From: Arthrobacter sp. CDRTa11
Lineage (GTDB): Bacteria; Actinomycetota; Actinomycetes; Actinomycetales; Micrococcaceae
Assembly: GCF_026427775.1 (NCBI RefSeq)
Contig: NZ_CP044532.1
Coordinates: 4,650,001 to 4,714,000, forward strand
Reading direction: 5' to 3'
DNA length: 64,000 nucleotides
Position numbers and translations under genes: made by a program. The notes below the pieces were generated by a model that worked only from the letters and a program-made list of their open reading frames with translations, was not told the origin of the DNA and did not search any database. Position 1 is the first letter of the stretch; each line of letters starts with the position of its first letter. Shown one piece after another: positions 1-64,000 of the stretch.

Positions 1-271
1 AGGGAAAATCCGAATTCAGGAAGAGCTTCCCGTACGCCAAGCTGGACCAGGTCGCCGGAAACAGTGACAGGGGGTCGCTTGCGGCGTCGGGTTCGGTCTT
101 AAATGAGGTGGCGAGGTTGATGAGAAACGGGAATATATAGACGACTGCCAGCGAAATGAGAGCAACGTAGGCCAGCCACATGAACTTTCCCTGGCGTTTC
201 CGGCGGCTCTTACCCGGCGGCGGGGATGCCGGGGTGGTGGTATCCGGCGTATCCGATATCAACGTGGTCAC
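1..271 (-). CDS. Sugar ABC transporter permease, MalG type (partial, N-terminal 90 residues)
   Basis: Only the N-terminal part is inside the window; the gene runs off the left edge. A GTG at 271 opens a frame whose first ~30 residues are polar and Pro/Thr-rich, followed by a basic patch and a membrane segment (LAYVALISLAVVYIFPFLI) and then the FKTE.D start of the first periplasmic loop, as in CUT1 permeases of the MalG type. The start overlaps the stop of the upstream permease in a GTGA, so the two are translationally coupled. It should form the membrane channel together with the MalF-type subunit at 268-1419. Substrate cannot be told from sequence. No ATPase gene is visible in this part of the cassette. 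Confidence 0.85.
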   Translation of the reverse strand, partial: MTTLISDTPDTTTPASPPPGKSRRKRQGKFMWLAYVALISLAVVYIFPFLINLATSFKTEPDAASDPLSLFPATWSSLAYGKLFLNSDFP

Positions 272-1419
272 AATGCTCTCCCCCGGCTCGGTTTTGGATT
301 CATTCGCTTACGGCGGGGCACAGAGTCACGCTCTCGGAGCAACACCCGCTGGATCACAGTGAAGACGATGATGATCGCGAACAGTATGAATGCGATGGCC
401 GCGCCCTGCCCCCATTGCTGATTGTTGAAAGCGGTGCTGAAGGAGAGGTACGCAGGGGTGATGGTGGTCTTGGCCGGGCCGCCCTGAGTTCCGGTGTAGA
501 TCTGGTCGAATATCTGCCACGTCCCGATCAAACCGAGCGTAATCACTGTAAAGAGCGTGGGGCGGAGCATGGGCAGGGTGACGTACCAGAAGCGCTGCCA
601 GCTGCTGGCGCCGTCGAGCATTGCCGCTTCTTCCAGCTCGCCCTGCAGGTTCTGCAAAGCTGCGATAAAGAGCAGCATGAACGTCCCGGAGGTGGTGAAG
701 ATGGCCATCAGGATAAAGGCGGACATGGCCGCCGACGGCCCGGAGAGCCAGTCCCACCAGCTCACGCCCAGGAGCGTTCCGGACTCCATCGCCGGGGGCG
801 GGCTGCCGATGCCAACCGCCTGCGCCAGGAGATGGAAAACCCCCGTCGGCTCCTGGAACCAGTTCGGACCTGTAACTCCCAGCAGGGACAGGAACTTGTT
901 CACAGCGCCTGTGGCATTGAACAGGAAGAGCCACAGGACCGTGATGGCAACCGTGCTGGTGACGGAGGGGAAGTAGAAGGCGGTCCGAAAGAATCCGCGC
1001 CCCTTCAGCATCCTGCCGTTGACCATCACGGCCAGGAACAAGGACACCATGGTCTGCAGCGGAACCACCAGCACCACGTAGTACAGGTTGTTCCGCAGGG
1101 CCGTTCCGAAGTCCCGTTCGGCCAGGCCACCGCCGGAAACGATCGCCTCGAAGTTCTTGGCGCCCACAAATTGCGTGCCGACGGCGAACGGACTGCCCCT
1201 TCCTGTCCAATCAGAAACGCTGACCCAGGCCGCCATGACCACAGGCAGGACCAGGAATACACCGAGGATGATAAGTACGGGAGCCGTGAAGAGCCACCCG
1301 GTGGTGGCGGTCTGGTTGCCCCTGCTTCCGGTCCTGCGCGTCCCGTTGCCGCGCATCCCGCTGCCGGATCCGGTTCTGCGGGTCCCGCCGGTGCGGGCAC
1401 TACGGGTCAGGATGCTCAC
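268..1419 (-). CDS. Sugar ABC transporter permease, MalF type
   Basis: A 383-residue integral membrane protein of the CUT1 (MalF/UgpA) class. After a Gly/Arg/Thr-rich cytoplasmic N-terminus (about 40 residues) there are six hydrophobic segments, and near the C-terminus the EAA-loop signature 'EEAAMLDGASSWQRFWYVTLP', which docks on the ATPase. It partners the MalG-type protein downstream and the binding protein upstream. The GTG start at 1419 overlaps the stop of the binding-protein gene (GTGA), and its own stop overlaps the next GTG, so binding protein, permease and permease form a tightly coupled operon. Family is certain; substrate is unknown, although the divergent glycosidase suggests an oligosaccharide. 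Confidence 0.92.
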   Translation of the reverse strand: MSILTRSARTGGTRRTGSGSGMRGNGTRRTGSRGNQTATTGWLFTAPVLIILGVFLVLPVVMAAWVSVSDWTGRGSPFAVGTQFVGAKNFEAIVSGGGLAERDFGTALRNNLYYVVLVVPLQTMVSLFLAVMVNGRMLKGRGFFRTAFYFPSVTSTVAITVLWLFLFNATGAVNKFLSLLGVTGPNWFQEPTGVFHLLAQAVGIGSPPPAMESGTLLGVSWWDWLSGPSAAMSAFILMAIFTTSGTFMLLFIAALQNLQGELEEAAMLDGASSWQRFWYVTLPMLRPTLFTVITLGLIGTWQIFDQIYTGTQGGPAKTTITPAYLSFSTAFNNQQWGQGAAIAFILFAIIIVFTVIQRVLLRERDSVPRRKRMNPKPSRGRAL

Positions 1420-2663
1420 TTTGACAGCGTCGCTGTCATTTCGGTCTGGATAGCATCCAGGATGGCTTTCGGATCTGACGCCTGCAGGGTTGCCAGTTTG
1501 GCGTTGAAGTCCTTGAGTACGTCGGCGGCGCCGGGCTGCGACGGGAGGGTCTGGGCATACTCGACGCCGGCGATGGAGGCTTCCTGCTCGGGGAACGCCT
1601 TCTTGAACTCGCTCTCTGCAGAAACAACCGAAGGCATAACACCAAAGGCCTTGGCGAATGTCATCTGGGTCTGGGTGCCGGTCAGCTGTTCAACCAATGC
1701 TTTTGCTGCTGGTTTGTTCTTGCTGTCCGCTGCGATGCCCCAGCAGTTGGTGAACTGGAGGGTACCCTTGCCCTTGGGACCGGCCGGCAGCTCTACGGTG
1801 CGGTACTTGATGGAAGGGAAGTCCTTGGACAGGGCCCCCGAGATCCAGTTGCCTTCGATCGTCATCGCGGAAAGCTGTTTGCCGAAGGCTTCGCCTCCCC
1901 AGCCTGCGCCCAAGTCAGAGGAGAACTTCGCTGATCCGTCGGTGAGCATTTTCTTGACGAAGGTCAGTGCCTTCACGTTCTCCGCGCTGTTGACGGTGGC
2001 TTTCTTACCGTCCGCGCTGAGCAGGGACCCGCCGGCCTGGGGGAAGAAGGCGGCAACGCGGGCAACTTCCGGGCTGAAGGAGAGGCCAACAGTATTGCCG
2101 GAAGTAAGCTTCTTGGCCGTCGCCTCGAGTTCGTCCCAGGTGGTGGGAACATCAGCATCGGTCAGGCCGGCGGCTTGCCACAAGTCATTGTTGATGACCA
2201 GGGACAGGGTGGAGGAATCCTTGGGCGCGCAGTAGAACTTCCCGTCATAGGTGAAGGCTTTGGTAAGGCTCGGCTGAAAATCGTCCTTGTTGGAAAGCGA
2301 GTCCGCATAGGGCTCAAGGGAACCGTTGGAGGCGTAGCCACTGAGCTGGTCCGGGGACAGATAGAAAACGTCTGCAGGCTTTCCCGAGGCAAAACCCTGG
2401 CTCAATTGCTGCGCCAAGTCTGACGCCACATTGACGGAGGCTTCGGTACCCGAGGTTTTGGACCATTCGGCAACGGCATCTTTTACTGACGTTGCCTCGG
2501 CATCACCGGAGGCGGCGATCAACACGGTGATCGGCCCGGAGCCCGCACCTGATGACTCTGGGGAAGAACTGGCGAAGCCAGAACCGCAGGCGGTCAGGCT
2601 CAGGGCTCCGGTCAGGCAAATGGTGATCGCTGCTGCGAGGCGTGAAGCGCGTGGTGTTTTCAT
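1416..2663 (-). CDS. Sugar ABC transporter substrate-binding lipoprotein
   Basis: Extracellular solute-binding protein family 1, 415 residues from the chosen ATG at 2663. That start gives a compact signal peptide (MKTPRASRLAAA...) ending in the lipobox LTAC, so the mature protein is a lipid-anchored receptor. An upstream in-frame ATG at 2711 would add 16 polar residues before the signal and has no better ribosome site; AGAGGA precedes 2663. The body has the usual two-lobed SBP pattern with 'TTWDELEATAKKL' and a C-terminal 'LDAIQTEM' stretch. First gene of an operon with the two permeases; its promoter should lie in 2664-3046, where two palindromic operators sit. Confidence 0.92.
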   Translation of the reverse strand: MKTPRASRLAAAITICLTGALSLTACGSGFASSSPESSGAGSGPITVLIAASGDAEATSVKDAVAEWSKTSGTEASVNVASDLAQQLSQGFASGKPADVFYLSPDQLSGYASNGSLEPYADSLSNKDDFQPSLTKAFTYDGKFYCAPKDSSTLSLVINNDLWQAAGLTDADVPTTWDELEATAKKLTSGNTVGLSFSPEVARVAAFFPQAGGSLLSADGKKATVNSAENVKALTFVKKMLTDGSAKFSSDLGAGWGGEAFGKQLSAMTIEGNWISGALSKDFPSIKYRTVELPAGPKGKGTLQFTNCWGIAADSKNKPAAKALVEQLTGTQTQMTFAKAFGVMPSVVSAESEFKKAFPEQEASIAGVEYAQTLPSQPGAADVLKDFNAKLATLQASDPKAILDAIQTEMTATLSK

Positions 2664-2838
2664 TCGTTGGGATCCTCTGCTTCGTTGGAAGGCGTCCGTC
2701 AATGGGCGCACTGAAAGTACTTGCGTGTTCTTCGGGGTCAGCAGTCGCCTGTGGGCGGGCTGCCAAGGTGCCCTCCGCCGTCGGGCAGTGAACGCCGCGA
2801 TGGAAGCCGGTGAACTGGTGCCGAAAGGTAAAGGGGCT

Positions 2839-2884
2839 TTTGATCGATCAAATTTTGCTGTAAAACTGTATTTGAACGATCAAA
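2839..2884. promoter_or_regulatory. Tandem operator pair TTTGATCGATCAAA / TTTGAACGATCAAA in a divergent promoter region
   Basis: A perfect 14-bp palindrome TTTGATCGATCAAA lies at 2839-2852 and a copy differing at one base, TTTGAACGATCAAA, at 2871-2884. Their starts are 32 bp apart, about three helical turns, so a dimeric regulator could bind both on one DNA face. They sit between the divergently transcribed binding-protein gene (start 2663) and glycosidase gene (start 3047). No regulator gene for them lies in this part of the window; it may be beyond the left edge. The rest of 2664-3046 shows no convincing gene. Confidence 0.6.
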
Positions 2885-3046
2885 CTGGTGTTTCACCATG
2901 ATGGTTGTGAGTTCTGCCACTGTCAAGGCCTGGAGATCAACAATGAGTGAGCCTGGAATCTGCGCTCACTTGGACCGGCGAATTTCGATCTCGCACCCGT
3001 AGTACGTCCCACAGCAAAATTCCGCCCGCGCGGTCAAGGAGTATCA

Positions 3047-5080
3047 ATGAACAACCGGCAGCCCTTCCTGCACGACCTGAATGTCCTCCTGGCCGCTCCT
3101 ATGCAGGTCTGGTCCGGGCATGATGGACAGCTGCGGCGAAGCGGCGGTGTCCAGGGGATCTACTGCGCGGATACCAGGGTCATCGATGAGGCTGTTCTTA
3201 CCGTCAATGGCGAGGAACCGGAACCTGTCGGCTCATCCTCGGCTCAGGGCCATATTGTTTCCTTCCAGGCCCTCATCCGGACCCTCGGAAGCGAAAATCC
3301 CGATCCGCTGGTCAGCCTGACCCGCCGCCGCAGTATCTCCACGGATCGTGTCAGCGAGGAAATCATCCTGCGGTCCGATCTGAGCAAGCCCGTCACAGCG
3401 GTGGTTGAGATGGTACTCGGGTCCGATTTTTCACCCCTGGAGTCGGTCAAGGCCGGCGGCAGGGCCCACCCAGTCCTGCCCGAACTCAGGGGCGACGCGT
3501 GGCAGGCAGCCGCGGAAGGTGTCACTTCGCTGATCAGCGGTCCTGGAGCCCAGGTTGAACGGCACAACAGTCAGCTCCGCCTTCGGTGGGACGTGAGGAT
3601 TCCGGCCCGGGGTACCGTCCGGGTTGGCTGGGACGTGCAGGCTAAAGACAGTCTGGCCCCCTTCGTTGCGGCAGAGCAGAGCGCTCCACCGGCCTTCCGC
3701 GTCCGCGCCGATGACCGACGCCTCACAGCACTGGCAGAAAGGGCACTCGCGGACCTCCAGGGTTTGCGAATGTCCCCTGTTTCCGCTCCCCAGGACGCAT
3801 TTCTAGCGGCCGGGGCCCCCTGGTTCTTCACGTTGTTCGGGCGGGACTCCCTGATCGCGGCCGAGATGCTGCTCCCGGTGGACCCGTCGCTGGCAGCCGG
3901 CACCCTGCGCACACTGGCTGCCCGTCAGGGCACCCAGAACGATCCCCTGACGGCTGAGCAACCAGGGAAGATCCTTCACGAAGTGCGCCGCGGTGAGCTC
4001 CGTATGCCGGCTGACGCCAGCAATGGTGAAATCCGGCTTCCGCCCGTCTACTTCGGCACGGTGGACGCCACCCTGCTCTGGATTTCCCTTCTTCACGACG
4101 CCTGGAAATGGGGCATGCCGGAAGAGGAAGTCAAGGACCTGATCGGCAACCTGGAAGTAGCCCTGCTCTGGCTCCGGGACTGGGCGGACCCGGACGGCGA
4201 CGGCTTCCTTGAGTACATCGACGAGACAGGATACGGCCTGGCCAACCAGGGCTGGAAGGACTCCGCTGACTCCATCCGCTGGAGCGACGGTTCGCTGGCC
4301 ACCGGTCCCATTGCCCTGGCGGAGGTCCAGGGATATGCCTACCAGGCTGCCACCAACGCAGCGGATCTGCTGGACGCGTTCGGGCTCCCCGGCGCACAGG
4401 AATGGCGGGATTACGCCGAAGAGATGGCCCTCAATTTCCGGGAGGCCTTCTGGTGCCGGGACGAACTGGGCCCTTACCCTGCGATAGCACTGGACGTGGA
4501 CAAGCGGCCGGTGGACGGTGTGGCCAGCAATATGGGCCACCTCCTTGGCACCGGAATCCTGAATGCGGAAGAGAGCGAGCTTGTTGCACACAGGATCATG
4601 CACCCCACCATGTTTTCCGGCTATGGAGTCAGGACCTTGGACACCGGGAACGGCGCCTACTGGCCGCTGCGCTACCACTCGGGTTCCGTGTGGGCCCATG
4701 ACACCGCCATGACCCTGGCCGGCCTGACCAAAGCCGGCTATGCGGACCAGGCAGCCCTGCTTGCAGCCGGACTGATGGACGCAGCCGAAATCTTCGACTA
4801 CCGGTTGCCGGAGCTGTTCTCGGGCCACAGCCAAGGCCAAGGCGGGCCCCAGCCTTACCCGGCGTCGTGCCGTCCCCAGGCCTGGGCTGCAGCGTCGGCA
4901 ATCCCCCTGATGCTGGCAATCCTTGGCCTGACCCCGCAGGGGCCCGGACTCCTGCCCAGTGTTTCCGCCCGTGTGCCGGCACCGTTTGGTGCTTGCACAT
5001 TCGACGGGCTTCAGGCCGGCGGGCTGTCCTTCACCGTGGACGTTGACCGACACGGCGGTACCACCGTTATTCCTGCCTGA
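3047..5080 (+). CDS. Glycogen debranching-type glycosidase (amylo-alpha-1,6-glucosidase family)
   Basis: A 677-residue cytosolic protein. Residues ~10-200 match the glycogen-debranching N-terminal domain (start LNVLLAAPMQVWSGHDG, then a 'CADTRVIDE' strand), and residues ~220-640 look like the (alpha/alpha)6 catalytic barrel of GH63/GH133-like enzymes, with FTLFGRDSL, 'NQGWKDSADSI' and 'YWPLRYHSGSVWAHD' motifs carrying likely acid/base residues. Preceded by AAGGAG seven bases before the ATG. It faces a sugar transporter operon across two shared operators, so I infer that it hydrolyses an imported oligosaccharide rather than storage glycogen. No signal peptide. Exact specificity (alpha-1,6-glucosyl, rhamnosyl or other) is open. 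Confidence 0.85.
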   Translation: MNNRQPFLHDLNVLLAAPMQVWSGHDGQLRRSGGVQGIYCADTRVIDEAVLTVNGEEPEPVGSSSAQGHIVSFQALIRTLGSENPDPLVSLTRRRSISTDRVSEEIILRSDLSKPVTAVVEMVLGSDFSPLESVKAGGRAHPVLPELRGDAWQAAAEGVTSLISGPGAQVERHNSQLRLRWDVRIPARGTVRVGWDVQAKDSLAPFVAAEQSAPPAFRVRADDRRLTALAERALADLQGLRMSPVSAPQDAFLAAGAPWFFTLFGRDSLIAAEMLLPVDPSLAAGTLRTLAARQGTQNDPLTAEQPGKILHEVRRGELRMPADASNGEIRLPPVYFGTVDATLLWISLLHDAWKWGMPEEEVKDLIGNLEVALLWLRDWADPDGDGFLEYIDETGYGLANQGWKDSADSIRWSDGSLATGPIALAEVQGYAYQAATNAADLLDAFGLPGAQEWRDYAEEMALNFREAFWCRDELGPYPAIALDVDKRPVDGVASNMGHLLGTGILNAEESELVAHRIMHPTMFSGYGVRTLDTGNGAYWPLRYHSGSVWAHDTAMTLAGLTKAGYADQAALLAAGLMDAAEIFDYRLPELFSGHSQGQGGPQPYPASCRPQAWAAASAIPLMLAILGLTPQGPGLLPSVSARVPAPFGACTFDGLQAGGLSFTVDVDRHGGTTVIPA

Positions 5081-5189
5081 CACTGCTTTTTAACTTTTGA
5101 TCTGATCTTGACGGAACCCTTCGGAACCCATGCGCTTGGCGGTTCAGTCTTGAAGCATAAGACCACCAGCTGCGGGGAAGCAGGAAGTC

Positions 5190-5663
5190 ATGGGAAGCGA
5201 ATCAGCTCTTCGAGAAGTAACAGCTGTGGGAGGCGTGATTACGGATCAACATCCGCTCGACTTCCACACCTTGGGGCTAGCGGGCTGCATTGACCGGCTC
5301 ACAGCGCCCCTCCGTCAGCAAGGCACCGCGGTCCGCTGGGACACTCCACACTGGGGCATCGAGATCCCGGCGAACTGCGCGTCCCTGCTGTACCAGTCGG
5401 CCCGGGAGGCGTTGAGTAATTCCCTGAAGTACTCAGACGCCTCCGAGCTCACCATCCAGCTCGCCGCGGTGGACCACGGCATTCGCCTGGTAGTGGCCGA
5501 CGACGGTTCGGGCTTTGACAGCAGGATCGCCATCAGCGGCAGGCACCACGGATATGGCTTGCGGCTGATGTCAGTGGCAGTCCACGAGGCCGGAGGCAGT
5601 GTTGACATCTGCTCCAGTCCGGGACGCGGCACCTGCGTAACAGTCACCCTTCCGCTGGACTAA
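5190..5663 (+). CDS. Orphan histidine-kinase-like ATPase domain protein
   Basis: A 157-residue protein that is only the C-terminal part of a NarL-system sensor kinase. It starts a few residues before the 'HPLDFHTLGL' helix and contains the N box (REALSNSLKYSDA), G1 box (VVADDGSGFD) and G2 box (GYGLRLMS) of the HATPase_c fold. There is no sensor, membrane segment or phospho-accepting HisKA_3 helix, and the 109 bases before it do not encode one. Either it acts as a stand-alone ATP-binding partner or it is the remnant of a kinase. No response regulator is adjacent. GGAAG lies just before the chosen ATG. Confidence 0.7.
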   Translation: MGSESALREVTAVGGVITDQHPLDFHTLGLAGCIDRLTAPLRQQGTAVRWDTPHWGIEIPANCASLLYQSAREALSNSLKYSDASELTIQLAAVDHGIRLVVADDGSGFDSRIAISGRHHGYGLRLMSVAVHEAGGSVDICSSPGRGTCVTVTLPLD

Positions 5664-5715
5664 GTCATGTGCAGGCTCCCCGTCCAGCGCCTCCTCCGTC
5701 ACACCAACCTGTGCG

Positions 5716-6327
5716 TCAGCGCGACAGCTTCTCCCTGTCCGGCTCCAGGTCACCGATGTGGCCAGGTGCGTTGGCCGCAAGGACCCGCTGGACAAAGGCG
5801 CAGTATTCCTCCATGTAGTGACTCAGGAATTTGGCTGTGGACTCGTCCTTGACCTCGCCGTCCTCAGCGAAGACGTTGGCATTGAACTTGACGTAGGCCT
5901 CCGGGGCATTGAGCTGCGGTGCATCCAGGAAGCTCAGCACGCTGCGCATGGAGGATTGCATCACCGCCGTGCCGATGCCACCTGGTGACGCGCCGATGAT
6001 GCCGGTGGGTTTACGGGCGAAGGAGTTCGTGCCCCAGGGGCGGGACCCCCAGTCGATGGCATTCTTCAGCGCGCCGGGAATGGACCGGTTGTACTCGGGC
6101 GAGACAAAGAGGATGCCATCCGACCCCTCAATGGCTTCCTTGAGGGCACGGCCTTCAGGCGGGAAATCCGCATCGTAGTCGTAGCTGTAGAGCGGCAGGT
6201 CCTTGATGGCGATCTCTGTAAATTCCAGATCGGCCGGAGCCAGTTTGATCAGGGCCTTGGACAGAGTCCTATTAATAGAGCCAGTTGCCAGGCTGCCGAC
6301 GAAGTATCCGATCTTGTGCGTTGCCAT
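5716..6327 (-). CDS. NADPH-dependent FMN reductase (flavodoxin-like quinone/azo reductase family)
   Basis: A 203-residue flavodoxin-fold oxidoreductase. It opens with the FMN phosphate loop 'GSLATGSINR', continues with the 'FVSPEYNRSIPGALKNAID' segment typical of NADPH-dependent FMN reductases such as ArsH, YieF/ChrR and azoreductase, and has 'GIIGASPGGIG' in the third loop. The family moves two electrons from NAD(P)H through FMN to quinones, azo dyes or metals. The true start is the ATG at 6327, preceded by GGAAGG; a longer frame to 6945 upstream is non-homologous read-through. Single gene, converging with the ATPase-domain gene. Confidence 0.88.
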   Translation of the reverse strand: MATHKIGYFVGSLATGSINRTLSKALIKLAPADLEFTEIAIKDLPLYSYDYDADFPPEGRALKEAIEGSDGILFVSPEYNRSIPGALKNAIDWGSRPWGTNSFARKPTGIIGASPGGIGTAVMQSSMRSVLSFLDAPQLNAPEAYVKFNANVFAEDGEVKDESTAKFLSHYMEEYCAFVQRVLAANAPGHIGDLEPDREKLSR

Positions 6328-6522
6328 AACAATCCTTCCAACAGCCCGCGGAAAAGGGGGCTGGGTACTGGTTGGTGAACGGTTGATAGAGGCGCAGTGC
6401 ACCACCCAGTCCAGCACAGAACGTCTCACCCGGCCAGAGGTTGATGAGGTGCTTGACAGCCTGCAGTTGGGGGCGCTGAATGAAGCTGACCGAAGATTTC
6501 CAGCACACTCCGGGAGCAGGGC

Positions 6523-6705
6523 ATGACTGACAAACCAGAGGCGACAGAGCGCATCCACAACGAGGCTCCGGCAGAAGGAGACCTCGACGCCGACCCCACT
6601 GATCTCCGGATGCACTCCCAGGATCCTGCCGAAGGCGCCGACTTCCCGAACATGGACTTCCCGACCACTGACACCGGACAGGCAGAGCCCACTTCCGGCC
6701 GTTAG
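6523..6705 (+). CDS. Small acidic hypothetical protein
   Basis: A 60-residue hydrophilic protein rich in Asp, Glu, Pro and Thr, with no hydrophobic stretch, so probably cytosolic and disordered. A GGGAGCAGGG purine-rich site directly precedes the ATG. I recognise no family. Codon use is strongly GC-biased at third positions as in neighbouring genes, which favours a real gene. It converges with the acetyltransferase gene downstream. Confidence 0.5.
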   Translation: MTDKPEATERIHNEAPAEGDLDADPTDLRMHSQDPAEGADFPNMDFPTTDTGQAEPTSGR

Positions 6706-6787
6706 CGTCTGGGGCGCTTCGTTGGGCCCGGCGCCAGAGGCCTGACCCGCGCGACGCGCGCGGCGACGTACAGCCGGCGACGGACGG

Positions 6788-7288
6788 CTACTGACCCGCC
6801 TCCCGGACCATCCGCATCTCCGGCAGCCCGTACCAGTCCGGCGGCAACAATTTATGCGTGCCGTCGGGGCGAAAACCGTGCTTGCCATAGAAAGCGCGGG
6901 CGCGCGGGTTGTCTTCAAGCACCCACAGGTAGGCGGGAGCAACACCTACTGCGGCCTCCAGCAGCGCCCGGCCCAGGCCGGTTCCGTGCGCATGCCGCAG
7001 CGTGTAGAGGGAGTAGAGTTCCAGGCCGTGTGGATGGTCCGGGTCACGGCCGGGTCCGGCGTCGGCCAGCCCCACCACCTGATCACCTGGATCCAGCGCG
7101 ATAAGCCGCGGCTCCGGGACCGCAAGGTAGGATCGGCGCCGTTCGATGCGCTCCGGAATGCTGGCACGGCGGGCGGCGAAAAAGTCCGCAGGAAGCAAGT
7201 GCGAGTAGCACTCCTCGTGGGCCAGCGTATGCATCCGGACCACGGCCTCGGCGTCCTCAGGAGTGGCCTGACGGATTCTGTACTCCAT
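6788..7288 (-). CDS. GNAT family N-acetyltransferase
   Basis: A 166-residue GNAT-fold protein. The N-terminus 'YRIRQATPEDAEAV' is the usual first strand and helix, the acetyl-CoA site is 'HAHGTGLGRALLEAAV' (Q/RxxGxG/A type), and 'NPRARAFYGKHGF' is the C-terminal motif. Acceptor unknown. The ATG at 7288 is chosen because the GNAT homology begins there; an upstream extension to 7528 is non-homologous. A TAGGCT -10-like hexamer ends eight bases before this ATG, suggesting a very short leader. Convergent with the small acidic protein gene. Confidence 0.85.
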   Translation of the reverse strand: MEYRIRQATPEDAEAVVRMHTLAHEECYSHLLPADFFAARRASIPERIERRRSYLAVPEPRLIALDPGDQVVGLADAGPGRDPDHPHGLELYSLYTLRHAHGTGLGRALLEAAVGVAPAYLWVLEDNPRARAFYGKHGFRPDGTHKLLPPDWYGLPEMRMVREAGQ

Positions 7289-7478
7289 AAAATCCAAGCC
7301 TAGCCCGGCAGCCGGGAGGCCCTCAAAGGAGGCGCCCCGGAACCCAGCCTCGAAGCAATTGGCGAGTCCCGGCGTCGTACATTTGCTCTGGCCGCAGGCT
7401 TCCTCCGGAAGGTATGGTAAGCATGCTGATGAATTATTGCATGCCTCATCAGCTCCGGTTCCAGTCGAAGGAGACATC

Positions 7479-8408
7479 GTGAGCACGAAGGTGGAAAAAC
7501 GCATTCTGGTGAACGTGCCGGTGAGCACGGCCTACAACCAATGGACCCAATTCGAGGACTTTCCGCACTTCATGGGCGGCGTCAAAAGCGTGACGCAACT
7601 GACTGACGACCGCCTGGAATGGGTGGCCGAGATCGGCGGCATTCGCCGGCAATGGACGGCCAAAATCCTGGAACAGATCCCGGACCGCAAGGTGGCCTGG
7701 GCTGCCACGGAAGGGGCCACCAATGCCGGAGCCGTGGAGTTCGAAGACGTGGGCGGGGGCCAGACCTCGCTGCGGCTGACCATCGAATATGAGCCAGAGG
7801 GCATCATCGAGAAGGTGGGCGACAAGCTCCACGTCGTGGAGCGGCAGGCCGAGGCGGACCTGAAGCGGTTCAAGGAGTTCATCGAGGACGAACGGTATGC
7901 CAGCGGCGCCTGGCGGGGCACGGTGAATGAGGGGGCCACCGTTGGCACCCCGGGCGTTGAGGACGCGGCGGCATCCCGCGGCGATTCAGGCAAGGCCGGG
8001 GTCTCGGGCAAGATGGCCGCAGCTGCCGGGGTGGCAGCCGCAGCGGGCGCAGCGGCAGCCATGGCCGCCGGCGGCAACAAGGGCGAGACTGCCGCAGCCG
8101 ACGAAACCGTGACGCCAACCGCTCCCGGGGAGCCGGTCACCGTCACGCCGCTGACGACGGACCCCACCACCACAGGCACCACAACCTCCGGCACGACGGC
8201 GGCAGCCGGCTCCACCGGTTCGGTCGCCGACCTGGGCGATGACAGGATCGGGCACGCCTTCGACCAGACCAACGGACTGGTGGACACGACGGGGGAATCC
8301 GATGAGACGGTTGAGGGTGAAAACCTGAGCGCCGGTGAGCGCCGGGAGAACGACCGCAGGCCCGACGGCGGCCTTCCGCCCGTGGCAGGCGGCCTCGGCC
8401 AGCACTGA
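7479..8408 (+). CDS. SRPBCC (START-like) protein with long low-complexity tail, copy 1
   Basis: 309 residues from the GTG at 7479, which has AAGGAG at a good distance. Residues 1-~150 form a SRPBCC/polyketide-cyclase-like fold (STKVEKRILVNVPVSTAYN, WTQFEDFPHFMGGV), the class that binds small hydrophobic ligands. Residues ~165-260 are Ala/Gly/Thr/Pro-rich and look disordered. The last ~50 residues regain conserved sequence (HAFDQTNGLVDTTGESDETVEG) that is repeated in the next gene. A further upstream ATG at 7359 would add a non-conserved N-terminus. Copy 2 follows at 8558; the two are paralogues by tandem duplication. Function unknown; in actinobacteria such proteins are often envelope- or stress-associated. 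Confidence 0.82.
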   Translation: MSTKVEKRILVNVPVSTAYNQWTQFEDFPHFMGGVKSVTQLTDDRLEWVAEIGGIRRQWTAKILEQIPDRKVAWAATEGATNAGAVEFEDVGGGQTSLRLTIEYEPEGIIEKVGDKLHVVERQAEADLKRFKEFIEDERYASGAWRGTVNEGATVGTPGVEDAAASRGDSGKAGVSGKMAAAAGVAAAAGAAAAMAAGGNKGETAAADETVTPTAPGEPVTVTPLTTDPTTTGTTTSGTTAAAGSTGSVADLGDDRIGHAFDQTNGLVDTTGESDETVEGENLSAGERRENDRRPDGGLPPVAGGLGQH

Positions 8409-8472
8409 GTGAGCGGTCGCCGTCGGGCTCTGCTGATTGCAGCGCCCTGAGAGCGGCCCTGCCCCGCTTGGA

Positions 8473-8509
8473 CGGCCCTGCCCCGCACCGCTTATGCGGG
8501 CCAGGGCCG
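8473..8509 (+). terminator. Hairpin terminator after SRPBCC copy 1
   Basis: A 15-bp stem with one mismatch (8473-8487 with 8495-8509) and a 7-base loop CCGCTTA. The same stem-loop type, with nearly the same loop, closes copy 2, so the terminator was duplicated with the gene. Confidence 0.7.
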
Positions 8510-8557
8510 CTCCTGCGGGTTTCTTCGTCAGATTCACGTCACGTGTAAGGAGACGTT

Positions 8558-9340
8558 GTGAGCACAAAAGTCGAGAAGCGGATTGTGGTGGAAGTACCGG
8601 TAAGTACCGCCTACAACCAGTGGACCCAGTTTGAGGACTTCCCGCACTTCATGGGCGGTGTGGAGAGCGTCAGGCAAGTCGGTGATGACCGCCTGAAATG
8701 GGTTGCCCGGATCGCCGGTGTGCGCCGCGAATGGGAAGCCAGGATCCTGGAACAGGTGCCGGACCGCAAGATAGCGTGGGCATCCACCGGCGGCGCCACG
8801 AATGCCGGCGCCGTTGAGTTCGAGGACGCTGGCGGTGGCAAGACGGCCATCGCGTTGACCCTGGACTATCAGCCCGAGGGCGTGGTGGAAAAGGTGGGCG
8901 ACCTGCTCCACGTGGTGGCCCGGCAGGCCGAGGCGGACCTGAAGAAATTCAAGGAGTTTATCGAGCACGAAGGCCACGCGAGCGGCGCCTGGCGGGGAAC
9001 CGTCCATGGCGGCAAGGTGGGTTCCGGAATCAACGACGCCGGTGCTGACGCAGGCATTGGCGCTGGCGCCGGCGGTGCCGGGACAACAGCGGCCGGGACA
9101 ACAGCGGCCGGGACAACAGCGGCGGGCCCGGGCGTTGCGGGCCCGGCGGGCGTGGACCAGCCGGAGCACAACCGGTTTGCCCACCCGTTTGACCAGACCA
9201 ACGGCCTGGTGGACGTCGAGGGCGAGTCCGACGAAACCGCCGACGGCGAGCTCCGCAGCGCAGCCCAGCGCCGGGAGGACGAGCAGCGCGGCCGGGGCTT
9301 CATCCCGCCGCCCACGGGAGGAACAACAGGGCAGTTCTGA
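8558..9340 (+). CDS. SRPBCC (START-like) protein with low-complexity tail, copy 2
   Basis: 260 residues from the GTG at 8558 (AAGGAG upstream). Residues 1-150 are closely similar to copy 1 throughout, with the same 'TAYNQWTQFEDFPHFMGGV' core; the middle Ala/Gly/Thr linker is shorter and different and contains three exact GTTAA repeats; the end again carries 'HPFDQTNGLVDVEGESDET'. Conservation of head and tail with a divergent linker points to selection on both ends. The function is unknown, as for copy 1. Confidence 0.82.
   Translation: MSTKVEKRIVVEVPVSTAYNQWTQFEDFPHFMGGVESVRQVGDDRLKWVARIAGVRREWEARILEQVPDRKIAWASTGGATNAGAVEFEDAGGGKTAIALTLDYQPEGVVEKVGDLLHVVARQAEADLKKFKEFIEHEGHASGAWRGTVHGGKVGSGINDAGADAGIGAGAGGAGTTAAGTTAAGTTAAGPGVAGPAGVDQPEHNRFAHPFDQTNGLVDVEGESDETADGELRSAAQRREDEQRGRGFIPPPTGGTTGQF
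9080..9124 (+). repeat. Three tandem 15-bp repeats inside SRPBCC copy 2
   Basis: The unit GGGACAACAGCGGCC occurs at 9080-9094, 9095-9109 and 9110-9124 (last base differs), encoding (GTTAA)x3 in the linker. A likely site of slippage length variation. Confidence 0.9.
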
Positions 9341-9422
9341 CCACCCGGCCGCAACGGGCCGCCGTCGGAAGTCTCATCTGTAACCGGTTCTGCCAGGCAA
9401 CAGCGGTCCTGCCCCGCACAGG

Positions 9423-9459
9423 CGGTGCTGCCCCGCAACGCTTATGCGGGGCAGCACCG
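9423..9459 (+). terminator. Perfect hairpin terminator after SRPBCC copy 2 / HxlR gene
   Basis: Perfect 15-bp stem (9423-9437 with 9445-9459), 7-base loop ACGCTTA, followed by TTCCTG. It lies between convergent genes (SRPBCC copy 2 and the HxlR regulator) and could serve both. It is a duplicate of the hairpin at 8473-8509. Confidence 0.8.
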
Positions 9460-9475
9460 TTCCTGTGCGTGGACG

Positions 9476-9877
9476 TCAGGACGGCAAGTTCCGGTCATGC
9501 TCCGTCCGGGAAAGTGCCACCGCGGGCATGCTCGTTTCGGCCCAGTCCTTGAGCCCGTACACCAGGCCCAGCAGCGAGCGCCCCAGCGGTGTGAGCTCGT
9601 AATCTGTGCGCACCGGAACCGACGGGGTGATGTGGCGCTGCACCAGGCCGTCGCGCTCGAGGGCCCGAAGGGTGGAGGTCAGCATTTTTTGGCTGGCCCC
9701 GGGGATCCGGCGCCGCAGTTCGCTGTGCCGCAATTGCCCCTCCGCGAGCTCCAGCACCACCAGGGTGACCCACTTGCTGCTGATGGTTTCCAGGAGTTGG
9801 CGCGCCGGACAGTGCTCCAGCCCGGCATTGTAGGCCACTTGCGATTCCTGGCGCCTCTGATCGGCCGTCAGCGTCAT
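9476..9877 (-). CDS. HxlR family transcriptional regulator
   Basis: A 133-residue winged-helix regulator of the HxlR/MarR-like class. It has the family's N-terminal Cys ('GLEHCPARQLLETISSKW'), the recognition region 'LRHSELRRRIPGASQKMLTSTLRALERDGL' and the wing 'PVRTDYELTPLGRSL'. The single Cys near residue 20 is the redox or electrophile sensor in relatives such as YodB. ATG at 9877 is preceded by GAGGGGGA. It is transcribed divergently from an azoreductase gene, the classic arrangement in which such a repressor controls quinone/azo detoxification; I infer the same here. Confidence 0.88.
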   Translation of the reverse strand: MTLTADQRRQESQVAYNAGLEHCPARQLLETISSKWVTLVVLELAEGQLRHSELRRRIPGASQKMLTSTLRALERDGLVQRHITPSVPVRTDYELTPLGRSLLGLVYGLKDWAETSMPAVALSRTEHDRNLPS

Positions 9878-9949
9878 GGTCAATGTCCCCCTCATAGTCC
9901 AGCGTGCGGACACCAGCGTACTCGGCCGCGCCGCGGGCGGCACCTCAGC

Positions 9950-9962
9950 GTGCCTTAGGCAC
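9950..9962. promoter_or_regulatory. Candidate HxlR operator GTGCCTTAGGCAC
   Basis: A 13-base palindrome with 5-bp arms (GTGCC TTA GGCAC) lies in the 173-bp divergent region between the HxlR regulator and the azoreductase. Position and symmetry fit a dimer operator; nothing else in the sequence proves it. Confidence 0.35.
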
Positions 9963-10050
9963 TTCAGAGTGCGTTCTTACGTCACCCGCCACGCGCAGGA
10001 AGGATCGGATGGACGGGCGTTCAGCCCCGCCCATTTCGAAAGGAAATCCT

Positions 10051-10725
10051 TTGGCCACCATCCTCCATGTCAACGCGTCCCCCCGAGGCGCCAGCAGCGG
10101 CTCCCTCCAACTGGCCCGGCATTTCATCAGAACCGTGCAGGCCTCCACCCCCGGGGACATTGATATCCAGACCCTGAACGTGTTCGATCCCGGCGCCCTG
10201 CCCGAGTTCGGCACCACCGCCGCCGCGGCCAAGATGGCGGTGTTCTCAGGCCAGGAGCAGACGTTGGAGCAGCTCACCGCATGGGAGTCAGCCCGTGCCG
10301 TCTTTGACCAGTTTGCGGCTGCCGACGCCTACGTCTTCAACATCCCGATGTGGAATGCCGGCGTCCCGTATGCCCTCAAACAGTGGATCGATCTGGTGAC
10401 GCAGCCGGGCTGGAGCTTCGGCTTTGATCCGAAGGATGGCTACAGCGGCCTGCTGGAGGGCAAGCATGCCATGGCCATCCACACCAGTGGCGTGTATTCA
10501 CCGGGAGTTCCGCCGGCCTTCGGCCAGGATTTCAGCAGCACCTTCTTCGCGGACTGGCTGGACTTCGTGGGGATCAGCGATGCCGTTCATGTCCGCTTCG
10601 CGCCCACCGTCCTCAACGCCAACCCTGAAGAGACGCGCCGCCTCGCGGAAGAAGAGCTCGACGACGCCGCGCCGGCTTTCGCTGCGAAACTCACCCCCGC
10701 AGAACTACTGGCAGCCCGTGGCTGA
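10051..10725 (+). CDS. FMN-dependent NADH-azoreductase
   Basis: 224 residues from a TTG start at 10051, which has AAAGGAAA five bases upstream; the TTG gives exactly the family's N-terminus (ATILHVNASPRGASSGSLQLA), so longer starts are rejected. Motifs of the AzoR family are visible: the FMN-phosphate loop 'NASPRGASSGS', 'NIPMWNAGVPYALKQWIDLV' and 'HTSGVYSPG'. The family reduces azo dyes and quinones with NADH through FMN. It is divergent from the HxlR regulator, which is probably its repressor. Confidence 0.88.
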   Translation: MATILHVNASPRGASSGSLQLARHFIRTVQASTPGDIDIQTLNVFDPGALPEFGTTAAAAKMAVFSGQEQTLEQLTAWESARAVFDQFAAADAYVFNIPMWNAGVPYALKQWIDLVTQPGWSFGFDPKDGYSGLLEGKHAMAIHTSGVYSPGVPPAFGQDFSSTFFADWLDFVGISDAVHVRFAPTVLNANPEETRRLAEEELDDAAPAFAAKLTPAELLAARG

Positions 10726-10780
10726 AATATTCCCGCGGATCGGCTGAAATATCTTGGCGGGAGGGGCTGTTGGGGCGGAC

Positions 10781-11422
10781 ATGACAACAATAGGAATCAT
10801 CGGTGCAGGACACATTGGAAGCCAGATTGCCCGGAAGGCGGTTGAACTCGGCTATGACGTGGTCATCAGCAACTCCAGGGGACCCGAAACCCTCAGCGGC
10901 CTGGTGGCGGAACTTGGCCCCAACGCCCAGGCCGCAACGGCGGCAGAGGCAGCAGCGGCGGGCGATTACGCCGTCGTCACCGTCCCTTTGAGGAACTACC
11001 GGGACATCCCGGTGGCGCCGCTGGCGGGCAAGATCGTGGTCGACACCAACAACTACTACTGGGAACGCGACGGTCGAATTCCGGCTCTGGACAGTGGCGA
11101 GGCAACAACCTCCGGGCTCCTCCAGGAACACCTGCCGGAGTCCAAGGTGGCCAAGGGCTTCAACCACATCATGGCCTCGGAGATCACCACCGACGGCACC
11201 CCCGCCGGCACGCCGAACCGCCGGGCCCTGGCCACGGCCAGCGACTACCCGGAGGCGGCTGAACTGGTCACCCGGCTGTATGACGAGTTCGGCTTCGACA
11301 CTGTCAACATCGGGCTGCTGTCCGAGAGCTGGCGGGTGGAGCGGGACCGGCCGGCATATGTCATCCGCCAGGACGAAGCCGAACTCAAGGAAAACCTCGC
11401 CAACGCAACCCGCACCATCTGA
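10781..11422 (+). CDS. NADPH-dependent F420 reductase-like / NAD(P)-binding protein
   Basis: 213 residues with a Rossmann dinucleotide-binding N-terminus (TTIGIIGAGHIGSQIARKA), the Ser/Arg segment 'VVISNSRGPETL' that suggests NADP preference, and 'KIVVDTNNYYWERDG' and 'VAKGFNHI' motifs found in the F420H2:NADP oxidoreductase/NpdG-like and YqeC-like group. Probably a small cytosolic oxidoreductase, cofactor partner unproven. A TTG at 10754 could add nine residues, but homology begins at the ATG. It lies 55 bases downstream of the azoreductase and may be cotranscribed. Confidence 0.75.
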   Translation: MTTIGIIGAGHIGSQIARKAVELGYDVVISNSRGPETLSGLVAELGPNAQAATAAEAAAAGDYAVVTVPLRNYRDIPVAPLAGKIVVDTNNYYWERDGRIPALDSGEATTSGLLQEHLPESKVAKGFNHIMASEITTDGTPAGTPNRRALATASDYPEAAELVTRLYDEFGFDTVNIGLLSESWRVERDRPAYVIRQDEAELKENLANATRTI

Positions 11423-11430
11423 TTCGAAAG

Positions 11431-11484
11431 TGACTGGCAGCAGACGCTGCGAAACCGGTGTTTCACGACGTCTGCTGCCAGTCA
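11431..11484. terminator. Long bidirectional hairpin between convergent genes
   Basis: A perfect 16-bp inverted repeat (TGACTGGCAGCAGACG at 11431-11446 with its complement at 11469-11484) enclosing a second perfect small hairpin GAAAC-CGGT-GTTTC (11451-11464). It separates the NAD(P)-binding protein gene from the convergent Gfo/Idh gene and can end transcription from both sides. No U-run follows. Confidence 0.75.
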
Positions 11485-11492
11485 GTTGGGCC

Positions 11493-12692
11493 TCAGTGGA
11501 TGGGTTGGTGCGCCGGACGAAGGGCCGCCGCGGTAAACGCGCCCACGGTGGCCCAGGAGGCAAGGACTGCCGCGACGTCGGGCCGTTTCTCGTCCAGGAT
11601 CGCCTGGTCGTAGGAGCGCTGCAGCAGAGCGTCGATACTGACGCGCTGGCCCGTGGCGGCGCTTTCAATCGCAGCCTCCACCATGGCCAGGCTGAGGATG
11701 TTGTCGTGTACCTGGCCCATGGGTGCCGCTCCCGTTCGGAGGGCGGAGGCGAACTCCCGGAGGGAACCGTGGACTTCAATCCCCGGGTCCGCCACGCTGC
11801 TCAATGCAAAAGCCCCGCCATCCACGGGCAAGCCGGTGCCGGTCGAGCCCGAAGCCTCCCCCATCAGGGAGGTCTCCGCCGTCGGCTGGTTCTCGCCATC
11901 CCACAGCACGGTCCCGTGTTCGCCACCCAGCCGCCAGGCCGCGTTCCATGACGTTTCCTGCCCGGGGCTGCACCAGCTTCCGTTGAAGACGAACCGCTGG
12001 CCCCCGGACATCTCGAAGGACGCCACGGCCGCCGCGTCGCCGCGGTACCAGCTCCAGGGCGGGTTGTACTCCTCGCAGAAAACGGAGACGGGATCACCGT
12101 CCAGGAGGAAGCGCGCCATATCGAACTGGTGGATGGCCATGTCCAGCAGCAGCGGATGGTCCATCTGATCGCGGAACCCGCCGAAACGGGGGGCCTTGAA
12201 GAAGTCAGCGGAGACGATTCCCAGCCGCCCCACCCCGCCGGCCATAGCCTTGGCCGCAAACAGGTTGCGGTTGTACCGGCGCGACTGGCTGACCATAAAC
12301 AGCTGGCCGGTGGCTTCGGCAGCGGCCGCAAGGCTCAGCCCCTGGGCCACCGTGGAAGCAACGGGCTTCTCCCCCAGCACCGGCAGCCCGGCAAAAAGGG
12401 CTTCGGTGGTCACCGGATGGTGGGCAGCCGGAACGGTGACGTTGACAACAGCCTGGGCGCCGACGTCGGACGCCAGCTGCGCGGTTCCCGTCCCCACGGG
12501 CAGGTCCGGCTTTCCGATGGCAGCGGCGCTCGCGTGCGCCGCTGCCAGGTCAAGGTCCACGATGCCGCGGAGTTCCACCAGCGGCGAGGCTTCCACGGCA
12601 CCCAGCCAGGCACGGCCCATGGCTCCGGCGCCCACCACCACCACTTTCAGTGGCGTGCCGTCGTCGTCGATGGTTGCAAAGGGGCGGCTCAT
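11493..12692 (-). CDS. Gfo/Idh/MocA family oxidoreductase (ThuB-like)
   Basis: A 399-residue NAD(P)-dependent dehydrogenase. The Rossmann start is '[15 protein letters not shown]', followed by the family EKP motif ([12 protein letters not shown]) and, in the second domain, '[14 protein letters not shown]' with the conserved catalytic His/Asp region. Members oxidise sugar hydroxyls, often making 3-keto sugars. Last gene of the sugar cassette; its ATG overlaps the thuA-like stop (ATGA). Together with ThuA and a CUT1 transporter this resembles the rhizobial thuEFGKAB order, where ThuAB handle trehalose and related disaccharides. That substrate is an inference here. Confidence 0.88.
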
Positions 12693-13483
12693 GCGTCGCT
12701 CTCCTCGTAGATTGCAGTAGCGCCCCGGTACCCGGCGCCCTTGAAGAACTCGTTGGTGTCGTAACGCAACAGTTCCGGCAGCTCACGCCGGTCCCGGTCC
12801 GTCACGGCCCACTGGACGCCGTTGGAGATGACCCGGCGGATGTCCTTGTGGTGGTACACGGGGTAGTCCTGGTCCCCGGGGCTGAAGTAGAAGATCTTGC
12901 CGTGGCCGCGGCGGAACGTGCAGCCTGACCGGAACACTTCGCCGCCGCTGAAGGAGCTGATGAAAACCAGTTCCTCCGGCGCGGGGATGTCGAAGAACTC
13001 GCCGTACATTTCCTGCTCGTCGATGATGATCGGATGCGGGACGCCCTTGGCGATCGGGTGGGTGGGGTCCACAGTCCAGACGAGTTCGCGGTCCTGCTCG
13101 CTGCGCCACCGCAAGGTGCAGGTGGTGCCCATGAGCTTGGTGAAGATCTTGGACCAGTGGCCGGAGTGAAGGACGATCAGGCCCATGCCGGACAGGACAT
13201 GGCGGTGGACCCGCTCCACAATTTCATCGTCGACGGCGCCGTGGGCCATGTGCCCCCACCAGGTCAGGACGTCCGTATTGGCCAGGACTTCCTCGGTGAG
13301 GCCGTGTTCGGGTTCGTCAAGGGTGGCGGTGCGGACCACGACGGCGGCGCCCAGGTTCTCCTCGATGCCCTCCTTCACGGCTCCGTGAATTCCTTGCGGG
13401 TACAGCTTTGCCACCTGCTCGTGTTCCTGCTCATGCCGGTTTTCGTTCCAGACGGTGACCCGGATCGGGGCAGTGTCAGTCAT
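12689..13483 (-). CDS. thuA: ThuA family protein (trehalose-utilization type, glutamine-amidotransferase-like fold)
   Basis: A 264-residue cytosolic protein of the ThuA family (PF06283). '[23 protein letters not shown]' at the start, '[20 protein letters not shown]', '[16 protein letters not shown]' and '[21 protein letters not shown]' near the end are hallmark segments. In rhizobia ThuA works with ThuB on 3-keto derivatives of trehalose and related sugars. It sits between the permease genes and the Gfo/Idh gene and overlaps the latter by four bases, so co-expression is clear. The substrate in this organism is not shown by the sequence. Confidence 0.88.
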
Positions 13484-13552
13484 TGCTTCTCCTATGGTTC
13501 TGATGGGTTTTTGACGTCGGCAGGCGTTGCCGGCGTGGGGGCTTGCCGCGCG

Positions 13553-14437
13553 CTATTTGACGGCTCCGCCGGTGGTGCCGGCAGCCACGTACTTTTGCGC
13601 CGCGATCAGCAGGATGATGGCGGGGATGGAGGCGAGGACCGCCGTGGCCATGACCGAGCTCCAGTCGTTCACGTACGCACCCATGTACTGGAAGATGCCC
13701 AGGGTGACCGGACGGACGGCGTCGGTGGTGGTTAGGGTGAGGGCAAAGAGGAAGTCACTCCAGGTGAAGAGGAACGTGAAGAGCCCGGCCGTGATCAGCG
13801 CGTTGCGGCTCAGCGGAAGCACAATGGACCAAAAAGCCCGGAGATGCCCCGCTCCATCCACCTTGGCCGCCTCGATCACGGAGGCCGGCATGTTGTTCAT
13901 GAACGCCCTCATGATGAGGATGGCAAAGGGGATTCCATGCGAGGAATCGGCCAGGATGAGTCCGGGAATGGAGTTCAGCAGCCCGAGGTCGTTGTACGCC
14001 GTATAAAGAGCGTTGGCCACCACAATGCCCGGGATCATCTGGCTGATCAGGATCGCAAAAAGCACAACGCCGGCACCGCGGACCTTGAAATAGGCCAAGG
14101 CATACGCCGCCGGTGCCGCAATGGCCAGGCTGAACAGCACACTGCCCAGTGCCACCACCAGGCTGGTTGCCAGGTTCCGCCCCTGTTCCCTGATGGCCGT
14201 GGCGTAGCCGCTGAAGTCGGGCGACAACGGGAGCCACGAGGTCTGCAACGTGGCCCCATTGGGCTGCAGGGATGCGTTGATCATCCAATAGACGGGGAAA
14301 AGCATGATGGCCAGGAACAGTAGTGCCAGGCCCGTGTTCCCCCACCGCCGTAATCCTCCGGACTGGCCGGCGTGGCCTGCCGTGCTGCGCAGCCGTCGGT
14401 CTGTTCCGGCGCCGTCGAGCGTTGTTTTGATGGTCAT
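13553..14437 (-). CDS. Sugar ABC transporter permease, MalG type
   Basis: 294 residues with an N-terminal membrane segment (GLALLFLAIMLFPVYWMINASL) and the EAA-loop 'VIEAAKVDGAGHLRAFWSIVLP'. The ATG at 14437 is chosen because GTGAGGA precedes it; an ATG at 14455 would overlap the upstream gene by 11 bases and lacks a site. Works with the MalF-type subunit immediately upstream in the operon. Lies between permease 1 and thuA; a 69-base gap to thuA is the widest in the cassette. Confidence 0.9.
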   Translation of the reverse strand: MTIKTTLDGAGTDRRLRSTAGHAGQSGGLRRWGNTGLALLFLAIMLFPVYWMINASLQPNGATLQTSWLPLSPDFSGYATAIREQGRNLATSLVVALGSVLFSLAIAAPAAYALAYFKVRGAGVVLFAILISQMIPGIVVANALYTAYNDLGLLNSIPGLILADSSHGIPFAILIMRAFMNNMPASVIEAAKVDGAGHLRAFWSIVLPLSRNALITAGLFTFLFTWSDFLFALTLTTTDAVRPVTLGIFQYMGAYVNDWSSVMATAVLASIPAIILLIAAQKYVAAGTTGGAVK

Positions 14438-14444
14438 GGAATCC

Positions 14445-15407
14445 TCACTCGTCAACGGCGCGACGGTTTACGCGCAGGTAGAGAACCGCGAATACCAGGG
14501 AGATCAGCACCAGGACGTTGCCCATGGCCGCGCCTTCGCCGAACTTGAAGTCTTGGAAGGACAAGGCGTAGGACTGGGTGGCGATGGTCTGGGTGGAATT
14601 GGCGGGCCCGCCGTTGGTCAGGCCCAGGATGATGTCAAGGACCTTGAGGGTGTAGACGACTCCCAGCACCAGGACCACACTGACCACGGGGCGGAGCATG
14701 GGCCACGTGACGTGGCGGAAAGCCCTCCACCCTGTGGCACCATCCAGCGCTGCCGCTTCATACAGTTCATCCGGGATATCCTGCAGCCCGCCGTAGAGAA
14801 CGGTGACGTTGAACGGAATGCCGATCCAGATGTTGACTCCGACAACCGCGGCCAGGGCCAGCGAGGTGCTGGTGAGCCAGGGAATGCCGGTGCTGATGAG
14901 GCCAAGGCTTTCCAGGAAGTTGTTCAGGGCCCCGCTGTCCTTATCCAGGATCCAGCGCCACACGGCACTGGACACGATGAGCGGCAGCAGCCACGGCAGA
15001 AGCAGCAGTGAGCGGAGAATGCCGTTGAGCGGGAACCGTTGCTTGAAGAACACCGCGAGGCCCAGCCCCAGCACGAACTGTCCGGCAATGGAACCGGCAG
15101 TAAACAGGGCCGTGTTGATCAGCGACGTGGAAAACAGCGACGACGACAGAACACTTGCGTAGTTGGCGAACCCCACCCAGGGGGCTTCCCCGGTGTAGAA
15201 AGTGCTCGTGGAGTAGTCCTGGAAGCTCATCAGGACGTTCTTCACCACCGGGTAGCCAAAGAACAGCACGAGATAGGCGGCGGCAGGCAGGAGAAACAGC
15301 CACTGGTAGACCCGCTCCCGGCGCCGGTATCCCAGGCGGCGGGCACCGGTGGGACCCGGAATCGCCTCCGCTGCGCGGTGGGATACGCGTTCGACGGTTG
15401 TTGACAT
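14445..15407 (-). CDS. Sugar ABC transporter permease, MalF type
   Basis: 320 residues with six membrane segments and the EAA loop 'YEAAALDGATGWRAFRHVTWP'. The N-terminal 'QWLFLLPAAAYLVLFFGYPVVKN' is typical for CUT1 MalF/UgpA subunits. Eleven bases separate it from the binding-protein gene and seven from the next permease. As with the first cassette there is no ATPase gene, so a shared multi-sugar ATPase (MsiK type) elsewhere is expected; that is knowledge of actinobacteria, not seen here. Confidence 0.92.
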   Translation of the reverse strand: MSTTVERVSHRAAEAIPGPTGARRLGYRRRERVYQWLFLLPAAAYLVLFFGYPVVKNVLMSFQDYSTSTFYTGEAPWVGFANYASVLSSSLFSTSLINTALFTAGSIAGQFVLGLGLAVFFKQRFPLNGILRSLLLLPWLLPLIVSSAVWRWILDKDSGALNNFLESLGLISTGIPWLTSTSLALAAVVGVNIWIGIPFNVTVLYGGLQDIPDELYEAAALDGATGWRAFRHVTWPMLRPVVSVVLVLGVVYTLKVLDIILGLTNGGPANSTQTIATQSYALSFQDFKFGEGAAMGNVLVLISLVFAVLYLRVNRRAVDE

Positions 15408-15418
15408 GGGAGGTGCCC

Positions 15419-16651
15419 TTAACCTTCCTGGGCTTGCTTGAGGGCGTCAGCGGGGGTGGCCTTATCAGTCAGTGCGGTCTGGATGGCCGTGTAGATCTTG
15501 GTGGCCTGGGCGGGCCAGTCCTCACCGAGCTGGCCGGTCCTGGCCCGCGCGTCCTTGACCAGATCGGCAAATGAAGCCAGCTTCGGGTTCTCGGCCGCGA
15601 ATTGTTCGGCAACCGCGGTCTTGGAAGGAATGGTGTTGCGGGCCTTCGCCATGGCCAGCTGGTTTTCATCGCTGTTCATGCAGGCCACGATTTCCGCGGC
15701 CTTTGCCTGCTTGTCCTTGTTGCCGGTCTGCGGCACGGTCCACACTTCTCCGCCCAGCGGCCCGACCGCCGTCTTGCTGGCATCCTTGACCGGGATGTTA
15801 ACCACCCCGTACTGAAGGGATGCCTGCTTTTCCAGCACCGGAATCTGCCATGGGCCGTTGACCATCATGGCAGCCTTCCCTGCAACGAACTGGTCATTAA
15901 CGTCCGCCTGGGTCCAGTTCAACGCCGATGAGGACACTGAGCCGCTATCCACAAGATCGGTCCAAAGCTGGAGTGCCTCGGCGGTTTCGGAGGTGTCAAT
16001 GTTTTTCTCGTCGCCGCCGTTGGACCACATAAAGGGAAGGAACTGCCAGGTGCCCTCGTAGGTCGCGTTGGCGTTGAAAGCGAGCCCGTACTGGTCACCG
16101 GAGGTGAGCTTTGCCGCCGCTGACTTCAGCTCCTCCCAGGTCTTGGGCGGGGTCACTCCGGCCTGGGCCAGAACGTCCTTGTTGTAGAAAAGGGCGATCG
16201 TGTTCACCGTGGGGGCCAGGCCGTACACCTTGTCCTTGTACGTTCCGGCGCTGAGGATTCCCTCCGGATAGCCGTCGGTGCTGATCTTGAAATCGCTCAG
16301 GGGTGCCAGGGCGCCGGTGCCGGCAATCTGCTGAAGGTCGGGGTTGTCCAGCATCAGGACATCAGGCAGGGTCTTTGAGGATGCCTGCTGCAGCACCTTG
16401 GCGATCAGGGACTTGCCCGGGATGGTTTCGCGCTTGATGCTCACGCCGGACTGGGAACCACAGGCCTCCAGGGTGTTGCCGATGACCGACTTGTCCGGCT
16501 CGTTGTTGTAGTAGTCCACAACGGTAATTTCCGATACCGCCCCGCCACCTGGTGCAGGACTCGCACCACAGCCGGAGAGAACCAGGGGTATCCCCGCGAG
16601 TGCCGTGACGGCGAGCGCGGCGGCTTTGGTGCTGACGAAAGCTGACTTCAT
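15419..16651 (-). CDS. Sugar ABC transporter substrate-binding lipoprotein
   Basis: A 410-residue family 1 solute-binding protein with signal peptide and lipobox LSGC (mature Cys near residue 28). Features such as 'GLAPTVNTIALFYNKDVLAQAGV' and 'PKTWEELKSAAAKLT' are typical of CUT1 receptors for di- and oligosaccharides. First structural gene of the operon that includes both permeases, ThuA and the Gfo/Idh enzyme. A LacI-type operator TCGATGCGTATCGA lies 93 bases upstream, and two 12-base direct repeats follow it. Confidence 0.92.
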   Translation of the reverse strand: MKSAFVSTKAAALAVTALAGIPLVLSGCGASPAPGGGAVSEITVVDYYNNEPDKSVIGNTLEACGSQSGVSIKRETIPGKSLIAKVLQQASSKTLPDVLMLDNPDLQQIAGTGALAPLSDFKISTDGYPEGILSAGTYKDKVYGLAPTVNTIALFYNKDVLAQAGVTPPKTWEELKSAAAKLTSGDQYGLAFNANATYEGTWQFLPFMWSNGGDEKNIDTSETAEALQLWTDLVDSGSVSSSALNWTQADVNDQFVAGKAAMMVNGPWQIPVLEKQASLQYGVVNIPVKDASKTAVGPLGGEVWTVPQTGNKDKQAKAAEIVACMNSDENQLAMAKARNTIPSKTAVAEQFAAENPKLASFADLVKDARARTGQLGEDWPAQATKIYTAIQTALTDKATPADALKQAQEG

Positions 16652-16743
16652 TATCAGATCCTTTTCTGACGGACCGGGGCTGCGCCGCGGTTATTCATTT
16701 CTTGGAGGGAACTGCAGGGTGTGACTTGTGGGAAACGCGATCA

Positions 16744-16797
16744 TCGATGCGTATCGACGATGCACATTTTTAGATGGTGCATTTCTAGATGGTGCAT
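16744..16797. promoter_or_regulatory. LacI-type operator plus direct repeats upstream of the sugar cassette
   Basis: TCGATGCGTATCGA (16744-16757) is an imperfect palindrome with a central CG, the LacI-family signature, and recurs upstream of the lacI gene itself. Next to it the 12-mer TAGATGGTGCAT occurs twice (16771-16782 and 16786-16797), 15 bp apart; these may be part of the promoter or a second factor's site. Confidence 0.6.
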
Positions 16798-16837
16798 CCG
16801 GTTTCAAAGTATGGATGAGCCGGACCGCGACCCTGTC

Positions 16838-17875
16838 CTAGCCTGTGGATTGGGGGGCAGTGGCTGAATGCCCCGCAGTGCCATGCCGGTGGGTTACCAG
16901 CGGTGGTATCAGTTCGAGCGTTCCGCCCGCATCAGGGTTGTCTGCATTCATGAGGTTGAAGAGGATCTCAACGGCGCGTTGGGACACCAGCCTGGGCTGG
17001 ATGTCCAGGATGGTGGATTCCTGGAGTTCAACCAAGGCCTCCGAAACGGCGCCAACCCCGATGACCGATGCATCCCTGCCCGGCTCCAGGCCCTTTTCAC
17101 GAAGGATCCGGGGAAGGAGTTCCAGGGTGGTCATGTCCGGAGATATAAACGCCGGCCTTCCGTCAGAGCCGGCAACGCAGGCATCAACGGCGGCTTCAAT
17201 ACTTCTGCGGTCAGTGCTGGCCGGAAGATGGTCAAGTGTCACGCCCAGCCCCTGGGCGGCCCCTTTCGCACCCCCAAGGAATCTGTCCACATAGTTCAGC
17301 TTGCTTCCCACCAGCTGGGTGCGCCAGCCGATAATGACTCCGCTGGTATGCCCCGCCTGTGACATCTCCTCGACGCAGAGTTCGCCCGCCCTTGCGAAGT
17401 CCGCATCGATGCAGTTGAGCCCGGCGGAGTCATTCGGGATGCCGATGAACACCACCGGTACCCGCAGCTTCCGGACCACGGGAATCCGCTCGTCTTCCGC
17501 GTGGACCTGCATCAGGATCAACCCGTCACAGAGCTGCTGCCCCACCACCCGCTCCAGGCCCTGGTTGCCCTCCTCATCCGTCACCAGCAGGACGTCGTGA
17601 TCGTGGCGCCGGGCGGTGGCCGCGATCACCGCGATGAACTCCATCAGGGACCCAAAGTGGGATTCCGGTGTGAGGGGAATAACCAGGCCGATCACCTGGG
17701 ACTTGCGGCTGGCCAGGGCACGGGCCCCTGCGTTCGGCCGGTACGTCAGCTGCTCAATGGCGGCCTCCACCCGCAGCCGGGTCTTTTCCGAGATGGGCCG
17801 CTTCCCGCTCATGACGTAGGAGACAGTGCTCTGGGAAACGCCCGCAACGGCGGCAACGTCCTTGCTTGTCGGCAC
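16838..17875 (-). CDS. LacI family transcriptional regulator
   Basis: 345 residues from the GTG at 17875. The N-terminal HTH is complete (TSKDVAAVAGVSQSTVSYVM) and followed by the hinge helix 'RPNAGARALASRKS' and a periplasmic-binding-like effector domain to the end. GGAGGAAGGAA lies before 17875; a GTG at 17893 inside that purine-rich site is the alternative start. The gene is upstream of and co-oriented with the sugar cassette. Matching operators sit before both the cassette and this gene, so it should repress both and be relieved by a sugar ligand. Confidence 0.9.
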   Translation of the reverse strand: MPTSKDVAAVAGVSQSTVSYVMSGKRPISEKTRLRVEAAIEQLTYRPNAGARALASRKSQVIGLVIPLTPESHFGSLMEFIAVIAATARRHDHDVLLVTDEEGNQGLERVVGQQLCDGLILMQVHAEDERIPVVRKLRVPVVFIGIPNDSAGLNCIDADFARAGELCVEEMSQAGHTSGVIIGWRTQLVGSKLNYVDRFLGGAKGAAQGLGVTLDHLPASTDRRSIEAAVDACVAGSDGRPAFISPDMTTLELLPRILREKGLEPGRDASVIGVGAVSEALVELQESTILDIQPRLVSQRAVEILFNLMNADNPDAGGTLELIPPLVTHRHGTAGHSATAPQSTG

Positions 17876-17953
17876 TGCGTTTCCTTCCTCCACGGGCTTC
17901 GGGCGTGGTCATCGCCTGCGCTGTACGCTTTCGGGGACCGGACGCTTGCGTCG

Positions 17954-17980
17954 TCGATGCGTATCGTCGACGCGTATCGA
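17954..17980. promoter_or_regulatory. Two adjoining LacI-type operators upstream of the lacI gene
   Basis: TCGATGCGTATCGT (17954-17967) and TCGACGCGTATCGA (17967-17980) adjoin and resemble the operator at 16744-16757. They indicate autoregulation of the LacI gene. The divergent spacer to the threonine dehydratase-like gene otherwise holds nothing obvious. Confidence 0.6.
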
Positions 17981-18086
17981 TAAAAGTGTGACAGCCGTTA
18001 CGGCCTAGCGCAAGACCTTTTCCTTCTTCATTTTTTTGGGCCCTGCAGGCGAAGGGAAACAGCCGTGCGCGGCGGCGGTCAGCGCC

Positions 18087-19019
18087 TCACAATGTGGCGG
18101 GATCGGTGTTGGCCCCGCAGAGGACCACCACCACCCGCTCCCCTGCGCCGGGCACGTAAGCGCCGGAGTGCAGGGCGGCAAAAGCCGCGGCGGCACCATG
18201 TTCCACCACCAGGCGGTACTGGCCCCACAGTTCCGAGCGGGCGGCGACGATATCGGCGTCGGACACTAGAACGCTTTCGACGCCGGCGCGGACCGCCACC
18301 GCATACGCGATCTCGCCGATGCGCCGGGCGCCCAGGGAATCGGCGGCGATGCCGGACACTGCAACGTCCACCGGTGCCCCGGCGGCGAGCGCGGAGTGCA
18401 GGGTGGGCGCGGTTTCCGGTTCCACTGCCACCACCCTGGCGCGGCCTTCAACGGCGGCAGCTATCCCAGCCATCAGCCCGCCGCCGCCCACCGCCACCAG
18501 GACTGTGTCCACGCCGTCGAGCTGTTCAAGAAGTTCCAGTCCCACTGTCCCCGCACCGGCGACGATCTCCGGCTGGTCGTAGGCATGGCAGTAGACCGCT
18601 CCGGTTTCGGCGGCATGCCTCACGGCGGCTTCATAGGCCACGGCATACTCGACACCGGCCTGGATGACCATGGCACCGGTCGCTTCGAGCTTCTTCACTT
18701 TAACGGCAGGGGCGGTCTCAGGAACGAAGACCGTGGCGGGGACTCCGAGCTGGGCGGCGGCATAAGCGTTGGCCAGGCCGGCGTTTCCGCCGGAAGCCAC
18801 CACCACGCCAACATCGGGCTTGAGCTCCCCGCGCTCCTTGGTGGCCAGGATGCGGTTGAGTGCCCCACGCGCCTTGAACGTCCCGGTATGCTGCATAAAT
18901 TCACATTTGAACCAGAGCGGTCCGGGATAGGTGCCGGAATCGGCTTCCAGGATGGGTGTTTGCCGGGTCAGTCCAGCGATCCTGGCTGCTGCCTGGTCCA
19001 CGTCGTTGCGGGTGATCAA
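18087..19019 (-). CDS. Threonine/serine dehydratase-like PLP enzyme
   Basis: 310 residues of the fold-type II PLP family. The Schiff-base lysine is in 'HTGTFKARGALNRI', the cofactor loop in 'VVVASGGNAGLANAYAA' (normally SxGNHG; here SGGNAG), and the phosphate-binding Gly loop is 'VAVGGGGLMAGIA'. This order fits threonine ammonia-lyase or serine racemase-type enzymes without the ACT regulatory domain, so a catabolic type is likelier than biosynthetic IlvA. A TTG start at 19019 with AGAGGAG is chosen; upstream extension to 19193 is non-homologous. The PLP family assignment is firm and the substrate less so. Confidence 0.83.
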   Translation of the reverse strand: MITRNDVDQAAARIAGLTRQTPILEADSGTYPGPLWFKCEFMQHTGTFKARGALNRILATKERGELKPDVGVVVASGGNAGLANAYAAAQLGVPATVFVPETAPAVKVKKLEATGAMVIQAGVEYAVAYEAAVRHAAETGAVYCHAYDQPEIVAGAGTVGLELLEQLDGVDTVLVAVGGGGLMAGIAAAVEGRARVVAVEPETAPTLHSALAAGAPVDVAVSGIAADSLGARRIGEIAYAVAVRAGVESVLVSDADIVAARSELWGQYRLVVEHGAAAAFAALHSGAYVPGAGERVVVVLCGANTDPATL

Positions 19020-19056
19020 CGGTGCTCCTCTTTCGGGACGGGGCGGACGGGAACAA

Positions 19057-19320
19057 CTAGGCCTGGTCGTCCCACATTCCCGATTCGTCGGCAGCCTCTT
19101 CCGGTTTTGGTTCTGCAGTTTGGCCAGCCTGGCCGCCGCTGCCCACGTACGACGCCGGCACCGTCCCTGGCGCCTGAGTCTGTTGCTCCTCACGGATGTT
19201 TGTGGCCGTTCCCGCCTCCGGCTTGGGCTGCTGTCCGCCCTTCGGCTCCGCTGCGTGGTCCGGATCGCCGGGGCCGCGGAGGTCTGCGGAGTTCTGCGGC
19301 TCTTCGCTTGAAGTGGTCAT
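19057..19320 (-). CDS. Small disordered hypothetical protein
   Basis: 87 residues, rich in Glu, Gln, Pro, Ala and Gly with no hydrophobic segment. AAAGG precedes the ATG. No family recognised. It lies 37 bases upstream of the dehydratase-like gene on the same strand and could be cotranscribed with it. Confidence 0.55.
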   Translation of the reverse strand: MTTSSEEPQNSADLRGPGDPDHAAEPKGGQQPKPEAGTATNIREEQQTQAPGTVPASYVGSGGQAGQTAEPKPEEAADESGMWDDQA

Positions 19321-19491
19321 GGCTGCCTTTCACCTGGGAAAACTGCGCTTTGTCGGCCCCGGAGGTTCCCGGGAGGATTCCAGCCTACGTTCTGCCGGGC
19401 TACAGGTAAGGTGTGAGGTCCGCCTCAAGGCGGCCGATAGCGGCACAATCCGGCAACGCCCGCCGTTTAACCGGTGGCGAAAGGAGGCCAG

Positions 19492-20088
19492 ATGCTTATT
19501 GTTCTGACGGGAATCGACGGTTCGGGAAAATCAACGGCCGCCGACGCCCTGGTGTCCGCTGCCCGTGCCGGGGGCAGGAATGCACTGCTGCTGAGCAACC
19601 ACGCCGGGCGGCGGAGCATGTCCGTGCTCAGCGCCAAGCTGGGCCTCCGGCTTCCCGCGCGGCTGGCCGACGCCGTCGAAACAACCTTCCGCATAGTGAA
19701 TGTTCTGGTCTCCCACGCCAGGGCCGGCAGGTTTGACGGACTGGTGGTGATGGACCGCCACCTGTACTGCCAGCTGGCGCTGAAGGAGACCAAGGACCTG
19801 CCGCGTGGCCGCCTGCTCCCCTGGCTGCTCTCGGCCCTCCCGTCACCCGATGCTGTGATCCACCTGGACATCGAACCGGAACTGGCACACCGGCGGATCG
19901 TGGCCCGCGGCACCGATGTGGAGTCGCTGGCAGATTTGGTGGCCTTCCAGAACGCCTACCGCTCGCTGCCCGAATATGTAGACTTTGTGGAAGTTGACGC
20001 CAACGTCCCGCCAGCCCAGCTGGTTGCCCGGCTGGCGGGTATCGTCAATAGCCTCAGTGCCGTTACTGCCTCACCTCAGCCCCGCTAG
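19492..20088 (+). CDS. Thymidylate-kinase-like P-loop protein
   Basis: 198 residues beginning directly with the P-loop strand 'LIVLTGIDGSGKSTAADAL'. 'VVMDRHLYCQLALK' matches the DR(Y/H) motif of the dTMP kinase family, and 'DAVIHLDIEPELAHRRIVARG' its lid-proximal segment. ATG at 19492 sits behind AAAGGAGG; a GTG six codons upstream is rejected. The protein is shorter than canonical Tmk and lacks its full lid, so it may phosphorylate another nucleotide or be a divergent homologue. Convergent with the dicarboxylate carrier gene. Confidence 0.78.
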   Translation: MLIVLTGIDGSGKSTAADALVSAARAGGRNALLLSNHAGRRSMSVLSAKLGLRLPARLADAVETTFRIVNVLVSHARAGRFDGLVVMDRHLYCQLALKETKDLPRGRLLPWLLSALPSPDAVIHLDIEPELAHRRIVARGTDVESLADLVAFQNAYRSLPEYVDFVEVDANVPPAQLVARLAGIVNSLSAVTASPQPR

Positions 20089-20103
20089 TTGGTACGGCGG
20101 CAA

Positions 20104-21561
20104 CTAGCGTGCCGGAACGGGAACGCTGTCCGGCGCTGCGGAGGGCCCGCCGTCGTGCGTTTCCGCGTTTTCCGTTACTGCGTGCGTTACTGAAGAGCCG
20201 ACGGCGGGCTCCAGTTCGGCGGCATCCGCCGCCAGTTCCTCCGCTGGCAGTTCCCCGCGGAACGCCCGGAGCATGGCCTCGCGGTCGAACTGCCCCTCCC
20301 ATTTGGCCACCACGAACGTGGCCACGCAGTTGCCCAGCAGGTTGACGGAGACGCGCATGGAGTCCATGAGGCGGTCGGCGCCGAGCAGCAGGGCAACACC
20401 CGCCACCGGGAAAATGCCCAATGCCCCGGCGGTGGCGGAAAGTGCCAGGAAGGCAGACCCGGGGACCCCCGCCATACCCTTGGACGTGAGCATCAGGATG
20501 CCCAGGGCAACCAGCTGCTGCCCGAGGTCCAGCTGGTGCCCAAAGGCCTGGGCCAGGAAGAGCAGCGAAATGGACAGGTAAAGGGCGGCACCGTCCAGGT
20601 TGAACGAGTATCCGGTGGGGACAACCAGGCCGGTGGTGGCCCGGGAGCACCCGGCGTTGGTCAGTTTGGTCATGATGCGCGGCAGGACGGACTCCGTGGA
20701 GGCGGTCCCCAGGGCCAGCAGGAATTCTTCCCGGGAGTACTTGATGAACTGCCACAGCGGCACCCGCGGATACACCCACGCCACAATGAAGAGCAGCCCG
20801 ATGAACACGATCGCAGCACCGTAGCAGGCCGCAATCAGGAGCGCGTAGGTGCTGAGCGAGCCCAGGCCGTATTGGCCGATGATAAAGGCCATCGCGCCGA
20901 ATGCACCGATGGGGGCAACCCGCATGACCCAGGTCATGATCTTGAAAAACAGTTCAAGGACGGTTTCCAGGAGGGTGACCACCGGCAGGCAGCGCTCCCG
21001 GCCCACCACAACGATCGCGGCGCCGAAGAACACCGAGAAGCAAAGCACCTGCAGCAGGGTGTTGGAGGCGAACGCCCCCACCACACTGGTGGGGATGATG
21101 CCCAGGAGGAACTGGCCGGCGTCCTTGGGCGGCGCGGTGGCCGTCTTGGCGTTGAGGGCGTCCTGGGAGAGCGACGCCGGATCAATGTTCAGGCCCGCAC
21201 CCGGCTGCACGATGTTGCCCACCACAAGTCCAAACACCAGCGCGAAGAGGGTGGCCGCCGTGAAGTAGATCAGCGCCTTCACGCCCACTCGCCCTACCGC
21301 CTTCACGTCCCCCACGGCCGCGATGCCCGTGACGATCACCAGGAAGATCAGTGGTGCGATGATCATCTTGATCAGCTGGATGAACCCGTCTCCCAGCGGC
21401 CGCAGGCCGGACCCGAGGTCCGGCCAGAAATGTCCGATCAGGATGCCGGCCACAACGGCCACCAGGATCTGGGCGAAGAGGGACTTGTACAGCGGTTTCC
21501 TGCCGGTTGTACCTGTTTCGACCGGCTGTGGGACTTTGCTGGGCGCGGGGACGGGAATCAT
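20104..21561 (-). CDS. dctA: C4-dicarboxylate/cation symporter (DctA family)
   Basis: 485 residues, an inner-membrane sodium/proton-coupled carrier of the DAACS family. Visible hallmarks: 'KMIIAPLIFLVIVTGIA' in TM3, the Ser-rich hairpin 'LALGTASTESVLPRIM', 'PTGYSFNLDGAALYLSI' (NMDGT-like motif, here NLDGA) and 'AGVPGSAFLALSATA'. The C-terminal ~50 residues are a charged tail. DctA proteins import succinate, fumarate and malate. Start at 21561 begins the conserved sequence after a short Pro-rich leader; an ATG 22 codons earlier is rejected. The divergent 133-base region to the cupin end shows no clear operator. Confidence 0.9.
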   Translation of the reverse strand: MIPVPAPSKVPQPVETGTTGRKPLYKSLFAQILVAVVAGILIGHFWPDLGSGLRPLGDGFIQLIKMIIAPLIFLVIVTGIAAVGDVKAVGRVGVKALIYFTAATLFALVFGLVVGNIVQPGAGLNIDPASLSQDALNAKTATAPPKDAGQFLLGIIPTSVVGAFASNTLLQVLCFSVFFGAAIVVVGRERCLPVVTLLETVLELFFKIMTWVMRVAPIGAFGAMAFIIGQYGLGSLSTYALLIAACYGAAIVFIGLLFIVAWVYPRVPLWQFIKYSREEFLLALGTASTESVLPRIMTKLTNAGCSRATTGLVVPTGYSFNLDGAALYLSISLLFLAQAFGHQLDLGQQLVALGILMLTSKGMAGVPGSAFLALSATAGALGIFPVAGVALLLGADRLMDSMRVSVNLLGNCVATFVVAKWEGQFDREAMLRAFRGELPAEELAADAAELEPAVGSSVTHAVTENAETHDGGPSAAPDSVPVPAR

Positions 21562-21694
21562 GTGCTGCCTATCGCTGAGGGGACGGCACTGTGTGCGCCG
21601 GATGTCACCAGCAACGCTAGAGAGCATGTGTTTCCGGAAAGCTACATCCGCTATGCGGAAATGTTTAACCGTAAAACGGAATTTTGAGCCAACC

Positions 21695-22093
21695 TTAGGT
21701 CAGGGCATGCAGTCCGTGGCTCCGGGGCCTGCCGAATGAGGCGGCACCCAGGAATTCGACGGCGACAAAAGGTTCGCTGCCCACAACCCATTCGTCGTGG
21801 CCGGGCGGAAGGGCGTACGTGTCGTTCGCATGGATGGTTGAGCGGACGCCCTCTGACGTTTCAATTTCCAGCGAGCCGGAGACGCAGTATCCGAGGTGGT
21901 TATGCTCGCAGAACTCGGTCATCTCGGTGGGTTTGACGGACGTGGACCAGCGCCAGCCCGGAGCCAGGATCAGCCGGGCCACGGAATAGTCGTCCACAGT
22001 GACCAAGTCGAACTCGGCCTTGTCTGGACACCGTTTCTTGTCCGGAATATCAAAGGATTTCACTGCCAAAGCTCTAACAAAGTTTGCGGCCAT
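21695..22093 (-). CDS. Cupin-domain protein
   Basis: 132 residues, a single cupin barrel. The first cupin motif is degenerate: 'EMTEFCEHNHLGYCVSGSLEIE' with His in place, and the second is 'DTYALPPGHDEWVVG'. Likely a metal-binding small enzyme or sensor domain in the cytosol. The ATG at 22093 has no ribosome site; the upstream frame to 22447 is not protein-like. Function unknown. Confidence 0.75.
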   Translation of the reverse strand: MAANFVRALAVKSFDIPDKKRCPDKAEFDLVTVDDYSVARLILAPGWRWSTSVKPTEMTEFCEHNHLGYCVSGSLEIETSEGVRSTIHANDTYALPPGHDEWVVGSEPFVAVEFLGAASFGRPRSHGLHALT

Positions 22094-22459
22094 TTTTGAG
22101 ACGCTGCCTATGAAATAGGGGTGCGGGATGCCTGGGGGCGAGACCAAGGAAGGGCGCGGGCCGCCGACGCAAAGCACTGCGGGGGCGCAAAGCAATGTGG
22201 GGCGGGCCCTGGTGTTGTGGTCCCGTGGACGCGGAACCACACGGACGTTAAGTGGTGAAGATGTATCTACCACCGTATCCATCCGGCCCCTGAAGTCAAT
22301 GGGCCAAGGGAGCGTCAGGAGAGGTCGCAGACCTGCATGCCCCGGACAAAGGTGTAGCCCGGAACATTGGGGGACATTCCGGGCTACGGCATCAACTGTA
22401 CAGTGCCGAGGCGCATCCGCTGACAGCGACTCGCGCTCCCTCCGCATTTAGTGGTCCAG
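22094..22459. other. Intergenic stretch between cupin and hemerythrin genes
   Basis: About 366 bases without a convincing gene in either strand. It contains the hairpin at 22354-22387 that probably terminates the hemerythrin gene, and, nearer 22094, the presumed cupin promoter, which I could not pinpoint. Confidence 0.5.
22354..22387 (-). terminator. Hairpin terminator after hemerythrin gene
   Basis: GTAGCCCGGAA (22354-22364) pairs perfectly with TTCCGGGCTAC (22377-22387), 12-base loop, 73 bases beyond the hemerythrin stop in its transcription direction. Confidence 0.6.
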
Positions 22460-23032
22460 CTAGTCGGTATGTCTTCCTGTGAGCTTGTCCAAGAGCCGGT
22501 CAACCATTCCCACGCCCGGCCCGACGGTCTTGTGGAAAAGTTCCGAGTGGGGAGCGCTGGGGTGCGGCCTGGTGGGTGCCAGCTTCTTGGCCTTCTGCAC
22601 CTTTTCGCCCATTTCAACGAGTTTCTCGGCAGGGATATGAGTCCGGAGTTTCGGGAACTGTTCGGATTCTTCATCGTTCGCATGGTGGCGCAACAGTGCC
22701 TCCAGTTGCCCAACCAACTCCATGAACGTCGGCTCAGCGGGATCGACGCCTTCTATCCGCTTCATCAGCCGAACGATCTCGGCATGTTCCTTCTTGTCAT
22801 GCTCCACCTCCTCAGCACCATTCGGAATATGCTTTTCCATCGCGGGGTAGACGTACATCTCCTCGGCGACAGCATGGCGCATCACTTCAGCAATCAGGGT
22901 GTCCGCCAAGTCCTTGCGCTGCTCAGCGTCCGGGGTGCCCTCGATTTGGCTGAACAGGTCAACCATTTCCTGGTGGTCAGCGGTGAGGATGTCCACGACA
23001 TCCAACCCAGGCCCAACATTGGATTCCGTCAT
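22460..23032 (-). CDS. Hemerythrin HHE-domain protein
   Basis: 190 residues. Helical HHE domain with metal ligands in 'ILTADHQEMVDLF', 'MRHAVAEEMYVYPAM', 'HDKKEHAEIVRLM' and 'LLRHHANDEESEQFPKL', the expected spacing of His/Glu pairs for a di-iron site. Such proteins bind oxygen, NO or iron. The C-terminal ~45 residues form a basic Pro-rich tail. ATG at 23032 has AGGAGGG upstream, which decides against a longer frame to 23116. Confidence 0.88.
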   Translation of the reverse strand: MTESNVGPGLDVVDILTADHQEMVDLFSQIEGTPDAEQRKDLADTLIAEVMRHAVAEEMYVYPAMEKHIPNGAEEVEHDKKEHAEIVRLMKRIEGVDPAEPTFMELVGQLEALLRHHANDEESEQFPKLRTHIPAEKLVEMGEKVQKAKKLAPTRPHPSAPHSELFHKTVGPGVGMVDRLLDKLTGRHTD

Positions 23033-23192
23033 GACGCGGCCCTCCTGTAGATCGCCGTTCGGGAACGCAAATATGAGAGCCAAGGTACCACCGCCCGCCG
23101 GCACGATCCATGGCACATTGATGCGGGCCCTGCCACCGATGGAGGTGCCGCTAGCTCGTTTTTGCTTCGTGCAGGGGCGTTACCGTAGAAAC

Positions 23193-23658
23193 GTGCCTTC
23201 CCTTCTTCTCCTCTCCTCTGGTGCCGGAGCCATCCCTGGCTTCCTCAGGGATGTGGTCGCCTCCGGCGCCGACCCTCTAAAGCTCGCCTACATTGCGGAC
23301 GCCGCCGGCGCGATGCTTGACCTTCCCTTCGCCACAGAGGAAAGGGCTCGGATCCATGAGTTCGGCTACGACGTGGTGGATCTTGCCCTTGCCACTTCCT
23401 CGTCCGCTGAGGTAGCTGCGGTCCCTGAAGATGTGGACGCCGTCATCAGATGCGCCGGACCTGTCGGACTATCAGGGCCTTGGGCTGATCGGATCTGTAG
23501 TCATACCGCATGCGGATGGCAAAATGCCTTTCTTCCCGCCTGGAATCATCACCCAAACGGTGGAAACCTACCGGGACCGCTTCGATCTTGTCCTTCTTGG
23601 CGACGCTGAAGCACTCCGCGTTGACGGAACCTACCAACGCGTTATTCCATCTCCATGA
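23193..23658 (+). pseudogene. Broken peptidase E (S51 family) gene
   Basis: Frame one from a GTG at 23193 reads PSLLLLSSGAGAIPGFLRD and on to 'VDAVI' near 23450. The C-terminal part continues in the next frame, 'APDLSDYQGLGLI' through 'GDAEALRVDGTYQRVIPSP' to a TGA at 23656-23658. Both halves match dipeptidase E-type proteins. What is missing is the ~50-residue middle that carries the GxNT loop and the catalytic Ser/His segment (S-A-G type nucleophile elbow). So there was an internal deletion plus frameshift, and no active enzyme can be made. A TACCGT hexamer ends six bases before the GTG, the pattern of a leaderless promoter, so the remnant may still be transcribed. Confidence 0.8.
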
Positions 23659-23664
23659 CACGGA

Positions 23665-24042
23665 TCAAGGCTTGCCGGAGGTCCCCGGCTTTTCCCCCTT
23701 GTCCCCGGGCTCGGGAACAATCTGGTTGGCGATCAAATCCACGCGGTCTGCTGCCGTCAGCGCATCATCGTTTTGAATAGCAGCGACGTCGGGACTTTCG
23801 ACGGCGTCATCCCGTTCCCTGCTCGTGTTTTCGGTTTCCTTCCCGGTGCTTTCCTTCTGGGCAGCGTCGTCGTCGTGCCTGGGCTCCTTGTGCCGCGCTT
23901 CCTCTAAATGGTGCTCCAGTTTCTCCTCTGCATCCCGCCGGCGCTGGCCCACGGTGCGCATCTGCTGGGTGGTTGATGAACCGGCGTAGCCCTCCACATG
24001 GTGGCTTGGTTCCGGCGGATTCTGGTGCTGTTTCTCGCTCAT
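23665..24042 (-). CDS. Hydrophilic hypothetical protein, charged coiled-coil-like
   Basis: 125 residues, highly charged (Glu, Arg, Lys, His, Asp), with a helical stretch around 'RRRDAEEKLEHHLEEARH' and no membrane segment. No family recognised. The ATG at 24042 is preceded by a GACGAT hexamer exactly six bases upstream, compatible with a leaderless start; the alternative is 24066. Convergent with the peptidase E remnant. Confidence 0.5.
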   Translation of the reverse strand: MSEKQHQNPPEPSHHVEGYAGSSTTQQMRTVGQRRRDAEEKLEHHLEEARHKEPRHDDDAAQKESTGKETENTSRERDDAVESPDVAAIQNDDALTAADRVDLIANQIVPEPGDKGEKPGTSGKP

Positions 24043-24264
24043 ACTGGCATCGTCCCACCAGAGCAAGATGTCAGGAAGACCCTGTTTTCGTCGTCATGCC
24101 GGCTGGCTGCAGGCTGAGTCTTTCATCAGGTTTTCTAATCCTTACGCGTCAGTTTTCATTGCTTTTGCTTATGTTGGGGACGTTCCATACTGAACAGACC
24201 ACGACGGCGTGAGTCAGGTTCGCGCCGCCCGCCCCCTTTCCCTCCGAGCGAATGCGACGCACCA

Positions 24265-25593
24265 ATGAATTCCACGACGGATATGACCCGGGCAACGAAA
24301 ACCACGGCAGCCATGCAGCCCTGGCACATCCGCGATTTCCATCCTGACGATCTGGACCAGCTCATTGGCGTCTGGCAGGAGTCCAGGATCGAGGGGGTGC
24401 GTCCGGTCTACAGCCTGGCGGAGATTATTGATGCCTGCTCTAACGGGGTGGCAGCGGTAGCCGTGAACGAGGGGCGGGTTGTGGGGGCGGCAGCCTGCAA
24501 AATACAGGACGACCGGGCGTGGATAGTCATGCTCGCCCAGGCCATGGATTGGCGGCAGCAGGGACTGGGAAGCGCACTCCTCGCCGGAATTGAAGGCAGG
24601 CTCACCAGCCAGGGGATACGAAGGATTTCAGCGCTTCTCCCGGCCTCCGAGACGCGGATTGAGGCTTTCAGGAACAGCGAATACCGGGTAGAGGAGGACC
24701 TGCATTATTTTGAGAGAACCGTCCCGCTTCAGCCCCGGGAAATCAAACCCTTGAGCCAACTGGGAGGCCGTCTCCTCCCGCATGGACTGTGGAACGCCCT
24801 CGCGGGCATGCAACACGAAAAGGACCTGATCGAACAGCGCCTGATCCTGCCATTGGCCCGGACCGAACTCGCAAAGTCCCTGGGTGTCATTCCGCCGCGT
24901 TCCGTAGTCCTGTTTGGTCCTCCCGGCACGGGTAAAACGACGTTTGCCAAGGCCGTCGCGTCCCGCCTGGACTGGCCTTTCGTGGAGGTATTCCCCTCAC
25001 GGCTTGCCTCCGATCCCCGGGGCCTCGCCGGGGCTCTACGACAAGTGTTCCTGGACATTGGCCAGCTTGAGCACGCAGTGGTGTTCATCGACGAGGTGGA
25101 GGAGATAGCCTCTGCCCGTAAAGGTGACGCGTCATCACTGCAGGGAGTCACCAACGAACTGTTGAAAATCATTCCGGCCTTCAGGGAGAAGGAAGGCAGA
25201 TTGCTGATCTGCGCGACGAACTTTATCCGCTCCCTGGACAAGGCCTTCCTGCGCCATGGCCGCTTCGATTATGTGATCCCCATCGGCCCGCCCGATCTCA
25301 CCGCGCGGTTAGCCATCTGGAACCGCTACATCCCCCCTGCCATCTCGCCCCGGATCAACCTCGACGCGCTGGCTCAGGCGAGCGAACGCTTCTCCCCTGC
25401 GGACATCGAGTTCGCCGCCAGAAAAGCATCCCAGCAAGCACTTGAGCAGGCAGTGCAGGCCCCGGCCAACTCCGGAGAACCGGCACTGACGACGGAGGCC
25501 TACCTTCAGGCGATCGACGGAACCCGCGCCACCATCACTGAAGTCGTGGCCAGGGACTTCTTCGAAGATATAGACCGGATAGCGAGGGTTTAG
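24265..25593 (+). CDS. GNAT-AAA+ ATPase fusion protein
   Basis: 442 residues with two fused domains. Residues ~18-150 form a GNAT acetyltransferase: 'WHIRDFHPDDLDQLIGV' opening strand and acetyl-CoA loop 'RQQGLGSALL' (R97-L104). Residues ~190-420 form an AAA+ module of the CDC48/FtsH type: Walker A GPPGTGKT (218-225), Walker B 'VVFIDEVEE' (D276), sensor-1 'LLICATN', and 'RHGRFDYVI' with the arginine-finger-like Arg. The AAA core has the HhH-like sensor 2 region 'FSPADIEFAARKAS'. No signal peptide or membrane segment. It stands alone between a hypothetical protein and the glyoxylate operon. Role unknown; possibly ATP-dependent remodelling coupled to acetylation. Confidence 0.82.
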   Translation: MNSTTDMTRATKTTAAMQPWHIRDFHPDDLDQLIGVWQESRIEGVRPVYSLAEIIDACSNGVAAVAVNEGRVVGAAACKIQDDRAWIVMLAQAMDWRQQGLGSALLAGIEGRLTSQGIRRISALLPASETRIEAFRNSEYRVEEDLHYFERTVPLQPREIKPLSQLGGRLLPHGLWNALAGMQHEKDLIEQRLILPLARTELAKSLGVIPPRSVVLFGPPGTGKTTFAKAVASRLDWPFVEVFPSRLASDPRGLAGALRQVFLDIGQLEHAVVFIDEVEEIASARKGDASSLQGVTNELLKIIPAFREKEGRLLICATNFIRSLDKAFLRHGRFDYVIPIGPPDLTARLAIWNRYIPPAISPRINLDALAQASERFSPADIEFAARKASQQALEQAVQAPANSGEPALTTEAYLQAIDGTRATITEVVARDFFEDIDRIARV

Positions 25594-25639
25594 CCTGCTC
25601 TTCGGTCTGCCCGGTTGCCTGTGAGCAAAGCCTGCCCCC

Positions 25640-25705
25640 TTGACTGGTCCGCCCTTCCTTCCCTACACTTTTCATAAAGCAGAATCTAAATTCCACAAAG
25701 CGGAA
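25640..25705 (+). promoter_or_regulatory. Promoter and paired IclR-like operators before the glyoxylate/allantoin operon
   Basis: A -35 TTGACT (25640-25645) and -10 TACACT (25664-25669) are 18 bp apart. Immediately after the -10 lie TTTCATAAAGCAGAA (25670-25684) and TTCCACAAAGCGGAA (25691-25705), two related 15-mers with starts 21 bp apart (two helical turns). The second is a palindrome with one mismatched pair. Such sites over the start point imply repression, probably by an IclR-family (AllR-like) regulator. A third copy precedes uraD at 40387-40401. Confidence 0.65.
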
Positions 25706-25763
25706 AGCAGCGGACGCTGAAGCTTAGGGATCTGGAGAAAAGCCCACCCGGAAGGACCACCCC

Positions 25764-26564
25764 ATGACGTACACAGTGAACTGCTCCATCCTGCTGACGG
25801 AGCTGCCCCTGCTCCAGCGCCCCGCCGCCGCGAAGGCAGCCGGCTTTGACGCCGTCGAGTTCTGGTGGCCGTTCGACACGTCCGTCCCCACCGACGCCCA
25901 GATAAACGGGTTTGAAAACGCCATCAACGACGCCGGCGTCCAGCTCACCGGACTGAACTTCAACGCCGGCAACATGCCCGGCGGCGACCGCGGCCTTGTC
26001 TCCTGGCCGGAACGTTCCACCGAATTCCTGGACAACATCGACGTTGTGGCCGGCATCGGTGAGCGGCTCGGTTGCAAGGCCTTCAACGCCCTTTACGGCA
26101 ACAGGATCGACGGTGAATCGCCCGAGAAGCAGGACGCCATTGGCGCGGAAAACCTCGCGACGGCGGCAGCCGGCGTCGCGCGGATCGGCGGCACTGTCCT
26201 TCTGGAACCGGTCAGCGGCGCACCCAGGTATCCCCTCCTCACGGCTGATGACGCGCTCAGGGTTATCGCCCGCGTGAAGGCCGAATCCGGCGCAACCAAC
26301 GTCAAGCTGCTCGCCGACTTCTACCACCTGGCAGTCAACGGCGACGACGTGGAATCCGTCATCGAAAACCACGCCAAGGACTTCGGCCACATCCAGATCG
26401 CCGACAACCCCGGCCGCGGGGCTCCCGGAACCGGCGAGCTTCCCCTCGGCGAATGGATCGCCCGCAGCCGCGAACTCGGCTACAACGGCTACATCGGCCT
26501 TGAATACAAGGAACCGCAGGAAACCGCCTTCAACTGGGCCATCCGCCAGCGCGCCACGCGCTAA
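25764..26564 (+). CDS. hyi: Hydroxypyruvate isomerase
   Basis: 266 residues of the xylose-isomerase-like TIM-barrel family. The start 'YTVNCSILLTELPLLQRPAAAKAAGFDAVEFWWPF' and the metal-binding 'LLEPVSG.PRYPL', 'LLADFYHLAVNGDDV' and 'YIGLEYK' (last strand Glu) match Hyi/Otnl. It interconverts hydroxypyruvate and tartronate semialdehyde. First gene of the operon with tartronate semialdehyde reductase, gcl, glycerate kinase and allB, where the product of Gcl is the shared intermediate. A GGAAGGACCACCCC leader precedes the ATG. Confidence 0.92.
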   Translation: MTYTVNCSILLTELPLLQRPAAAKAAGFDAVEFWWPFDTSVPTDAQINGFENAINDAGVQLTGLNFNAGNMPGGDRGLVSWPERSTEFLDNIDVVAGIGERLGCKAFNALYGNRIDGESPEKQDAIGAENLATAAAGVARIGGTVLLEPVSGAPRYPLLTADDALRVIARVKAESGATNVKLLADFYHLAVNGDDVESVIENHAKDFGHIQIADNPGRGAPGTGELPLGEWIARSRELGYNGYIGLEYKEPQETAFNWAIRQRATR

Positions 26565-26617
26565 TAGCACAACCGCGCTAAAAAGCCGGCCTCACAGACT
26601 TCAGAAAGAGAACCATC

Positions 26618-27496
26618 ATGAGCAACGTTGCAGTTATCGGACTCGGAATCATGGGCCTGCCCATGGCCATCAACCTCGTCAAGGCCGGCCACACCGTCAC
26701 CGGCTTCAACCGCAGCCAGGACAGGATCGACAAGCTCGTCTCCGAAGGCGGCAAGGGCGCCACCGGCATCGCGGACGCCGTCAAGGACGCCGACGTCGTC
26801 ATCACCATGGTGCCGGACTCCCCCGATGTTGAAGGCGTGGTCAGCGGCGACGACGGTGTCTTCGCCAACGCCAAGAAGGGCGCGCTCTGGATCGACGCGT
26901 CCAGCATCCGCCCCGACGTCGCCAAGCGCCTCTCCGACCAGGCCCGCGAAGCCGGCATCCGCCCCCTCGACGCACCCGTCAGCGGCGGCGAACAGGGCGC
27001 CATCGACGCCGCCCTCTCCATCATGGTCGGCGGCGACAAGGAAGACTTCGACGCAGCCTCGGAGGTCCTGACCGCCGTCGGCAAAACCATCGTCCACGTG
27101 GGCCCCTCCGGCTCCGGCCAGACCGTCAAGGCAGCCAACCAGCTGATCGTCGCGGTCAACATCGAAGTCCTCGGCGAGGCGATCGCTTTCCTCGAGGCCT
27201 ACGGCGTGGACACCGATGCCGCCCTCAAGGTCCTCGGCGGCGGCCTGGCCGGCTCCAAGGTCCTGGACCAGAAGGGCCAGAAGATGCTCGACCGCAACTT
27301 CGACCCCGGCTTCCGCCTGGCCCTCCACCACAAAGACCTGGGCATCGTCACCTCAGCCGCCCGCGAAGCCAACGTCGCCGTCCCCCTCGGCGCCGTCGTC
27401 GCACAGCTCGTCGCCGCCACCGTCAACCAGGGCGACGGCGCACTGGACCACTCAGGACTCTTCAAACAGGTCCTCCAGCTCAGCGGCCGCAACTAG
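26618..27496 (+). CDS. glxR: 2-hydroxy-3-oxopropionate (tartronate semialdehyde) reductase
   Basis: 292-residue beta-hydroxyacid dehydrogenase. N-terminal NAD(P) motif 'VAVIGLGIMGLPMAINLVKAGH', substrate-loop 'LDAPVSGGEQGAIDAALSIMVGG', and catalytic Lys in 'GSGQTVKAANQLIV' (K in NQ context as GxxxKxxxN) are all present. It reduces tartronate semialdehyde to D-glycerate. Placed between hyi and gcl. AGAAAGAGAA serves as ribosome site. Name glxR is used for the glyoxylate-pathway reductase and is not the corynebacterial regulator GlxR. Confidence 0.92.
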   Translation: MSNVAVIGLGIMGLPMAINLVKAGHTVTGFNRSQDRIDKLVSEGGKGATGIADAVKDADVVITMVPDSPDVEGVVSGDDGVFANAKKGALWIDASSIRPDVAKRLSDQAREAGIRPLDAPVSGGEQGAIDAALSIMVGGDKEDFDAASEVLTAVGKTIVHVGPSGSGQTVKAANQLIVAVNIEVLGEAIAFLEAYGVDTDAALKVLGGGLAGSKVLDQKGQKMLDRNFDPGFRLALHHKDLGIVTSAAREANVAVPLGAVVAQLVAATVNQGDGALDHSGLFKQVLQLSGRN

Positions 27497-27513
27497 CCCC
27501 CTCCCGCCCCCAA

Positions 27514-27576
27514 GAGTTTTTGTCCAGATACGGCGACCAAAACGCCCTTTATCTCGCCGTATCTGGACAAAAACTC
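27514..27576. repeat. Long perfect palindrome (GAGTTTTTGTCCA family) between glxR and gcl
   Basis: A perfect 23-bp inverted repeat (27514-27536 with 27554-27576) beginning GAGTTTTTGTCCA, loop 17 bases. The same arm starts at 41336 and 51572. Strong RNA hairpin inside an operon could act as partial terminator or mRNA stabiliser. Confidence 0.85.
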
Positions 27577-27629
27577 GCTTCGGCACACCCAAAAACAGAC
27601 TTCCCCACCAGACTTAGTAGGAGCACACC

Positions 27630-29420
<1,791 letters not shown>

Positions 29421-29421
29421 C

Positions 29422-30621
29422 ATGCGGATCGTGATTGCACCGGACAAGTTCAAGGGATCACTCTCGGCACCGGACGTGTGCAGGCACCTGGAAAGGGGAC
29501 TGCAGCTGGCTTCTGGCGGGAACCTTGACGTCGTCGGCATTCCAGTGGCTGACGGCGGCGAGGGCACCCTCGACGCCGCCGTCGGCTCCGGCTTCACCCG
29601 CCGGATCGCCACTGTCAGCGGGCCCACCGGCCAAGTGATCGAGGCGGATTTCGCCGTCCGCGGCCACGAGGCGGTCATTGAGATGGCGGCTGCCTCGGGC
29701 CTGGCGCTCCTCCCCGCAGGGGTTCTGGTTGACGGACGGCCAGGCTCGACGGCGGCCACCACCGCCACCAGCCTGGGCACCGGGCAGCTGATCCGTGCCG
29801 CACTGGACGCCGGCTGCCGGCGCATCGTGTTGGGTGTTGGGGGCAGTGCGAATACCGACGGCGGCGCGGGGCTTCTGCAGGGGCTCGGCGCCAGGTTCCT
29901 GGACGCAACGAACAACGAACTCCCGCCGGGCGGCGCTGCGCTGGCCAACCTGCACAGCATCGACTTCACGCACTTTGAACCCCGCCTGGTGGACGCCCGC
30001 TTTGTGCTGGCGTCCGACGTCGACAATCCCCTGCTGGGCGCCCAGGGCGCCGCCGCCGTATTTGGGCCCCAAAAGGGCGCAACACCACAGGACGTCGAGC
30101 TCCTCGACGCCGCCCTGGCCAGGTTCGTCGAAGTCCTGGCCAGGGAAATCGGGATCCGCGCCATCAAAGCCGCGGAGGCCCCAGGCGCCGGGGCGGCAGG
30201 TGGCGTGGGCTTCGCTGCAATAGCGGCCCTGGCCGCAAGCCGCCGGCCGGGCATCGACGTCGTGCTTGAATTCACCCAACTGGCGCGGCGGATGGAGGGC
30301 GCGGATCTTGTCATCACCGGGGAAGGCAGCCTGGACGAACAAAGCCTGCTGGGCAAAACCCCGACGGGCGTGGCCAGGGCGGCCGCGGCAGCCGGCGTGC
30401 CCGTAATTGCCGTATGCGGCCGTACCACCCTTGACCGCGGACAGCTGGTGGAAGCCGGGTTCCAGGATGTTTACGCTTTGACTGGGCTTGAAAGCAATGT
30501 AGACAGGTGCATAGCAGAGGCGGGAAAGCTTCTGGAGCAGCTGGGCAAGCAGATCGGCGGACAGCTGGCGGCCAACAGGCTGCCACGGCCCGCTCGCAGT
30601 AAGGAGGACCTCCATGTCTGA
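29422..30621 (+). CDS. glxK: Glycerate kinase
   Basis: 399 residues. It starts with '[18 protein letters not shown]', the hallmark of the GarK/GlxK family, and has '[11 protein letters not shown]', '[21 protein letters not shown]' and '[21 protein letters not shown]'. It phosphorylates D-glycerate (to 2-phosphoglycerate in most members). ATG at 29422 lies one base after the gcl stop; the frame extends to 30621, overlapping allB by eight bases. A longer in-frame start inside gcl is rejected. Confidence 0.92.
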
Positions 30622-31957
30622 AGAGCGCTTTGACCTCGTCATCCGGGGCCAGCGGATCCTCACCACGGCCGGCATCGCGGCCCGGGAGGTGGGCGTCCGC
30701 GGCGGCAGGATCGTTGCTATCGAGCCGCTGGGCAACGGGCTGGACGGCACCGAGATCATCGAACTTGCCGACGACGAAACCCTGCTTCCGGGCCTGGTGG
30801 ACACCCACGTCCACGTGAACGAGCCCGGCCGCACCGAGTGGGAGGGCTTCGCGTCCGCCACCCGTGCCGCGGCAGCCGGCGGCGTCACCACCATCATCGA
30901 CATGCCGCTGAATTCCATCCCGCCCACCACCACGGTGGCAGGCCTCAAGCTCAAGCGCGAGGTCGCCGAGGACCAGGCCTTTGTGGACGTCGGGTTCTGG
31001 GGCGGTGCCATCCCGGGCAACAAGCCTGACCTCCGCCCCCTGCACGATGAGGGTGTGTTCGGCTTCAAATGCTTCCTGCTGCACTCCGGCGTGGACGAGT
31101 TCCCGCACCTGGACGCGGACGAGATGGAGGAGGACATGGCCGAGCTGAAGTCCTTCGATTCACTCATGATTGTCCACGCCGAGGATTCGCACGCCATCGA
31201 CCACGCACCCCACCCGGGCGGCGACCAGTACTCAACCTTCCTGGCCTCCCGTCCCCGCGGCGCGGAGAACAAGGCCATCGCCGAAGTCATTGAGCGGGCC
31301 CGCTGGACGGGTGCGCGGGCGCACATCCTGCACCTGTCGTCGTCGGACGCGCTGCCCATGATCGCCACCGCAAAGCGCGACGGCGTCCGCCTCACCGTTG
31401 AGACGTGCCCGCACTACCTCACTCTGGTGGCGGAGGAGATCCCCAACGGCGCCACCGCCTATAAGTGCTGCCCGCCCATCCGTGAGGCGTCCAACCGGGA
31501 GCTGCTGTGGCAGGGCCTGCAGGACGGGACAATCGACTGCATCGTCTCGGACCACTCCCCCTCCACGCTGGACTTAAAGGACCTGGAGAACGGTGACTTC
31601 GCCGTGGCCTGGGGCGGCGTTTCTTCGCTCCAGTTGGGCCTGTCGCTGGTCTGGACCGAGGCCCGGCACCGCGGCATTCCGCTGGAGCAGGTGGTCAGCT
31701 GGATGGCCGAGAAGCCGGCCGCCCTGGCCCGGCTTTCCACCAAGGGCCAGCTGGCGCTGGGCTACGACGCCGACTTTGCGGTCTTTGCGCCGGACGAGGC
31801 GTTCGTGGTGGACGCCTCCAAGCTCAAGCACAAAAACCCCATCACCCCGTACGACGGTAAAGCGCTCTCCGGTGTGGTCCGTCAGACGTTCCTGCGCGGG
31901 AACCGGGTGGACGGCAAAACCCCCACCGGCAAGCTCATCCGCCGCGGCGGGGTCTGA
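30614..31957 (+). CDS. allB: Allantoinase
   Basis: 447-residue cyclic amidohydrolase. '[23 protein letters not shown]' gives the first metal ligands, '[15 protein letters not shown]' has the carboxylated Lys, and '[11 protein letters not shown]', '[11 protein letters not shown]' and '[10 protein letters not shown]' give the His and Asp ligands. It opens allantoin to allantoate. Overlaps the glycerate kinase gene. No allantoicase or ureidoglycolate lyase is present nearby, so the steps from allantoate to glyoxylate lie elsewhere. Confidence 0.93.
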
Positions 31958-31967
31958 GGGCGGCAGC

Positions 31968-32342
31968 ATGACTGTGGTGGCCGACGGCGGCACCCGGCTT
32001 CCGCCGTCGCGCGGTGCTGTCAGCCGGATGGCTGTTGATCTGGCTGCCTGCCAGGTCCTGCTGGACGGCCGGGAGGTTCCATTGTCCGGCGTGGAATTCC
32101 AGCTGCTTCGCTACCTTGCCCAGAACTGTTCGCGCGCTGTTGACAGAACAGAACTTCAGCGGTTCCTTGACTCTTTTGATACCCCTGGCGCTTCACTCCG
32201 GGCCATTGACGTGTATGTGGGGAGGCTGCGCCGGAAGCTCGGAAATGCAGGCCATGCCGTCACCACCGTGCGGGGCCGCGGATACAGGTTTATCCAAGGT
32301 CCGTGTGCCACCATTCGCGGACCGGCGGAATACTGCATATGA
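31968..32342 (+). CDS. Stand-alone winged-helix (OmpR/PhoB-type) DNA-binding protein
   Basis: 124 residues, a lone C-terminal DNA-binding domain of response regulators without a receiver. 'VPLSGVEFQLLRYLAQNCSRAVDRTEL' is the alpha-loop region, 'RAIDVYVGRLRRKLG' the recognition helix and 'ITTVRGRGYRF'-like 'VTTVRGRGYRFIQG' the wing. It begins eight bases after the allB stop, so it may be cotranscribed with the purine operon. Cys and Glu residues near the end are not conserved. Unlike typical operon regulators it has no ligand-binding or receiver part. Confidence 0.75.
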   Translation: MTVVADGGTRLPPSRGAVSRMAVDLAACQVLLDGREVPLSGVEFQLLRYLAQNCSRAVDRTELQRFLDSFDTPGASLRAIDVYVGRLRRKLGNAGHAVTTVRGRGYRFIQGPCATIRGPAEYCI

Positions 32343-32421
32343 CGCCGGAGTTGTTGCTAGAGCGGGAAGCCGCTTCACTTGTTGTTTTGCCTCTAATGCC
32401 AGAGTCTCGCGAAGGATTGCC

Positions 32422-32901
32422 ATGAGCCCCACACTGACCACCAAGCTTCAGCCCGGAACCCAGGCCCCTGATTTCTCCCTGAAAGACGCCAAGGGCAACA
32501 CCACGTCCCTGGCCGCCTACCGCGGCAAACACGTCATTGTTTACTTCTACCCGGCAGCGGCCACCCCCGGCTGCACCACTGAAGCCTGCGACTTCCGTGA
32601 CAGCTTGGCATCCCTGCAGGGCTCCGGTTATGAAGTCATCGGCATCTCACCCGACGCCCCGGAAAAGCTGGCCAGCTTCACAGGAGACTTTGGCCTGACC
32701 TTCCCGCTGCTCTCGGACGAGGATCACCGGGTGGCCCTCGCCTACGGCGCCTGGGGTGAAAAGCTGGTCAACGGCGAAATCACCGAAGGAATCGTCCGCT
32801 CCACCGTGGTCCTTGACCCCGAGGGTAAGGTCACTCTGACCCAGTACCAGGTCAAGGCCGAGGGCCACGTCGCTGCGCTCAAGGAAGCGCTGGGCGTCTA
32901 G
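32422..32901 (+). CDS. bcp: Thioredoxin-dependent peroxiredoxin Bcp/PrxQ
   Basis: 159 residues. The peroxidatic and resolving cysteines are five residues apart in 'TPGCTTEACDFRD', the atypical 2-Cys Bcp arrangement, and 'APDFSLKDAKGNTTSLAAYRGKHVIVYFYP' is the family N-terminus. It reduces hydroperoxides using thioredoxin. The ATG at 32422 follows GAAGGA. A longer frame from 32014 overlaps the winged-helix gene and is rejected. Confidence 0.93.
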   Translation: MSPTLTTKLQPGTQAPDFSLKDAKGNTTSLAAYRGKHVIVYFYPAAATPGCTTEACDFRDSLASLQGSGYEVIGISPDAPEKLASFTGDFGLTFPLLSDEDHRVALAYGAWGEKLVNGEITEGIVRSTVVLDPEGKVTLTQYQVKAEGHVAALKEALGV

Positions 32902-33021
32902 GCGGGCATCTAGGCGGGCGCCTGGACGGGCGTCTTAGTGGGCCGTATAAGTCCTGTCGGAAGGACCCAGTAAGATCACGGGAGCGGCCGCTGGGGCCGC
33001 AGTGAAAACGGGGGAACTCCT

Positions 33022-33504
33022 ATGCCTGCAAAAACCATGCTCCGACTCTCGGCCTGCGGGGCGGCAGTAGCGGCATTGATGGCCACGGCCATCAGCCCGG
33101 CCCAGGCGGCCAGCACCGAAGGCACCAAAATCACCGTCCGCGATACGTGCACGGAACTGGCACCTGACATGACGTCATGCCTCTCGATGACGGAGCGCCG
33201 GATCGAAGTCCATGCGCCGTCCGGCATCAGCGTGCTCCAGGGTTACCGCGAGTATTCAACCAGCACCACGTACCCTGACGGCTCCTACACAAGTGACGGG
33301 ACGCGCAGGTACGTCTACGTCTACTCGTCGAGGGTTGAAGTTCCAGACGGGACCATCTACTTTGACCCCCAGGTGGCAAGGGTTGATGGGTCTGATGTCC
33401 TGTCCTTCGCTGACGGGTTGACCTGTGTCCTCGATACCAACCTCGTGGAAGCGAACGGCACCGGCGGCTACAACCACAGCACGGGGTCCTGCACCTACAG
33501 CTGA
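33022..33504 (+). CDS. Secreted hypothetical protein
   Basis: 160 residues with a Sec signal peptide (MPAKTMLRLSACGAAVAALM...) and cleavage at AQA-A near residue 29. The mature part is beta-rich, with Tyr-rich 'YVYVYSSRVEV' and two pairs of Cys (DTC..SC and LTC..GSC) suitable for disulfides outside the cell. No family recognised. A strong GGGGGA site precedes the ATG and a clear hairpin terminator follows. Confidence 0.7.
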   Translation: MPAKTMLRLSACGAAVAALMATAISPAQAASTEGTKITVRDTCTELAPDMTSCLSMTERRIEVHAPSGISVLQGYREYSTSTTYPDGSYTSDGTRRYVYVYSSRVEVPDGTIYFDPQVARVDGSDVLSFADGLTCVLDTNLVEANGTGGYNHSTGSCTYS

Positions 33505-33520
33505 TGTGCCTGCTCCCTGA

Positions 33521-33556
33521 CAGAGGCCCGTCCGATCCTTTTCGGATGGGCCTCTG
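33521..33556 (+). terminator. Hairpin terminator after secreted protein gene
   Basis: CAGAGGCCCGTCCGA (33521-33535) pairs with TCGGATGGGCCTCTG (33542-33556); one G-U pair, loop TCCTTT. Confidence 0.8.
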
Positions 33557-33714
33557 CTGCGCCAAGGGGCAGAGGGGGGACCACCGGGAGCGTGAATGAG
33601 GTGTGAATCGCAGCGATCCCTGGCTGCATTTTCGCGGCGCTAGATGTTGCCCTGTGTTCCGCAAACCGCTGCCCTGCCTGAACGCCGCTTTACCGGCACC
33701 ACTAGGGTTAGGAC

Positions 33715-34254
33715 GTGAGTAAGTCCTCTACCGGTAACCCTGCCTGCGTGGCGGGGGGGCTTTTCGTCGCGTGGGCAATTCATGACCTTGAGGAAATGGC
33801 GACTATGCCTGCCACCTCGGAAGTCCTTGCAACGCAGCTGGAGCGAACGCAGTGGGCCCCAGCCGTTGCCTTGGCCAACCACGTTCGTACAAGCACCAAG
33901 GAATCGGCGCTTGCCATCCTATTGATGGGCACACTTGTGGCAGGAGCCGCCGTCCATGGTGCGGCTACCAACGGGCGCAGTCCGTTTTTTCAATACGTCC
34001 TGGCTGGGCTGCACGGCCATGTTTACACTCACATCGCCGCCAGCTTCCGCCTGAGAGGATACTCGACTGGCGTAGTAACAGCTATTGCCGTCATGCTCCC
34101 CTATAGCCTTCATGCCCGCCGCGTGTTGCGGGCAAATGGATCGCTGATCGAAGGCCCGTACCCATACGTGCTCGGCGGCGTCCTCTTGCTGCCGGCAACC
34201 TTTGCCTGCCACACCTTGGCTCGCGTTTTGAGCGGCAGACGCGACCGCCAATAG
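33715..34254 (+). CDS. HXXEE-domain membrane protein
   Basis: 179 residues with four or five hydrophobic segments. The name-giving motif is 'AIHDLEE' at residues 21-27, followed by 'HVYTHIAASFRLRGYSTG' and 'LHARRVLRANGSL', the pattern of the HXXEE family (PF13787), membrane proteins of unknown function. TAGGGT ends six bases before the GTG, so the mRNA is probably leaderless. Stands alone. Confidence 0.78.
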   Translation: MSKSSTGNPACVAGGLFVAWAIHDLEEMATMPATSEVLATQLERTQWAPAVALANHVRTSTKESALAILLMGTLVAGAAVHGAATNGRSPFFQYVLAGLHGHVYTHIAASFRLRGYSTGVVTAIAVMLPYSLHARRVLRANGSLIEGPYPYVLGGVLLLPATFACHTLARVLSGRRDRQ

Positions 34255-34419
34255 CTACAAATCCAAGGACTTCCAGCACTGGGCAGGCGGGGGGAAACTG
34301 CTGCTTCAAGAAAGCAGTCTTGGTGTTATGAGAGGGATGCTATCCCTGAAATTCATTACGCGAACTAAGTTTCAAGGCTTCGGCTACCACAAGCAGTCCC
34401 GTCAGGGTTCGGTTTGTAT

Positions 34420-34806
34420 CTAGGCCCGGACCCATTCCCGGACAAGCTCGACGAATTCCTGCTCGCGAGCCATCGCGGCCTGCGCATCTGGAAAGATTAC
34501 TTGGCCGCGGTCTTGGCCGATCATTTCCAACAGACCACTCCATTTCGGGGCATCAAAATGCATGTCGTCCTCGATGGCCTTGGCGCCGCGGTGAAAAATC
34601 AGCTGAATGTGATGCAGCGGCCGCAGGTTAAACGTGACCCGATCAACGGAATTGAAGCAGAAACTCGGTGCCTTCCATTTTATCTGCTCGGTTATTGCAT
34701 CATCGGCGTCCAGAACAGCCAACCGCAGGTGTTCAATCGATGGCTTCATGGGATGAACCAGCGTCTCAAGGAACGAATCAACAATCGGGTTTCGGTTTAG
34801 CGTCAT
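34420..34806 (-). CDS. DUF1801-domain protein
   Basis: 128 residues with the DUF1801 signature: 'NPIVDSFLETLVHPMKPSIEHLRLAV', 'ITEQIKWKAPSFCFNSVDRVTFNL' and 'LLEMIGQDRGQVIFPD'. The fold is a small cytosolic alpha/beta domain of unknown function, sometimes called ydhG/YjhX-like. ATG at 34806 chosen because homology begins there; the frame continues to 34854. Its GC content is visibly lower than its neighbours', a weak sign of separate origin. Confidence 0.75.
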   Translation of the reverse strand: MTLNRNPIVDSFLETLVHPMKPSIEHLRLAVLDADDAITEQIKWKAPSFCFNSVDRVTFNLRPLHHIQLIFHRGAKAIEDDMHFDAPKWSGLLEMIGQDRGQVIFPDAQAAMAREQEFVELVREWVRA

Positions 34807-35004
34807 AAGGCTAGTCAACACCCTGCGGGTAAAAGGGCTAATGGGCCGTCTCACAAAGAGATGAACTGCTCAGAACCCGCGCCATGACCAGGACTCCTCA
34901 ACGCTCGTATCCGACGGTTACGACAGTAAGGAGCTCAACCAAAAGCCGCCCAGAATCGCCCCGGTAGCGTTGTGGGCGTCCTGCGCCGGTGACAGGATTG
35001 CCGC

Positions 35005-35577
35005 ATGGGGATAGAAATCCGGCCGGCCACGGAGTTTGAAGACCTGAAGGCGGTGGTGGGACCCAAGCGGCCCGACGCCAATGTGTGCTGGTGCCTGAGC
35101 TACCGCATCCCTTCCAAACAGAACCTGGAGCTGCAGGGCCCGGCCCGCGGGGACTTGGTGAAGGAGCTGGTGGCGCAGGATCCGCCGCCCGGCGTCCTCG
35201 CGTACGACGGCGACGACGTGGTGGGCTGGGCGGCAGTCCACCCGCGCGCGGACACCAGTTTTGCCCGCAACCGCAAGATCCCGCATGTGGATGAGCTCGA
35301 CGTCTGGTCCGTGTGGTGCATCCGGGTCCGGCCCGGGCACCGCGGCAAGGGCATCTCCCATCACCTGCTGGAGGGCGCCGTCGCCATGGCCCGCGCGTAC
35401 GGCGCACCTGCCATCGAGGGGTACCCGGTGGACAACAACGGTAAAAAGGTGGACCTCACCATGGCCTACGTGGGCACCCGCCAGCTCTTTGAACGGGCCG
35501 GGTTCGTCAAGGCCGCCGATACAGAGTCGGTGCTTAACGGCTTCCCGCGGGTGCTGATGCGCCTGGACCTGCACTGA
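35005..35577 (+). CDS. GNAT family N-acetyltransferase
   Basis: 190 residues. 'CIRVRPGHRGKGISHHLLEGAVAMARAYGAPAIEGYP' is the acetyl-CoA binding motif and 'FERAGFVKAADTESV' the last motif; 'NVCWCLSYR' near the N-terminus is characteristic of a subgroup of actinobacterial GNATs. A CAGGAT hexamer ends six bases before the ATG, suggesting a leaderless transcript. Substrate unknown. Confidence 0.82.
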   Translation: MGIEIRPATEFEDLKAVVGPKRPDANVCWCLSYRIPSKQNLELQGPARGDLVKELVAQDPPPGVLAYDGDDVVGWAAVHPRADTSFARNRKIPHVDELDVWSVWCIRVRPGHRGKGISHHLLEGAVAMARAYGAPAIEGYPVDNNGKKVDLTMAYVGTRQLFERAGFVKAADTESVLNGFPRVLMRLDLH

Positions 35578-35589
35578 CGCCGCGCTTCT

Positions 35590-35733
35590 TCAGTGCCGCA
35601 CTATTTTCTTCCAGAGTCGTGCAATTTTTTCCCAGCGCCTGCGCCAGTCCATGTCCATTAGCCAGAGGGCCAGAAGAAGCCCATCCACCGTCATAAGGCC
35701 TGCAATCAGGTAGCCCCACCCGATAAGCAGCAT
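35590..35733 (-). CDS. Small one-pass membrane protein (47 residues)
   Basis: A 47-residue protein with one N-terminal hydrophobic helix (LLIGWGYLIAGLMTVDG) followed by a Trp/Arg/Lys-rich tail (WRRRWEKIARLWKKIVRH), the pattern of a small inner-membrane protein with its C-terminus inside. A clean AGGAGA site lies six bases before the ATG, which makes a real gene likely despite its size. It converges with the GNAT gene, 12 bases away. No family recognised. Confidence 0.65.
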   Translation of the reverse strand: MLLIGWGYLIAGLMTVDGLLLALWLMDMDWRRRWEKIARLWKKIVRH

Positions 35734-35899
35734 GGCAATCTCCTGACCCTGTAATCCCCAGCCGCTCGATTGTCCCCAAGTGTGGCATGGAAAAGGCCGC
35801 CGAGGAACGTAGTCCCCGACAGTATGTGGGTCACCGCAGCGTACTTTGCGGCCTTGGCGAGAGCCGCTGGCCGGTATGGGCCGGGTCGTTGCCGGGTGG

Positions 35900-36214
35900 C
35901 TACTTCAGGAGCGCCACCACACGGCCATGGACTTCGTTTTCGCGGTTGACAAGACGGGTGAGCCGCTCCACTTTCTCCGAGAATTCGATCCCCACAGCCA
36001 GCCTGTCGCCGGGCCAGCTCGAGGCCTCCCTGGAGTCCCCCAGGGCTTTGGCCAGGGCACGCGAAAGCAAACGGATCCGCCATGAATGCTTCAAGTAGTG
36101 AAAGGTTCGCTGAGGGTAGTGGCGCTGCCTCAGAAGCACCATCAGTTCCCAAAGCCACAGCACAACGGCCACCAGCCTCCACCCGGTTCGAATTCTCCGC
36201 ATATGCTCCTGCAC
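35900..36214 (-). CDS. Hypothetical membrane-anchored protein
   Basis: 104 residues with one hydrophobic helix near the N-terminus (RLVAVVLWLWELMVLL) followed by a basic, helical cytosolic part ending 'SEKVERLTRLVNRENEV'. GGGAGG lies just upstream of the GTG (36214) and AGGAG before an ATG at 36202, either of which may be the start. It is on the same strand as the 47-residue membrane protein 166 bases downstream, and both have one helix and a basic tail. No family recognised; codon bias is moderate, so this is less sure. Downstream of it (35734-35899) I see no other gene. Confidence 0.45.
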   Translation of the reverse strand: MQEHMRRIRTGWRLVAVVLWLWELMVLLRQRHYPQRTFHYLKHSWRIRLLSRALAKALGDSREASSWPGDRLAVGIEFSEKVERLTRLVNRENEVHGRVVALLK

Positions 36215-36470
36215 CGTCCTCCCGCAAGCCGACCTTTGGCCGTTGAACCTTCACTTCGAGTGTCCCGAGGGTTGCTCAATATCCCCTCAAGGAGGACCAA
36301 GGATTTCGACAATCCTGTGGGAAGGCGCGACTCAGGCAGGGGCGCCTGGACGAAAACCGGCTCAACCAGCGCAGTGAAAATTCGTTGCGTCGGGTGTCAT
36401 ATGCGTCGCAGTTCACCGCAGGATGCGTGCCCGGCGTGACAAGCCTGTAAAGACAGTAGTTAATAGGAGC

Positions 36471-37586
36471 ATGCCTTACCTTCCCGAGACCCGCCGTGCC
36501 GTTGTGATTGAGGATGACCCGGACATCCGCGGGCTGCTGGTGCGGGTCCTGACCAAGCAGGGTTTCGAGGTCACCGAGGCGGCTGCGGGCTTGCCGGGCG
36601 TGGAGGAAGTCCGCAGAGCCAAGCCGGACCTAGTCACCCTGGATCTGAACCTGCCGGATCTTGACGGCCTTGAGGTCTGCAAGCTCCTTCGGGAATTTTC
36701 GGACGCCTTTATTGTGATGCTCACCGCCCGGACGGATGAACTGGACAAACTGACGGGGCTGGACAACGGTGCTGATGACTACATCAGCAAGCCGTTCAGC
36801 CCCCGGGAACTCCAGTCCCGGGTCAATGCGCTCTTCCGGCGCCGCCAGCCCACGGCGGTGGCGGACCCCGCCGCCCAGGATGAGCTGGCGCGGGCCACCG
36901 AGGTGCAGCTGAGCCTGCTGCCCAAGGAGGACGTCAGGGTGGACGGTTACGACCTCGCCGGGATGTTCCGCCCTTCCCGAAGCGTGGGCGGGGACTTCTA
37001 CGACTGGTACCGCACGCCTGATGGCCTGCACCTGACCTTCGCCGATGCCATGGGCAAGGGCATGGGAGCAGCCCTCATCGCTGCCACTGTGCGTGCCGTG
37101 ATGCGCTCCATGGGTCCTCTCACCAACCTGGACGAGGCCTTTACAGCCGCGAGCACTGCCATCGCCTCAGACCTCGATTCGTCCAGTTCCTTTGTGACCC
37201 TGTTCCATGCCCGCCTTGACGCCGTCTCCGGAACCGTCAGCTATGTCGACGCCGGCCATGGGCTTGCGCTGCACGTGGACGCCGGCGGGACGGCCCGCCG
37301 TCTTGCCTCCGGAGGCCCGCCGGTCGGGGCATGGGGCGGTTCAACCTGGCCGCAATCGGCACTGGTCCTGGCTCCGGGCGATTCCCTGGTGGTGGTGAGC
37401 GACGGCGTGCTGGATGTCTTTGATTCCGTGGAGGCGTTCACGGAAGCAGTGCTGCAGGCCACGCACGGCCAGGACTCCGCCGTCGCCGCCAGCGATGCCA
37501 TCCTGTCCCTGGCACCGGCGGAATCCGCAGACGATGACGTCACAGTGGTGGTGGTTCGGCGCCTTCCGGTGGCAGCCGGAGCGTGA
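36471..37586 (+). CDS. Response regulator with SpoIIE-type PP2C phosphatase domain (RsbU/RssB-like)
   Basis: 371 residues. Residues ~8-125 form a CheY receiver with acidic pair E14-D15-D16, phospho-Asp D58 ('LDLNLPDLDG'), Thr in 'MLTARTDE' and Lys in 'DDYISKPFSPRE'. Residues ~140-365 form a SpoIIE/RsbU PP2C phosphatase with metal ligands in 'SVGGDFYDW', 'FADAMGKGMGAAL', 'VVVSDGVLD' and 'ADDDVTVVVV'. It should dephosphorylate the STAS protein encoded at 39543 when its receiver is phosphorylated. TAATAGGAGC precedes the ATG. First gene of a four-gene operon; its stop overlaps the glycosyltransferase GTG. No histidine kinase is adjacent. Confidence 0.9.
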   Translation: MPYLPETRRAVVIEDDPDIRGLLVRVLTKQGFEVTEAAAGLPGVEEVRRAKPDLVTLDLNLPDLDGLEVCKLLREFSDAFIVMLTARTDELDKLTGLDNGADDYISKPFSPRELQSRVNALFRRRQPTAVADPAAQDELARATEVQLSLLPKEDVRVDGYDLAGMFRPSRSVGGDFYDWYRTPDGLHLTFADAMGKGMGAALIAATVRAVMRSMGPLTNLDEAFTAASTAIASDLDSSSSFVTLFHARLDAVSGTVSYVDAGHGLALHVDAGGTARRLASGGPPVGAWGGSTWPQSALVLAPGDSLVVVSDGVLDVFDSVEAFTEAVLQATHGQDSAVAASDAILSLAPAESADDDVTVVVVRRLPVAAGA

Positions 37587-39553
37587 CACGGTTCTGGACC
37601 CGCCTGATAGTAGTTCTGACGGTTGTCCTTGGCTTGAACTATGTGGCCTGGCGGTGGTCAGCCTCGCTGAACTGGGACGCGTGGTGGATCTCGGTTCCGC
37701 TGGTGATTGCAGAAACCTACAGCCTCATCGACGTCATGCTGTTTGGCATGACGGTGTGGAAACTGAAGCTGCGCAAGGGTGCTCCGGAGGCTCCCCGGGA
37801 TGCCACCGTGGACGTTTTCATCACCACCTACAACGAGCCGCTGGACATGGTGATGACCACGGCGCTGGCGGCCCAACGGATCCGCCACCCGCACAGCACC
37901 TGGATCCTGGACGACGGCTCGCGCGCGGAACTCAAAGCCCTCGCTGAGGAACACGGCCTGGGCTACGTCACGCGCAGCGAGGACTGGACCTCCAACTTTC
38001 CCCGGCACGCCAAGGCAGGCAACCTAAACAACGCGCTGATGCAGACGCACGGCGAATTCCTCCTGATCCTGGACGCGGACCAGATCCCCGAGCCGGACAT
38101 CCTGGAAAAAACCCTGGGCTACTTCAACAACCGCCGCGTGGCGCTGGTCCAGACCCCGCAGTACTTCAGCAACGTCCCTCCCTCAGACCCCTTGGGCAGC
38201 CAGGCTCCCCTGTTCTATGGCCCCATCCAGCAGGGCAAGGACGGCTGGAATGCGGCCTTCTTCTGTGGCTCCAACGCCATCCTGCGCCGTGAGGCCCTGA
38301 TGCAGCTGGGCCTGGTGGGCTATGTCAAGGAGACCGAAAAGAGCATCCGGCGGGCCTTGGCGGCGTCGCGGTCGGCCATCAGGCAGGCCAGGAAATCGGC
38401 GGACATGGAATCGCCGCTGGTGGCCCAGGTGCTGGACGAGGTCCAGGTGGCCACTCTGGAAGCCCAGCAGGAACTGGACAACGGGGCCCCGCTGGGCGAA
38501 ATCACGTACCGGGTCCGGCGCCGCGTGGACCAGGCCGTCCAGGCCCTCGTCATGGCTGACGTTTCGGCCCTCCAGGCGGATCTTGAGGAGATCGCCGCCA
38601 TGGAGCTCGCACATGTTGGCGAAGCCGGCGTACCGGTGGTGGCCGATGACGCCGTGAAGCGGATGGCAGCCCGCGACTGGTCTCCGCTGGGCGCACTGGA
38701 ATCCGTGCAGGCAGTGCTGGACGCGCTGTCCGTGGAACGGAATGACGAGGCGCAGCCCGTGATGCCGCTCGCCACCATTTCCGTCACCGAGGACATGGCC
38801 ACGGCCATGCGCATGCACTCGATGGGCTGGGAGAGTGTTTACCACCACGAGATCCTTGCCTACGGGCTGGCGCCGGAAGACCTCAAGACCATGCTGACCC
38901 AGCGGCTCCGCTGGGCACAGGGAACCATCCAGGTAATGCTGCGGGAAAACCCGTTGGTCCAGCGCGGCCTCAAGATTGGCCAGCGCCTGATGTACTTCGC
39001 CACCATGTGGACCTACCTCAGCGGATACGCGGCCATCATCTACTTCGCAGCCCCCATCATCTACCTCCTGGTGGGAACCCTGCCGGTAATCAGCCTGAGC
39101 ACGGACTTCTTTATCCGCTTCATCCCCTTCATGGTGGTGAACCAGCTGCTGTTTGCCGTTGCCGGCCGCGGAATCAGCACCTGGCGCGGCCAGCAGTACA
39201 GCCTGGCGCTGTTTCCCACCTGGATCAAGGCCTGCTCGACGGCGGCCCGGAATGTCTGGTTCGGACGTCCCCTGGGGTTCGCCGTCACGCCCAAGTCGCG
39301 CCAAAGCGGCGGTCCCTCCTGGAGCCTGATCCGGCCACAGATCGTGGTGTCCGCACTCCTGGCGGTGGCCGCCGTCGTCGGCCTGGTGCGGCTCGCCGCG
39401 GGACTGGCCGAGCCGCTAGGCACGCTGGTCAACGTTGCCTGGGTTATTTTTGACCTGGCGGTGATGAGCGTCCTGGTCCAGGCCGTTCGGTACAAGGGGT
39501 TTGAACCCGTTCCGCAAGCAGAGCCTGAAGAGAGGAAATCCGGTGGAGTTTAG
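37583..39553 (+). CDS. Membrane glycosyltransferase family 2 (cellulose-synthase-like) with large insertion
   Basis: 656 residues. Two N-terminal membrane helices, then a GT2 domain: 'VDVFITTYNEPLDMV', 'WILDDGS', DAD at 164-166, 'FFCGSNAILRREAL' (C228), TED at 402-404 and QRLRW at 440-444, followed by four to five membrane helices. The order is that of processive BcsA-like synthases of exopolysaccharide. Between GSN and TED the distance is ~170 residues instead of about 25, from a helical insertion rich in Ala/Gln/Glu with no obvious domain. GTGA overlap with the phosphatase gene; the STAS gene starts inside its 3' end. No PilZ domain; control by the partner switch is inferred from the operon. 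Product unknown. Confidence 0.88.
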   Translation: MTRFWTRLIVVLTVVLGLNYVAWRWSASLNWDAWWISVPLVIAETYSLIDVMLFGMTVWKLKLRKGAPEAPRDATVDVFITTYNEPLDMVMTTALAAQRIRHPHSTWILDDGSRAELKALAEEHGLGYVTRSEDWTSNFPRHAKAGNLNNALMQTHGEFLLILDADQIPEPDILEKTLGYFNNRRVALVQTPQYFSNVPPSDPLGSQAPLFYGPIQQGKDGWNAAFFCGSNAILRREALMQLGLVGYVKETEKSIRRALAASRSAIRQARKSADMESPLVAQVLDEVQVATLEAQQELDNGAPLGEITYRVRRRVDQAVQALVMADVSALQADLEEIAAMELAHVGEAGVPVVADDAVKRMAARDWSPLGALESVQAVLDALSVERNDEAQPVMPLATISVTEDMATAMRMHSMGWESVYHHEILAYGLAPEDLKTMLTQRLRWAQGTIQVMLRENPLVQRGLKIGQRLMYFATMWTYLSGYAAIIYFAAPIIYLLVGTLPVISLSTDFFIRFIPFMVVNQLLFAVAGRGISTWRGQQYSLALFPTWIKACSTAARNVWFGRPLGFAVTPKSRQSGGPSWSLIRPQIVVSALLAVAAVVGLVRLAAGLAEPLGTLVNVAWVIFDLAVMSVLVQAVRYKGFEPVPQAEPEERKSGGV

Positions 39554-39875
39554 CTACGAAATCAAGGACTCGTATGCGGAGGTGAAGGCCGACGGGCGGC
39601 TCAACATGGTGTCCGCGCCCAAGCTCCGCGAGTTTGTCACGGACGTCATCGCGGGCGGGTCCAACAGGATTGTTGTCAACCTGGAAAACACCGCCTTTAT
39701 GGATTCCTCCGGGCTGGGGGCCCTGATCGGCTGTCTCAAGGCAGCCCGCCAGGCGGGCGGGGACCTTCGGATCGCCGCTGTCCAGCCGCAGGTGAAGATG
39801 GTGCTTGAGCTGACCAGCATGGACCGGGTGCTTACCTCCTACACTTCCCCGGAGGAGGCGTTCGGCAATGACTGA
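39543..39875 (+). CDS. STAS-domain anti-sigma-factor antagonist
   Basis: 110 residues from the GTG at 39543, which is preceded by AGAGGAAA and overlaps the glycosyltransferase stop. The whole protein is one STAS domain: 'YAEVKADGRLNMVSAPKLREFV', then the phospho-serine loop 'FMDSSGLGALIG' (S55/S56), as in SpoIIAA and RsbV. In partner switching the kinase RsbW phosphorylates this Ser and a PP2C removes the phosphate. Here the PP2C and the RsbW-like protein flank it in one operon. Which target it releases is open: a sigma factor, or the glycosyltransferase itself. Confidence 0.9.
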   Translation: MEFSYEIKDSYAEVKADGRLNMVSAPKLREFVTDVIAGGSNRIVVNLENTAFMDSSGLGALIGCLKAARQAGGDLRIAAVQPQVKMVLELTSMDRVLTSYTSPEEAFGND

Positions 39876-40290
39876 AATCCTGGCCCACAGCAGCTTCCGC
39901 GGATTGGCCACTGGAGAGGCCATCGATTCGATCCATGATCACTTGGATGGGCTCTGGGCAGATGCTCCCTTCGTCCAGGACATGGACCAGATGACGTTCA
40001 CAACCGCCGTGATCGAGGCCGCCACCAACATCGTCCAGCACGCTGAACCGGCGAAGGAACTGGCGGTTGAGCTGGGGGTGGACATCAGCGTACAGGCGGC
40101 ACTCCTGCAGGCGCGGGTCAGCGCCTTCAACGCCAAACCGCCGTTCGGACCCATGGAACCGGGAGTGCCGGACGATGAATCGGAGTCCGGCCGCGGGCTC
40201 GCCCTGATCCAGGCACTGGTGACTACTGTGACGTTCGAGCGCCAGGACGGCACGAACACCTGGATCCTGTCCCGGTCGTCCCAAGGCTAA
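39868..40290 (+). CDS. RsbW-like ATP-binding protein (anti-sigma/serine kinase type)
   Basis: 140 residues of the GHKL/HATPase_c2 fold. N box 'AVIEAATNIVQHAEPAKEL' and G2-like 'SGRGLALIQAL' are present. The G1 box, usually DxGxxF(D)P, here reads 'AFNAKPPFGP': the Asp that holds adenine and the following Gly are replaced. ATP binding may thus be weak, or the protein may act as a binding switch only. Overlaps the STAS gene by eight bases. No sigma factor gene lies in the window to serve as partner. Confidence 0.85.
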   Translation: MTEILAHSSFRGLATGEAIDSIHDHLDGLWADAPFVQDMDQMTFTTAVIEAATNIVQHAEPAKELAVELGVDISVQAALLQARVSAFNAKPPFGPMEPGVPDDESESGRGLALIQALVTTVTFERQDGTNTWILSRSSQG

Positions 40291-40386
40291 GTTCCAGGAC
40301 TCAGCCCAAAGGGCCGAACTGGAACGCCGTTGCCTTGACAGCCTGTATCGCCGTCAGCTTCACTATTACGTATGCTGAAATAACAG

Positions 40387-40401
40387 TTCCATGATGCGGA
40401 A
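40387..40401 (+). promoter_or_regulatory. IclR-like operator TTCCATGATGCGGAA before uraD
   Basis: The 15-mer TTCCATGATGCGGAA matches the site TTCCACAAAGCGGAA at 25691-25705 in TTCCA...GCGGAA. A TATGCT -10-like hexamer at 40371-40376 would place the transcription start on it. Next to it a perfect 7-bp inverted repeat GGTTTCC (40402-40408) / GGAAACC (40422-40428) could be a second half of the control region. Confidence 0.55.
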
Positions 40402-40496
40402 GGTTTCCTTGCTGTAAACCTGGAAACCGTCGGATAACCGGCCCTCCGCATAGCCGTCACCATGGATGCCAGCACCGTCACATGAGGAACAGCAGC

Positions 40497-40994
40497 ATGA
40501 AGCTTGCCGAATTCAACAGCGTGGAACCCTCACGCGCCAGGGACGTCCTGAAGCCCTGCATCGACGTCGGGCGCTGGGTGGAGGCCGTCACGGCCGCACG
40601 TCCCTTTCCGTCCAAGGCCTCCCTCCTGGAGTTTGCTTCCCAGGCGGCTGAGCCGTTCACGCCGGCAGAGGTGGAAGCCGCCCTGGCCCACCACCCGCGG
40701 ATCGGCGACCGGCCCACCGCCAGCACTGCGGAAGCCTCCATGTCCCGTTCCGAACAGGCCGGAGTGGACCCGTCGGACTCCGGCGTTGCCGAAGCACTCG
40801 CCCGGGGCAATCGCGACTACGAGGAGAAGTTCGGCAGGGTCTTCCTGATCCGGGCCGCCGGAAGAACCGCCCCTGAAATCCTGGCGGCCCTCGAATCCCG
40901 CTTGTCCAACTCCCCCAGTGAAGAAGACACGATTGTGGCCCAGCAGCTGCGCGAAATAGCCCTGCTGCGGCTTGAAGGAGTGATCAGCGAATGA
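40497..40994 (+). CDS. uraD: 2-oxo-4-hydroxy-4-carboxy-5-ureidoimidazoline decarboxylase
   Basis: 165 residues of the OHCU decarboxylase family. The catalytic 'HHPRIGDRP' motif (His) and 'NRDYEEKFGRVFLIRAAGRT' segment are intact, and the length is normal. It performs the last step from urate to S-allantoin. ATG at 40497 has AGGAA upstream; an earlier ATG at 40482 lies in that site. Coupled by ATGA to the hydroxyisourate hydrolase gene. Urate oxidase is not in the window. Confidence 0.92.
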   Translation: MKLAEFNSVEPSRARDVLKPCIDVGRWVEAVTAARPFPSKASLLEFASQAAEPFTPAEVEAALAHHPRIGDRPTASTAEASMSRSEQAGVDPSDSGVAEALARGNRDYEEKFGRVFLIRAAGRTAPEILAALESRLSNSPSEEDTIVAQQLREIALLRLEGVISE

Positions 40995-41329
40995 ACCCGT
41001 CCCATGTCACCACCCATGTCCTAGATACCGGCGCCGGACGTCCGGCGGCGGGAGTCGCCGTCGTGCTTTACCAGCACGACGGCGGAGGCTGGCAGGAGCT
41101 GGCCCGTTCGGCAACTGATGCGGACGGCCGGGCGAAAGACCTGGGGCCAGAGTCGCTGGCAGCCGGGCGGTACCGCCTGAACTTTGCAACCGGCGACTAC
41201 TACGCCGGGCTAGGCACGGCTACGTTCTTCCCTGAGGTGGACCTGGTGTTCGAGGTGACCGGCGCCGAGCACTACCACGTGCCGCTGCTGCTGAGCCCGT
41301 TCGCCTACTCCACGTACCGCGGCAGCTAA
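40991..41329 (+). CDS. 5-hydroxyisourate hydrolase
   Basis: 112 residues, transthyretin-like. The N-terminal 'VTTHVLDTGAGRPAAGVAVVL' and the C-terminal signature 'LLLSPFAYSTYRGS' (YRGS ending) are diagnostic. It hydrolyses 5-hydroxyisourate to OHCU, the substrate of the uraD product encoded just upstream. Overlaps that gene by four bases. A long inverted repeat follows the stop. Confidence 0.95.
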   Translation: MNPSHVTTHVLDTGAGRPAAGVAVVLYQHDGGGWQELARSATDADGRAKDLGPESLAAGRYRLNFATGDYYAGLGTATFFPEVDLVFEVTGAEHYHVPLLLSPFAYSTYRGS

Positions 41330-41335
41330 CCCCCT

Positions 41336-41398
41336 GAGCTTTTGTCCAGATACGGCGGGTTGGAACGGCTTAAAGTCGCCAGATCCGGACAAAAACTC
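41336..41398. repeat. Long inverted repeat (GAGTTTTTGTCCA family) after the hydroxyisourate hydrolase gene
   Basis: GAGCTTTTGTCCAGATACGGCG (41336-41357) faces GAGTTTTTGTCCGGATCTGGCG read on the other strand (41377-41398): 18 of 22 positions pair by identity. The left arm shares GTCCAGATACGGCG with the palindrome at 27514. Likely terminator of the uraD unit. Confidence 0.8.
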
Positions 41399-41419
41399 CA
41401 GGGCAGTAGGCTTGATGGC

Positions 41420-41734
41420 ATGTCTTTTGAAGAAACCCCCGCTGAGCGCCGCGACGTAACCGTACGGCGGGCACCCAGATACGTACCCTTCCTGATTCTG
41501 GGCGCACTTATTGGTGTTGCCGCTGCGGCTGTGGTGGCGTACGCGCTGCCCGGCGACGCAAGCTTCGACAGGGGTTCGGTGTTCGGCTTCTTCCTGGTGA
41601 TGTTCGGGGCGTTCGGTGCGATCCTGGGTGCAGCAACCGCCCTGGTCCTGGACCGGCGGAGTGTCAAGCGCCAGCAACGCGCCGTTGTGGAGGCCGTTCC
41701 GGACTCGGAACCTGACGACGGCACACAGCCGTAA
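41420..41734 (+). CDS. Hypothetical two-helix membrane protein
   Basis: 104 residues with two membrane helices (YVPFLILGALIGVAAAAVVAY and FGFFLVMFGAFGAILGAATALVL) and a charged tail. The ATG at 41420 begins this sequence; the upstream frame is read-through over the inverted repeat. TAGGCT ends seven bases before the ATG and no ribosome site is visible, so the transcript may be leaderless. It lies 69 bases before purF. Function unknown. Confidence 0.7.
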   Translation: MSFEETPAERRDVTVRRAPRYVPFLILGALIGVAAAAVVAYALPGDASFDRGSVFGFFLVMFGAFGAILGAATALVLDRRSVKRQQRAVVEAVPDSEPDDGTQP

Positions 41735-41788
41735 CCGCAATCACACACAGTCACAAAGGACCGGGCGGAAAAGTCTTACCCCATATCG

Positions 41789-41797
41789 TGAGATAAT
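41789..41797 (+). promoter_or_regulatory. Extended -10 promoter of a leaderless purF transcript
   Basis: TG-A-GATAAT (41789-41797), an extended -10, ends exactly six bases before the purF GTG at 41804. No ribosome site lies between. Transcription from this promoter would begin on the start codon. Confidence 0.6.
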
Positions 41798-41803
41798 CGA
41801 CCA

Positions 41804-43486
41804 GTGGCACGCGGCGATGGAAAACTTTCTCATGATCTTCTCCCTGGCGAAAAAGGCCCTCAGGACGCTTGCGGCGTTTTTGGGGTCTGGGCACCAGGTG
41901 AAGAAGTAGCAAAACTCACCTACTACGGGCTGTATGCACTGCAGCACCGCGGTCAGGAGTCGGCTGGTATTGCCACCAGCGACGGCAAGCGGATCAACGT
42001 CTACAAGGACATGGGACTCGTTTCCCAGGTCTTCGACGAGACCACGCTGAACACCCTGACCGGGCACCTGGCGGTGGGACACTGCCGCTACTCCACCACC
42101 GGAGCCAGCCACTGGGCCAACGCCCAGCCCACGCTCGGCGCCACCAGCACCGGCACCGTGGCCCTGGCGCACAACGGCAACCTGACCAACACCGCCGAGC
42201 TCAACGCCATGATCATGGAGCGCAACGGCGGCCAGCTCAGCGGCGAAATGAAGCAGGGCAACACCTCAGACACCGCACTGGTCACGGCATTGCTGGAAGG
42301 CGAGGAGGGCAAGACCCTCGAACAGACCGCCATCGAGCTGCTTCCCAAGATCAAGGGCGGCTTCTGCTTCGTCTTTATGGACGAGGGCACCCTCTACGCT
42401 GCCCGCGACACTTATGGCATCCGCCCGCTGGTACTGGGCCGGCTGGAACGCGGCTGGGTGGTGGCCTCCGAGCAATCCGCGCTCGCCACCGTGGGCGCCA
42501 GCTTCATCCGTGAAATCGAACCCGGCGAATTCATCGCCATCGACGAGGACGGCGTGCGCTCCCAGCGCTTCGCGGAGCCGACGCCGGCGGGTTGCGTTTT
42601 CGAGTACGTTTACCTGGCCCGTCCGGACGCCGCCATCGCCGGCCGCTCTGTCTACGAGTCCCGCGTTGAGATGGGCCGCCAGCTGGCCCGCGAAAACACC
42701 CAGGTTGCGGACATCGTCATTCCCGTCCCGGAATCCGGCACGCCGGCCGCGGTGGGCTACGCCGAGGAATCCGGCATCCCGTTTGCGCACGGCTTCGTCA
42801 AGAACTCCTACGTGGGCCGCACCTTCATCCAGCCCTCCCAGACGCTCCGCCAGCTGGGCATCCGGCTCAAGCTGAACGCCCTGGAATCCGTCATCCGCGG
42901 CAAGCGTGTGGTGGTGGTGGACGACTCCATCGTCCGCGGCAACACGCAGCGGGCGATTGTCCGGATGCTCCGTGAAGCCGGTGCGGCAGCAGTCCACGTC
43001 AAGATCTCCTCCCCGCCGGTGCAGTGGCCCTGCTTCTACGGCATCGACTTCGCTTCCCGCGCCGAACTGATCGCCAACGGCGCCACCATCGAGGAAATCT
43101 CGCAGGCGATTGGCGCCGATTCCCTCGCCTATATCTCCGAAGACGGCATGATCGGCGCCACCCAGCAGCCGCGTGAACGCCTCTGCACCGCATGCTTCAC
43201 CGGCAAGTACCCCATTGAGCTCCCCGGCTCGGACAAACTGGGCAAGAACCTGCTGGAGCGCACAGACCTTGGCGGGCTCCCGCCGTCGCCCTCTGCCCTG
43301 CCCGGCGAAACAGCGGCCCTGCTGGTGCCCGCCGTCGGTGACGGCGAGGATCCGGCCAACAAGCGCGGCGCCACAGGCTGCGACCCCGGACCGGACTCCG
43401 AGTTCGAGAACCTGCTGACCGAGGCAGACCTTGTTCCAGACGTACACGTAGCCACCATCGGCGCTGACAAGAAAGAGTCACTATGA
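41804..43486 (+). CDS. purF: Amidophosphoribosyltransferase
   Basis: 560 residues. A short propeptide ends before the N-terminal nucleophile Cys23 in 'DACGVFGVWAPGEE', followed by the Ntn glutaminase domain (AVGHCRYSTTGASHWANAQP). The phosphoribosyl transferase part has the PRPP loop 'VVVVDDSIVRGNTQR'; the Cys residues of the family's [4Fe-4S] site are represented in 'ERLCTACFTGKYP'. It starts purine synthesis by making phosphoribosylamine from PRPP and glutamine. GTG start with leaderless promoter. Its last codons overlap purM by four bases. The C-terminal ~60 residues are a Pro/Asp-rich extension usual in this group. Confidence 0.96.
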   Translation: MARGDGKLSHDLLPGEKGPQDACGVFGVWAPGEEVAKLTYYGLYALQHRGQESAGIATSDGKRINVYKDMGLVSQVFDETTLNTLTGHLAVGHCRYSTTGASHWANAQPTLGATSTGTVALAHNGNLTNTAELNAMIMERNGGQLSGEMKQGNTSDTALVTALLEGEEGKTLEQTAIELLPKIKGGFCFVFMDEGTLYAARDTYGIRPLVLGRLERGWVVASEQSALATVGASFIREIEPGEFIAIDEDGVRSQRFAEPTPAGCVFEYVYLARPDAAIAGRSVYESRVEMGRQLARENTQVADIVIPVPESGTPAAVGYAEESGIPFAHGFVKNSYVGRTFIQPSQTLRQLGIRLKLNALESVIRGKRVVVVDDSIVRGNTQRAIVRMLREAGAAAVHVKISSPPVQWPCFYGIDFASRAELIANGATIEEISQAIGADSLAYISEDGMIGATQQPRERLCTACFTGKYPIELPGSDKLGKNLLERTDLGGLPPSPSALPGETAALLVPAVGDGEDPANKRGATGCDPGPDSEFENLLTEADLVPDVHVATIGADKKESL

Positions 43487-44649
43487 CTTCCGCAACCCCC
43501 GCCGCCGGCAACCTCTCCAACCCGGCCGGCGGCATCACTTATGCCTCCGCGGGCGTTGACGTTGAAGCCGGCGACCGCGCCGTTGAGCTGATGAAGGGCG
43601 CCGTCAAGGCAACCCACAACTCATCCGTGATTGGTGGCGTGGGCGGCTTCGCCGGACTGTACGACGTCTCCAGGCTGCTGACCTACAAGCGCCCGCTCCT
43701 GGCCACGTCCACCGACGGCGTGGGCACCAAGGTTGCCATTGCGCAGGCCATGGACATCCACGACACCATCGGGTTTGACCTGGTGGGCATGGTGGTGGAC
43801 GACATCGTGGTGGTTGGCGCCGAGCCGCTCTACATGACCGACTACATCGCCTGCGGCAAGGTGGTCCCGGAGCGCATCGCTGACATTGTCCGCGGCATCG
43901 CAGCGGCCTGCTCCGTTGCCGGTACCGCCCTGGTGGGCGGCGAGACCGCCGAGCACCCCGGCCTGCTGGGCGAGCACGAATACGACGTCGCGGGCGCCGC
44001 CACCGGCGTTGTCGAGGCTGATGCCCTGCTGGGCCCGGACCGTGTCCGCGCCGGCGACGTTGTGATCGGCATGGCGTCCTCCGGCCTGCACTCCAACGGC
44101 TACTCCCTGGTCCGCCGGGTCATCAACCACGCCGGCTGGGCCCTGGACCGCCAGGTTTCCGAGCTCGGCCGCACGCTGGGCGAAGAACTCCTGGAACCCA
44201 CCCGCGTTTACGCCGCCGACTGCCTTGACCTGGCCCGCACCTTCCCGGTAACTGGCGGCTCGGGCGCTGCCGTGCACGGCTTCAGCCACGTCACCGGCGG
44301 CGGCCTGGCAGCCAACCTGGCACGGGTGCTTCCGCAGGGCCTGGTGGCCACCGTTGACCGCGCCACGTGGGAGCTGCCGGCCATCTTCAAGCTGGTCTCT
44401 GAGCTGGGCAACGTCCCGCTGGCAGACCTGGAGCGCACCCTGAACCTAGGCGTCGGCATGGTGGCCATTGTGTCCCCGGAAGCTGCCGATGCCGCCGTAG
44501 CGCGCCTGAACGACCGCGGCCTGCCGTCCTGGATCATGGGCACGGTGACCGCGGATTCGGACTCCATCCTCAAGTCCGGCCCGGACTACATCCAAGGTGC
44601 CAAGGGAGTGGACGGCGGCGCTGTCCGCCTGGTCAACGCCTACGCTTAA
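43483..44649 (+). CDS. purM: Phosphoribosylformylglycinamidine cyclo-ligase
   Basis: 388 residues, ATP-dependent AIR synthetase. 'GGFAGLYDV', 'LLATSTDGVGTKVAIAQ', 'GFDLVGMVVDDIVVVGAEPLYMTDYIA' and 'GETAEHPGL' (ATP and substrate segments) are present, as is 'GLHSNGYSLVRRV'. It converts FGAM to AIR. Directly coupled to purF. A strong hairpin follows the stop. Confidence 0.96.
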   Translation: MTSATPAAGNLSNPAGGITYASAGVDVEAGDRAVELMKGAVKATHNSSVIGGVGGFAGLYDVSRLLTYKRPLLATSTDGVGTKVAIAQAMDIHDTIGFDLVGMVVDDIVVVGAEPLYMTDYIACGKVVPERIADIVRGIAAACSVAGTALVGGETAEHPGLLGEHEYDVAGAATGVVEADALLGPDRVRAGDVVIGMASSGLHSNGYSLVRRVINHAGWALDRQVSELGRTLGEELLEPTRVYAADCLDLARTFPVTGGSGAAVHGFSHVTGGGLAANLARVLPQGLVATVDRATWELPAIFKLVSELGNVPLADLERTLNLGVGMVAIVSPEAADAAVARLNDRGLPSWIMGTVTADSDSILKSGPDYIQGAKGVDGGAVRLVNAYA

Positions 44650-44656
44650 CCCTGAG

Positions 44657-44712
44657 CGAGTGCTCCGTAACGGCCCTTTAGAACAGTCATAAGGGCCGCT
44701 ACGGAGCACTCG
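44657..44712 (+). terminator. Long hairpin terminator after purM
   Basis: 22-bp inverted repeat with one mismatch (44657-44678 with 44691-44712), 12-base loop. Two sides read CGAGTGCTCCGT...; very stable. Confidence 0.8.
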
Positions 44713-45077
44713 ACGTCATTTAAGGGGTTCACTTCAGGTGCTGCCCGGAATCCCCTAATGCCCTACCCAATGTGATGCAGAACACTCATTTCCCTTGACT
44801 GCTAAGCATACTTACCTTTAGGCTCGTAGTTATGGAAGGGCAGTGCCGGAGTCGGTCTGGGCTTCTCCGGGGGCTTGCAGTAAGGGCCCCCATCATTGGT
44901 TTGCGTTTTAACGCAGCCAGGTTGGATCTGTCTTCCACCGCCGCCGGCGGAAATCAAAAGAAGCAACCATAGGGGCGTCCGGGTTCCCGCGCGATTCCAC
45001 GCGCCTGACGCAATCCACGAGTCGACGACGGATTGCCAAGGTTTAGATCCCGGACTCACATCAAGGGAGCGAACACA
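44713..45077 (+). promoter_or_regulatory. Long leader region with promoter before small secreted protein
   Basis: A promoter TTGACT (44795-44800) and TAGGCT (44819-44824), 18 bp apart, faces the gene at 45078, which would give a 5' leader of about 250 bases. I see no protein-like frame in that leader; on both strands short frames lack ribosome sites. The leader may hold an RNA regulatory structure, but I could not match a known riboswitch class. Confidence 0.4.
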
Positions 45078-45380
45078 ATGTCAGTCATGAAAAAAGCAAC
45101 CGCGTCACTTTTTGGATCACTGTTGATCCTGGGAGCCGTCGCTACTCCGTCGCAGGCTGTTCGGGACGTTGACCAGGATGGTTTGGTAAATGTCAGCGTG
45201 GGGAACGTGGAGATTTTGAATGACGTCAACGTCGCAGTCGCCGCCAACGTCGCCGCTCAGCTCTGTGGTATCAAGGTTGGGCCCGTCATCCTGCTCGCCC
45301 AGGAAGTCGATGCCACGGACACCACGGCAGTAGTTTGCGACCAGCGGGGCCAAAGGAACGATGTGACGATTACTGACTAG
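45078..45380 (+). CDS. Small secreted protein (actinobacterial, unknown)
   Basis: 100 residues with a Sec signal peptide (MKKATASLFGSLLILGAVAT) and cleavage near SQA-V. The mature part is rich in Val, Asn and Ala: 'LVNVSVGNVEILNDVNVAVA' then 'AQLCGIKVGPVILLAQ' and a second Cys in 'AVVCDQRG', so one disulfide is likely. It resembles secreted proteins of streptomycetes with repeated NV-type strands; I do not recognise a named family and it is not a typical chaplin. A GGAGCGAA site precedes the ATG, and a terminator follows. Confidence 0.65.
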   Translation: MSVMKKATASLFGSLLILGAVATPSQAVRDVDQDGLVNVSVGNVEILNDVNVAVAANVAAQLCGIKVGPVILLAQEVDATDTTAVVCDQRGQRNDVTITD

Positions 45381-45429
45381 CCTTCCAGAATTATTGAGAA
45401 CTAGTCATTCAGCAGGAAAAACCAAGAAG

Positions 45430-45460
45430 TGCCCCGGCCTCCGACAAGGCGGCCGGGGCA
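45430..45460 (+). terminator. Hairpin terminator
   Basis: TGCCCCGGCC (45430-45439) with GGCCGGGGCA (45451-45460), 11-base loop, followed by TTCTTCGTCT. Ends the small secreted-protein gene. Confidence 0.75.
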
Positions 45461-45564
45461 TTCTTCGTCTGCAGGCAGCCAGGCAAGGCGGCTACCGGCG
45501 CGCCCCGGGAGGATGATCCAGGTCCCGGTACGGCGATGGAGGCAGCACAGCCCGCCACCGTTGA

Positions 45565-46344
45565 CTAAACCTCCAGGATGCTGAACACACCGCCTTGCGG
45601 ATCCTTGAGCGTGGCCGTGGCGCCTGGCGCCTCCTCATCCTCTGCCTCAGGCGCAATCAGCACTTCTGCACCCGCTGCCACCGCCCTCCGCACGGTGTCC
45701 GCCACTTCGGAGACCCCAAAGTAGATCTGCCAGCTGGCCGCCTCCTCGGTGGCCGCGATCCCCGCCACCTCCGCATCGTCCACCATCAGCGTTGTGTACG
45801 TCCCGCCGTCGTCCTGTGGATACTCGGTCACCTCATGACCGAACAACTGCTGGAAAAACCCGACGGCGGCCTGCGGCTCCGGGGTCAGGAGTTCCGACCA
45901 GGACAGGGCGCCGGGCTGGTTGTAGCGGGCGGTGCCGGTATGCGTTCCGGCCTGCCAAACGCCTGTGGTGCCACCGCCGGGTGGATCCACGAAGACCATC
46001 ACGCCGGTGTCCCCCACCGCCTCGGGCCCGAACTGCAGGGTCCCGCCCACATGGGGCGCCTCCTCGGCCACCGCGCGGGCATCGTTAGCCGCGAAGTAGA
46101 TGTTCCATTGCGCGGGCGTGCCTGCGGCTTCCTGCTGCGGATTCTGGGGTGCCACCACGGCCACCAGGTCATCACCCAGGAAGGCCTGCGCGTAGCTGCG
46201 GCCGTCCGGCGTCGGCAGGTCCTGGAACCTCCACCCAAACACTGCAGCGTAAAAGGCCTTCCCGGCCTCAACATCGCGGGTCTGGACGTCCGCCCAGCAG
46301 GGTTCGCCATGTCGAAATGAGCGTGGGCTGGAGTTGTGGGGCAT
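45565..46344 (-). CDS. VOC superfamily protein (two glyoxalase-like domains)
   Basis: 259 residues with two repeats of the vicinal-oxygen-chelate fold. Each repeat opens with a metal-strand pattern: 'CWADVQTRDVEAGKAFYAAVFGW' and 'SWSELLTPEPQAAVGFFQQLFG', and the last strands 'ATATLKDPQGGVFSILEV' end the fold. Often annotated as glyoxalase/bleomycin-resistance family. Ligand residues are only partly conserved, so activity is not predictable. GAAGGAAC precedes the ATG. Confidence 0.85.
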   Translation of the reverse strand: MPHNSSPRSFRHGEPCWADVQTRDVEAGKAFYAAVFGWRFQDLPTPDGRSYAQAFLGDDLVAVVAPQNPQQEAAGTPAQWNIYFAANDARAVAEEAPHVGGTLQFGPEAVGDTGVMVFVDPPGGGTTGVWQAGTHTGTARYNQPGALSWSELLTPEPQAAVGFFQQLFGHEVTEYPQDDGGTYTTLMVDDAEVAGIAATEEAASWQIYFGVSEVADTVRRAVAAGAEVLIAPEAEDEEAPGATATLKDPQGGVFSILEV

Positions 46345-46408
46345 GTGGGTTCCTTCCGCAGCGGGAACGCGCGAACGTACAGTTGTGGCCCTTGGGAAAG
46401 GGTCCTAA

Positions 46409-46561
46409 GTGTTCGTTCGCGCCTCAACACCACCAGTCAACACCAAAAGGCCCGCCGCCCGCACCGGAGTTCCGGCACAGGCAACGGGCCTGATAACTGA
46501 GGTCAACACCGGTTCCATCCGGATCCGGGTGCTGAAAAAGAAGCGCTGTACTGTCGAATGA
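46409..46561 (+). CDS. Possible 50-residue basic protein
   Basis: A GTG at 46409, eight bases after GGAAAGG, opens a 50-codon frame ending TGA at 46559-46561. It encodes a Pro/Arg/Lys-rich protein with 'GLITEVNTGSIRIRVLKKKR' at its end. Composition is plausible for a ribosome- or nucleic-acid-associated peptide, but nothing else supports it. The surrounding 46345-46667 otherwise holds an imperfect inverted repeat (46369-46422) and a small hairpin near 46634-46658. Confidence 0.3.
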   Translation: MFVRASTPPVNTKRPAARTGVPAQATGLITEVNTGSIRIRVLKKKRCTVE

Positions 46562-46667
46562 AACCACCGACTAAACGCGCGAACAAGCTGCGCGTACAAA
46601 CTGCGGCATTCGAGGGTACTGCGGCGTCACTGGGCCGGTGCCTTAAGGCCACACCGGCTCGCGACAA

Positions 46668-46901
46668 CTAGCCGATCCGACGGGTGTCTACCTCGTCGTC
46701 GTCTTCTTCCAAATCGTCCGCGTACTTATCCACATAAGCCGAATAGTCCGGTTCAACCGGCTCATTCGCGAAATGGCTCGTGGCACGACTGCCCGGACCC
46801 GTCAGCTCACGCTGAAGTGCCGAATAGTCAGTGTTCGGGGAATAGTACTTAATATCCCGAGCCTGCTTGGTAGCTTTTGCCTTTTGACGGCCGCGCCCCA
46901 T
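46668..46901 (-). CDS. DUF3073-domain protein
   Basis: 77 residues. 'MGRGRQKAKATKQARDIKYYSPNTDY' is the hallmark N-terminus of DUF3073, a family confined to actinobacteria; the tail is acidic (DLEEDDDEVDTRRIG). AAAGGGGGT precedes the ATG at 46901, so a longer frame to 46988 is rejected. Basic head and acidic tail suggest RNA or DNA association; function unknown. Presence near purM is common in this lineage. Confidence 0.9.
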   Translation of the reverse strand: MGRGRQKAKATKQARDIKYYSPNTDYSALQRELTGPGSRATSHFANEPVEPDYSAYVDKYADDLEEDDDEVDTRRIG

Positions 46902-47175
46902 GGCGTGACCCCCTTTTGTACTTGGACCGGAGGTGGTCACCTTGGCTATCGGTGAGGCCCCGGAATGTTTGGTCAATTTGTCGTACACCTAGATTACATG
47001 CTTTCGGCGCCCCCTGCTCCCCGATTGGGGCCTCCAGACCCGATGTTGGGGACCATTCCTGCCATGAACCGCGGGGTTGCCAGCTTTTTTGTTAGGTAGA
47101 GTCACTTAACAACTGCTGAGACCGGCACCCCGGACCGGCTGCTCGACGCGGAGAGAACACAGGAGGTGCCTGCCA

Positions 47176-48105
47176 GTGAACGACCAGGACAACCCGGCGC
47201 GCCCATCTGAAAAGGGGCCGGGAAAGCCTTCCGGAAGTCCCGCCGGCAGCGGCCAGGGACACCTCCCGCCCAAGCCTTCCTCGCCGCCGACGGCGGGCCT
47301 GCCGCACGTACCACCCGCGTCCGCCGGAACTCCCGCAGGCAAGGTGCCACCGGCACCGGCTGCGCCTCCTCACCAGGCCCGCACCGCCGAGGCGAGCCCC
47401 GCCCGGCCGAGCGCCCCCGGCGTAACAGGATCAGTCCGCGAGTCAGGGCCCGCAGTGTCAGGATCCGCCCGCGAGCCAGCAGCGGCGCCTCCCGCTCCAG
47501 CCCCGGAAGCACCCTTCCCAAAGCAACCGCCGGTCGTGAAACCGGGCCGGATCAAACAGTTCCTCCTCAAACCCCGCCGCAACCGTCATTTCCTTCTGAG
47601 GGCTGCCTTTGCCGTGGTGCTGCTGGCTGTTGTGGGAGTCCTGGTGTGGCTTGTCATGTGGCTCACTTCCAATGCCCAACAGCCGTCCGCCGGAAATGAT
47701 GTCCCCGGCGTTGTGGAGATTTCTCCGACCCCGCTGCCGAGCCCGCTTCCATTGCCCCGCGAAGGCGTGGCTCCCGCCGAGTACAGGCTGGGCGACTGCT
47801 TCAAGGACTTTGATCCCGAAGCATTGTCCTCAACCCTGGTGGCCTGCGATACCGGCCACTCCGCCCAACTCGTGGCGATCTACCGGTATCCGGCAGGTGA
47901 CCCCTATCCGGGCAGCGAGGCCCTCCAGGCCAAGGCACTGGAGGCCTGCCAGGCGGCACGGCTGGCCCCTGCCGCCGACGAGTACACCTTGAACTTCCGG
48001 CGCGCCTACCCGAGCAGCAGCAGCTGGGAATCGGGCGACCGCCGCGTGGACTGCTACGTCATGGCCGACGGCGGGAATGTCATCAACGCGAGCGTGCTGC
48101 CGTAG
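47176..48105 (+). CDS. Septum-formation-family membrane protein
   Basis: 309 residues. Residues 1-125 are Pro/Ala/Ser/Gly-rich and probably disordered in the cytosol; a basic cluster (KPRRNRHFLLRAAF) precedes one membrane helix (~141-165). The extracellular part holds the Septum_form domain (PF13845): 'YRLGDCFKDFDPEALSSTLVACDTGHSAQLVAIY' with Cys pairs, and 'DRRVDCYVMADGG'. GTG at 47176 has AGGAGG upstream. Actinobacterial members relate to division or wall stress; specific role inferred only from the family name. Confidence 0.8.
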   Translation: MNDQDNPARPSEKGPGKPSGSPAGSGQGHLPPKPSSPPTAGLPHVPPASAGTPAGKVPPAPAAPPHQARTAEASPARPSAPGVTGSVRESGPAVSGSAREPAAAPPAPAPEAPFPKQPPVVKPGRIKQFLLKPRRNRHFLLRAAFAVVLLAVVGVLVWLVMWLTSNAQQPSAGNDVPGVVEISPTPLPSPLPLPREGVAPAEYRLGDCFKDFDPEALSSTLVACDTGHSAQLVAIYRYPAGDPYPGSEALQAKALEACQAARLAPAADEYTLNFRRAYPSSSSWESGDRRVDCYVMADGGNVINASVLP

Positions 48106-48113
48106 CAGAACCC

Positions 48114-50771
48114 CTAGTCCTTCCGCCGGACTGACAGGCCGCTGCCGGCAGGGCCGCCCGCGCCGGCAGCTGCCATCGCCTCCAGCCCCTCAACCGTGAG
48201 TTCGTTGACGTCAGCGGACGTGTCCACCAGCACCGTATCGCCGTCCACGATGTCGCCGGAGAGGATGGCCTTGGCAAGCCTGTCGCCGATCTCGCGCTGG
48301 ACCAGCCGGCGCAGTGGCCGGGCACCGTAGGCGGGATCGAAACCGGACATGGCCAGCCAGGCGCGGGCGCCATCGGTCACCTCGAGGGTAAGCCGGCGCT
48401 CGTACAGCCTCCTGCCGAGTTCGGCCACCTGCAGTTCCACGATGCGCGCGAGTTCTTCCACAGTCAGGGCATCGAACAGCACCACCTCGTCCAAACGGTT
48501 CAGGAACTCGGGCTTGAAGGCATTGTTCACGGTGGCCATCACGGCATTCCGCTTGGCCTGGGCGTCCAACGTCTGGTCCACCAGGAACTGGCTGCCCAGG
48601 TTCGAGGTCAGGACCAGGATTACATTCCGGAAGTCCACGGTGCGGCCCTGGCCATCGGTGAGCCGGCCGTCGTCGAGGACCTGCAGGAGGATGTCGAAGA
48701 CCTCGGGGTGGGCCTTCTCCACCTCGTCCAGGAGAATCACGGAGTATGGCCGGCGGCGGACGGCTTCAGTCAGCTGGCCGCCCTCCTCGTAGCCGACGTA
48801 GCCCGGGGGTGCACCAACCAGCCGTGCCACCGAGTGCTTTTCGCTGTACTCGGACATGTCGATCCGGACCATGGCGCGTTCGTCGTCGAAGAGGAAGTCC
48901 GCGAGGGCCTTGGCCAGCTCCGTCTTGCCAACACCGGTGGGCCCCAGGAACAGGAAGGAGCCGGTGGGACGGTTGGGATCGCTGATGCCGGCACGGGCAC
49001 GGCGGACGGCGTCGGACACCGCGGCCACGGCCTTGGACTGGCCAATCAGCCGCTTCCCCAGCTCCTCCTCCATATGCAGCAGCTTCTGGCTTTCGCCCAG
49101 CAGCATGCGTCCGGCAGGAATGCCGGTCCAGGCGGAAATGACCTCGGCGATGTCGTCAGCGGTGACCTGCTCGGCCACCATCTGGGCGGGCTTGTCCGTT
49201 ACCTCTGCTTCGGCGGCAGCGGCGGCGTTCAGCTCGCGTTCCAGCGCGGGAATCTCGCCATAGAGGACCCGTGAGGCCGTCTCCAGGTCGCCTTCACGAG
49301 CAGCCTTGTCGTAAGCGGAGCGCAGCACATCCAGCTTTGCCTTCAGATCACCTACGCGGTTGAGCCCTGCCTTCTCGGCTTCCCAGCGGGCCTTGAGAGC
49401 GTTCAGCTCCTCCTCCCTGTCAGCCTTGTCGGCGCGCAAGGCAGCCAGGCGCTCCACGGAGGCTTCATCCTTTTCGCCCTGCAGGGCCAGTTCTTCCATG
49501 GTCATCCGGTCCACAACACGCTGCAGCTGGTCGACCTCCTCCGGCGCTGAGTCAATCTCCATCCGGAGCCGCGACGCGGCTTCGTCCACGAGGTCGATCG
49601 CCTTGTCCGGCAGCTGGCGCCCCGAGATGTAGCGGTTGGAGAGCGTCGCGGCGGCCACCAGGGCGGCGTCGGCGATGGTCACCTTGTGGTGGGCTTCGTA
49701 GCGCTCCTTGAGGCCGCGGAGGATGCCGATGGTGTCGTCTACGCTTGGCTCGCCCACGTACACCTGCTGGAAACGGCGTTCCAGCGCCGGGTCCTTCTCA
49801 ATGTTTTCGCGGAATTCGTCCAGGGTTGTGGCGCCGATCAGGCGCAGCTCGCCGCGCGCCAGCATGGGCTTGAGCATGTTGCCCGCGTCCATGGAGGATT
49901 CCCCCGTGGCTCCCGCCCCCACGACGGTGTGGATCTCGTCGATGAAGGTGACAATCTGGCCTTCCGAGTTTTTGATCTCCTCCAGGACAGCCTTGAGCCG
50001 CTCCTCGAACTCGCCCCGGTACTTGGCACCTGCCACCATAGAGGCGAGGTCCAGGCCGATAAGGGTCTTGCCCCGCAGGCTCTCCGGGACGTCTCCGGCG
50101 ACGATGCGCTGGGCCAGGCCTTCGACGACGGCCGTCTTGCCAACGCCAGGCTCGCCAATGAGCACGGGGTTGTTCTTGGTGCGGCGGCTCAGGACCTGGA
50201 TGATCCGGCGGATTTCGTTGTCGCGGCCGATCACCGGATCCAGCTTGCCGGAGCGAGCCATCGCGGTGAGGTCGGTCCCGAACTTCTCCAGTGACTGGAA
50301 GGTGTTCTCCGGATCCGGGCTGGTGACTTTACGGTCCCCACGCACACCAGGCAGGGCGGCGAGCAACGCCTCATGGGAGGCACCGGCGTCGCGCATTAAC
50401 CGGCCGACGGCGTCACTCCCGGCGGAGAGTCCCAGCAACAGGACTTCAGTGGAGACAAAGGTGTCACCCAGCCGATCCGCCTCATTTTTGGCGTTTTGGA
50501 TGGCCTGCAGGGCAGGCCGGGACAGCTGGGCCTGCTGGGTGGAACTGCCCGACGTTGCCGGCAGCGCCTTGATGGCGCTGCTCGCCTGGACGCTGACGGC
50601 GTCCGGATCCGCGCCGGTGGCGCGGAGAAGCGCGACGGCGACGCCCTCGCGCTGGTCCATCAGCGCCTTGAGCAGGTGGGCGGGTTCCACCTGTGGATTG
50701 CCCGCCGTGGAGGCGTTCATGGCAGCCGCCGAAAGCGCCTCCTGGCTCTTGGTGGTGAATTTGACGTCCAA
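48114..50771 (-). CDS. clpB: ATP-dependent chaperone ClpB
   Basis: 885 residues, full length Hsp100 disaggregase. The N-terminal Clp_N domain (~1-145) precedes AAA-1 with Walker A '[10 protein letters not shown]' and Walker B '[12 protein letters not shown]', then the coiled-coil middle domain (~400-520), then AAA-2 with '[12 protein letters not shown]' and '[16 protein letters not shown]'. It dissolves protein aggregates with DnaK. The start is a TTG at 50771 with GGAAGGAG upstream; it gives the conserved N-terminus [12 protein letters not shown], and upstream starts to 50891 would run into the control region. A HAIR operator lies 34 bases before the start. C-terminal tail ends 'RKD'. Confidence 0.95.
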
Positions 50772-50804
50772 AGGGAGCTCCTTCCGGGGATACATTTTAG
50801 CTAA

Positions 50805-50825
50805 GTTGAGTCTACTACGCTCAAC
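50805..50825 (-). promoter_or_regulatory. HAIR element (HspR operator) of clpB
   Basis: GTTGAGT-N7-GCTCAAC at 50805-50825 fits the HspR-associated inverted repeat CTTGAGT-N7-ACTCAAG at 11 of 14 arm positions. On the clpB strand a TTGAGC lies in it and TAAAAT follows at 50799-50794 as -10, so HspR binding would cover the -35. Confidence 0.75.
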
Positions 50826-50976
50826 TTTGCAAGGCACTCGTTCCGGCGCGATGTTTGCCCACAGCGAACCGCATGATTCCCTCCCCTGCACTGTATCGCC
50901 GGCAGGGGGATCACCCTAGGATCGGTAGGTGACCGGGGATCACTGTTCCGCCGGCGCACTCGAGACGAGGACCGAA

Positions 50977-51312
50977 ATGAAGAAATTTGTCGTTCTTTAC
51001 ATCGCACCGCAGTCCGCACAGGCACAGATGGCAGAGAGTTCCCCGGAAGCCGCCCAGGAAGGCATGAAAGCCTGGATGGAGTGGGCCGAACGCGCGGGTG
51101 ACGGCCTGGTTGATATGGGGAATCCGCTGGGGGCCGGCAAGGAAATCACCACGTCCGGAGCCTCCGAGACCACCACAAACGTGGCCGGTTACGGCATTCT
51201 CCAGGCCGAGGACCTGGACGGCGCACAGGCCTTGCTGGAGGACCACCCGCACTTGATGATGCCGGGGGCCAGCATCCAGGTTTACGAATCCCTTGACCTG
51301 CCCGGCATCTAA
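50977..51312 (+). CDS. YCII/DGPF-type small protein
   Basis: 111 residues with the ferredoxin-like YCII fold: 'KKFVVLYIAPQSAQAQM', helix 'EGMKAWMEWAERAGDGLVDMG', then 'GYGILQAEDLDGAQALLEDHPHL'. Residues corresponding to the YCII active-site His/Asp pair are in 'EDHPHL'. GAGGA precedes the ATG; an upstream frame start at 50929 is in the promoter region. Function of the family is unknown. A perfect hairpin follows. Confidence 0.82.
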   Translation: MKKFVVLYIAPQSAQAQMAESSPEAAQEGMKAWMEWAERAGDGLVDMGNPLGAGKEITTSGASETTTNVAGYGILQAEDLDGAQALLEDHPHLMMPGASIQVYESLDLPGI

Positions 51313-51360
51313 TTCCTCCACGCGCCGCCGGGTTCCAGCCCCGAAGACACATAAGACAAA

Positions 51361-51396
51361 CCTGGTGGGCGGTTCCCCAGCGAACCGCCCACCAGG
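51361..51396 (+). terminator. Perfect hairpin terminator after YCII-like gene
   Basis: CCTGGTGGGCGGTTC (51361-51375) pairs perfectly with GAACCGCCCACCAGG (51382-51396); loop CCCAGC. No U tract. Confidence 0.8.
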
Positions 51397-51571
51397 CTCC
51401 CATTGCCCCCGCCGGGAACCGGGGACACCTCTCAACCCAGGCTCGGCGGACAGCCATGGTCGGTTTCAAGTGGCGGGCCCGCCGTCAGGTGCGGCGGCCC
51501 ACTCGTGACCTTACCGCCAGTCACGACCCCTGTCACGTTAAAATGACAAGATTTGTCACCAACTTTTCTTG
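51397..51571. other. Intergenic stretch with a small palindrome
   Basis: Contains TGACAA-GAT-TTGTCA at 51544-51558, a 6-bp-arm palindrome without a gene reading away from it, so its role is unclear. No gene-like frame seen. Confidence 0.3.
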
Positions 51572-51634
51572 GAGTTTTCGTCCATTTGTGGCGACCTGCC
51601 ATCGGGGGAAGTCGCCACAAATGGACAAAAACTC
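51572..51634. repeat. Long inverted repeat (GAGTTTTTGTCCA family) at the end of the lipoprotein gene
   Basis: 24-bp arms (51572-51595 and 51611-51634) identical but for one base; each reads GAGTTTT(C/T)GTCCATTTGTGGCGAC outward. The right arm overlaps the stop codon of the lipoprotein gene (51633-51635). Same core as the repeats at 27514 and 41336. Confidence 0.85.
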
Positions 51635-52310
51635 AGGGCTGGGGGACGGCCGGGGTCTGCTCGATGTAGTTGATCACCAGGAAGTCGCCAGCCGGCACCA
51701 GCTCCACGTACCACCGGGTGCGTGTCTCCCAGCCTTCCCAGGAGGCTCCTGAAGCGTCGCCACCCGGGCGTGGCCGGTACACGGCGTCGAACTTCAGGAA
51801 GGTTCCGTTTGCCGTGGCACTGGAATCGATCTCCTGCAGCAATTCAAAGGTTCCGCGGCCGCCCTGGCCAGGTTCTGCCGCCGCAACAGCCCGCAGGGTC
51901 CGGGCGTTCATGGCCTCCACGGCGCCAAAGTACTGCTGCCACGCCACGTCCGAGTGCGAGGTGAAGATTGTGGTGGAATATGCCTCCGCGTTCCGGGCCG
52001 CCAGCTCATCGACGCATTTGGAGGGCACAGCTCCGGCCGCCGTCCACGAGGTCAGAACCTCCGAGCCTGCGTTCAGCCAGGCTTCATAGGAGTTCAGCAC
52101 CCCGCCGATGGCTTCCTTCGGAGTTCCTCTGGGGATCCTGACCGGAACCACGTCCTCCTCGCCCAGGAAGGGGCAGCCGGGCGCACCCAGGGATGTGGGA
52201 CTCGGTGGCAATGGAGGCGGAGGGGAAGGAAAGAGGCTGCACCCGCTCAGCCCCGCCGCCAGCGCCAGCGCGGCAGCCGCCGTCGTCAATTTCCTGCCCA
52301 ACCCGCTCAT
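51633..52310 (-). CDS. Hypothetical lipoprotein
   Basis: 225 residues. Signal peptide with lipobox LSGC near residue 24, followed by a Pro-rich spacer (PSPPPPLPPSPTS) and a globular part of unknown fold, 'VLNSYEAWLNAGSEVL' ... 'RTRWYVELVPAGDFLVINYIEQ', which resembles NTF2-like or DUF lipoproteins of actinobacteria but which I cannot place. GGGGGAG precedes the ATG at 52310. Located just downstream of modC on the same strand, 91 bases after, but no functional link is shown. Confidence 0.7.
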   Translation of the reverse strand: MSGLGRKLTTAAAALALAAGLSGCSLFPSPPPPLPPSPTSLGAPGCPFLGEEDVVPVRIPRGTPKEAIGGVLNSYEAWLNAGSEVLTSWTAAGAVPSKCVDELAARNAEAYSTTIFTSHSDVAWQQYFGAVEAMNARTLRAVAAAEPGQGGRGTFELLQEIDSSATANGTFLKFDAVYRPRPGGDASGASWEGWETRTRWYVELVPAGDFLVINYIEQTPAVPQP

Positions 52311-52401
52311 TAACACTCCCCCATATGGCCGGCCCCGTTCAGCCAACGCTGACCAGCCTAGCCAGACCAGCGGCGGCCGCGCTCCTGCCACGGGATGATT
52401 T

Positions 52402-53466
52402 TCAGCCGGGGTAGATGGCCACCGCGCCGGCCTTGACCACAAAATACACCTGCATTCCCGGTGCCAGCCCCAGGTCAGCCGACGCTTCCGGGGTGACGTC
52501 GGCACTCAAATGCCCGCCTTCGCCGCCACGGACCCGGATCAGGTCCCCGTGCGGTTCCAGGTGGGCGATGGTCACGGCGAAGGAGTTCCGCGGGCTGCCG
52601 TGCGCCTCATGGGGGAATATTGAAACGGCCGACGGCGGGAACACCGCCACGCCGGGCTGCCCGGTGGGCAGCGGGCCGGGAAAGTCATCGTGCTGTCCGT
52701 AGATGGCCAGCGTCCCGGACTCCAGGCCATGCACCGTGATCCTGCCGGGGATGAAGTTCAGCCCGGCCAGACCGGCGGCGAACCGGCTTTTCGGGCGCTG
52801 GAGCACCTCACGCGTCGGGCCTGCCTCACTGATCCGGCCGTTCTCCAGGATCATCACCCGGTCCGCCAGCATCAGGGCATCCAGCACGTCATGCGTAATG
52901 ATGATGGCCCGCCGGCCGGCAAGTACCCGTTTGAGCAGCCGCCGCAGCAGCGGGGCAGCATGGATGTCCAGGGCGGCCATGGGCTCGTCCAGCAGGAGAA
53001 GCCCTGGATCCGCTGCCAGCGCCCGCGCCACAGCCACCCGCTGCGCCTGCCCGCCGGACAGTTCCGCCGGTCGCCGCAGGGCCAGCCCTTCGGCTTCCAC
53101 TTCAGCCAGCCACCGCTTGGCCGATTCCCGGGCATGGTGCTTGGAGGCACCCGTGCTGCGGGGTCCAAAAGCCACGTTGTCCAGCGCACTGAGGTGCGGG
53201 AAAAGCAGGGGCTCCTGTGCCAGGAGTGCCGTGCCGCGCCGGTGCGGAGCTGTCCATTCGCCCCGGCCGTCCGCGAGGTCAAAGAGGACCCGGCCGTCGA
53301 GCTCCGCTTTGCCTGAGTCCGGGTGCAGCAGACCCGCTATGACGGCCAGCAGGGAGGACTTGCCTGCGCCGTTGGGGCCCATCACCGCCACTGTCTCGGC
53401 CGGCCCCAGCGTGAGGGAGACATCGAAGCCCCGGGCCTCCACCGCTGCCCGGACCGTGAACGTCAC
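52402..53466 (-). CDS. modC: Molybdate ABC transporter ATP-binding protein
   Basis: 354 residues. ABC ATPase with Walker A '[16 protein letters not shown]', signature '[16 protein letters not shown]' and Walker B '[12 protein letters not shown]'. The C-terminal ~100 residues form a TOBE/Mop-like regulatory domain ([35 protein letters not shown]). Fits ModC, given modA/modB next to it. Its ATG overlaps the modB stop by four bases. Confidence 0.9.
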
Positions 53467-54347
53467 TGGACTCCCCCGCGGGTGGCGCGTGGCGGCGTCG
53501 CACTTTCTGCAGTTGTACTTTGTGCAGTCATACTTCCTGCAAAGGTGCGGCCGGAGGGGCGCGGGCTGCGGTACGCAAGGGCCACCACCGAGACCGCTAC
53601 TGCCACCAGGACGAGGGAAAGGGCGACGGCGGCATCGGCATCCGTTTCACGCTGAAGGTAGATTTCAAGCGGCAATGTCCTGGTGACTCCCTCCAGGCTC
53701 CCGGCGAAGGTGAGCGTGGCGCCGAACTCGCCCAGGCTGCGGGCGAACGACAGCACGGCGCCCGAGGCCAGGCCGGGAAGCACCAGCGGCAGCGTGACCC
53801 GGCGAAGAACCGTGCTGGGCCGGGCGCCCAGGGTGGCGGCCACGGCCTCGTACCGGGGGCCTGCCGTCCTCAAGGCGCCCTCGAGGCTGACCACCAGGAA
53901 CGGCAGGGCCACAAACGTCTGGGCCAGGACCACCGCCGTGGTGGAGAACGCTATCTGCAGGCCCAGGACCTCAACGGTGCGGCCCAGCAGGCCCTGCCGG
54001 CCAAACGTGTACAGCAGGGCGATGCCGCCCACCACGGGCGGAAGCACCAGCGGGAGCAGCACCAGGGATCGGAGCAGCCGCTGGCCCGGAAAGCTGCCCC
54101 GCGCCAGGACCAGGGCGATGGGAACCCCCAGCAGAAGGCACAGCGCGGTGCTGGCCGCAGACGTGCGCAGGCTCAAGCCCAAGGCTGTCAGCGAGGAGTC
54201 GGAGGTGATCAGCGGGAGGAACTGCGGCCAGTTGACCCGGGCCACCATGGCGGCCAGCGGGAGCAGCACCAGCAACCCGCCGGCAGCGGCCACCGCGTAG
54301 ATCCACGCGGGAACGCCCGTGTAGGTGGGGGCTTTGCGGGGGCTCAT
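53463..54347 (-). CDS. modB: Molybdate ABC transporter permease
   Basis: 294 residues with six membrane helices. '[20 protein letters not shown]' and the EAA-like loop '[27 protein letters not shown]' are characteristic of ModB/CysT permeases. It overlaps modA upstream and modC downstream by four bases each. Its C-terminus extends beyond the last helix with ~25 Arg/Thr-rich residues. Confidence 0.92.
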
Positions 54348-55177
54348 GGCTGCGGGGCACCGAAGCCGGCGGCGCCCAGCACCGCCTGGCCCCCGCTGCC
54401 CAGGACGAGTTCACGGAACGCTTGTGCCGCGGCCTTGTTCCTGGCGCCTTTCACGGTGGCGATGGGGTAGCTGTTGACGGCTTGGGCAGCCTCGGGGAAG
54501 GGCACTGACTCCACCTTCCCGCCGGCACCTTGTGCATCCGTGACGTAGACCAGCCCGGCGTCGGCCTCCCCCGACGTGACTTTGCCCAGGACATCGGTGA
54601 CGGAGGTTTCCTCGCTGACAGGGGTCAGCGAGGTGCCGGTCTCTTCGGCGATGTTGCGGATCGCAGCGCCGCATGGCACCTGGCTGGCGCAGACCACCAC
54701 CTTGGTGCCGGGCTTTTCCAGGTCGTGGAACGCGTAGATGCCGGCGGGGTTGCCGGGCGGGACGGCGATGGTGAGCGTATTGGTGGCGAAGTCTCGCGGC
54801 TCATCCTCCACAAGTCCCTCGTCCAGGAGCTTGCCCATGTTCCGGTTGTCCGCTGAGGCGAAGACGTCCGCCGGGGCACCCTGGAAGATCTGGGTAGCCA
54901 GGTCTGCCGAGCCGGCGAAATTCAGCGTGACCCTGGTTCCCGGGTTGGCGGCCTCGAATTGCTTCGCCAACTGTGTGAAGGGGGATTTGAGCGAGGCCGC
55001 GGCGAAAACCGTGACGGTGCCACCGGATCCGGAGGCGCCGCCGTCGTCGGCTCCGCCCTGTCCGGCCTGTCCCGCCTGCCCGGACGGCGTGCAGGCAGCC
55101 AGGATGACGGTGGCGAGCACCACGACCAGGAGTTTTCCTGCAATGGCGGGTTTTCCTGCAACGGCGGGCCGCCTCAT
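54344..55177 (-). CDS. modA: Molybdate ABC transporter substrate-binding lipoprotein
   Basis: 277 residues. Signal peptide with lipobox LAAC (mature Cys near residue 29) followed by a Gly/Asp-rich linker; '[25 protein letters not shown]' is the classic ModA entry, with oxyanion-binding residues in 'AASLK', '[12 protein letters not shown]' and '[10 protein letters not shown]'. ATG at 55177 overlaps the regulator stop (ATGA). Confidence 0.93.
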
Positions 55178-55584
55178 GCGGAGCCCTTTCCGTGCGGCGT
55201 CTCGATAATCACGGTGGTGGCCTTGACCACGGCGGTGGCCACGGAACCAAGCTCCAGGCCCAGCTCGCGAACTGCCTCGCTGCTCATAAGGGACACCACG
55301 CGGAACGGCCCGCACTGCAGCTCTACCTGGGCCATAACGGTGTCCATGGTGATGCCAGTGACCAGGCCGACGAACCTGTTGCGTGCCGAGCTTCCTGTCC
55401 TGTGCGGCTCGTCCGGGAGCTGTGCGAGTTTCTGTGCGTGATGCGCCAGCTCCAGGCCGTCGACGGAGAGCCGGCCGGCAGCGTCCTTGACGGGGGTCAG
55501 GCTGCCGTTCTCCATCCAGCGGCGGATGGTGTCGTCGCTGACGCCAAGGAACCGGGCAGCTTCGGCAACGCGGATACTGGACAT
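55174..55584 (-). CDS. Molybdate-responsive HTH-Mop regulator
   Basis: 136 residues. N-terminal excisionase/MerR-like HTH ('IRVAEAARFLGVSDDTIRRWMENGSL') followed by a Mop-type molybdate-binding domain ('ARNRFVGLVTGITMDTVMAQVELQCGPFRVVSLMSSEAVRELGLE'). It heads the modABC operon and overlaps modA, so it should sense molybdate and control its own operon. This differs from the LysR-type ModE of enterobacteria. Confidence 0.88.
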   Translation of the reverse strand: MSSIRVAEAARFLGVSDDTIRRWMENGSLTPVKDAAGRLSVDGLELAHHAQKLAQLPDEPHRTGSSARNRFVGLVTGITMDTVMAQVELQCGPFRVVSLMSSEAVRELGLELGSVATAVVKATTVIIETPHGKGSA

Positions 55585-55763
55585 TCACCTAGTCTAGCCC
55601 TCAAATACGGCTCAACTTGGATGAATGTTCCGCAGATCCGATTCCCTACTTGGGCCGCCAGCGGTGGCAGAACTGGCCGGGAAAGGATTTACCCTAGTGG
55701 TCAGCGACGCCTGGTCCTACGCTTTTCTTGGGGGAGGGCCTCACTCGTTGAGGAGCGTTCCTG

Positions 55764-57098
55764 ATGAAGTGGATAAAGCGTGACAGCCCGGACTACCACC
55801 AGGCCCGGAAGGTTTTCAACGCCATGATCGACCGGAGGCCGGCCGTCATCGCCCAGTGTTTCAATGATGCCGACGTGACCGAGGCCCTTCGGTACGGCCG
55901 CGAAAACTCGTTGCCCATCGCCGTCCGCGCCGGCGGGCATTCAGTGGCCGGAATGTCCACCAACGACGACGGCATAGTCATCGATGTGCGGCACATGAAG
56001 TCCATCCAGGTGGACCCGGAAAGCGGCATAGTCACCGCCGGCGCGGGTTTGACCTGTGGTGAGTTTGACAGGGCAACGCAGGCACATGGCCTGGCAGTTA
56101 CCGGGGGGAGAGTCTCTACCACTGGAATCGCCGGATTCACCCTGGGCGGGGGCTCCGGGTGGCTGGAGCGCTCCTTCGGCTTCGCCTGTGACAGCCTCGT
56201 CTCAGTGAACCTGGTGACCGCCGACGGCGACCGCGTCACCGCGAGCGCGCGGGAGAATCCGGAACTCTTCTGGGCGCTCCATGGCGGCGGCGGAAATTTC
56301 GGAGTGGCCACGTCCTTCACTTTCCAAGCCCACCGACTCGGTCCGGTGGTCCACGCCGGGATGTGGCTGTGGCCCGCTGAGGCCGCCACGGACGTCTCCC
56401 GTGCCTTCAGGGATCTTGCCGTTGCAGCTCCGGACAACGTTGGCCTGGCGCTCGTGTACTTTACGGCACCGCCGGAGCCTTTTATGCCCGAGCAGATGGT
56501 GGGAAAGATGGCCACACTCATCGTCTACCTGTACGCCGGCGACCCCGAGGAAGGCTCCGAACACGCGAGGCCCTTCCGCGAGCTCGGACCGGCCGTTGAC
56601 CTGGTGGAAGACACCACCTATGCCGAGTTCCAGTGCTCCCTCGATGATCCTCCCGATCACTACAACTACTGGAGTGCCGACTATCACAACGACCTGCCGG
56701 ACGAAGCGCTGGACGTCTTTGTGGACTCGGCCCTACACCTCCCCGATGCCACTTCGCAGCAGCTCATCGCGCGCTGGGGCGGCGCAGTCGGAGGAAACGC
56801 TGCCGCCGCCACTCCGCTTATCAACCGGAACGCGGCGTGGGTCAGCCATCCTTACGGAATCTCGCCGACGCCCGAGGAAGGCCAGCTGGCCAAAACCTGG
56901 GTGAAAGACTTCCGCGGAAAAATCGCTCCCTACGCTACGGGCGGGGTGTGGCTCAACTTCATCGGCAATGAAGGCCAGGAACGGATTCGTGCGGCCTTCG
57001 GCGATCAGAACTATGCGCGCCTGGCGCGGGTCAAGCGGGAGTTCGATCCGCAGAACGTGTTCCGCGGAAACCAAAACATCCTGCCGGCAGAGGGCTGA
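55764..57098 (+). CDS. FAD-linked oxidoreductase, BBE family
   Basis: 444 residues. FAD-binding type 4 domain (DVTEALRYGRENSLPIAVRAGGHSVAGMS) with the His of 'GGHS' that links covalently to FAD; the second Cys site of bicovalent enzymes is absent (GGRVSTTGIAGFTLGG). The C-terminal BBE segment 'KREFDPQNVFRGNQNI' closes the protein. Relatives oxidise sugars or alkaloids with O2 or another acceptor. GAGGAG precedes the ATG. Cytosolic (no signal). Confidence 0.88.
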   Translation: MKWIKRDSPDYHQARKVFNAMIDRRPAVIAQCFNDADVTEALRYGRENSLPIAVRAGGHSVAGMSTNDDGIVIDVRHMKSIQVDPESGIVTAGAGLTCGEFDRATQAHGLAVTGGRVSTTGIAGFTLGGGSGWLERSFGFACDSLVSVNLVTADGDRVTASARENPELFWALHGGGGNFGVATSFTFQAHRLGPVVHAGMWLWPAEAATDVSRAFRDLAVAAPDNVGLALVYFTAPPEPFMPEQMVGKMATLIVYLYAGDPEEGSEHARPFRELGPAVDLVEDTTYAEFQCSLDDPPDHYNYWSADYHNDLPDEALDVFVDSALHLPDATSQQLIARWGGAVGGNAAAATPLINRNAAWVSHPYGISPTPEEGQLAKTWVKDFRGKIAPYATGGVWLNFIGNEGQERIRAAFGDQNYARLARVKREFDPQNVFRGNQNILPAEG

Positions 57099-57158
57099 CG
57101 GGGCTCGGGCTGGCGAAGCTGCACCCCCACCCGGGATTGCCCGGACTACACTTCCTCC

Positions 57159-58028
57159 ATGGCCATTTTTCTGGACCCGCCCCTTTGGCCTGCCCACGGA
57201 ACCCACTTCTCGCACCTCATCTCAGACAGTTCGCTCGAGGAGCTCCACGCCTTTGCCTCCGCAGCCGGCATTCCGGAGCGGGCGTTCGACTGCGACCACT
57301 ACGACGTCCCAGAGCGCCGCATTGAGGACCTGGTGGCCGCCGGAGCCGTTCCGGTTGAGGGGCGGATCCTGGTGCGGAAGCTCATCTCCAGCGGGCTGCG
57401 CATCCCGGCACGACAGCGCAACAAGTCTCTGAAAGTGCCGCTGCTGAACCGCTGGAACTCCGTTATGCCGGGCCATGACGCACTCTTTCTGGACCTGCTG
57501 GACCGCTGGGGCGAGGAACACCGCAAGTACCATGGCCGCACGCACCTGCTCGCCGTGCTGGAGGCCCTGGACCTGCTCAGCGAACCCGCAGAGCCGCCCC
57601 GCCACGTGGTCCTCGGAGCCTGGTTCCACGATGCCGTGTACCGCGGCATTGCCGGCCAGGATGAGGAGGAATCCGCCCGGCTCGCCGAGGGCAGGCTGGC
57701 TGAGGCCGGACTTCCGGACGCGGACGTCGAGGAGGTGGCCCGCCTGGTGCGGCTGACCGCGGACCACTGCCCGGGACAAGGGGACGACGACGGCGCCCTC
57801 CTGTGCGATGCGGACCTTTCGGTCCTCGGCGGTGAACCGGAGTCCTACGCTCGCTATCTGGCGGCTGTCCGGGAAGACTATGCGCACATCGGCGACGCCG
57901 ACTTCGCGGCCGGACGCGCCGCCGTCGTACGGCGCCTGCTGGACCTGGACCCGCTCTTCCACACTGAGCGGGCACAGGAGCTGTGGCTGGACGCCGCGCG
58001 ACGCAACCTTCAGGGCGAGCTGGCCTGA
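57159..58028 (+). CDS. DUF4031-HD-domain fusion protein
   Basis: 289 residues. Residues 1-~85 match DUF4031 (MAIFLDPPLWPAHGTHFSHLISDSSLEELHAFA, 'FDCDHYDVPERR'); residues ~100-289 form an HD-like hydrolase with 'RKYHGRTHLLAVLEALDLL', metal-binding 'LGAWFHDAVYRG' and 'LCDADLSVLGG'. The two parts often occur separately. TACACT ends six bases before the ATG, so the mRNA is probably leaderless. Substrate unknown; HD relatives act on nucleotides. Confidence 0.83.
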   Translation: MAIFLDPPLWPAHGTHFSHLISDSSLEELHAFASAAGIPERAFDCDHYDVPERRIEDLVAAGAVPVEGRILVRKLISSGLRIPARQRNKSLKVPLLNRWNSVMPGHDALFLDLLDRWGEEHRKYHGRTHLLAVLEALDLLSEPAEPPRHVVLGAWFHDAVYRGIAGQDEEESARLAEGRLAEAGLPDADVEEVARLVRLTADHCPGQGDDDGALLCDADLSVLGGEPESYARYLAAVREDYAHIGDADFAAGRAAVVRRLLDLDPLFHTERAQELWLDAARRNLQGELA

Positions 58029-58145
58029 CCGGCTCTTGCCTGCTCTTTACCGCGGCGACGCCGGCCGCGTTCGGCCGCCTAATCCGGCCGAACGTGCCAG
58101 GCCCATGCCTTTACGGGCCGGCACAGCCAGTGCAAGACTGCTCGG

Positions 58146-58565
58146 ATGAACCTGCGAATCCAAGCCGTTTGCATCGACTCCACGAATCCCAAGGTGCCCG
58201 CAGATTTTTGGGAGAAAGCCCTGGGGTGGCGCCGGACGTACGAGGTGGAGGACGAAATCGTCCTCGAACCTCCGGCAGGCAGCCCCGAGGACGGCGTCTC
58301 ACCGGACCTGCTGTTCCTCAAGGTCCCAGAGCGCAAGGAGATTAAGAACCGGCTGCATCTTGACCTTCGCCCGGAAGACCAGGCCGCGGAGGTCAAGCGC
58401 CTGGAGGACCTGGGCGCCCGCCGCGTATCGGTGGGCCAAGGGGACGACGTGACCTGGGTGGTGTTGGCTGACCCGGACGGCAACGAGTTCTGCATCCTCC
58501 GCGCCCTCCGGACGGAGGAGCTGGAAGCCCAGGGACTGGTGCCGGGCGTTGAAGCAAAGCCTTAG
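58146..58565 (+). CDS. VOC family protein (glyoxalase-like)
   Basis: 139 residues, one VOC domain: 'IQAVCIDSTNPKVPADFWEKALGWRR', 'LFLKVPERKEIKNRLHLDLRPED' and the last strand 'LADPDGNEFCILRAL'. Metal residues His and Glu are in 'RLHLDL' and 'NEFCIL'. Probably a small enzyme for modified carbohydrates or drugs. AAGACT six bases before the ATG may be a -10 of a leaderless transcript. Confidence 0.85.
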   Translation: MNLRIQAVCIDSTNPKVPADFWEKALGWRRTYEVEDEIVLEPPAGSPEDGVSPDLLFLKVPERKEIKNRLHLDLRPEDQAAEVKRLEDLGARRVSVGQGDDVTWVVLADPDGNEFCILRALRTEELEAQGLVPGVEAKP

Positions 58566-58601
58566 GGCACGTCGCCGGCCACACTCGGAGCGTGTGGCAA
58601 T

Positions 58602-59003
58602 TTAGCGGTAGCTGGTCACGAACGGCGCGTCAGTGGGTACGATCTGTTTGCCCAGTGGCATCAGGGACACCGGGATCAGCTTGAGGTTGGCGATGGCCAG
58701 CGGGATGCCGATAATGGTGATGGCCATGGCAAAGGCGGTGACAACATGCCCGATCGCGATCCAGATCCCAGCCACCAGCAGCCAGATCACGTTGCCCAGC
58801 AGGGAGAAGATGCCGGTTCCGCCAGGCTTGTCCACCACGGTGCGCCCGAACGGCCAGAACGTGTACGCAGCAATTCGGAATGAGGCGATCCCCCACGGAA
58901 TGGTGATGATGAGCAGGCAGCAGATAATTCCTGCCAGGAAATAGCCCAAGGCAAGCCAGAAGCCGCCAAAAACCAGCCAGATGATGTTGAGCAGTGTCTT
59001 CAT
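58602..59003 (-). CDS. YccF-domain membrane protein
   Basis: 133 residues with two YccF repeats; 'MKTLLNIIWLVFGGFWLALGYFLAGIICCLLIITIPWGIASF' and 'FSLLGNVIWLLVAGIWIAIGHVVTAFAMAITIIGIPLAIANL'. Three or four helices. Function unknown. ATG at 59003 chosen over the frame start at 59033; a CACAAT hexamer lies exactly six bases upstream. Confidence 0.88.
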   Translation of the reverse strand: MKTLLNIIWLVFGGFWLALGYFLAGIICCLLIITIPWGIASFRIAAYTFWPFGRTVVDKPGGTGIFSLLGNVIWLLVAGIWIAIGHVVTAFAMAITIIGIPLAIANLKLIPVSLMPLGKQIVPTDAPFVTSYR

Positions 59004-59112
59004 TTGTCCATTGTGCCCCGAGGGGTCGGACAAAAACCTCAGGGACTGCCCTGATTGGCCCCTGAACGCTCAGCCTGATTGGCGGAAGGCTCAGCCAGGC
59101 TGACGTGAGGAA

Positions 59113-59709
59113 CTAGCCCTTGGCGGCGTGGACGAAGGCGCGGATCTTCGCCAGGTCCTTCACGCCTCGGGAAACCTCGACGCCGGATGACACGTCAACT
59201 CCCCACGCACCTGCTGCAGCGGAAGCATCGGCGACGTTGGCGGAGTCAAGGCCGCCGGCCAGCAGCCAGTGACGGCCCTCAAGTCCCGCCGTCCTGACCG
59301 AACCGTAGTCCCAGGCCTCACCGGAGCCGGGAACCGCGGCGTCCACCAGGAGGAGTTCCTCGCCCCAGCTGCCGAAGGCGTCCTGCCCCGCACCCATGGT
59401 GACGGCCCTGATCAGCTTCATGCCGGCGTCGTGGACGGTGGTGACGTCCTCAGGGGTGCGCTCCCCGTGCAACTGGACCCACTGCAGACCGGCCGCGCGG
59501 GCAATGGCCACCGCGTCCGCGGCAGGCTCGTGCCGGAAGACGCCAACGGCCGTAACGCCTTCGGGAACCTCGCCCAGGAGCCCCGAAACCTGAGACGGCG
59601 ACACCACACGCGGGCTGGCCGTCAGGACAAAGCCGACGGCGTCCGCCCCGGCGGCCACGGCCTCCCGGACAGATTCGGGCGTACTCAGCCCGCAGACTTT
59701 GACGAACAT
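59113..59709 (-). CDS. trpF: Phosphoribosylanthranilate isomerase
   Basis: 198 residues, slightly short but complete TIM barrel: 'FVKVCGLSTPESVREAVAAGADAVGFVL' with catalytic Cys7, 'GLQWVQLHGERTPED' and 'ASSGVE'-like 'GVDVSSGVEVSRGVKD' with the phosphate site; the catalytic Asp is in 'LLLVDAAVPGSG'. It isomerises PRA in tryptophan synthesis. AAGGAGA precedes the ATG. It is away from other trp genes. Many actinobacteria use PriA for this step instead. Confidence 0.92.
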   Translation of the reverse strand: MFVKVCGLSTPESVREAVAAGADAVGFVLTASPRVVSPSQVSGLLGEVPEGVTAVGVFRHEPAADAVAIARAAGLQWVQLHGERTPEDVTTVHDAGMKLIRAVTMGAGQDAFGSWGEELLLVDAAVPGSGEAWDYGSVRTAGLEGRHWLLAGGLDSANVADASAAAGAWGVDVSSGVEVSRGVKDLAKIRAFVHAAKG

Positions 59710-59845
59710 TCCGTTCTCCTTAAGGCAGACTCCACATTGTCCCCCGGAGGAGGTTAGCAGGGAAGGGCCATTAAGAGGGTTGCTCTCGCCACGACAGTTG
59801 GATCTCTGAACGTCAGTTGGCTCAGTGCTTCAGTAGGCTGGACGG

Positions 59846-60529
59846 ATGGAGATCATCCGTTATGCAGAGCTCAGGCCCCAACCATGGCGCAACGGCGGTG
59901 GTGTGACCCGGGAGCTGGCCAGCCATCCGAAGGCAGCCTCCGCCCAGGATGGCGCCTGGGATTGGCGCGTCAGCATCGCCGAGGTCAGCAAGGCAGGCGA
60001 CTTCTCGGGGTTCCCTGGGATGGAACGCGTGCTGACAGTCATCGACGGCGAACTCCTCCTCCTGACCGTTGATGGCGCCGAGCACCCGCTGGAAAAGTAC
60101 CGGCCCTTCCGGTTCTCCGGCGAAGCGGCCAGCCACGGCGCACTGCCCACCGGTGACATCCGGGACCTGAACGTCATTACCCGGACCGGTTCCTTCAAGG
60201 GCTACACGTCTATCATCGAGCTGTCCAAGAAGCGCGCCCACCCCCTGTTTGAGGGCCAGCTGGGCGTCCTGCTGCAGGGCCAGGCCACCGTCAGCGCGGG
60301 AGCAGCAGAGGAAGCGGGAGACGGTGCCGAACAAACTGGTGCCGAACAAGACGGTGCTGAACAAAACGTTGCCGAACAGGACGTCGCTGCCGTCCCGGCA
60401 CCGGAACCGGAGGCACTCAGCCGTTACGACGCCGTCGTGGGTTCTGATGAGCGCTCTCCCGAAATCCTGGGCCGCGGATTCCTGGCGGTGGTCTCGATTG
60501 ACCGGGTGGCGGGCGAGGGAGCAGGGTAA
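59846..60529 (+). CDS. HutD-family cupin-like protein
   Basis: 227 residues. HutD family: 'MEIIRYAELRPQPWRNGGGVTRELA', 'WDWRVSIAEVSKAGDFSGFPGMERVLTVIDG' and 'RPFRFSGEAASHGALPTGDIRDLNV', the usual core. Residues 160-179 are four near-identical AEQ-type repeats from a tandem DNA repeat, inserted in a loop before the last part. TAGGCT ends six bases before the ATG, so the transcript is probably leaderless. HutD is linked to histidine degradation in pseudomonads; no hut gene is nearby. Confidence 0.85.
   Translation: MEIIRYAELRPQPWRNGGGVTRELASHPKAASAQDGAWDWRVSIAEVSKAGDFSGFPGMERVLTVIDGELLLLTVDGAEHPLEKYRPFRFSGEAASHGALPTGDIRDLNVITRTGSFKGYTSIIELSKKRAHPLFEGQLGVLLQGQATVSAGAAEEAGDGAEQTGAEQDGAEQNVAEQDVAAVPAPEPEALSRYDAVVGSDERSPEILGRGFLAVVSIDRVAGEGAG
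60323..60382 (+). repeat. Four tandem 15-bp repeats in the HutD gene
   Basis: Units GGTGCCGAACAAACT, GGTGCCGAACAAGAC, GGTGCTGAACAAAAC, GTTGCCGAACAGGAC at 60323, 60338, 60353 and 60368. They encode (G/V)AEQ-x repeats. In frame, so length changes keep the reading frame. Confidence 0.9.
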
Positions 60530-60597
60530 AGCGACCCTTGGTTACCTGAGCCTTTCCACACTGGCCACACGCGGGGTTCCATCCATAGACTCGGGCT

Positions 60598-61128
60598 ATG
60601 ACCTCCACATCCTTTAATTCGCTCCTGTCCACCCAGATCGGCAACGAGTTCACCGCCTCGCAGCAGTACATCGCCGTGGCCACCTGGTTCGCCAACCAGG
60701 ACCTCCCGCAGCTGGCACGCTACTTCTACCGGCAGTCAGTGGAAGAGCGGAACCACGCCATGATGATGGTGCAGTACATGCTGGACCGGGACATCGCCTT
60801 CACCATTCCCGGCGTCCCCGCAGTCCGCAACGATTTCTCCTCGGTGACCGAACCGCTGGCGCTTGCGCTGCAGCAGGAAAAGGAAGTCACGGCCAACATC
60901 GAAGCCCTCTTCCGTGCGGCCCGCGGCGAGGACGATGCCCTGGGTGAGCAGTTCATGCTGTGGTTCCTCAAGGAGCAGGTGGAGGAAGTGGCCTCCATGA
61001 CCACGCTGCTGAACATCGCGGAGCGTGCGGACAACCTGTTCGACATCGAGAACTTCATCGCCCGCGAGTCCATCGGCGACGGCGGCCGCGACTCCGCAGC
61101 CCCTGCGGCTGCCGGCGGCGCCCTCTAG
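60598..61128 (+). CDS. Ferritin
   Basis: 176 residues. Ferritin four-helix bundle with iron-site residues in 'IGNEFTASQQYIAVATWF', 'EERNHAMMMVQYM', 'LALQQEKEVTANI' and 'FLKEQVEEVASM' (the ExxH and E residues of the ferroxidase site). Stores iron as 24-mer in the cytosol. The last ~15 residues are a flexible Ala/Gly tail. TAGACT ends six bases before the ATG, with no ribosome site, so the mRNA is probably leaderless. Confidence 0.92.
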   Translation: MTSTSFNSLLSTQIGNEFTASQQYIAVATWFANQDLPQLARYFYRQSVEERNHAMMMVQYMLDRDIAFTIPGVPAVRNDFSSVTEPLALALQQEKEVTANIEALFRAARGEDDALGEQFMLWFLKEQVEEVASMTTLLNIAERADNLFDIENFIARESIGDGGRDSAAPAAAGGAL

Positions 61129-61149
61129 TCCGACCCCTCCCCCAACTAC

Positions 61150-61197
61150 GTCGCGCTAACTGTCGTTTTGGGCCCTCAAAAGGACAGTTAGCGCGAC
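61150..61197. terminator. Long hairpin after ferritin gene
   Basis: 21-bp inverted repeat with one mismatch (61150-61170 with 61177-61197), GTCGCGCTAACTGTC..., 6-base loop. Terminates ferritin and isolates the riboswitch promoter behind it. Confidence 0.8.
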
Positions 61198-61296
61198 CTA
61201 CTTGGGTATGGAGCCCGGTGGTGAGGTTGGCCACCAACCCGGCCACCCGCCGGACGGTGTTGCTAGGCTGGGAAGCAAGGTTCCGACGTGGGGCCT

Positions 61297-61337
61297 CCGG
61301 ACGACGGATCAGTACCCGGCACGCGACAAGACTGGCC
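61297..61337 (+). ncRNA. Guanidine-III riboswitch (ykkC-III, mini) aptamer
   Basis: The segment begins CCGGACGA (61297-61304), has GTACCCGG (61312-61319) and GACAAGAC (61325-61332), the three conserved blocks of the guanidine-III aptamer. CCGG 61297-61300 can pair with CCGG 61316-61319, and TCAGT 61309-61313 with ACTGG 61331-61335, giving the expected pseudoknot. It ends 12 bases before the start of an SMR gene, so binding guanidinium can open its ribosome site (AAAGGA, 61338-61343). Identified by eye against the remembered consensus; no search was run. Confidence 0.88.
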
Positions 61338-61349
61338 AAAGGATCTGTC

Positions 61350-61673
61350 ATGTCGTGGTTAATCCTCATCCTCTCCGGAGCGCTGGAAGCCGTCTGGGCC
61401 GCCGCACTCCACCGAACCTTCCAAGCCAAGGGCCGCCGTCGGACTCTGCCCGCCGCACTCTTCCTGGTCTCCGTTCTGGCCAGCACCGGTGGACTCGCGA
61501 TCGCCATGCAAGCCATTCCCACCGGGACCGCCTACGCCGTGTGGGTGGGCGTGGGTGTAGTGCTGACCAGTGCGTACGCCATCATCACCAAGGCGGAACG
61601 GCCGACGGCGGCGCGCCTGCTGCTGCTCGCCGGAATCGCCGCCTGCGTGGTTGGCCTGAAGGTGGTGGCGTAA
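61350..61673 (+). CDS. SMR-family exporter subunit A (guanidinium type)
   Basis: 107 residues with four helices and the essential membrane Glu13 ('LILSGALEAVWAAAL'). 'AIPTGTAYAVWVGVGVVLTSAYAII' is the Gdx/SugE-type motif (GTAYAVW). AAAGGA precedes the ATG. Downstream of a guanidine-III riboswitch it should export guanidinium, together with the next subunit; SMR proteins work as antiparallel dimers. Stop and next ATG overlap as TAATG. Confidence 0.88.
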   Translation: MSWLILILSGALEAVWAAALHRTFQAKGRRRTLPAALFLVSVLASTGGLAIAMQAIPTGTAYAVWVGVGVVLTSAYAIITKAERPTAARLLLLAGIAACVVGLKVVA

Positions 61674-62050
61674 TGCTGCAACGCTCCCTCCCCTGGCTGG
61701 TGCTCCTGGCGTCCGCAATTTTGGAAGCCGTCTGGGCCACTGCGCTTGGACAGTCTGACGGCTTCACCAGGCCGCTGCCCACCACCGTCTTCGCCGTCAC
61801 CGCCACACTGAGCATGCTGGGCCTGGGCATCGCGGTCAAAAGCATCCCCTTGGGCACCGCCTACGCCGTTTGGGTGGGGATCGGTGCCGGGCTGACTGTG
61901 GCCTGGGCGATGGCCACCGGCGCCGAGCCCTTCAGCTTTGTCAAAGTGCTGTTCATTGGCGGAATTGTGGTGTGTGCGGCCGGGCTTAAGTCGTTGGGCG
62001 GCAAACCTGCCAAACCGGCCAACTCCGCCGCACCCGCCAGCGGCCGGTGA
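61673..62050 (+). CDS. SMR-family exporter subunit B (guanidinium type)
   Basis: 125 residues, four helices with Glu18 ('LLASAILEAVWATALGQS') and 'SIPLGTAYAVWVGIGAGLTVAWAMA'. The C-terminal 15 residues are Ala/Pro/Ser-rich. Starts at the last base of subunit A's stop, so both are made from one message in equal amounts, as in heterodimeric YkkCD-type pairs. Under the guanidine-III riboswitch. Confidence 0.88.
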   Translation: MLQRSLPWLVLLASAILEAVWATALGQSDGFTRPLPTTVFAVTATLSMLGLGIAVKSIPLGTAYAVWVGIGAGLTVAWAMATGAEPFSFVKVLFIGGIVVCAAGLKSLGGKPAKPANSAAPASGR

Positions 62051-62122
62051 CCGCCGGTAGCCCGGGTAGCCGCGGGTAGCGCCAAAGCCGGCAGATTTCA
62101 GCGGGCGGTTTAGGATTTTGGC

Positions 62123-62749
<627 letters not shown>

Positions 62750-62861
62750 CGGCGTCCGCTGTGACTGTACGCTGTGCCGTCCGCTATGACCAGGGGGAAT
62801 ACTGGGAAGGGCCTTGAGGTTCTTGGCTGGGAGACCCACTTAGAGCGAACGGAGCCAATTT

Positions 62862-63878
62862 ATGAAACCCGCACCCGCAGCATTGGTACAGCTGGCCCAG
62901 GGCCTGGAGGTCAGTCCGCTGGGGTTCGGGGGGATGGCCCTCACTCCCGTCTACGGCGGAATGGAGCCGGCCGAGGCGCTGAAGACCCTGCATCACGCCG
63001 TCGACGCGGGCGTCAGCTTCATCGACACCGCCGACATCTACGGCGGCGGAAGCAACGAAGAACTGATCGCGCACCTGCTCACGGACCGCCGGGACGAGGT
63101 CCAGCTGGCCACCAAGTTCGGGCTGGTGGGTAACCCTGCCACCGGCTACTCGGACATCCGCGGTGATGCCGCGCATGTCAGGCATGCCGTGGAAAACAGC
63201 CTCCGCCGGCTCGGAACGGACACCATCGACCTCTACTACATGCACCGCAGGGATCTCCGGATTCCGCTCGCCGAAACAGTAGGGGCCATGGCGGAGCTCG
63301 TGGAGCAGGGCAAGGTCCGGCATTTGGGCCTGTCCGAGGTGACAGCCGAGGAGCTGCGCGAGGCCCACGCCGTGCATCCTATCGCCGCAGTGCAAAGCGA
63401 GTGGTCCATCTGGAGCCGGGACGTGGAGCGCAACGTTGTTCCGGCCGCCGCCGAGCTGGGGGTGGGCTTTGTTCCGTACTCCCCATTGGGCCGGGGTTTC
63501 CTCACCGGCACCGTTGACGCTTCACAGCTGGGGGAGAATGACTTCCGACGCCGGATCCCCCGTTTCGCCGCAGATGCCGCCCACGCGAACCAGGCCGTTG
63601 TGGACGCCGTCCGGCTGGTTGCTACGGTGCTGGACGCAACCTCTGCCCAAGTGGCACTGGCCTGGCTGCTGGCCCAAGGCAGGAGGTTCGGCCTTCCTGT
63701 TGTCCCCATTCCCGGCACGCGCAAGACCCACCGGATCGACGAGAACCTGGGCGCCCTCGCCCTGGACCTGACCCCGGCGCAACAGGAGGCGCTGGACCTG
63801 GCGGCGGACGCCGTCGTCGGCTCCCGCTCGGCTGACCCCAAATGGGTGTCCGAGGGGCGTGAGGAGGCAGCCTCCTAG
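62862..63878 (+). CDS. Aldo/keto reductase
   Basis: 338 residues, TIM-barrel AKR. 'LGFGGMALTPVYGG', 'FIDTADIYGGGSNEELI' with the catalytic Asp-Tyr, 'LATKFGL' (Lys), 'IDLYYMHRRDLRIPLAETVGAM' (His), 'IRHLGLSEV'-like 'VRHLGLSEVTAEEL' and 'VPIPGTRKTHRIDENLGAL' (NADPH) are intact. It reduces carbonyls with NADPH; AKR13-type proteins are similar. GGAG precedes the ATG. Its stop overlaps the stop of the partial gene on the other strand. Confidence 0.9.
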   Translation: MKPAPAALVQLAQGLEVSPLGFGGMALTPVYGGMEPAEALKTLHHAVDAGVSFIDTADIYGGGSNEELIAHLLTDRRDEVQLATKFGLVGNPATGYSDIRGDAAHVRHAVENSLRRLGTDTIDLYYMHRRDLRIPLAETVGAMAELVEQGKVRHLGLSEVTAEELREAHAVHPIAAVQSEWSIWSRDVERNVVPAAAELGVGFVPYSPLGRGFLTGTVDASQLGENDFRRRIPRFAADAAHANQAVVDAVRLVATVLDATSAQVALAWLLAQGRRFGLPVVPIPGTRKTHRIDENLGALALDLTPAQQEALDLAADAVVGSRSADPKWVSEGREEAAS

Positions 63879-64000
63879 GCTTCGCCCCGTTCCGTGATCC
63901 ACCAGCCGATCCCCAGGGGAAGCGCGTACCAGATGGCCAGGGACGTGCACGCCTCAAGGACGGACGGGGCTTCGGGACCGCCGGCGATATGGGCAATCGC
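63875..64000 (-). CDS. Membrane protein, C-terminal end only
   Basis: The last 41 codons of a gene that begins beyond the window edge; stop TAG at 63877-63875. It encodes a hydrophobic end (LAIWYALPLGIGWWI) and a short tail. No family can be named from this fragment. Confidence 0.6.
   Translation of the reverse strand, partial: AIAHIAGGPEAPSVLEACTSLAIWYALPLGIGWWITERGEA

Follow-up and report, generated by a model that had tools for sequence, protein, structure and literature searches.

The genome of the soil actinobacterium Arthrobacter sp. CDRTa11 contains a four-gene cassette that appears to encode a partner switch with a polysaccharide synthase, not a sigma factor, as its output; judging from gene content and conservation, we put the probability of this reading at about 0.55. 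Phosphorylation switches of the partner-switch kind usually control gene expression. Here a gene for a BcsA-like glycosyltransferase (GT) lies within the cassette, and the recurrence of this grouping in other bacteria indicates that the synthase itself may be switched on and off directly.

The cassette occupies positions 36471-40290 of the 64-kb stretch of DNA analyzed here (the window), with all four genes on the plus strand. The first (36471-37586; 371 amino acids) encodes a receiver-SpoIIE (PP2C-type) serine phosphatase (PF00072, E 9.4e-28; PF07228, E 2.6e-33) and the second (37583-39553; 656 amino acids) a BcsA-like membrane glycosyltransferase of family GT2 (PF03552, PF00535). The third (39543-39875; 110 amino acids, GTG start) encodes a STAS protein resembling anti-sigma-factor antagonists, with matches to TIGR00377 (E 1.8e-23) and PF01740 (E 2.1e-18) in a profile scan that used a longer TTG frame from 39501, and the fourth (39868-40290; 140 amino acids) an RsbW-like GHKL protein of the HATPase_c_2 type (PF13581, E 1.3e-10). 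Successive genes overlap by 4, 11, and 8 bases, the first overlap being GTGA at 37583-37586 and the last ATGACTGA at 39868-39875. Genes, order, and overlaps are thus as the initial annotation gave them, including the position of the synthase gene between those for the phosphatase and the STAS protein. A promoter and terminator scan was uninformative.

Chance adjacency of these genes is unlikely, in view of what else in the genome their profiles match. Besides the cassette gene, PF07228 hits a single protein (by eye, a PPM-type phosphatase) and PF01740 three (by eye, SulP transporters); PF13581 has 13 other matches, nearly all in frames of 400-700 amino acids, and one short open reading frame among them (156 amino acids, near 4747445) resembles by eye the ATPase region of a histidine kinase. 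With an RsbW-like profile, the cassette gene is the sole match in the genome.

The receiver of the phosphatase has Asp58 (36642-36644; assigned by position), and the metal-binding aspartates of its SpoIIE domain (D175, D192, D260, D311, D355, and D356) are intact and conserved in 68-70 of 69-72 aligned rows. The candidate phosphoacceptor of the STAS protein is Ser55 or Ser56 (39705-39710); S55 is conserved in 69 of 74 aligned sequences, S56 in 72, and the adjoining G57 in all 74. In the RsbW-like protein, what we take to be the N box (E50/N54) and G2 box (GRG, 108-110) are conserved; the D-x-G of the presumed G1 box is absent from the window's clade, whereas 47 of 82 rows, including fragments, have it.

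The GT has the catalytic core of BcsA and CelA (D, DxD, TED, QxxRW) in the motifs DDG (110-112), DAD (164-166), TED (402-404), and QRLRW (440-444). Its FAVTPK (39278-39295, plus strand) fits FxVTxK, described as the gating-loop motif of cellulose synthases (PMC5567048), and the corresponding F566, V568, T569, and K571 are invariant in 13 sequences. The NCBIfam CelA model TIGR03030 matches with E 6e-106, but at 355 bits, below its 699-bit cut-off. A Pfam scan at E 0.1 found no PilZ domain, and the chain stops about 20 residues past the last predicted helix. Residues 246-395 (38318-38767, plus strand) form an insertion absent from BcsA; long helices are predicted in this region (236-270, 278-299, and 304-346), followed by a poorly predicted stretch. 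The rows shown by a fold search were matches to the GT core, and no fold is assigned to the insertion. CDRTa11 has a second GT of the same subfamily (515747-517642), beside a GH26 enzyme and with no switch gene in the 14 kb examined. As a marker of switched GTs the insertion was ruled out, since unswitched paralogues carry it too; that GTs without a local switch have it also counts against the synthase as output.

To place the cassette in other bacteria, we took the best 80 named of at least 582 confirmed loci from a GT alignment; counts from this set are biased toward close relatives and toward loci matching two short patterns, and in two loci (L048 and L103) the sequence ends at the GT. Among these best 80, 63 have a STAS gene directly 3′ of the GT, 69 have an RsbW-like gene within 2 kb downstream of it, and 47, all of them Actinobacteria, have the complete order of the window. 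In another GT search, both genes are present at all 29 of the best-scoring other loci (L004-L032). Partial forms extend to Chloroflexi, Pseudomonadota, and Spirochaete metagenome-assembled genomes; at one Spirochaetales locus (L122), a SpoIIE-HATPase protein adjoins the GT-STAS pair. The GTs of complete cassettes diverge to a mutual identity of 43%, so that the four-gene order, which the initial annotation had proposed to seek in other actinobacterial genomes, is not limited to close relatives. In an even, phylum-wide sample, the GT subfamily was found at E 1e-80 in 2 of 396 genomes, one of them CDRTa11 itself, a count that may be too low, with about three candidates scored per listed genome; the distribution of the cassette looks patchy, not general. 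A search of 72,556 plasmid records for the GT gave no match at E 1e-80, and there was no STAS domain fused to a GT among the best 120 rows of each of two protein searches (4026 and 5181 matches). An apparent fusion of a receiver to the GT at L041 (a frame of 1059 amino acids) was rejected, its upstream part being by eye antisense to another gene.

Over 50 complete cassettes, median identity is 0.61 for the GT, 0.56 for the STAS protein, and 0.34 for the RsbW-like protein; near-equal conservation of STAS protein and GT, not shared by the RsbW-like protein, is expected if the STAS protein also contacts the GT. Mantel correlations among the four proteins are 0.71-0.85, values that show shared inheritance and nothing further. 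The low identity of the RsbW-like protein counts against a second way of wiring the switch, in which this protein would attach to the GT and keep it inactive, much as anti-sigma factors do with their sigma factors, until unphosphorylated STAS protein draws it away. Such an arrangement comes closest to canonical partner-switch logic, and it is favored by the RsbW-like gene downstream of the GT in 69 of the best 80 of at least 582 loci, 11 of which, centered on Curtobacterium, have no adjacent STAS gene. Five of these 11 genomes have their best STAS match at another site, adjoining a second RsbW-like gene. However, GT-STAS pairs also exist without a nearby RsbW-like gene (4 of the best 80), and the RsbW-like profile had no match in the genome of one of them (L112) or in genome G005, which has a GT-STAS pair at L041. 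Of the other three, one has a complete GT-STAS-RsbW set at another place in its genome (L120), one has a genome with a weak RsbW-like match within a large protein (L086), and one is a contig of 3.5 kb (L124). We judge direct inhibition by the RsbW-like protein unlikely. The last three loci count against the synthase as output, as do the 11 loci without adjacent STAS and two Arthrobacter genomes in which a SpoIIE-STAS-RsbW triad has no GT in the 3.4 kb examined, the GT lying elsewhere in the genome.

A cluster encoding GH26 and OpgC-type proteins accompanies 34 of the 74 loci in which the GT is followed by a STAS or an RsbW-like gene, although gene calls there are rough and may include read-through frames. 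The switch might accordingly be aimed at export, modification, or trimming of the same polymer, for example through a GH26 or GH26-OpgC protein, and not at the GT. GH26 enzymes act outside the cell, however, and in the other 40 of the 74 loci the cluster was not found in the examined flanks though the GT is present; we regard this target as very improbable.

Within the genus, the RsbW-like protein tracks the GT more closely than it tracks SigB. In a sample of 60 genomes (40 with the GT and 20 without), it is present in 39 of the 40 and none of the 20, which would suit direct inhibition of the GT as well; of the 41 strong matches other than the window's own (E at most 2.4e-20), 40 are found 357-441 bp 3′ of a GT match. 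A SigB-type sigma factor, scored as present on a strong match (E < 1e-60), is absent from 8 of the 39 RsbW-bearing genomes, and 9 of 40 sigma-bearing genomes have no RsbW-like protein; G052, with its gene in pieces, was not counted as having one, and weak second sigma matches were left out (e.g. G021 and G049; G044 and G053 also had one, unlisted). In each of the eight, including the single-contig G041 and G058, one match, at RpoD, exceeds the Sigma70_r3 cut-off. Presence of the RsbW-like protein also correlates with SigB (31/39 vs 9/21, p = 0.009, or 0.019 with the broken gene of G052 counted), and shared phylogeny inflates all such genome-level associations, with the GT and with SigB alike.

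That correlation is what an ordinary sigma switch might leave, the triad regulating the one SigB-type sigma factor of CDRTa11 (591371-592360) and the GT being a passenger or a member of its regulon. Together with the single RsbW-like match in this genome and the wording of a review discussed below, it counts against the synthase as output. Ten of the 38 named cassette genomes score above the SigBFG cut-off, and in most of the remainder there is a second sigma match of lower score; these counts and the SigB-type sigma factor of CDRTa11 itself speak for the transcriptional alternative. On the other side stand the RsbW-bearing genomes without SigB and the sigma-bearing genomes without an RsbW-like protein, as well as full cassettes in Kocuria (L054) and Nesterenkonia (L092), genomes of unstated completeness with a lone sigma match at RpoD level. 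No SigB- or RpoD-like open reading frame was found at E 1e-3 in the best 80 of at least 582 loci or in the window. The earlier statement that no sigma factor is encoded is thus right for the 64-kb window and wrong for the genome. Cassettes in genomes that have no SigB-type sigma factor lower the likelihood of action on a distant sigma factor alone, conceivable as such action is in CDRTa11, and we hold an ordinary sigma switch to be quite unlikely.

Control of the synthase itself is favored for several reasons: the STAS gene adjoins the GT in 63 of the best 80 of at least 582 loci, and GT-STAS pairs occur without a nearby RsbW-like gene; the GT has no PilZ domain and has a predicted helical arm; the RsbW-like protein follows the GT, and some genomes bearing it have no SigB; and there are precedents. 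The enzyme SiaD is activated by SiaC, which binds its helical stalk, and cyclases are the targets of HsbA and BgrV (PMC8457831); SypA has its effect below transcription, on a protein described as unknown (PMC10120452), though a review words its role as transcriptional (PMC8256260). Synthase control is probably exerted through the STAS protein, by analogy with SiaC on SiaD. A histidine kinase would phosphorylate the receiver of the phosphatase, whose SpoIIE domain would then dephosphorylate the STAS protein; the free, unphosphorylated form could bind the GT at a cytosolic surface, with the inserted helical arm as the likeliest site, and so release or stabilize the active synthase. The RsbW-like protein would oppose activation by sequestering or phosphorylating the STAS protein, and protein binding to the GT would replace the binding of c-di-GMP to PilZ in BcsA. 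The initial proposal that the switch controls the synthase or its export has gained partial support from the conserved gene company and from the matching of RsbW-like protein and GT across genomes; direct control of the synthase we infer. More tentatively, and with some doubt, the cassette may represent a widespread class of partner switches that act directly on a processive membrane polysaccharide synthase, in which a phosphorylatable STAS protein would dock on the helical arm of a BcsA-like enzyme lacking PilZ and gate the enzyme in place of c-di-GMP.

The targets of STAS outputs tied to polysaccharide or biofilm (SypA and HmpV) are described as unknown. If the synthase is the output, the cassette would illustrate one way of gating a BcsA-like enzyme independently of c-di-GMP and would give such outputs a concrete type of target; switch and synthase, encoded together and kept across distant taxa, make a simple system for testing whether protein phosphorylation controls a synthase directly. 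Among the titles and abstract openings listed in searches of open-access papers, preprints excluded, none describes an operon that combines a partner switch with a BcsA-like synthase.

Among known systems, RsbU/RsbV/RsbW and SpoIIE/SpoIIAA/SpoIIAB are built from the three switch families of the cassette and have its DSSG region; the cassette differs in having no sigma gene at its locus and in occurring in some genomes without a SigB-type sigma factor. Unlike BcsA, the cassette GT has no PilZ domain, has an insertion of about 150 residues, and falls below the CelA cut-off. BgsA, the mixed-linkage glucan synthase of Sinorhizobium meliloti, is likewise a PilZ-less BcsA-like GT2, but has a 139-residue C-terminal tail that binds c-di-GMP (PMC5567048), where the cassette GT has some 20 residues after its last predicted helix. 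The S. meliloti cyclase BgrR is under a partner switch (PMC8457831); no statement connecting BgrR with BgsA was found. HmpU/V/W of Nostoc punctiforme is a partner switch of a hormogonium motility and polysaccharide locus, with a STAS output whose effector is described as undefined; no synthase was found named as its target. In Vibrio fischeri, SypE and SypA also combine a serine kinase and phosphatase acting on a STAS protein with control of a polysaccharide-dependent biofilm below transcription (PMC10120452, PMC4517449), but both activities reside in the single protein SypE, whereas CDRTa11 has separate genes. SiaABCD of Pseudomonas aeruginosa, in which a PP2C phosphatase, a kinase, and a STAS-like protein act directly on an enzyme via a helical stalk to control biofilm (PMC8457831, PMC7647112), is similar in design; there the target is a diguanylate cyclase, SiaC is a DUF1987 protein, and c-di-GMP relays the signal, whereas here the synthase itself is in the cassette.

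The genome of Arthrobacter sp. CDRTa11, a single contig of 5.16 Mb, carries four plus-strand genes, each overlapping the next: a receiver-SpoIIE phosphatase (36471-37586), a BcsA-like membrane GT2 glycosyltransferase (GT; 37583-39553), a STAS protein (39543-39875), and an RsbW-like protein (39868-40290). The closest named relatives of the GT, among the matches listed by a protein search, are from Arthrobacter and Pseudarthrobacter. In alignments the phosphatase retains its conserved aspartates, the STAS protein its DSSG, and the RsbW-like protein its N-box (E50/N54) and G2 box. The G1-box D-x-G is replaced in the RsbW-like protein and its close orthologs, which leaves the kinase activity of this clade in doubt; the motif is present in 47 of 82 aligned RsbW-like rows, and several rows without it keep the Asp and lack the Gly. 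Genes of purine catabolism recognized by eye (allantoinase, OHCU decarboxylase, and HIU hydrolase types) lie on either side of the cassette (29332-31957 and 40482-44649) and are followed by purF and purM, also by eye; a pair of similarly sized genes is found again behind the cassettes at L045, L047, L050, L109, and L118.

A search of the window's own genome and 98 relatives (threshold E 1e-40) found the GT subfamily in 42 of the 99, namely the genome of the window itself, 40 further members of the genus, and one genome of the same order (G077). Across the phylum it appears rare (2 of 396 genomes of an even sample, one being the window's own). The GT is followed by STAS and RsbW-like genes in all 29 of the best-scoring other loci (L004-L032), with a SpoIIE match upstream in every one except L027. 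Cassette GT genes match in separate pieces at G025:C1:4021921-4023865 and G029:C1:3447879-3449842.

Within 2 kb of the GT, the best 80 of 582 confirmed loci show SpoIIE-GT-STAS-RsbW (46, plus one with a second SpoIIE downstream), GT-RsbW (11), GT-STAS-RsbW (seven), GT-STAS-RsbW-SpoIIE (four), GT-STAS (four), GT alone (four), SpoIIE-GT at contig ends (two), and a SpoIIE-HATPase protein upstream of GT-STAS (one). Hosts among these 80 include Kocuria, Gordonia, Rhodococcus, Mycolicibacterium, Nocardioides, Cellulomonas, Clavibacter, and Blastococcus. The full order is confined to Actinobacteria in this set, since the arrangement is GT-STAS-RsbW in two MAGs labelled Roseiflexus (L110) and Pseudomonadota (L117), and GT-STAS in two labelled Spirochaetales (L122) and Spirochaetaceae (L124). 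Phosphatase input domains differ: receiver in the window, GAF in one SpoIIE protein near the L113 GT, and PAS plus GAF in L122, where a single PAS-GAF-SpoIIE-HATPase protein (L122:3752-5962) upstream of GT-STAS recalls SypE. At L036:8537-9163 and L040:5418-6128, where SpoIIE was not found upstream of the GT, a protein of 208-236 aa, STAS-like by eye, lies upstream, near a protein resembling GAF-ANTAR (by eye).

The triad could instead regulate a SigB-type sigma factor, of which the window's genome encodes one; ORFs resembling SigB or RpoD were found neither in the window nor in the 80 named loci (best 80 of 582). Among 60 genomes of the genus, 39 of the 40 that bear the GT also encode the RsbW-like protein (the exception, G005, has GT-STAS only), versus 0 of the 20 without a GT. 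The association of the RsbW-like protein with SigB-type factors in these genomes (both 31, sigma only 9, RsbW only 8, neither 12; p = 0.009) is real evidence for sigma control; counting a fragmented SigB-type gene in G052 gives sigma only 10, neither 11, and p = 0.019. The eight RsbW-only genomes each have one Sigma70_r3 match above the cut-off, at RpoD, with one further match below it in G058. For named cassettes, 40 loci were chosen and 38 genomes searched: ten score above the SigBFG cut-off, a second but weaker match occurs in most of the rest, and Kocuria (L054) and Nesterenkonia (L092) have one match each, at RpoD level. Shared phylogeny makes all of these counts nonindependent.

If the switch acts on the synthase, which protein contacts the GT can be weighed from conservation and gene content. 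Median identity over 50 complete cassettes, a set containing cassettes only and no sigma switches for comparison, is 0.61 for GT, 0.56 for STAS, 0.39 for SpoIIE, and 0.34 for RsbW. This conservation of STAS, and the existence of GT-STAS pairs without RsbW, favor STAS as the probable output onto the GT, with moderate confidence. Contact through the RsbW-like protein is favored by the 11 GT-RsbW loci, a Curtobacterium-centred group lacking STAS at the locus (best 80 of 582); in the five genomes of this group that were searched, the top STAS hit is at another site, adjoining another RsbW-like gene. The L074 and L088 genomes have a SpoIIE-STAS-RsbW triad with no GT within the 3.4 kb examined and a GT elsewhere; Arthrobacter sp. 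ISL-30 has a GT remnant between SpoIIE and STAS; and in G041 a short RsbW-like match adjoins a GT without local switch genes, which suggests a decayed cassette. These cases, the Curtobacterium-centred loci included, count against a tight cis link; a GT subfamily member is still present in each of these genomes.

The neighbors of subfamily GTs include GH26, OpgC-type, and BcsB-like genes, and are compatible with synthesis, modification, and trimming of a candidate beta-glycan. GH26 proteins adjoin GTs in L033, L035, L037, L039, and L042. At L033:5718-7661 (G000:C1:515747-517642) a second GT of the window's own genome (63% identity) lies beside a GH26 enzyme, with no switch genes within the 14 kb examined. 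One neighbor cluster (35 of the best 80 named loci) comprises GH26 and larger OpgC-type proteins; of three members domain-scanned, the one from L120 yielded GH26, and those from L087 and L093 yielded only OpgC. These last two proteins (L087:8655-11231 and L093:8342-10855), encoded downstream of the RsbW-like gene and 837-858 aa long, have a C-terminal OpgC-type acyltransferase domain and an N-terminal half that groups with GH26 proteins, a label derived from clustering. In the Roseiflexus MAG a BcsB-like gene (L110:3443-5908) is directly upstream of the GT, with SpoIIE, STAS, and RsbW-like genes around.

We infer that the switch directly controls the synthase. Known enzyme-targeting partner switches, as described in one account, include SiaC acting on SiaD, HsbA on HsbD, and BgrV on BgrR, the three targets all being diguanylate cyclases (PMC8457831); the targets of SypA (PMC10120452) and HmpV are described as undefined. 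A review describes a glycosyltransferase, Anabaena all4160, that carries a STAS domain at its N terminus (PMC8256260). Among the titles and abstract openings listed by searches of an open-access library, none described a partner switch organized around a BcsA-like synthase. Partner switches acting on enzymes are already known; one organized around a BcsA-like synthase would be new.
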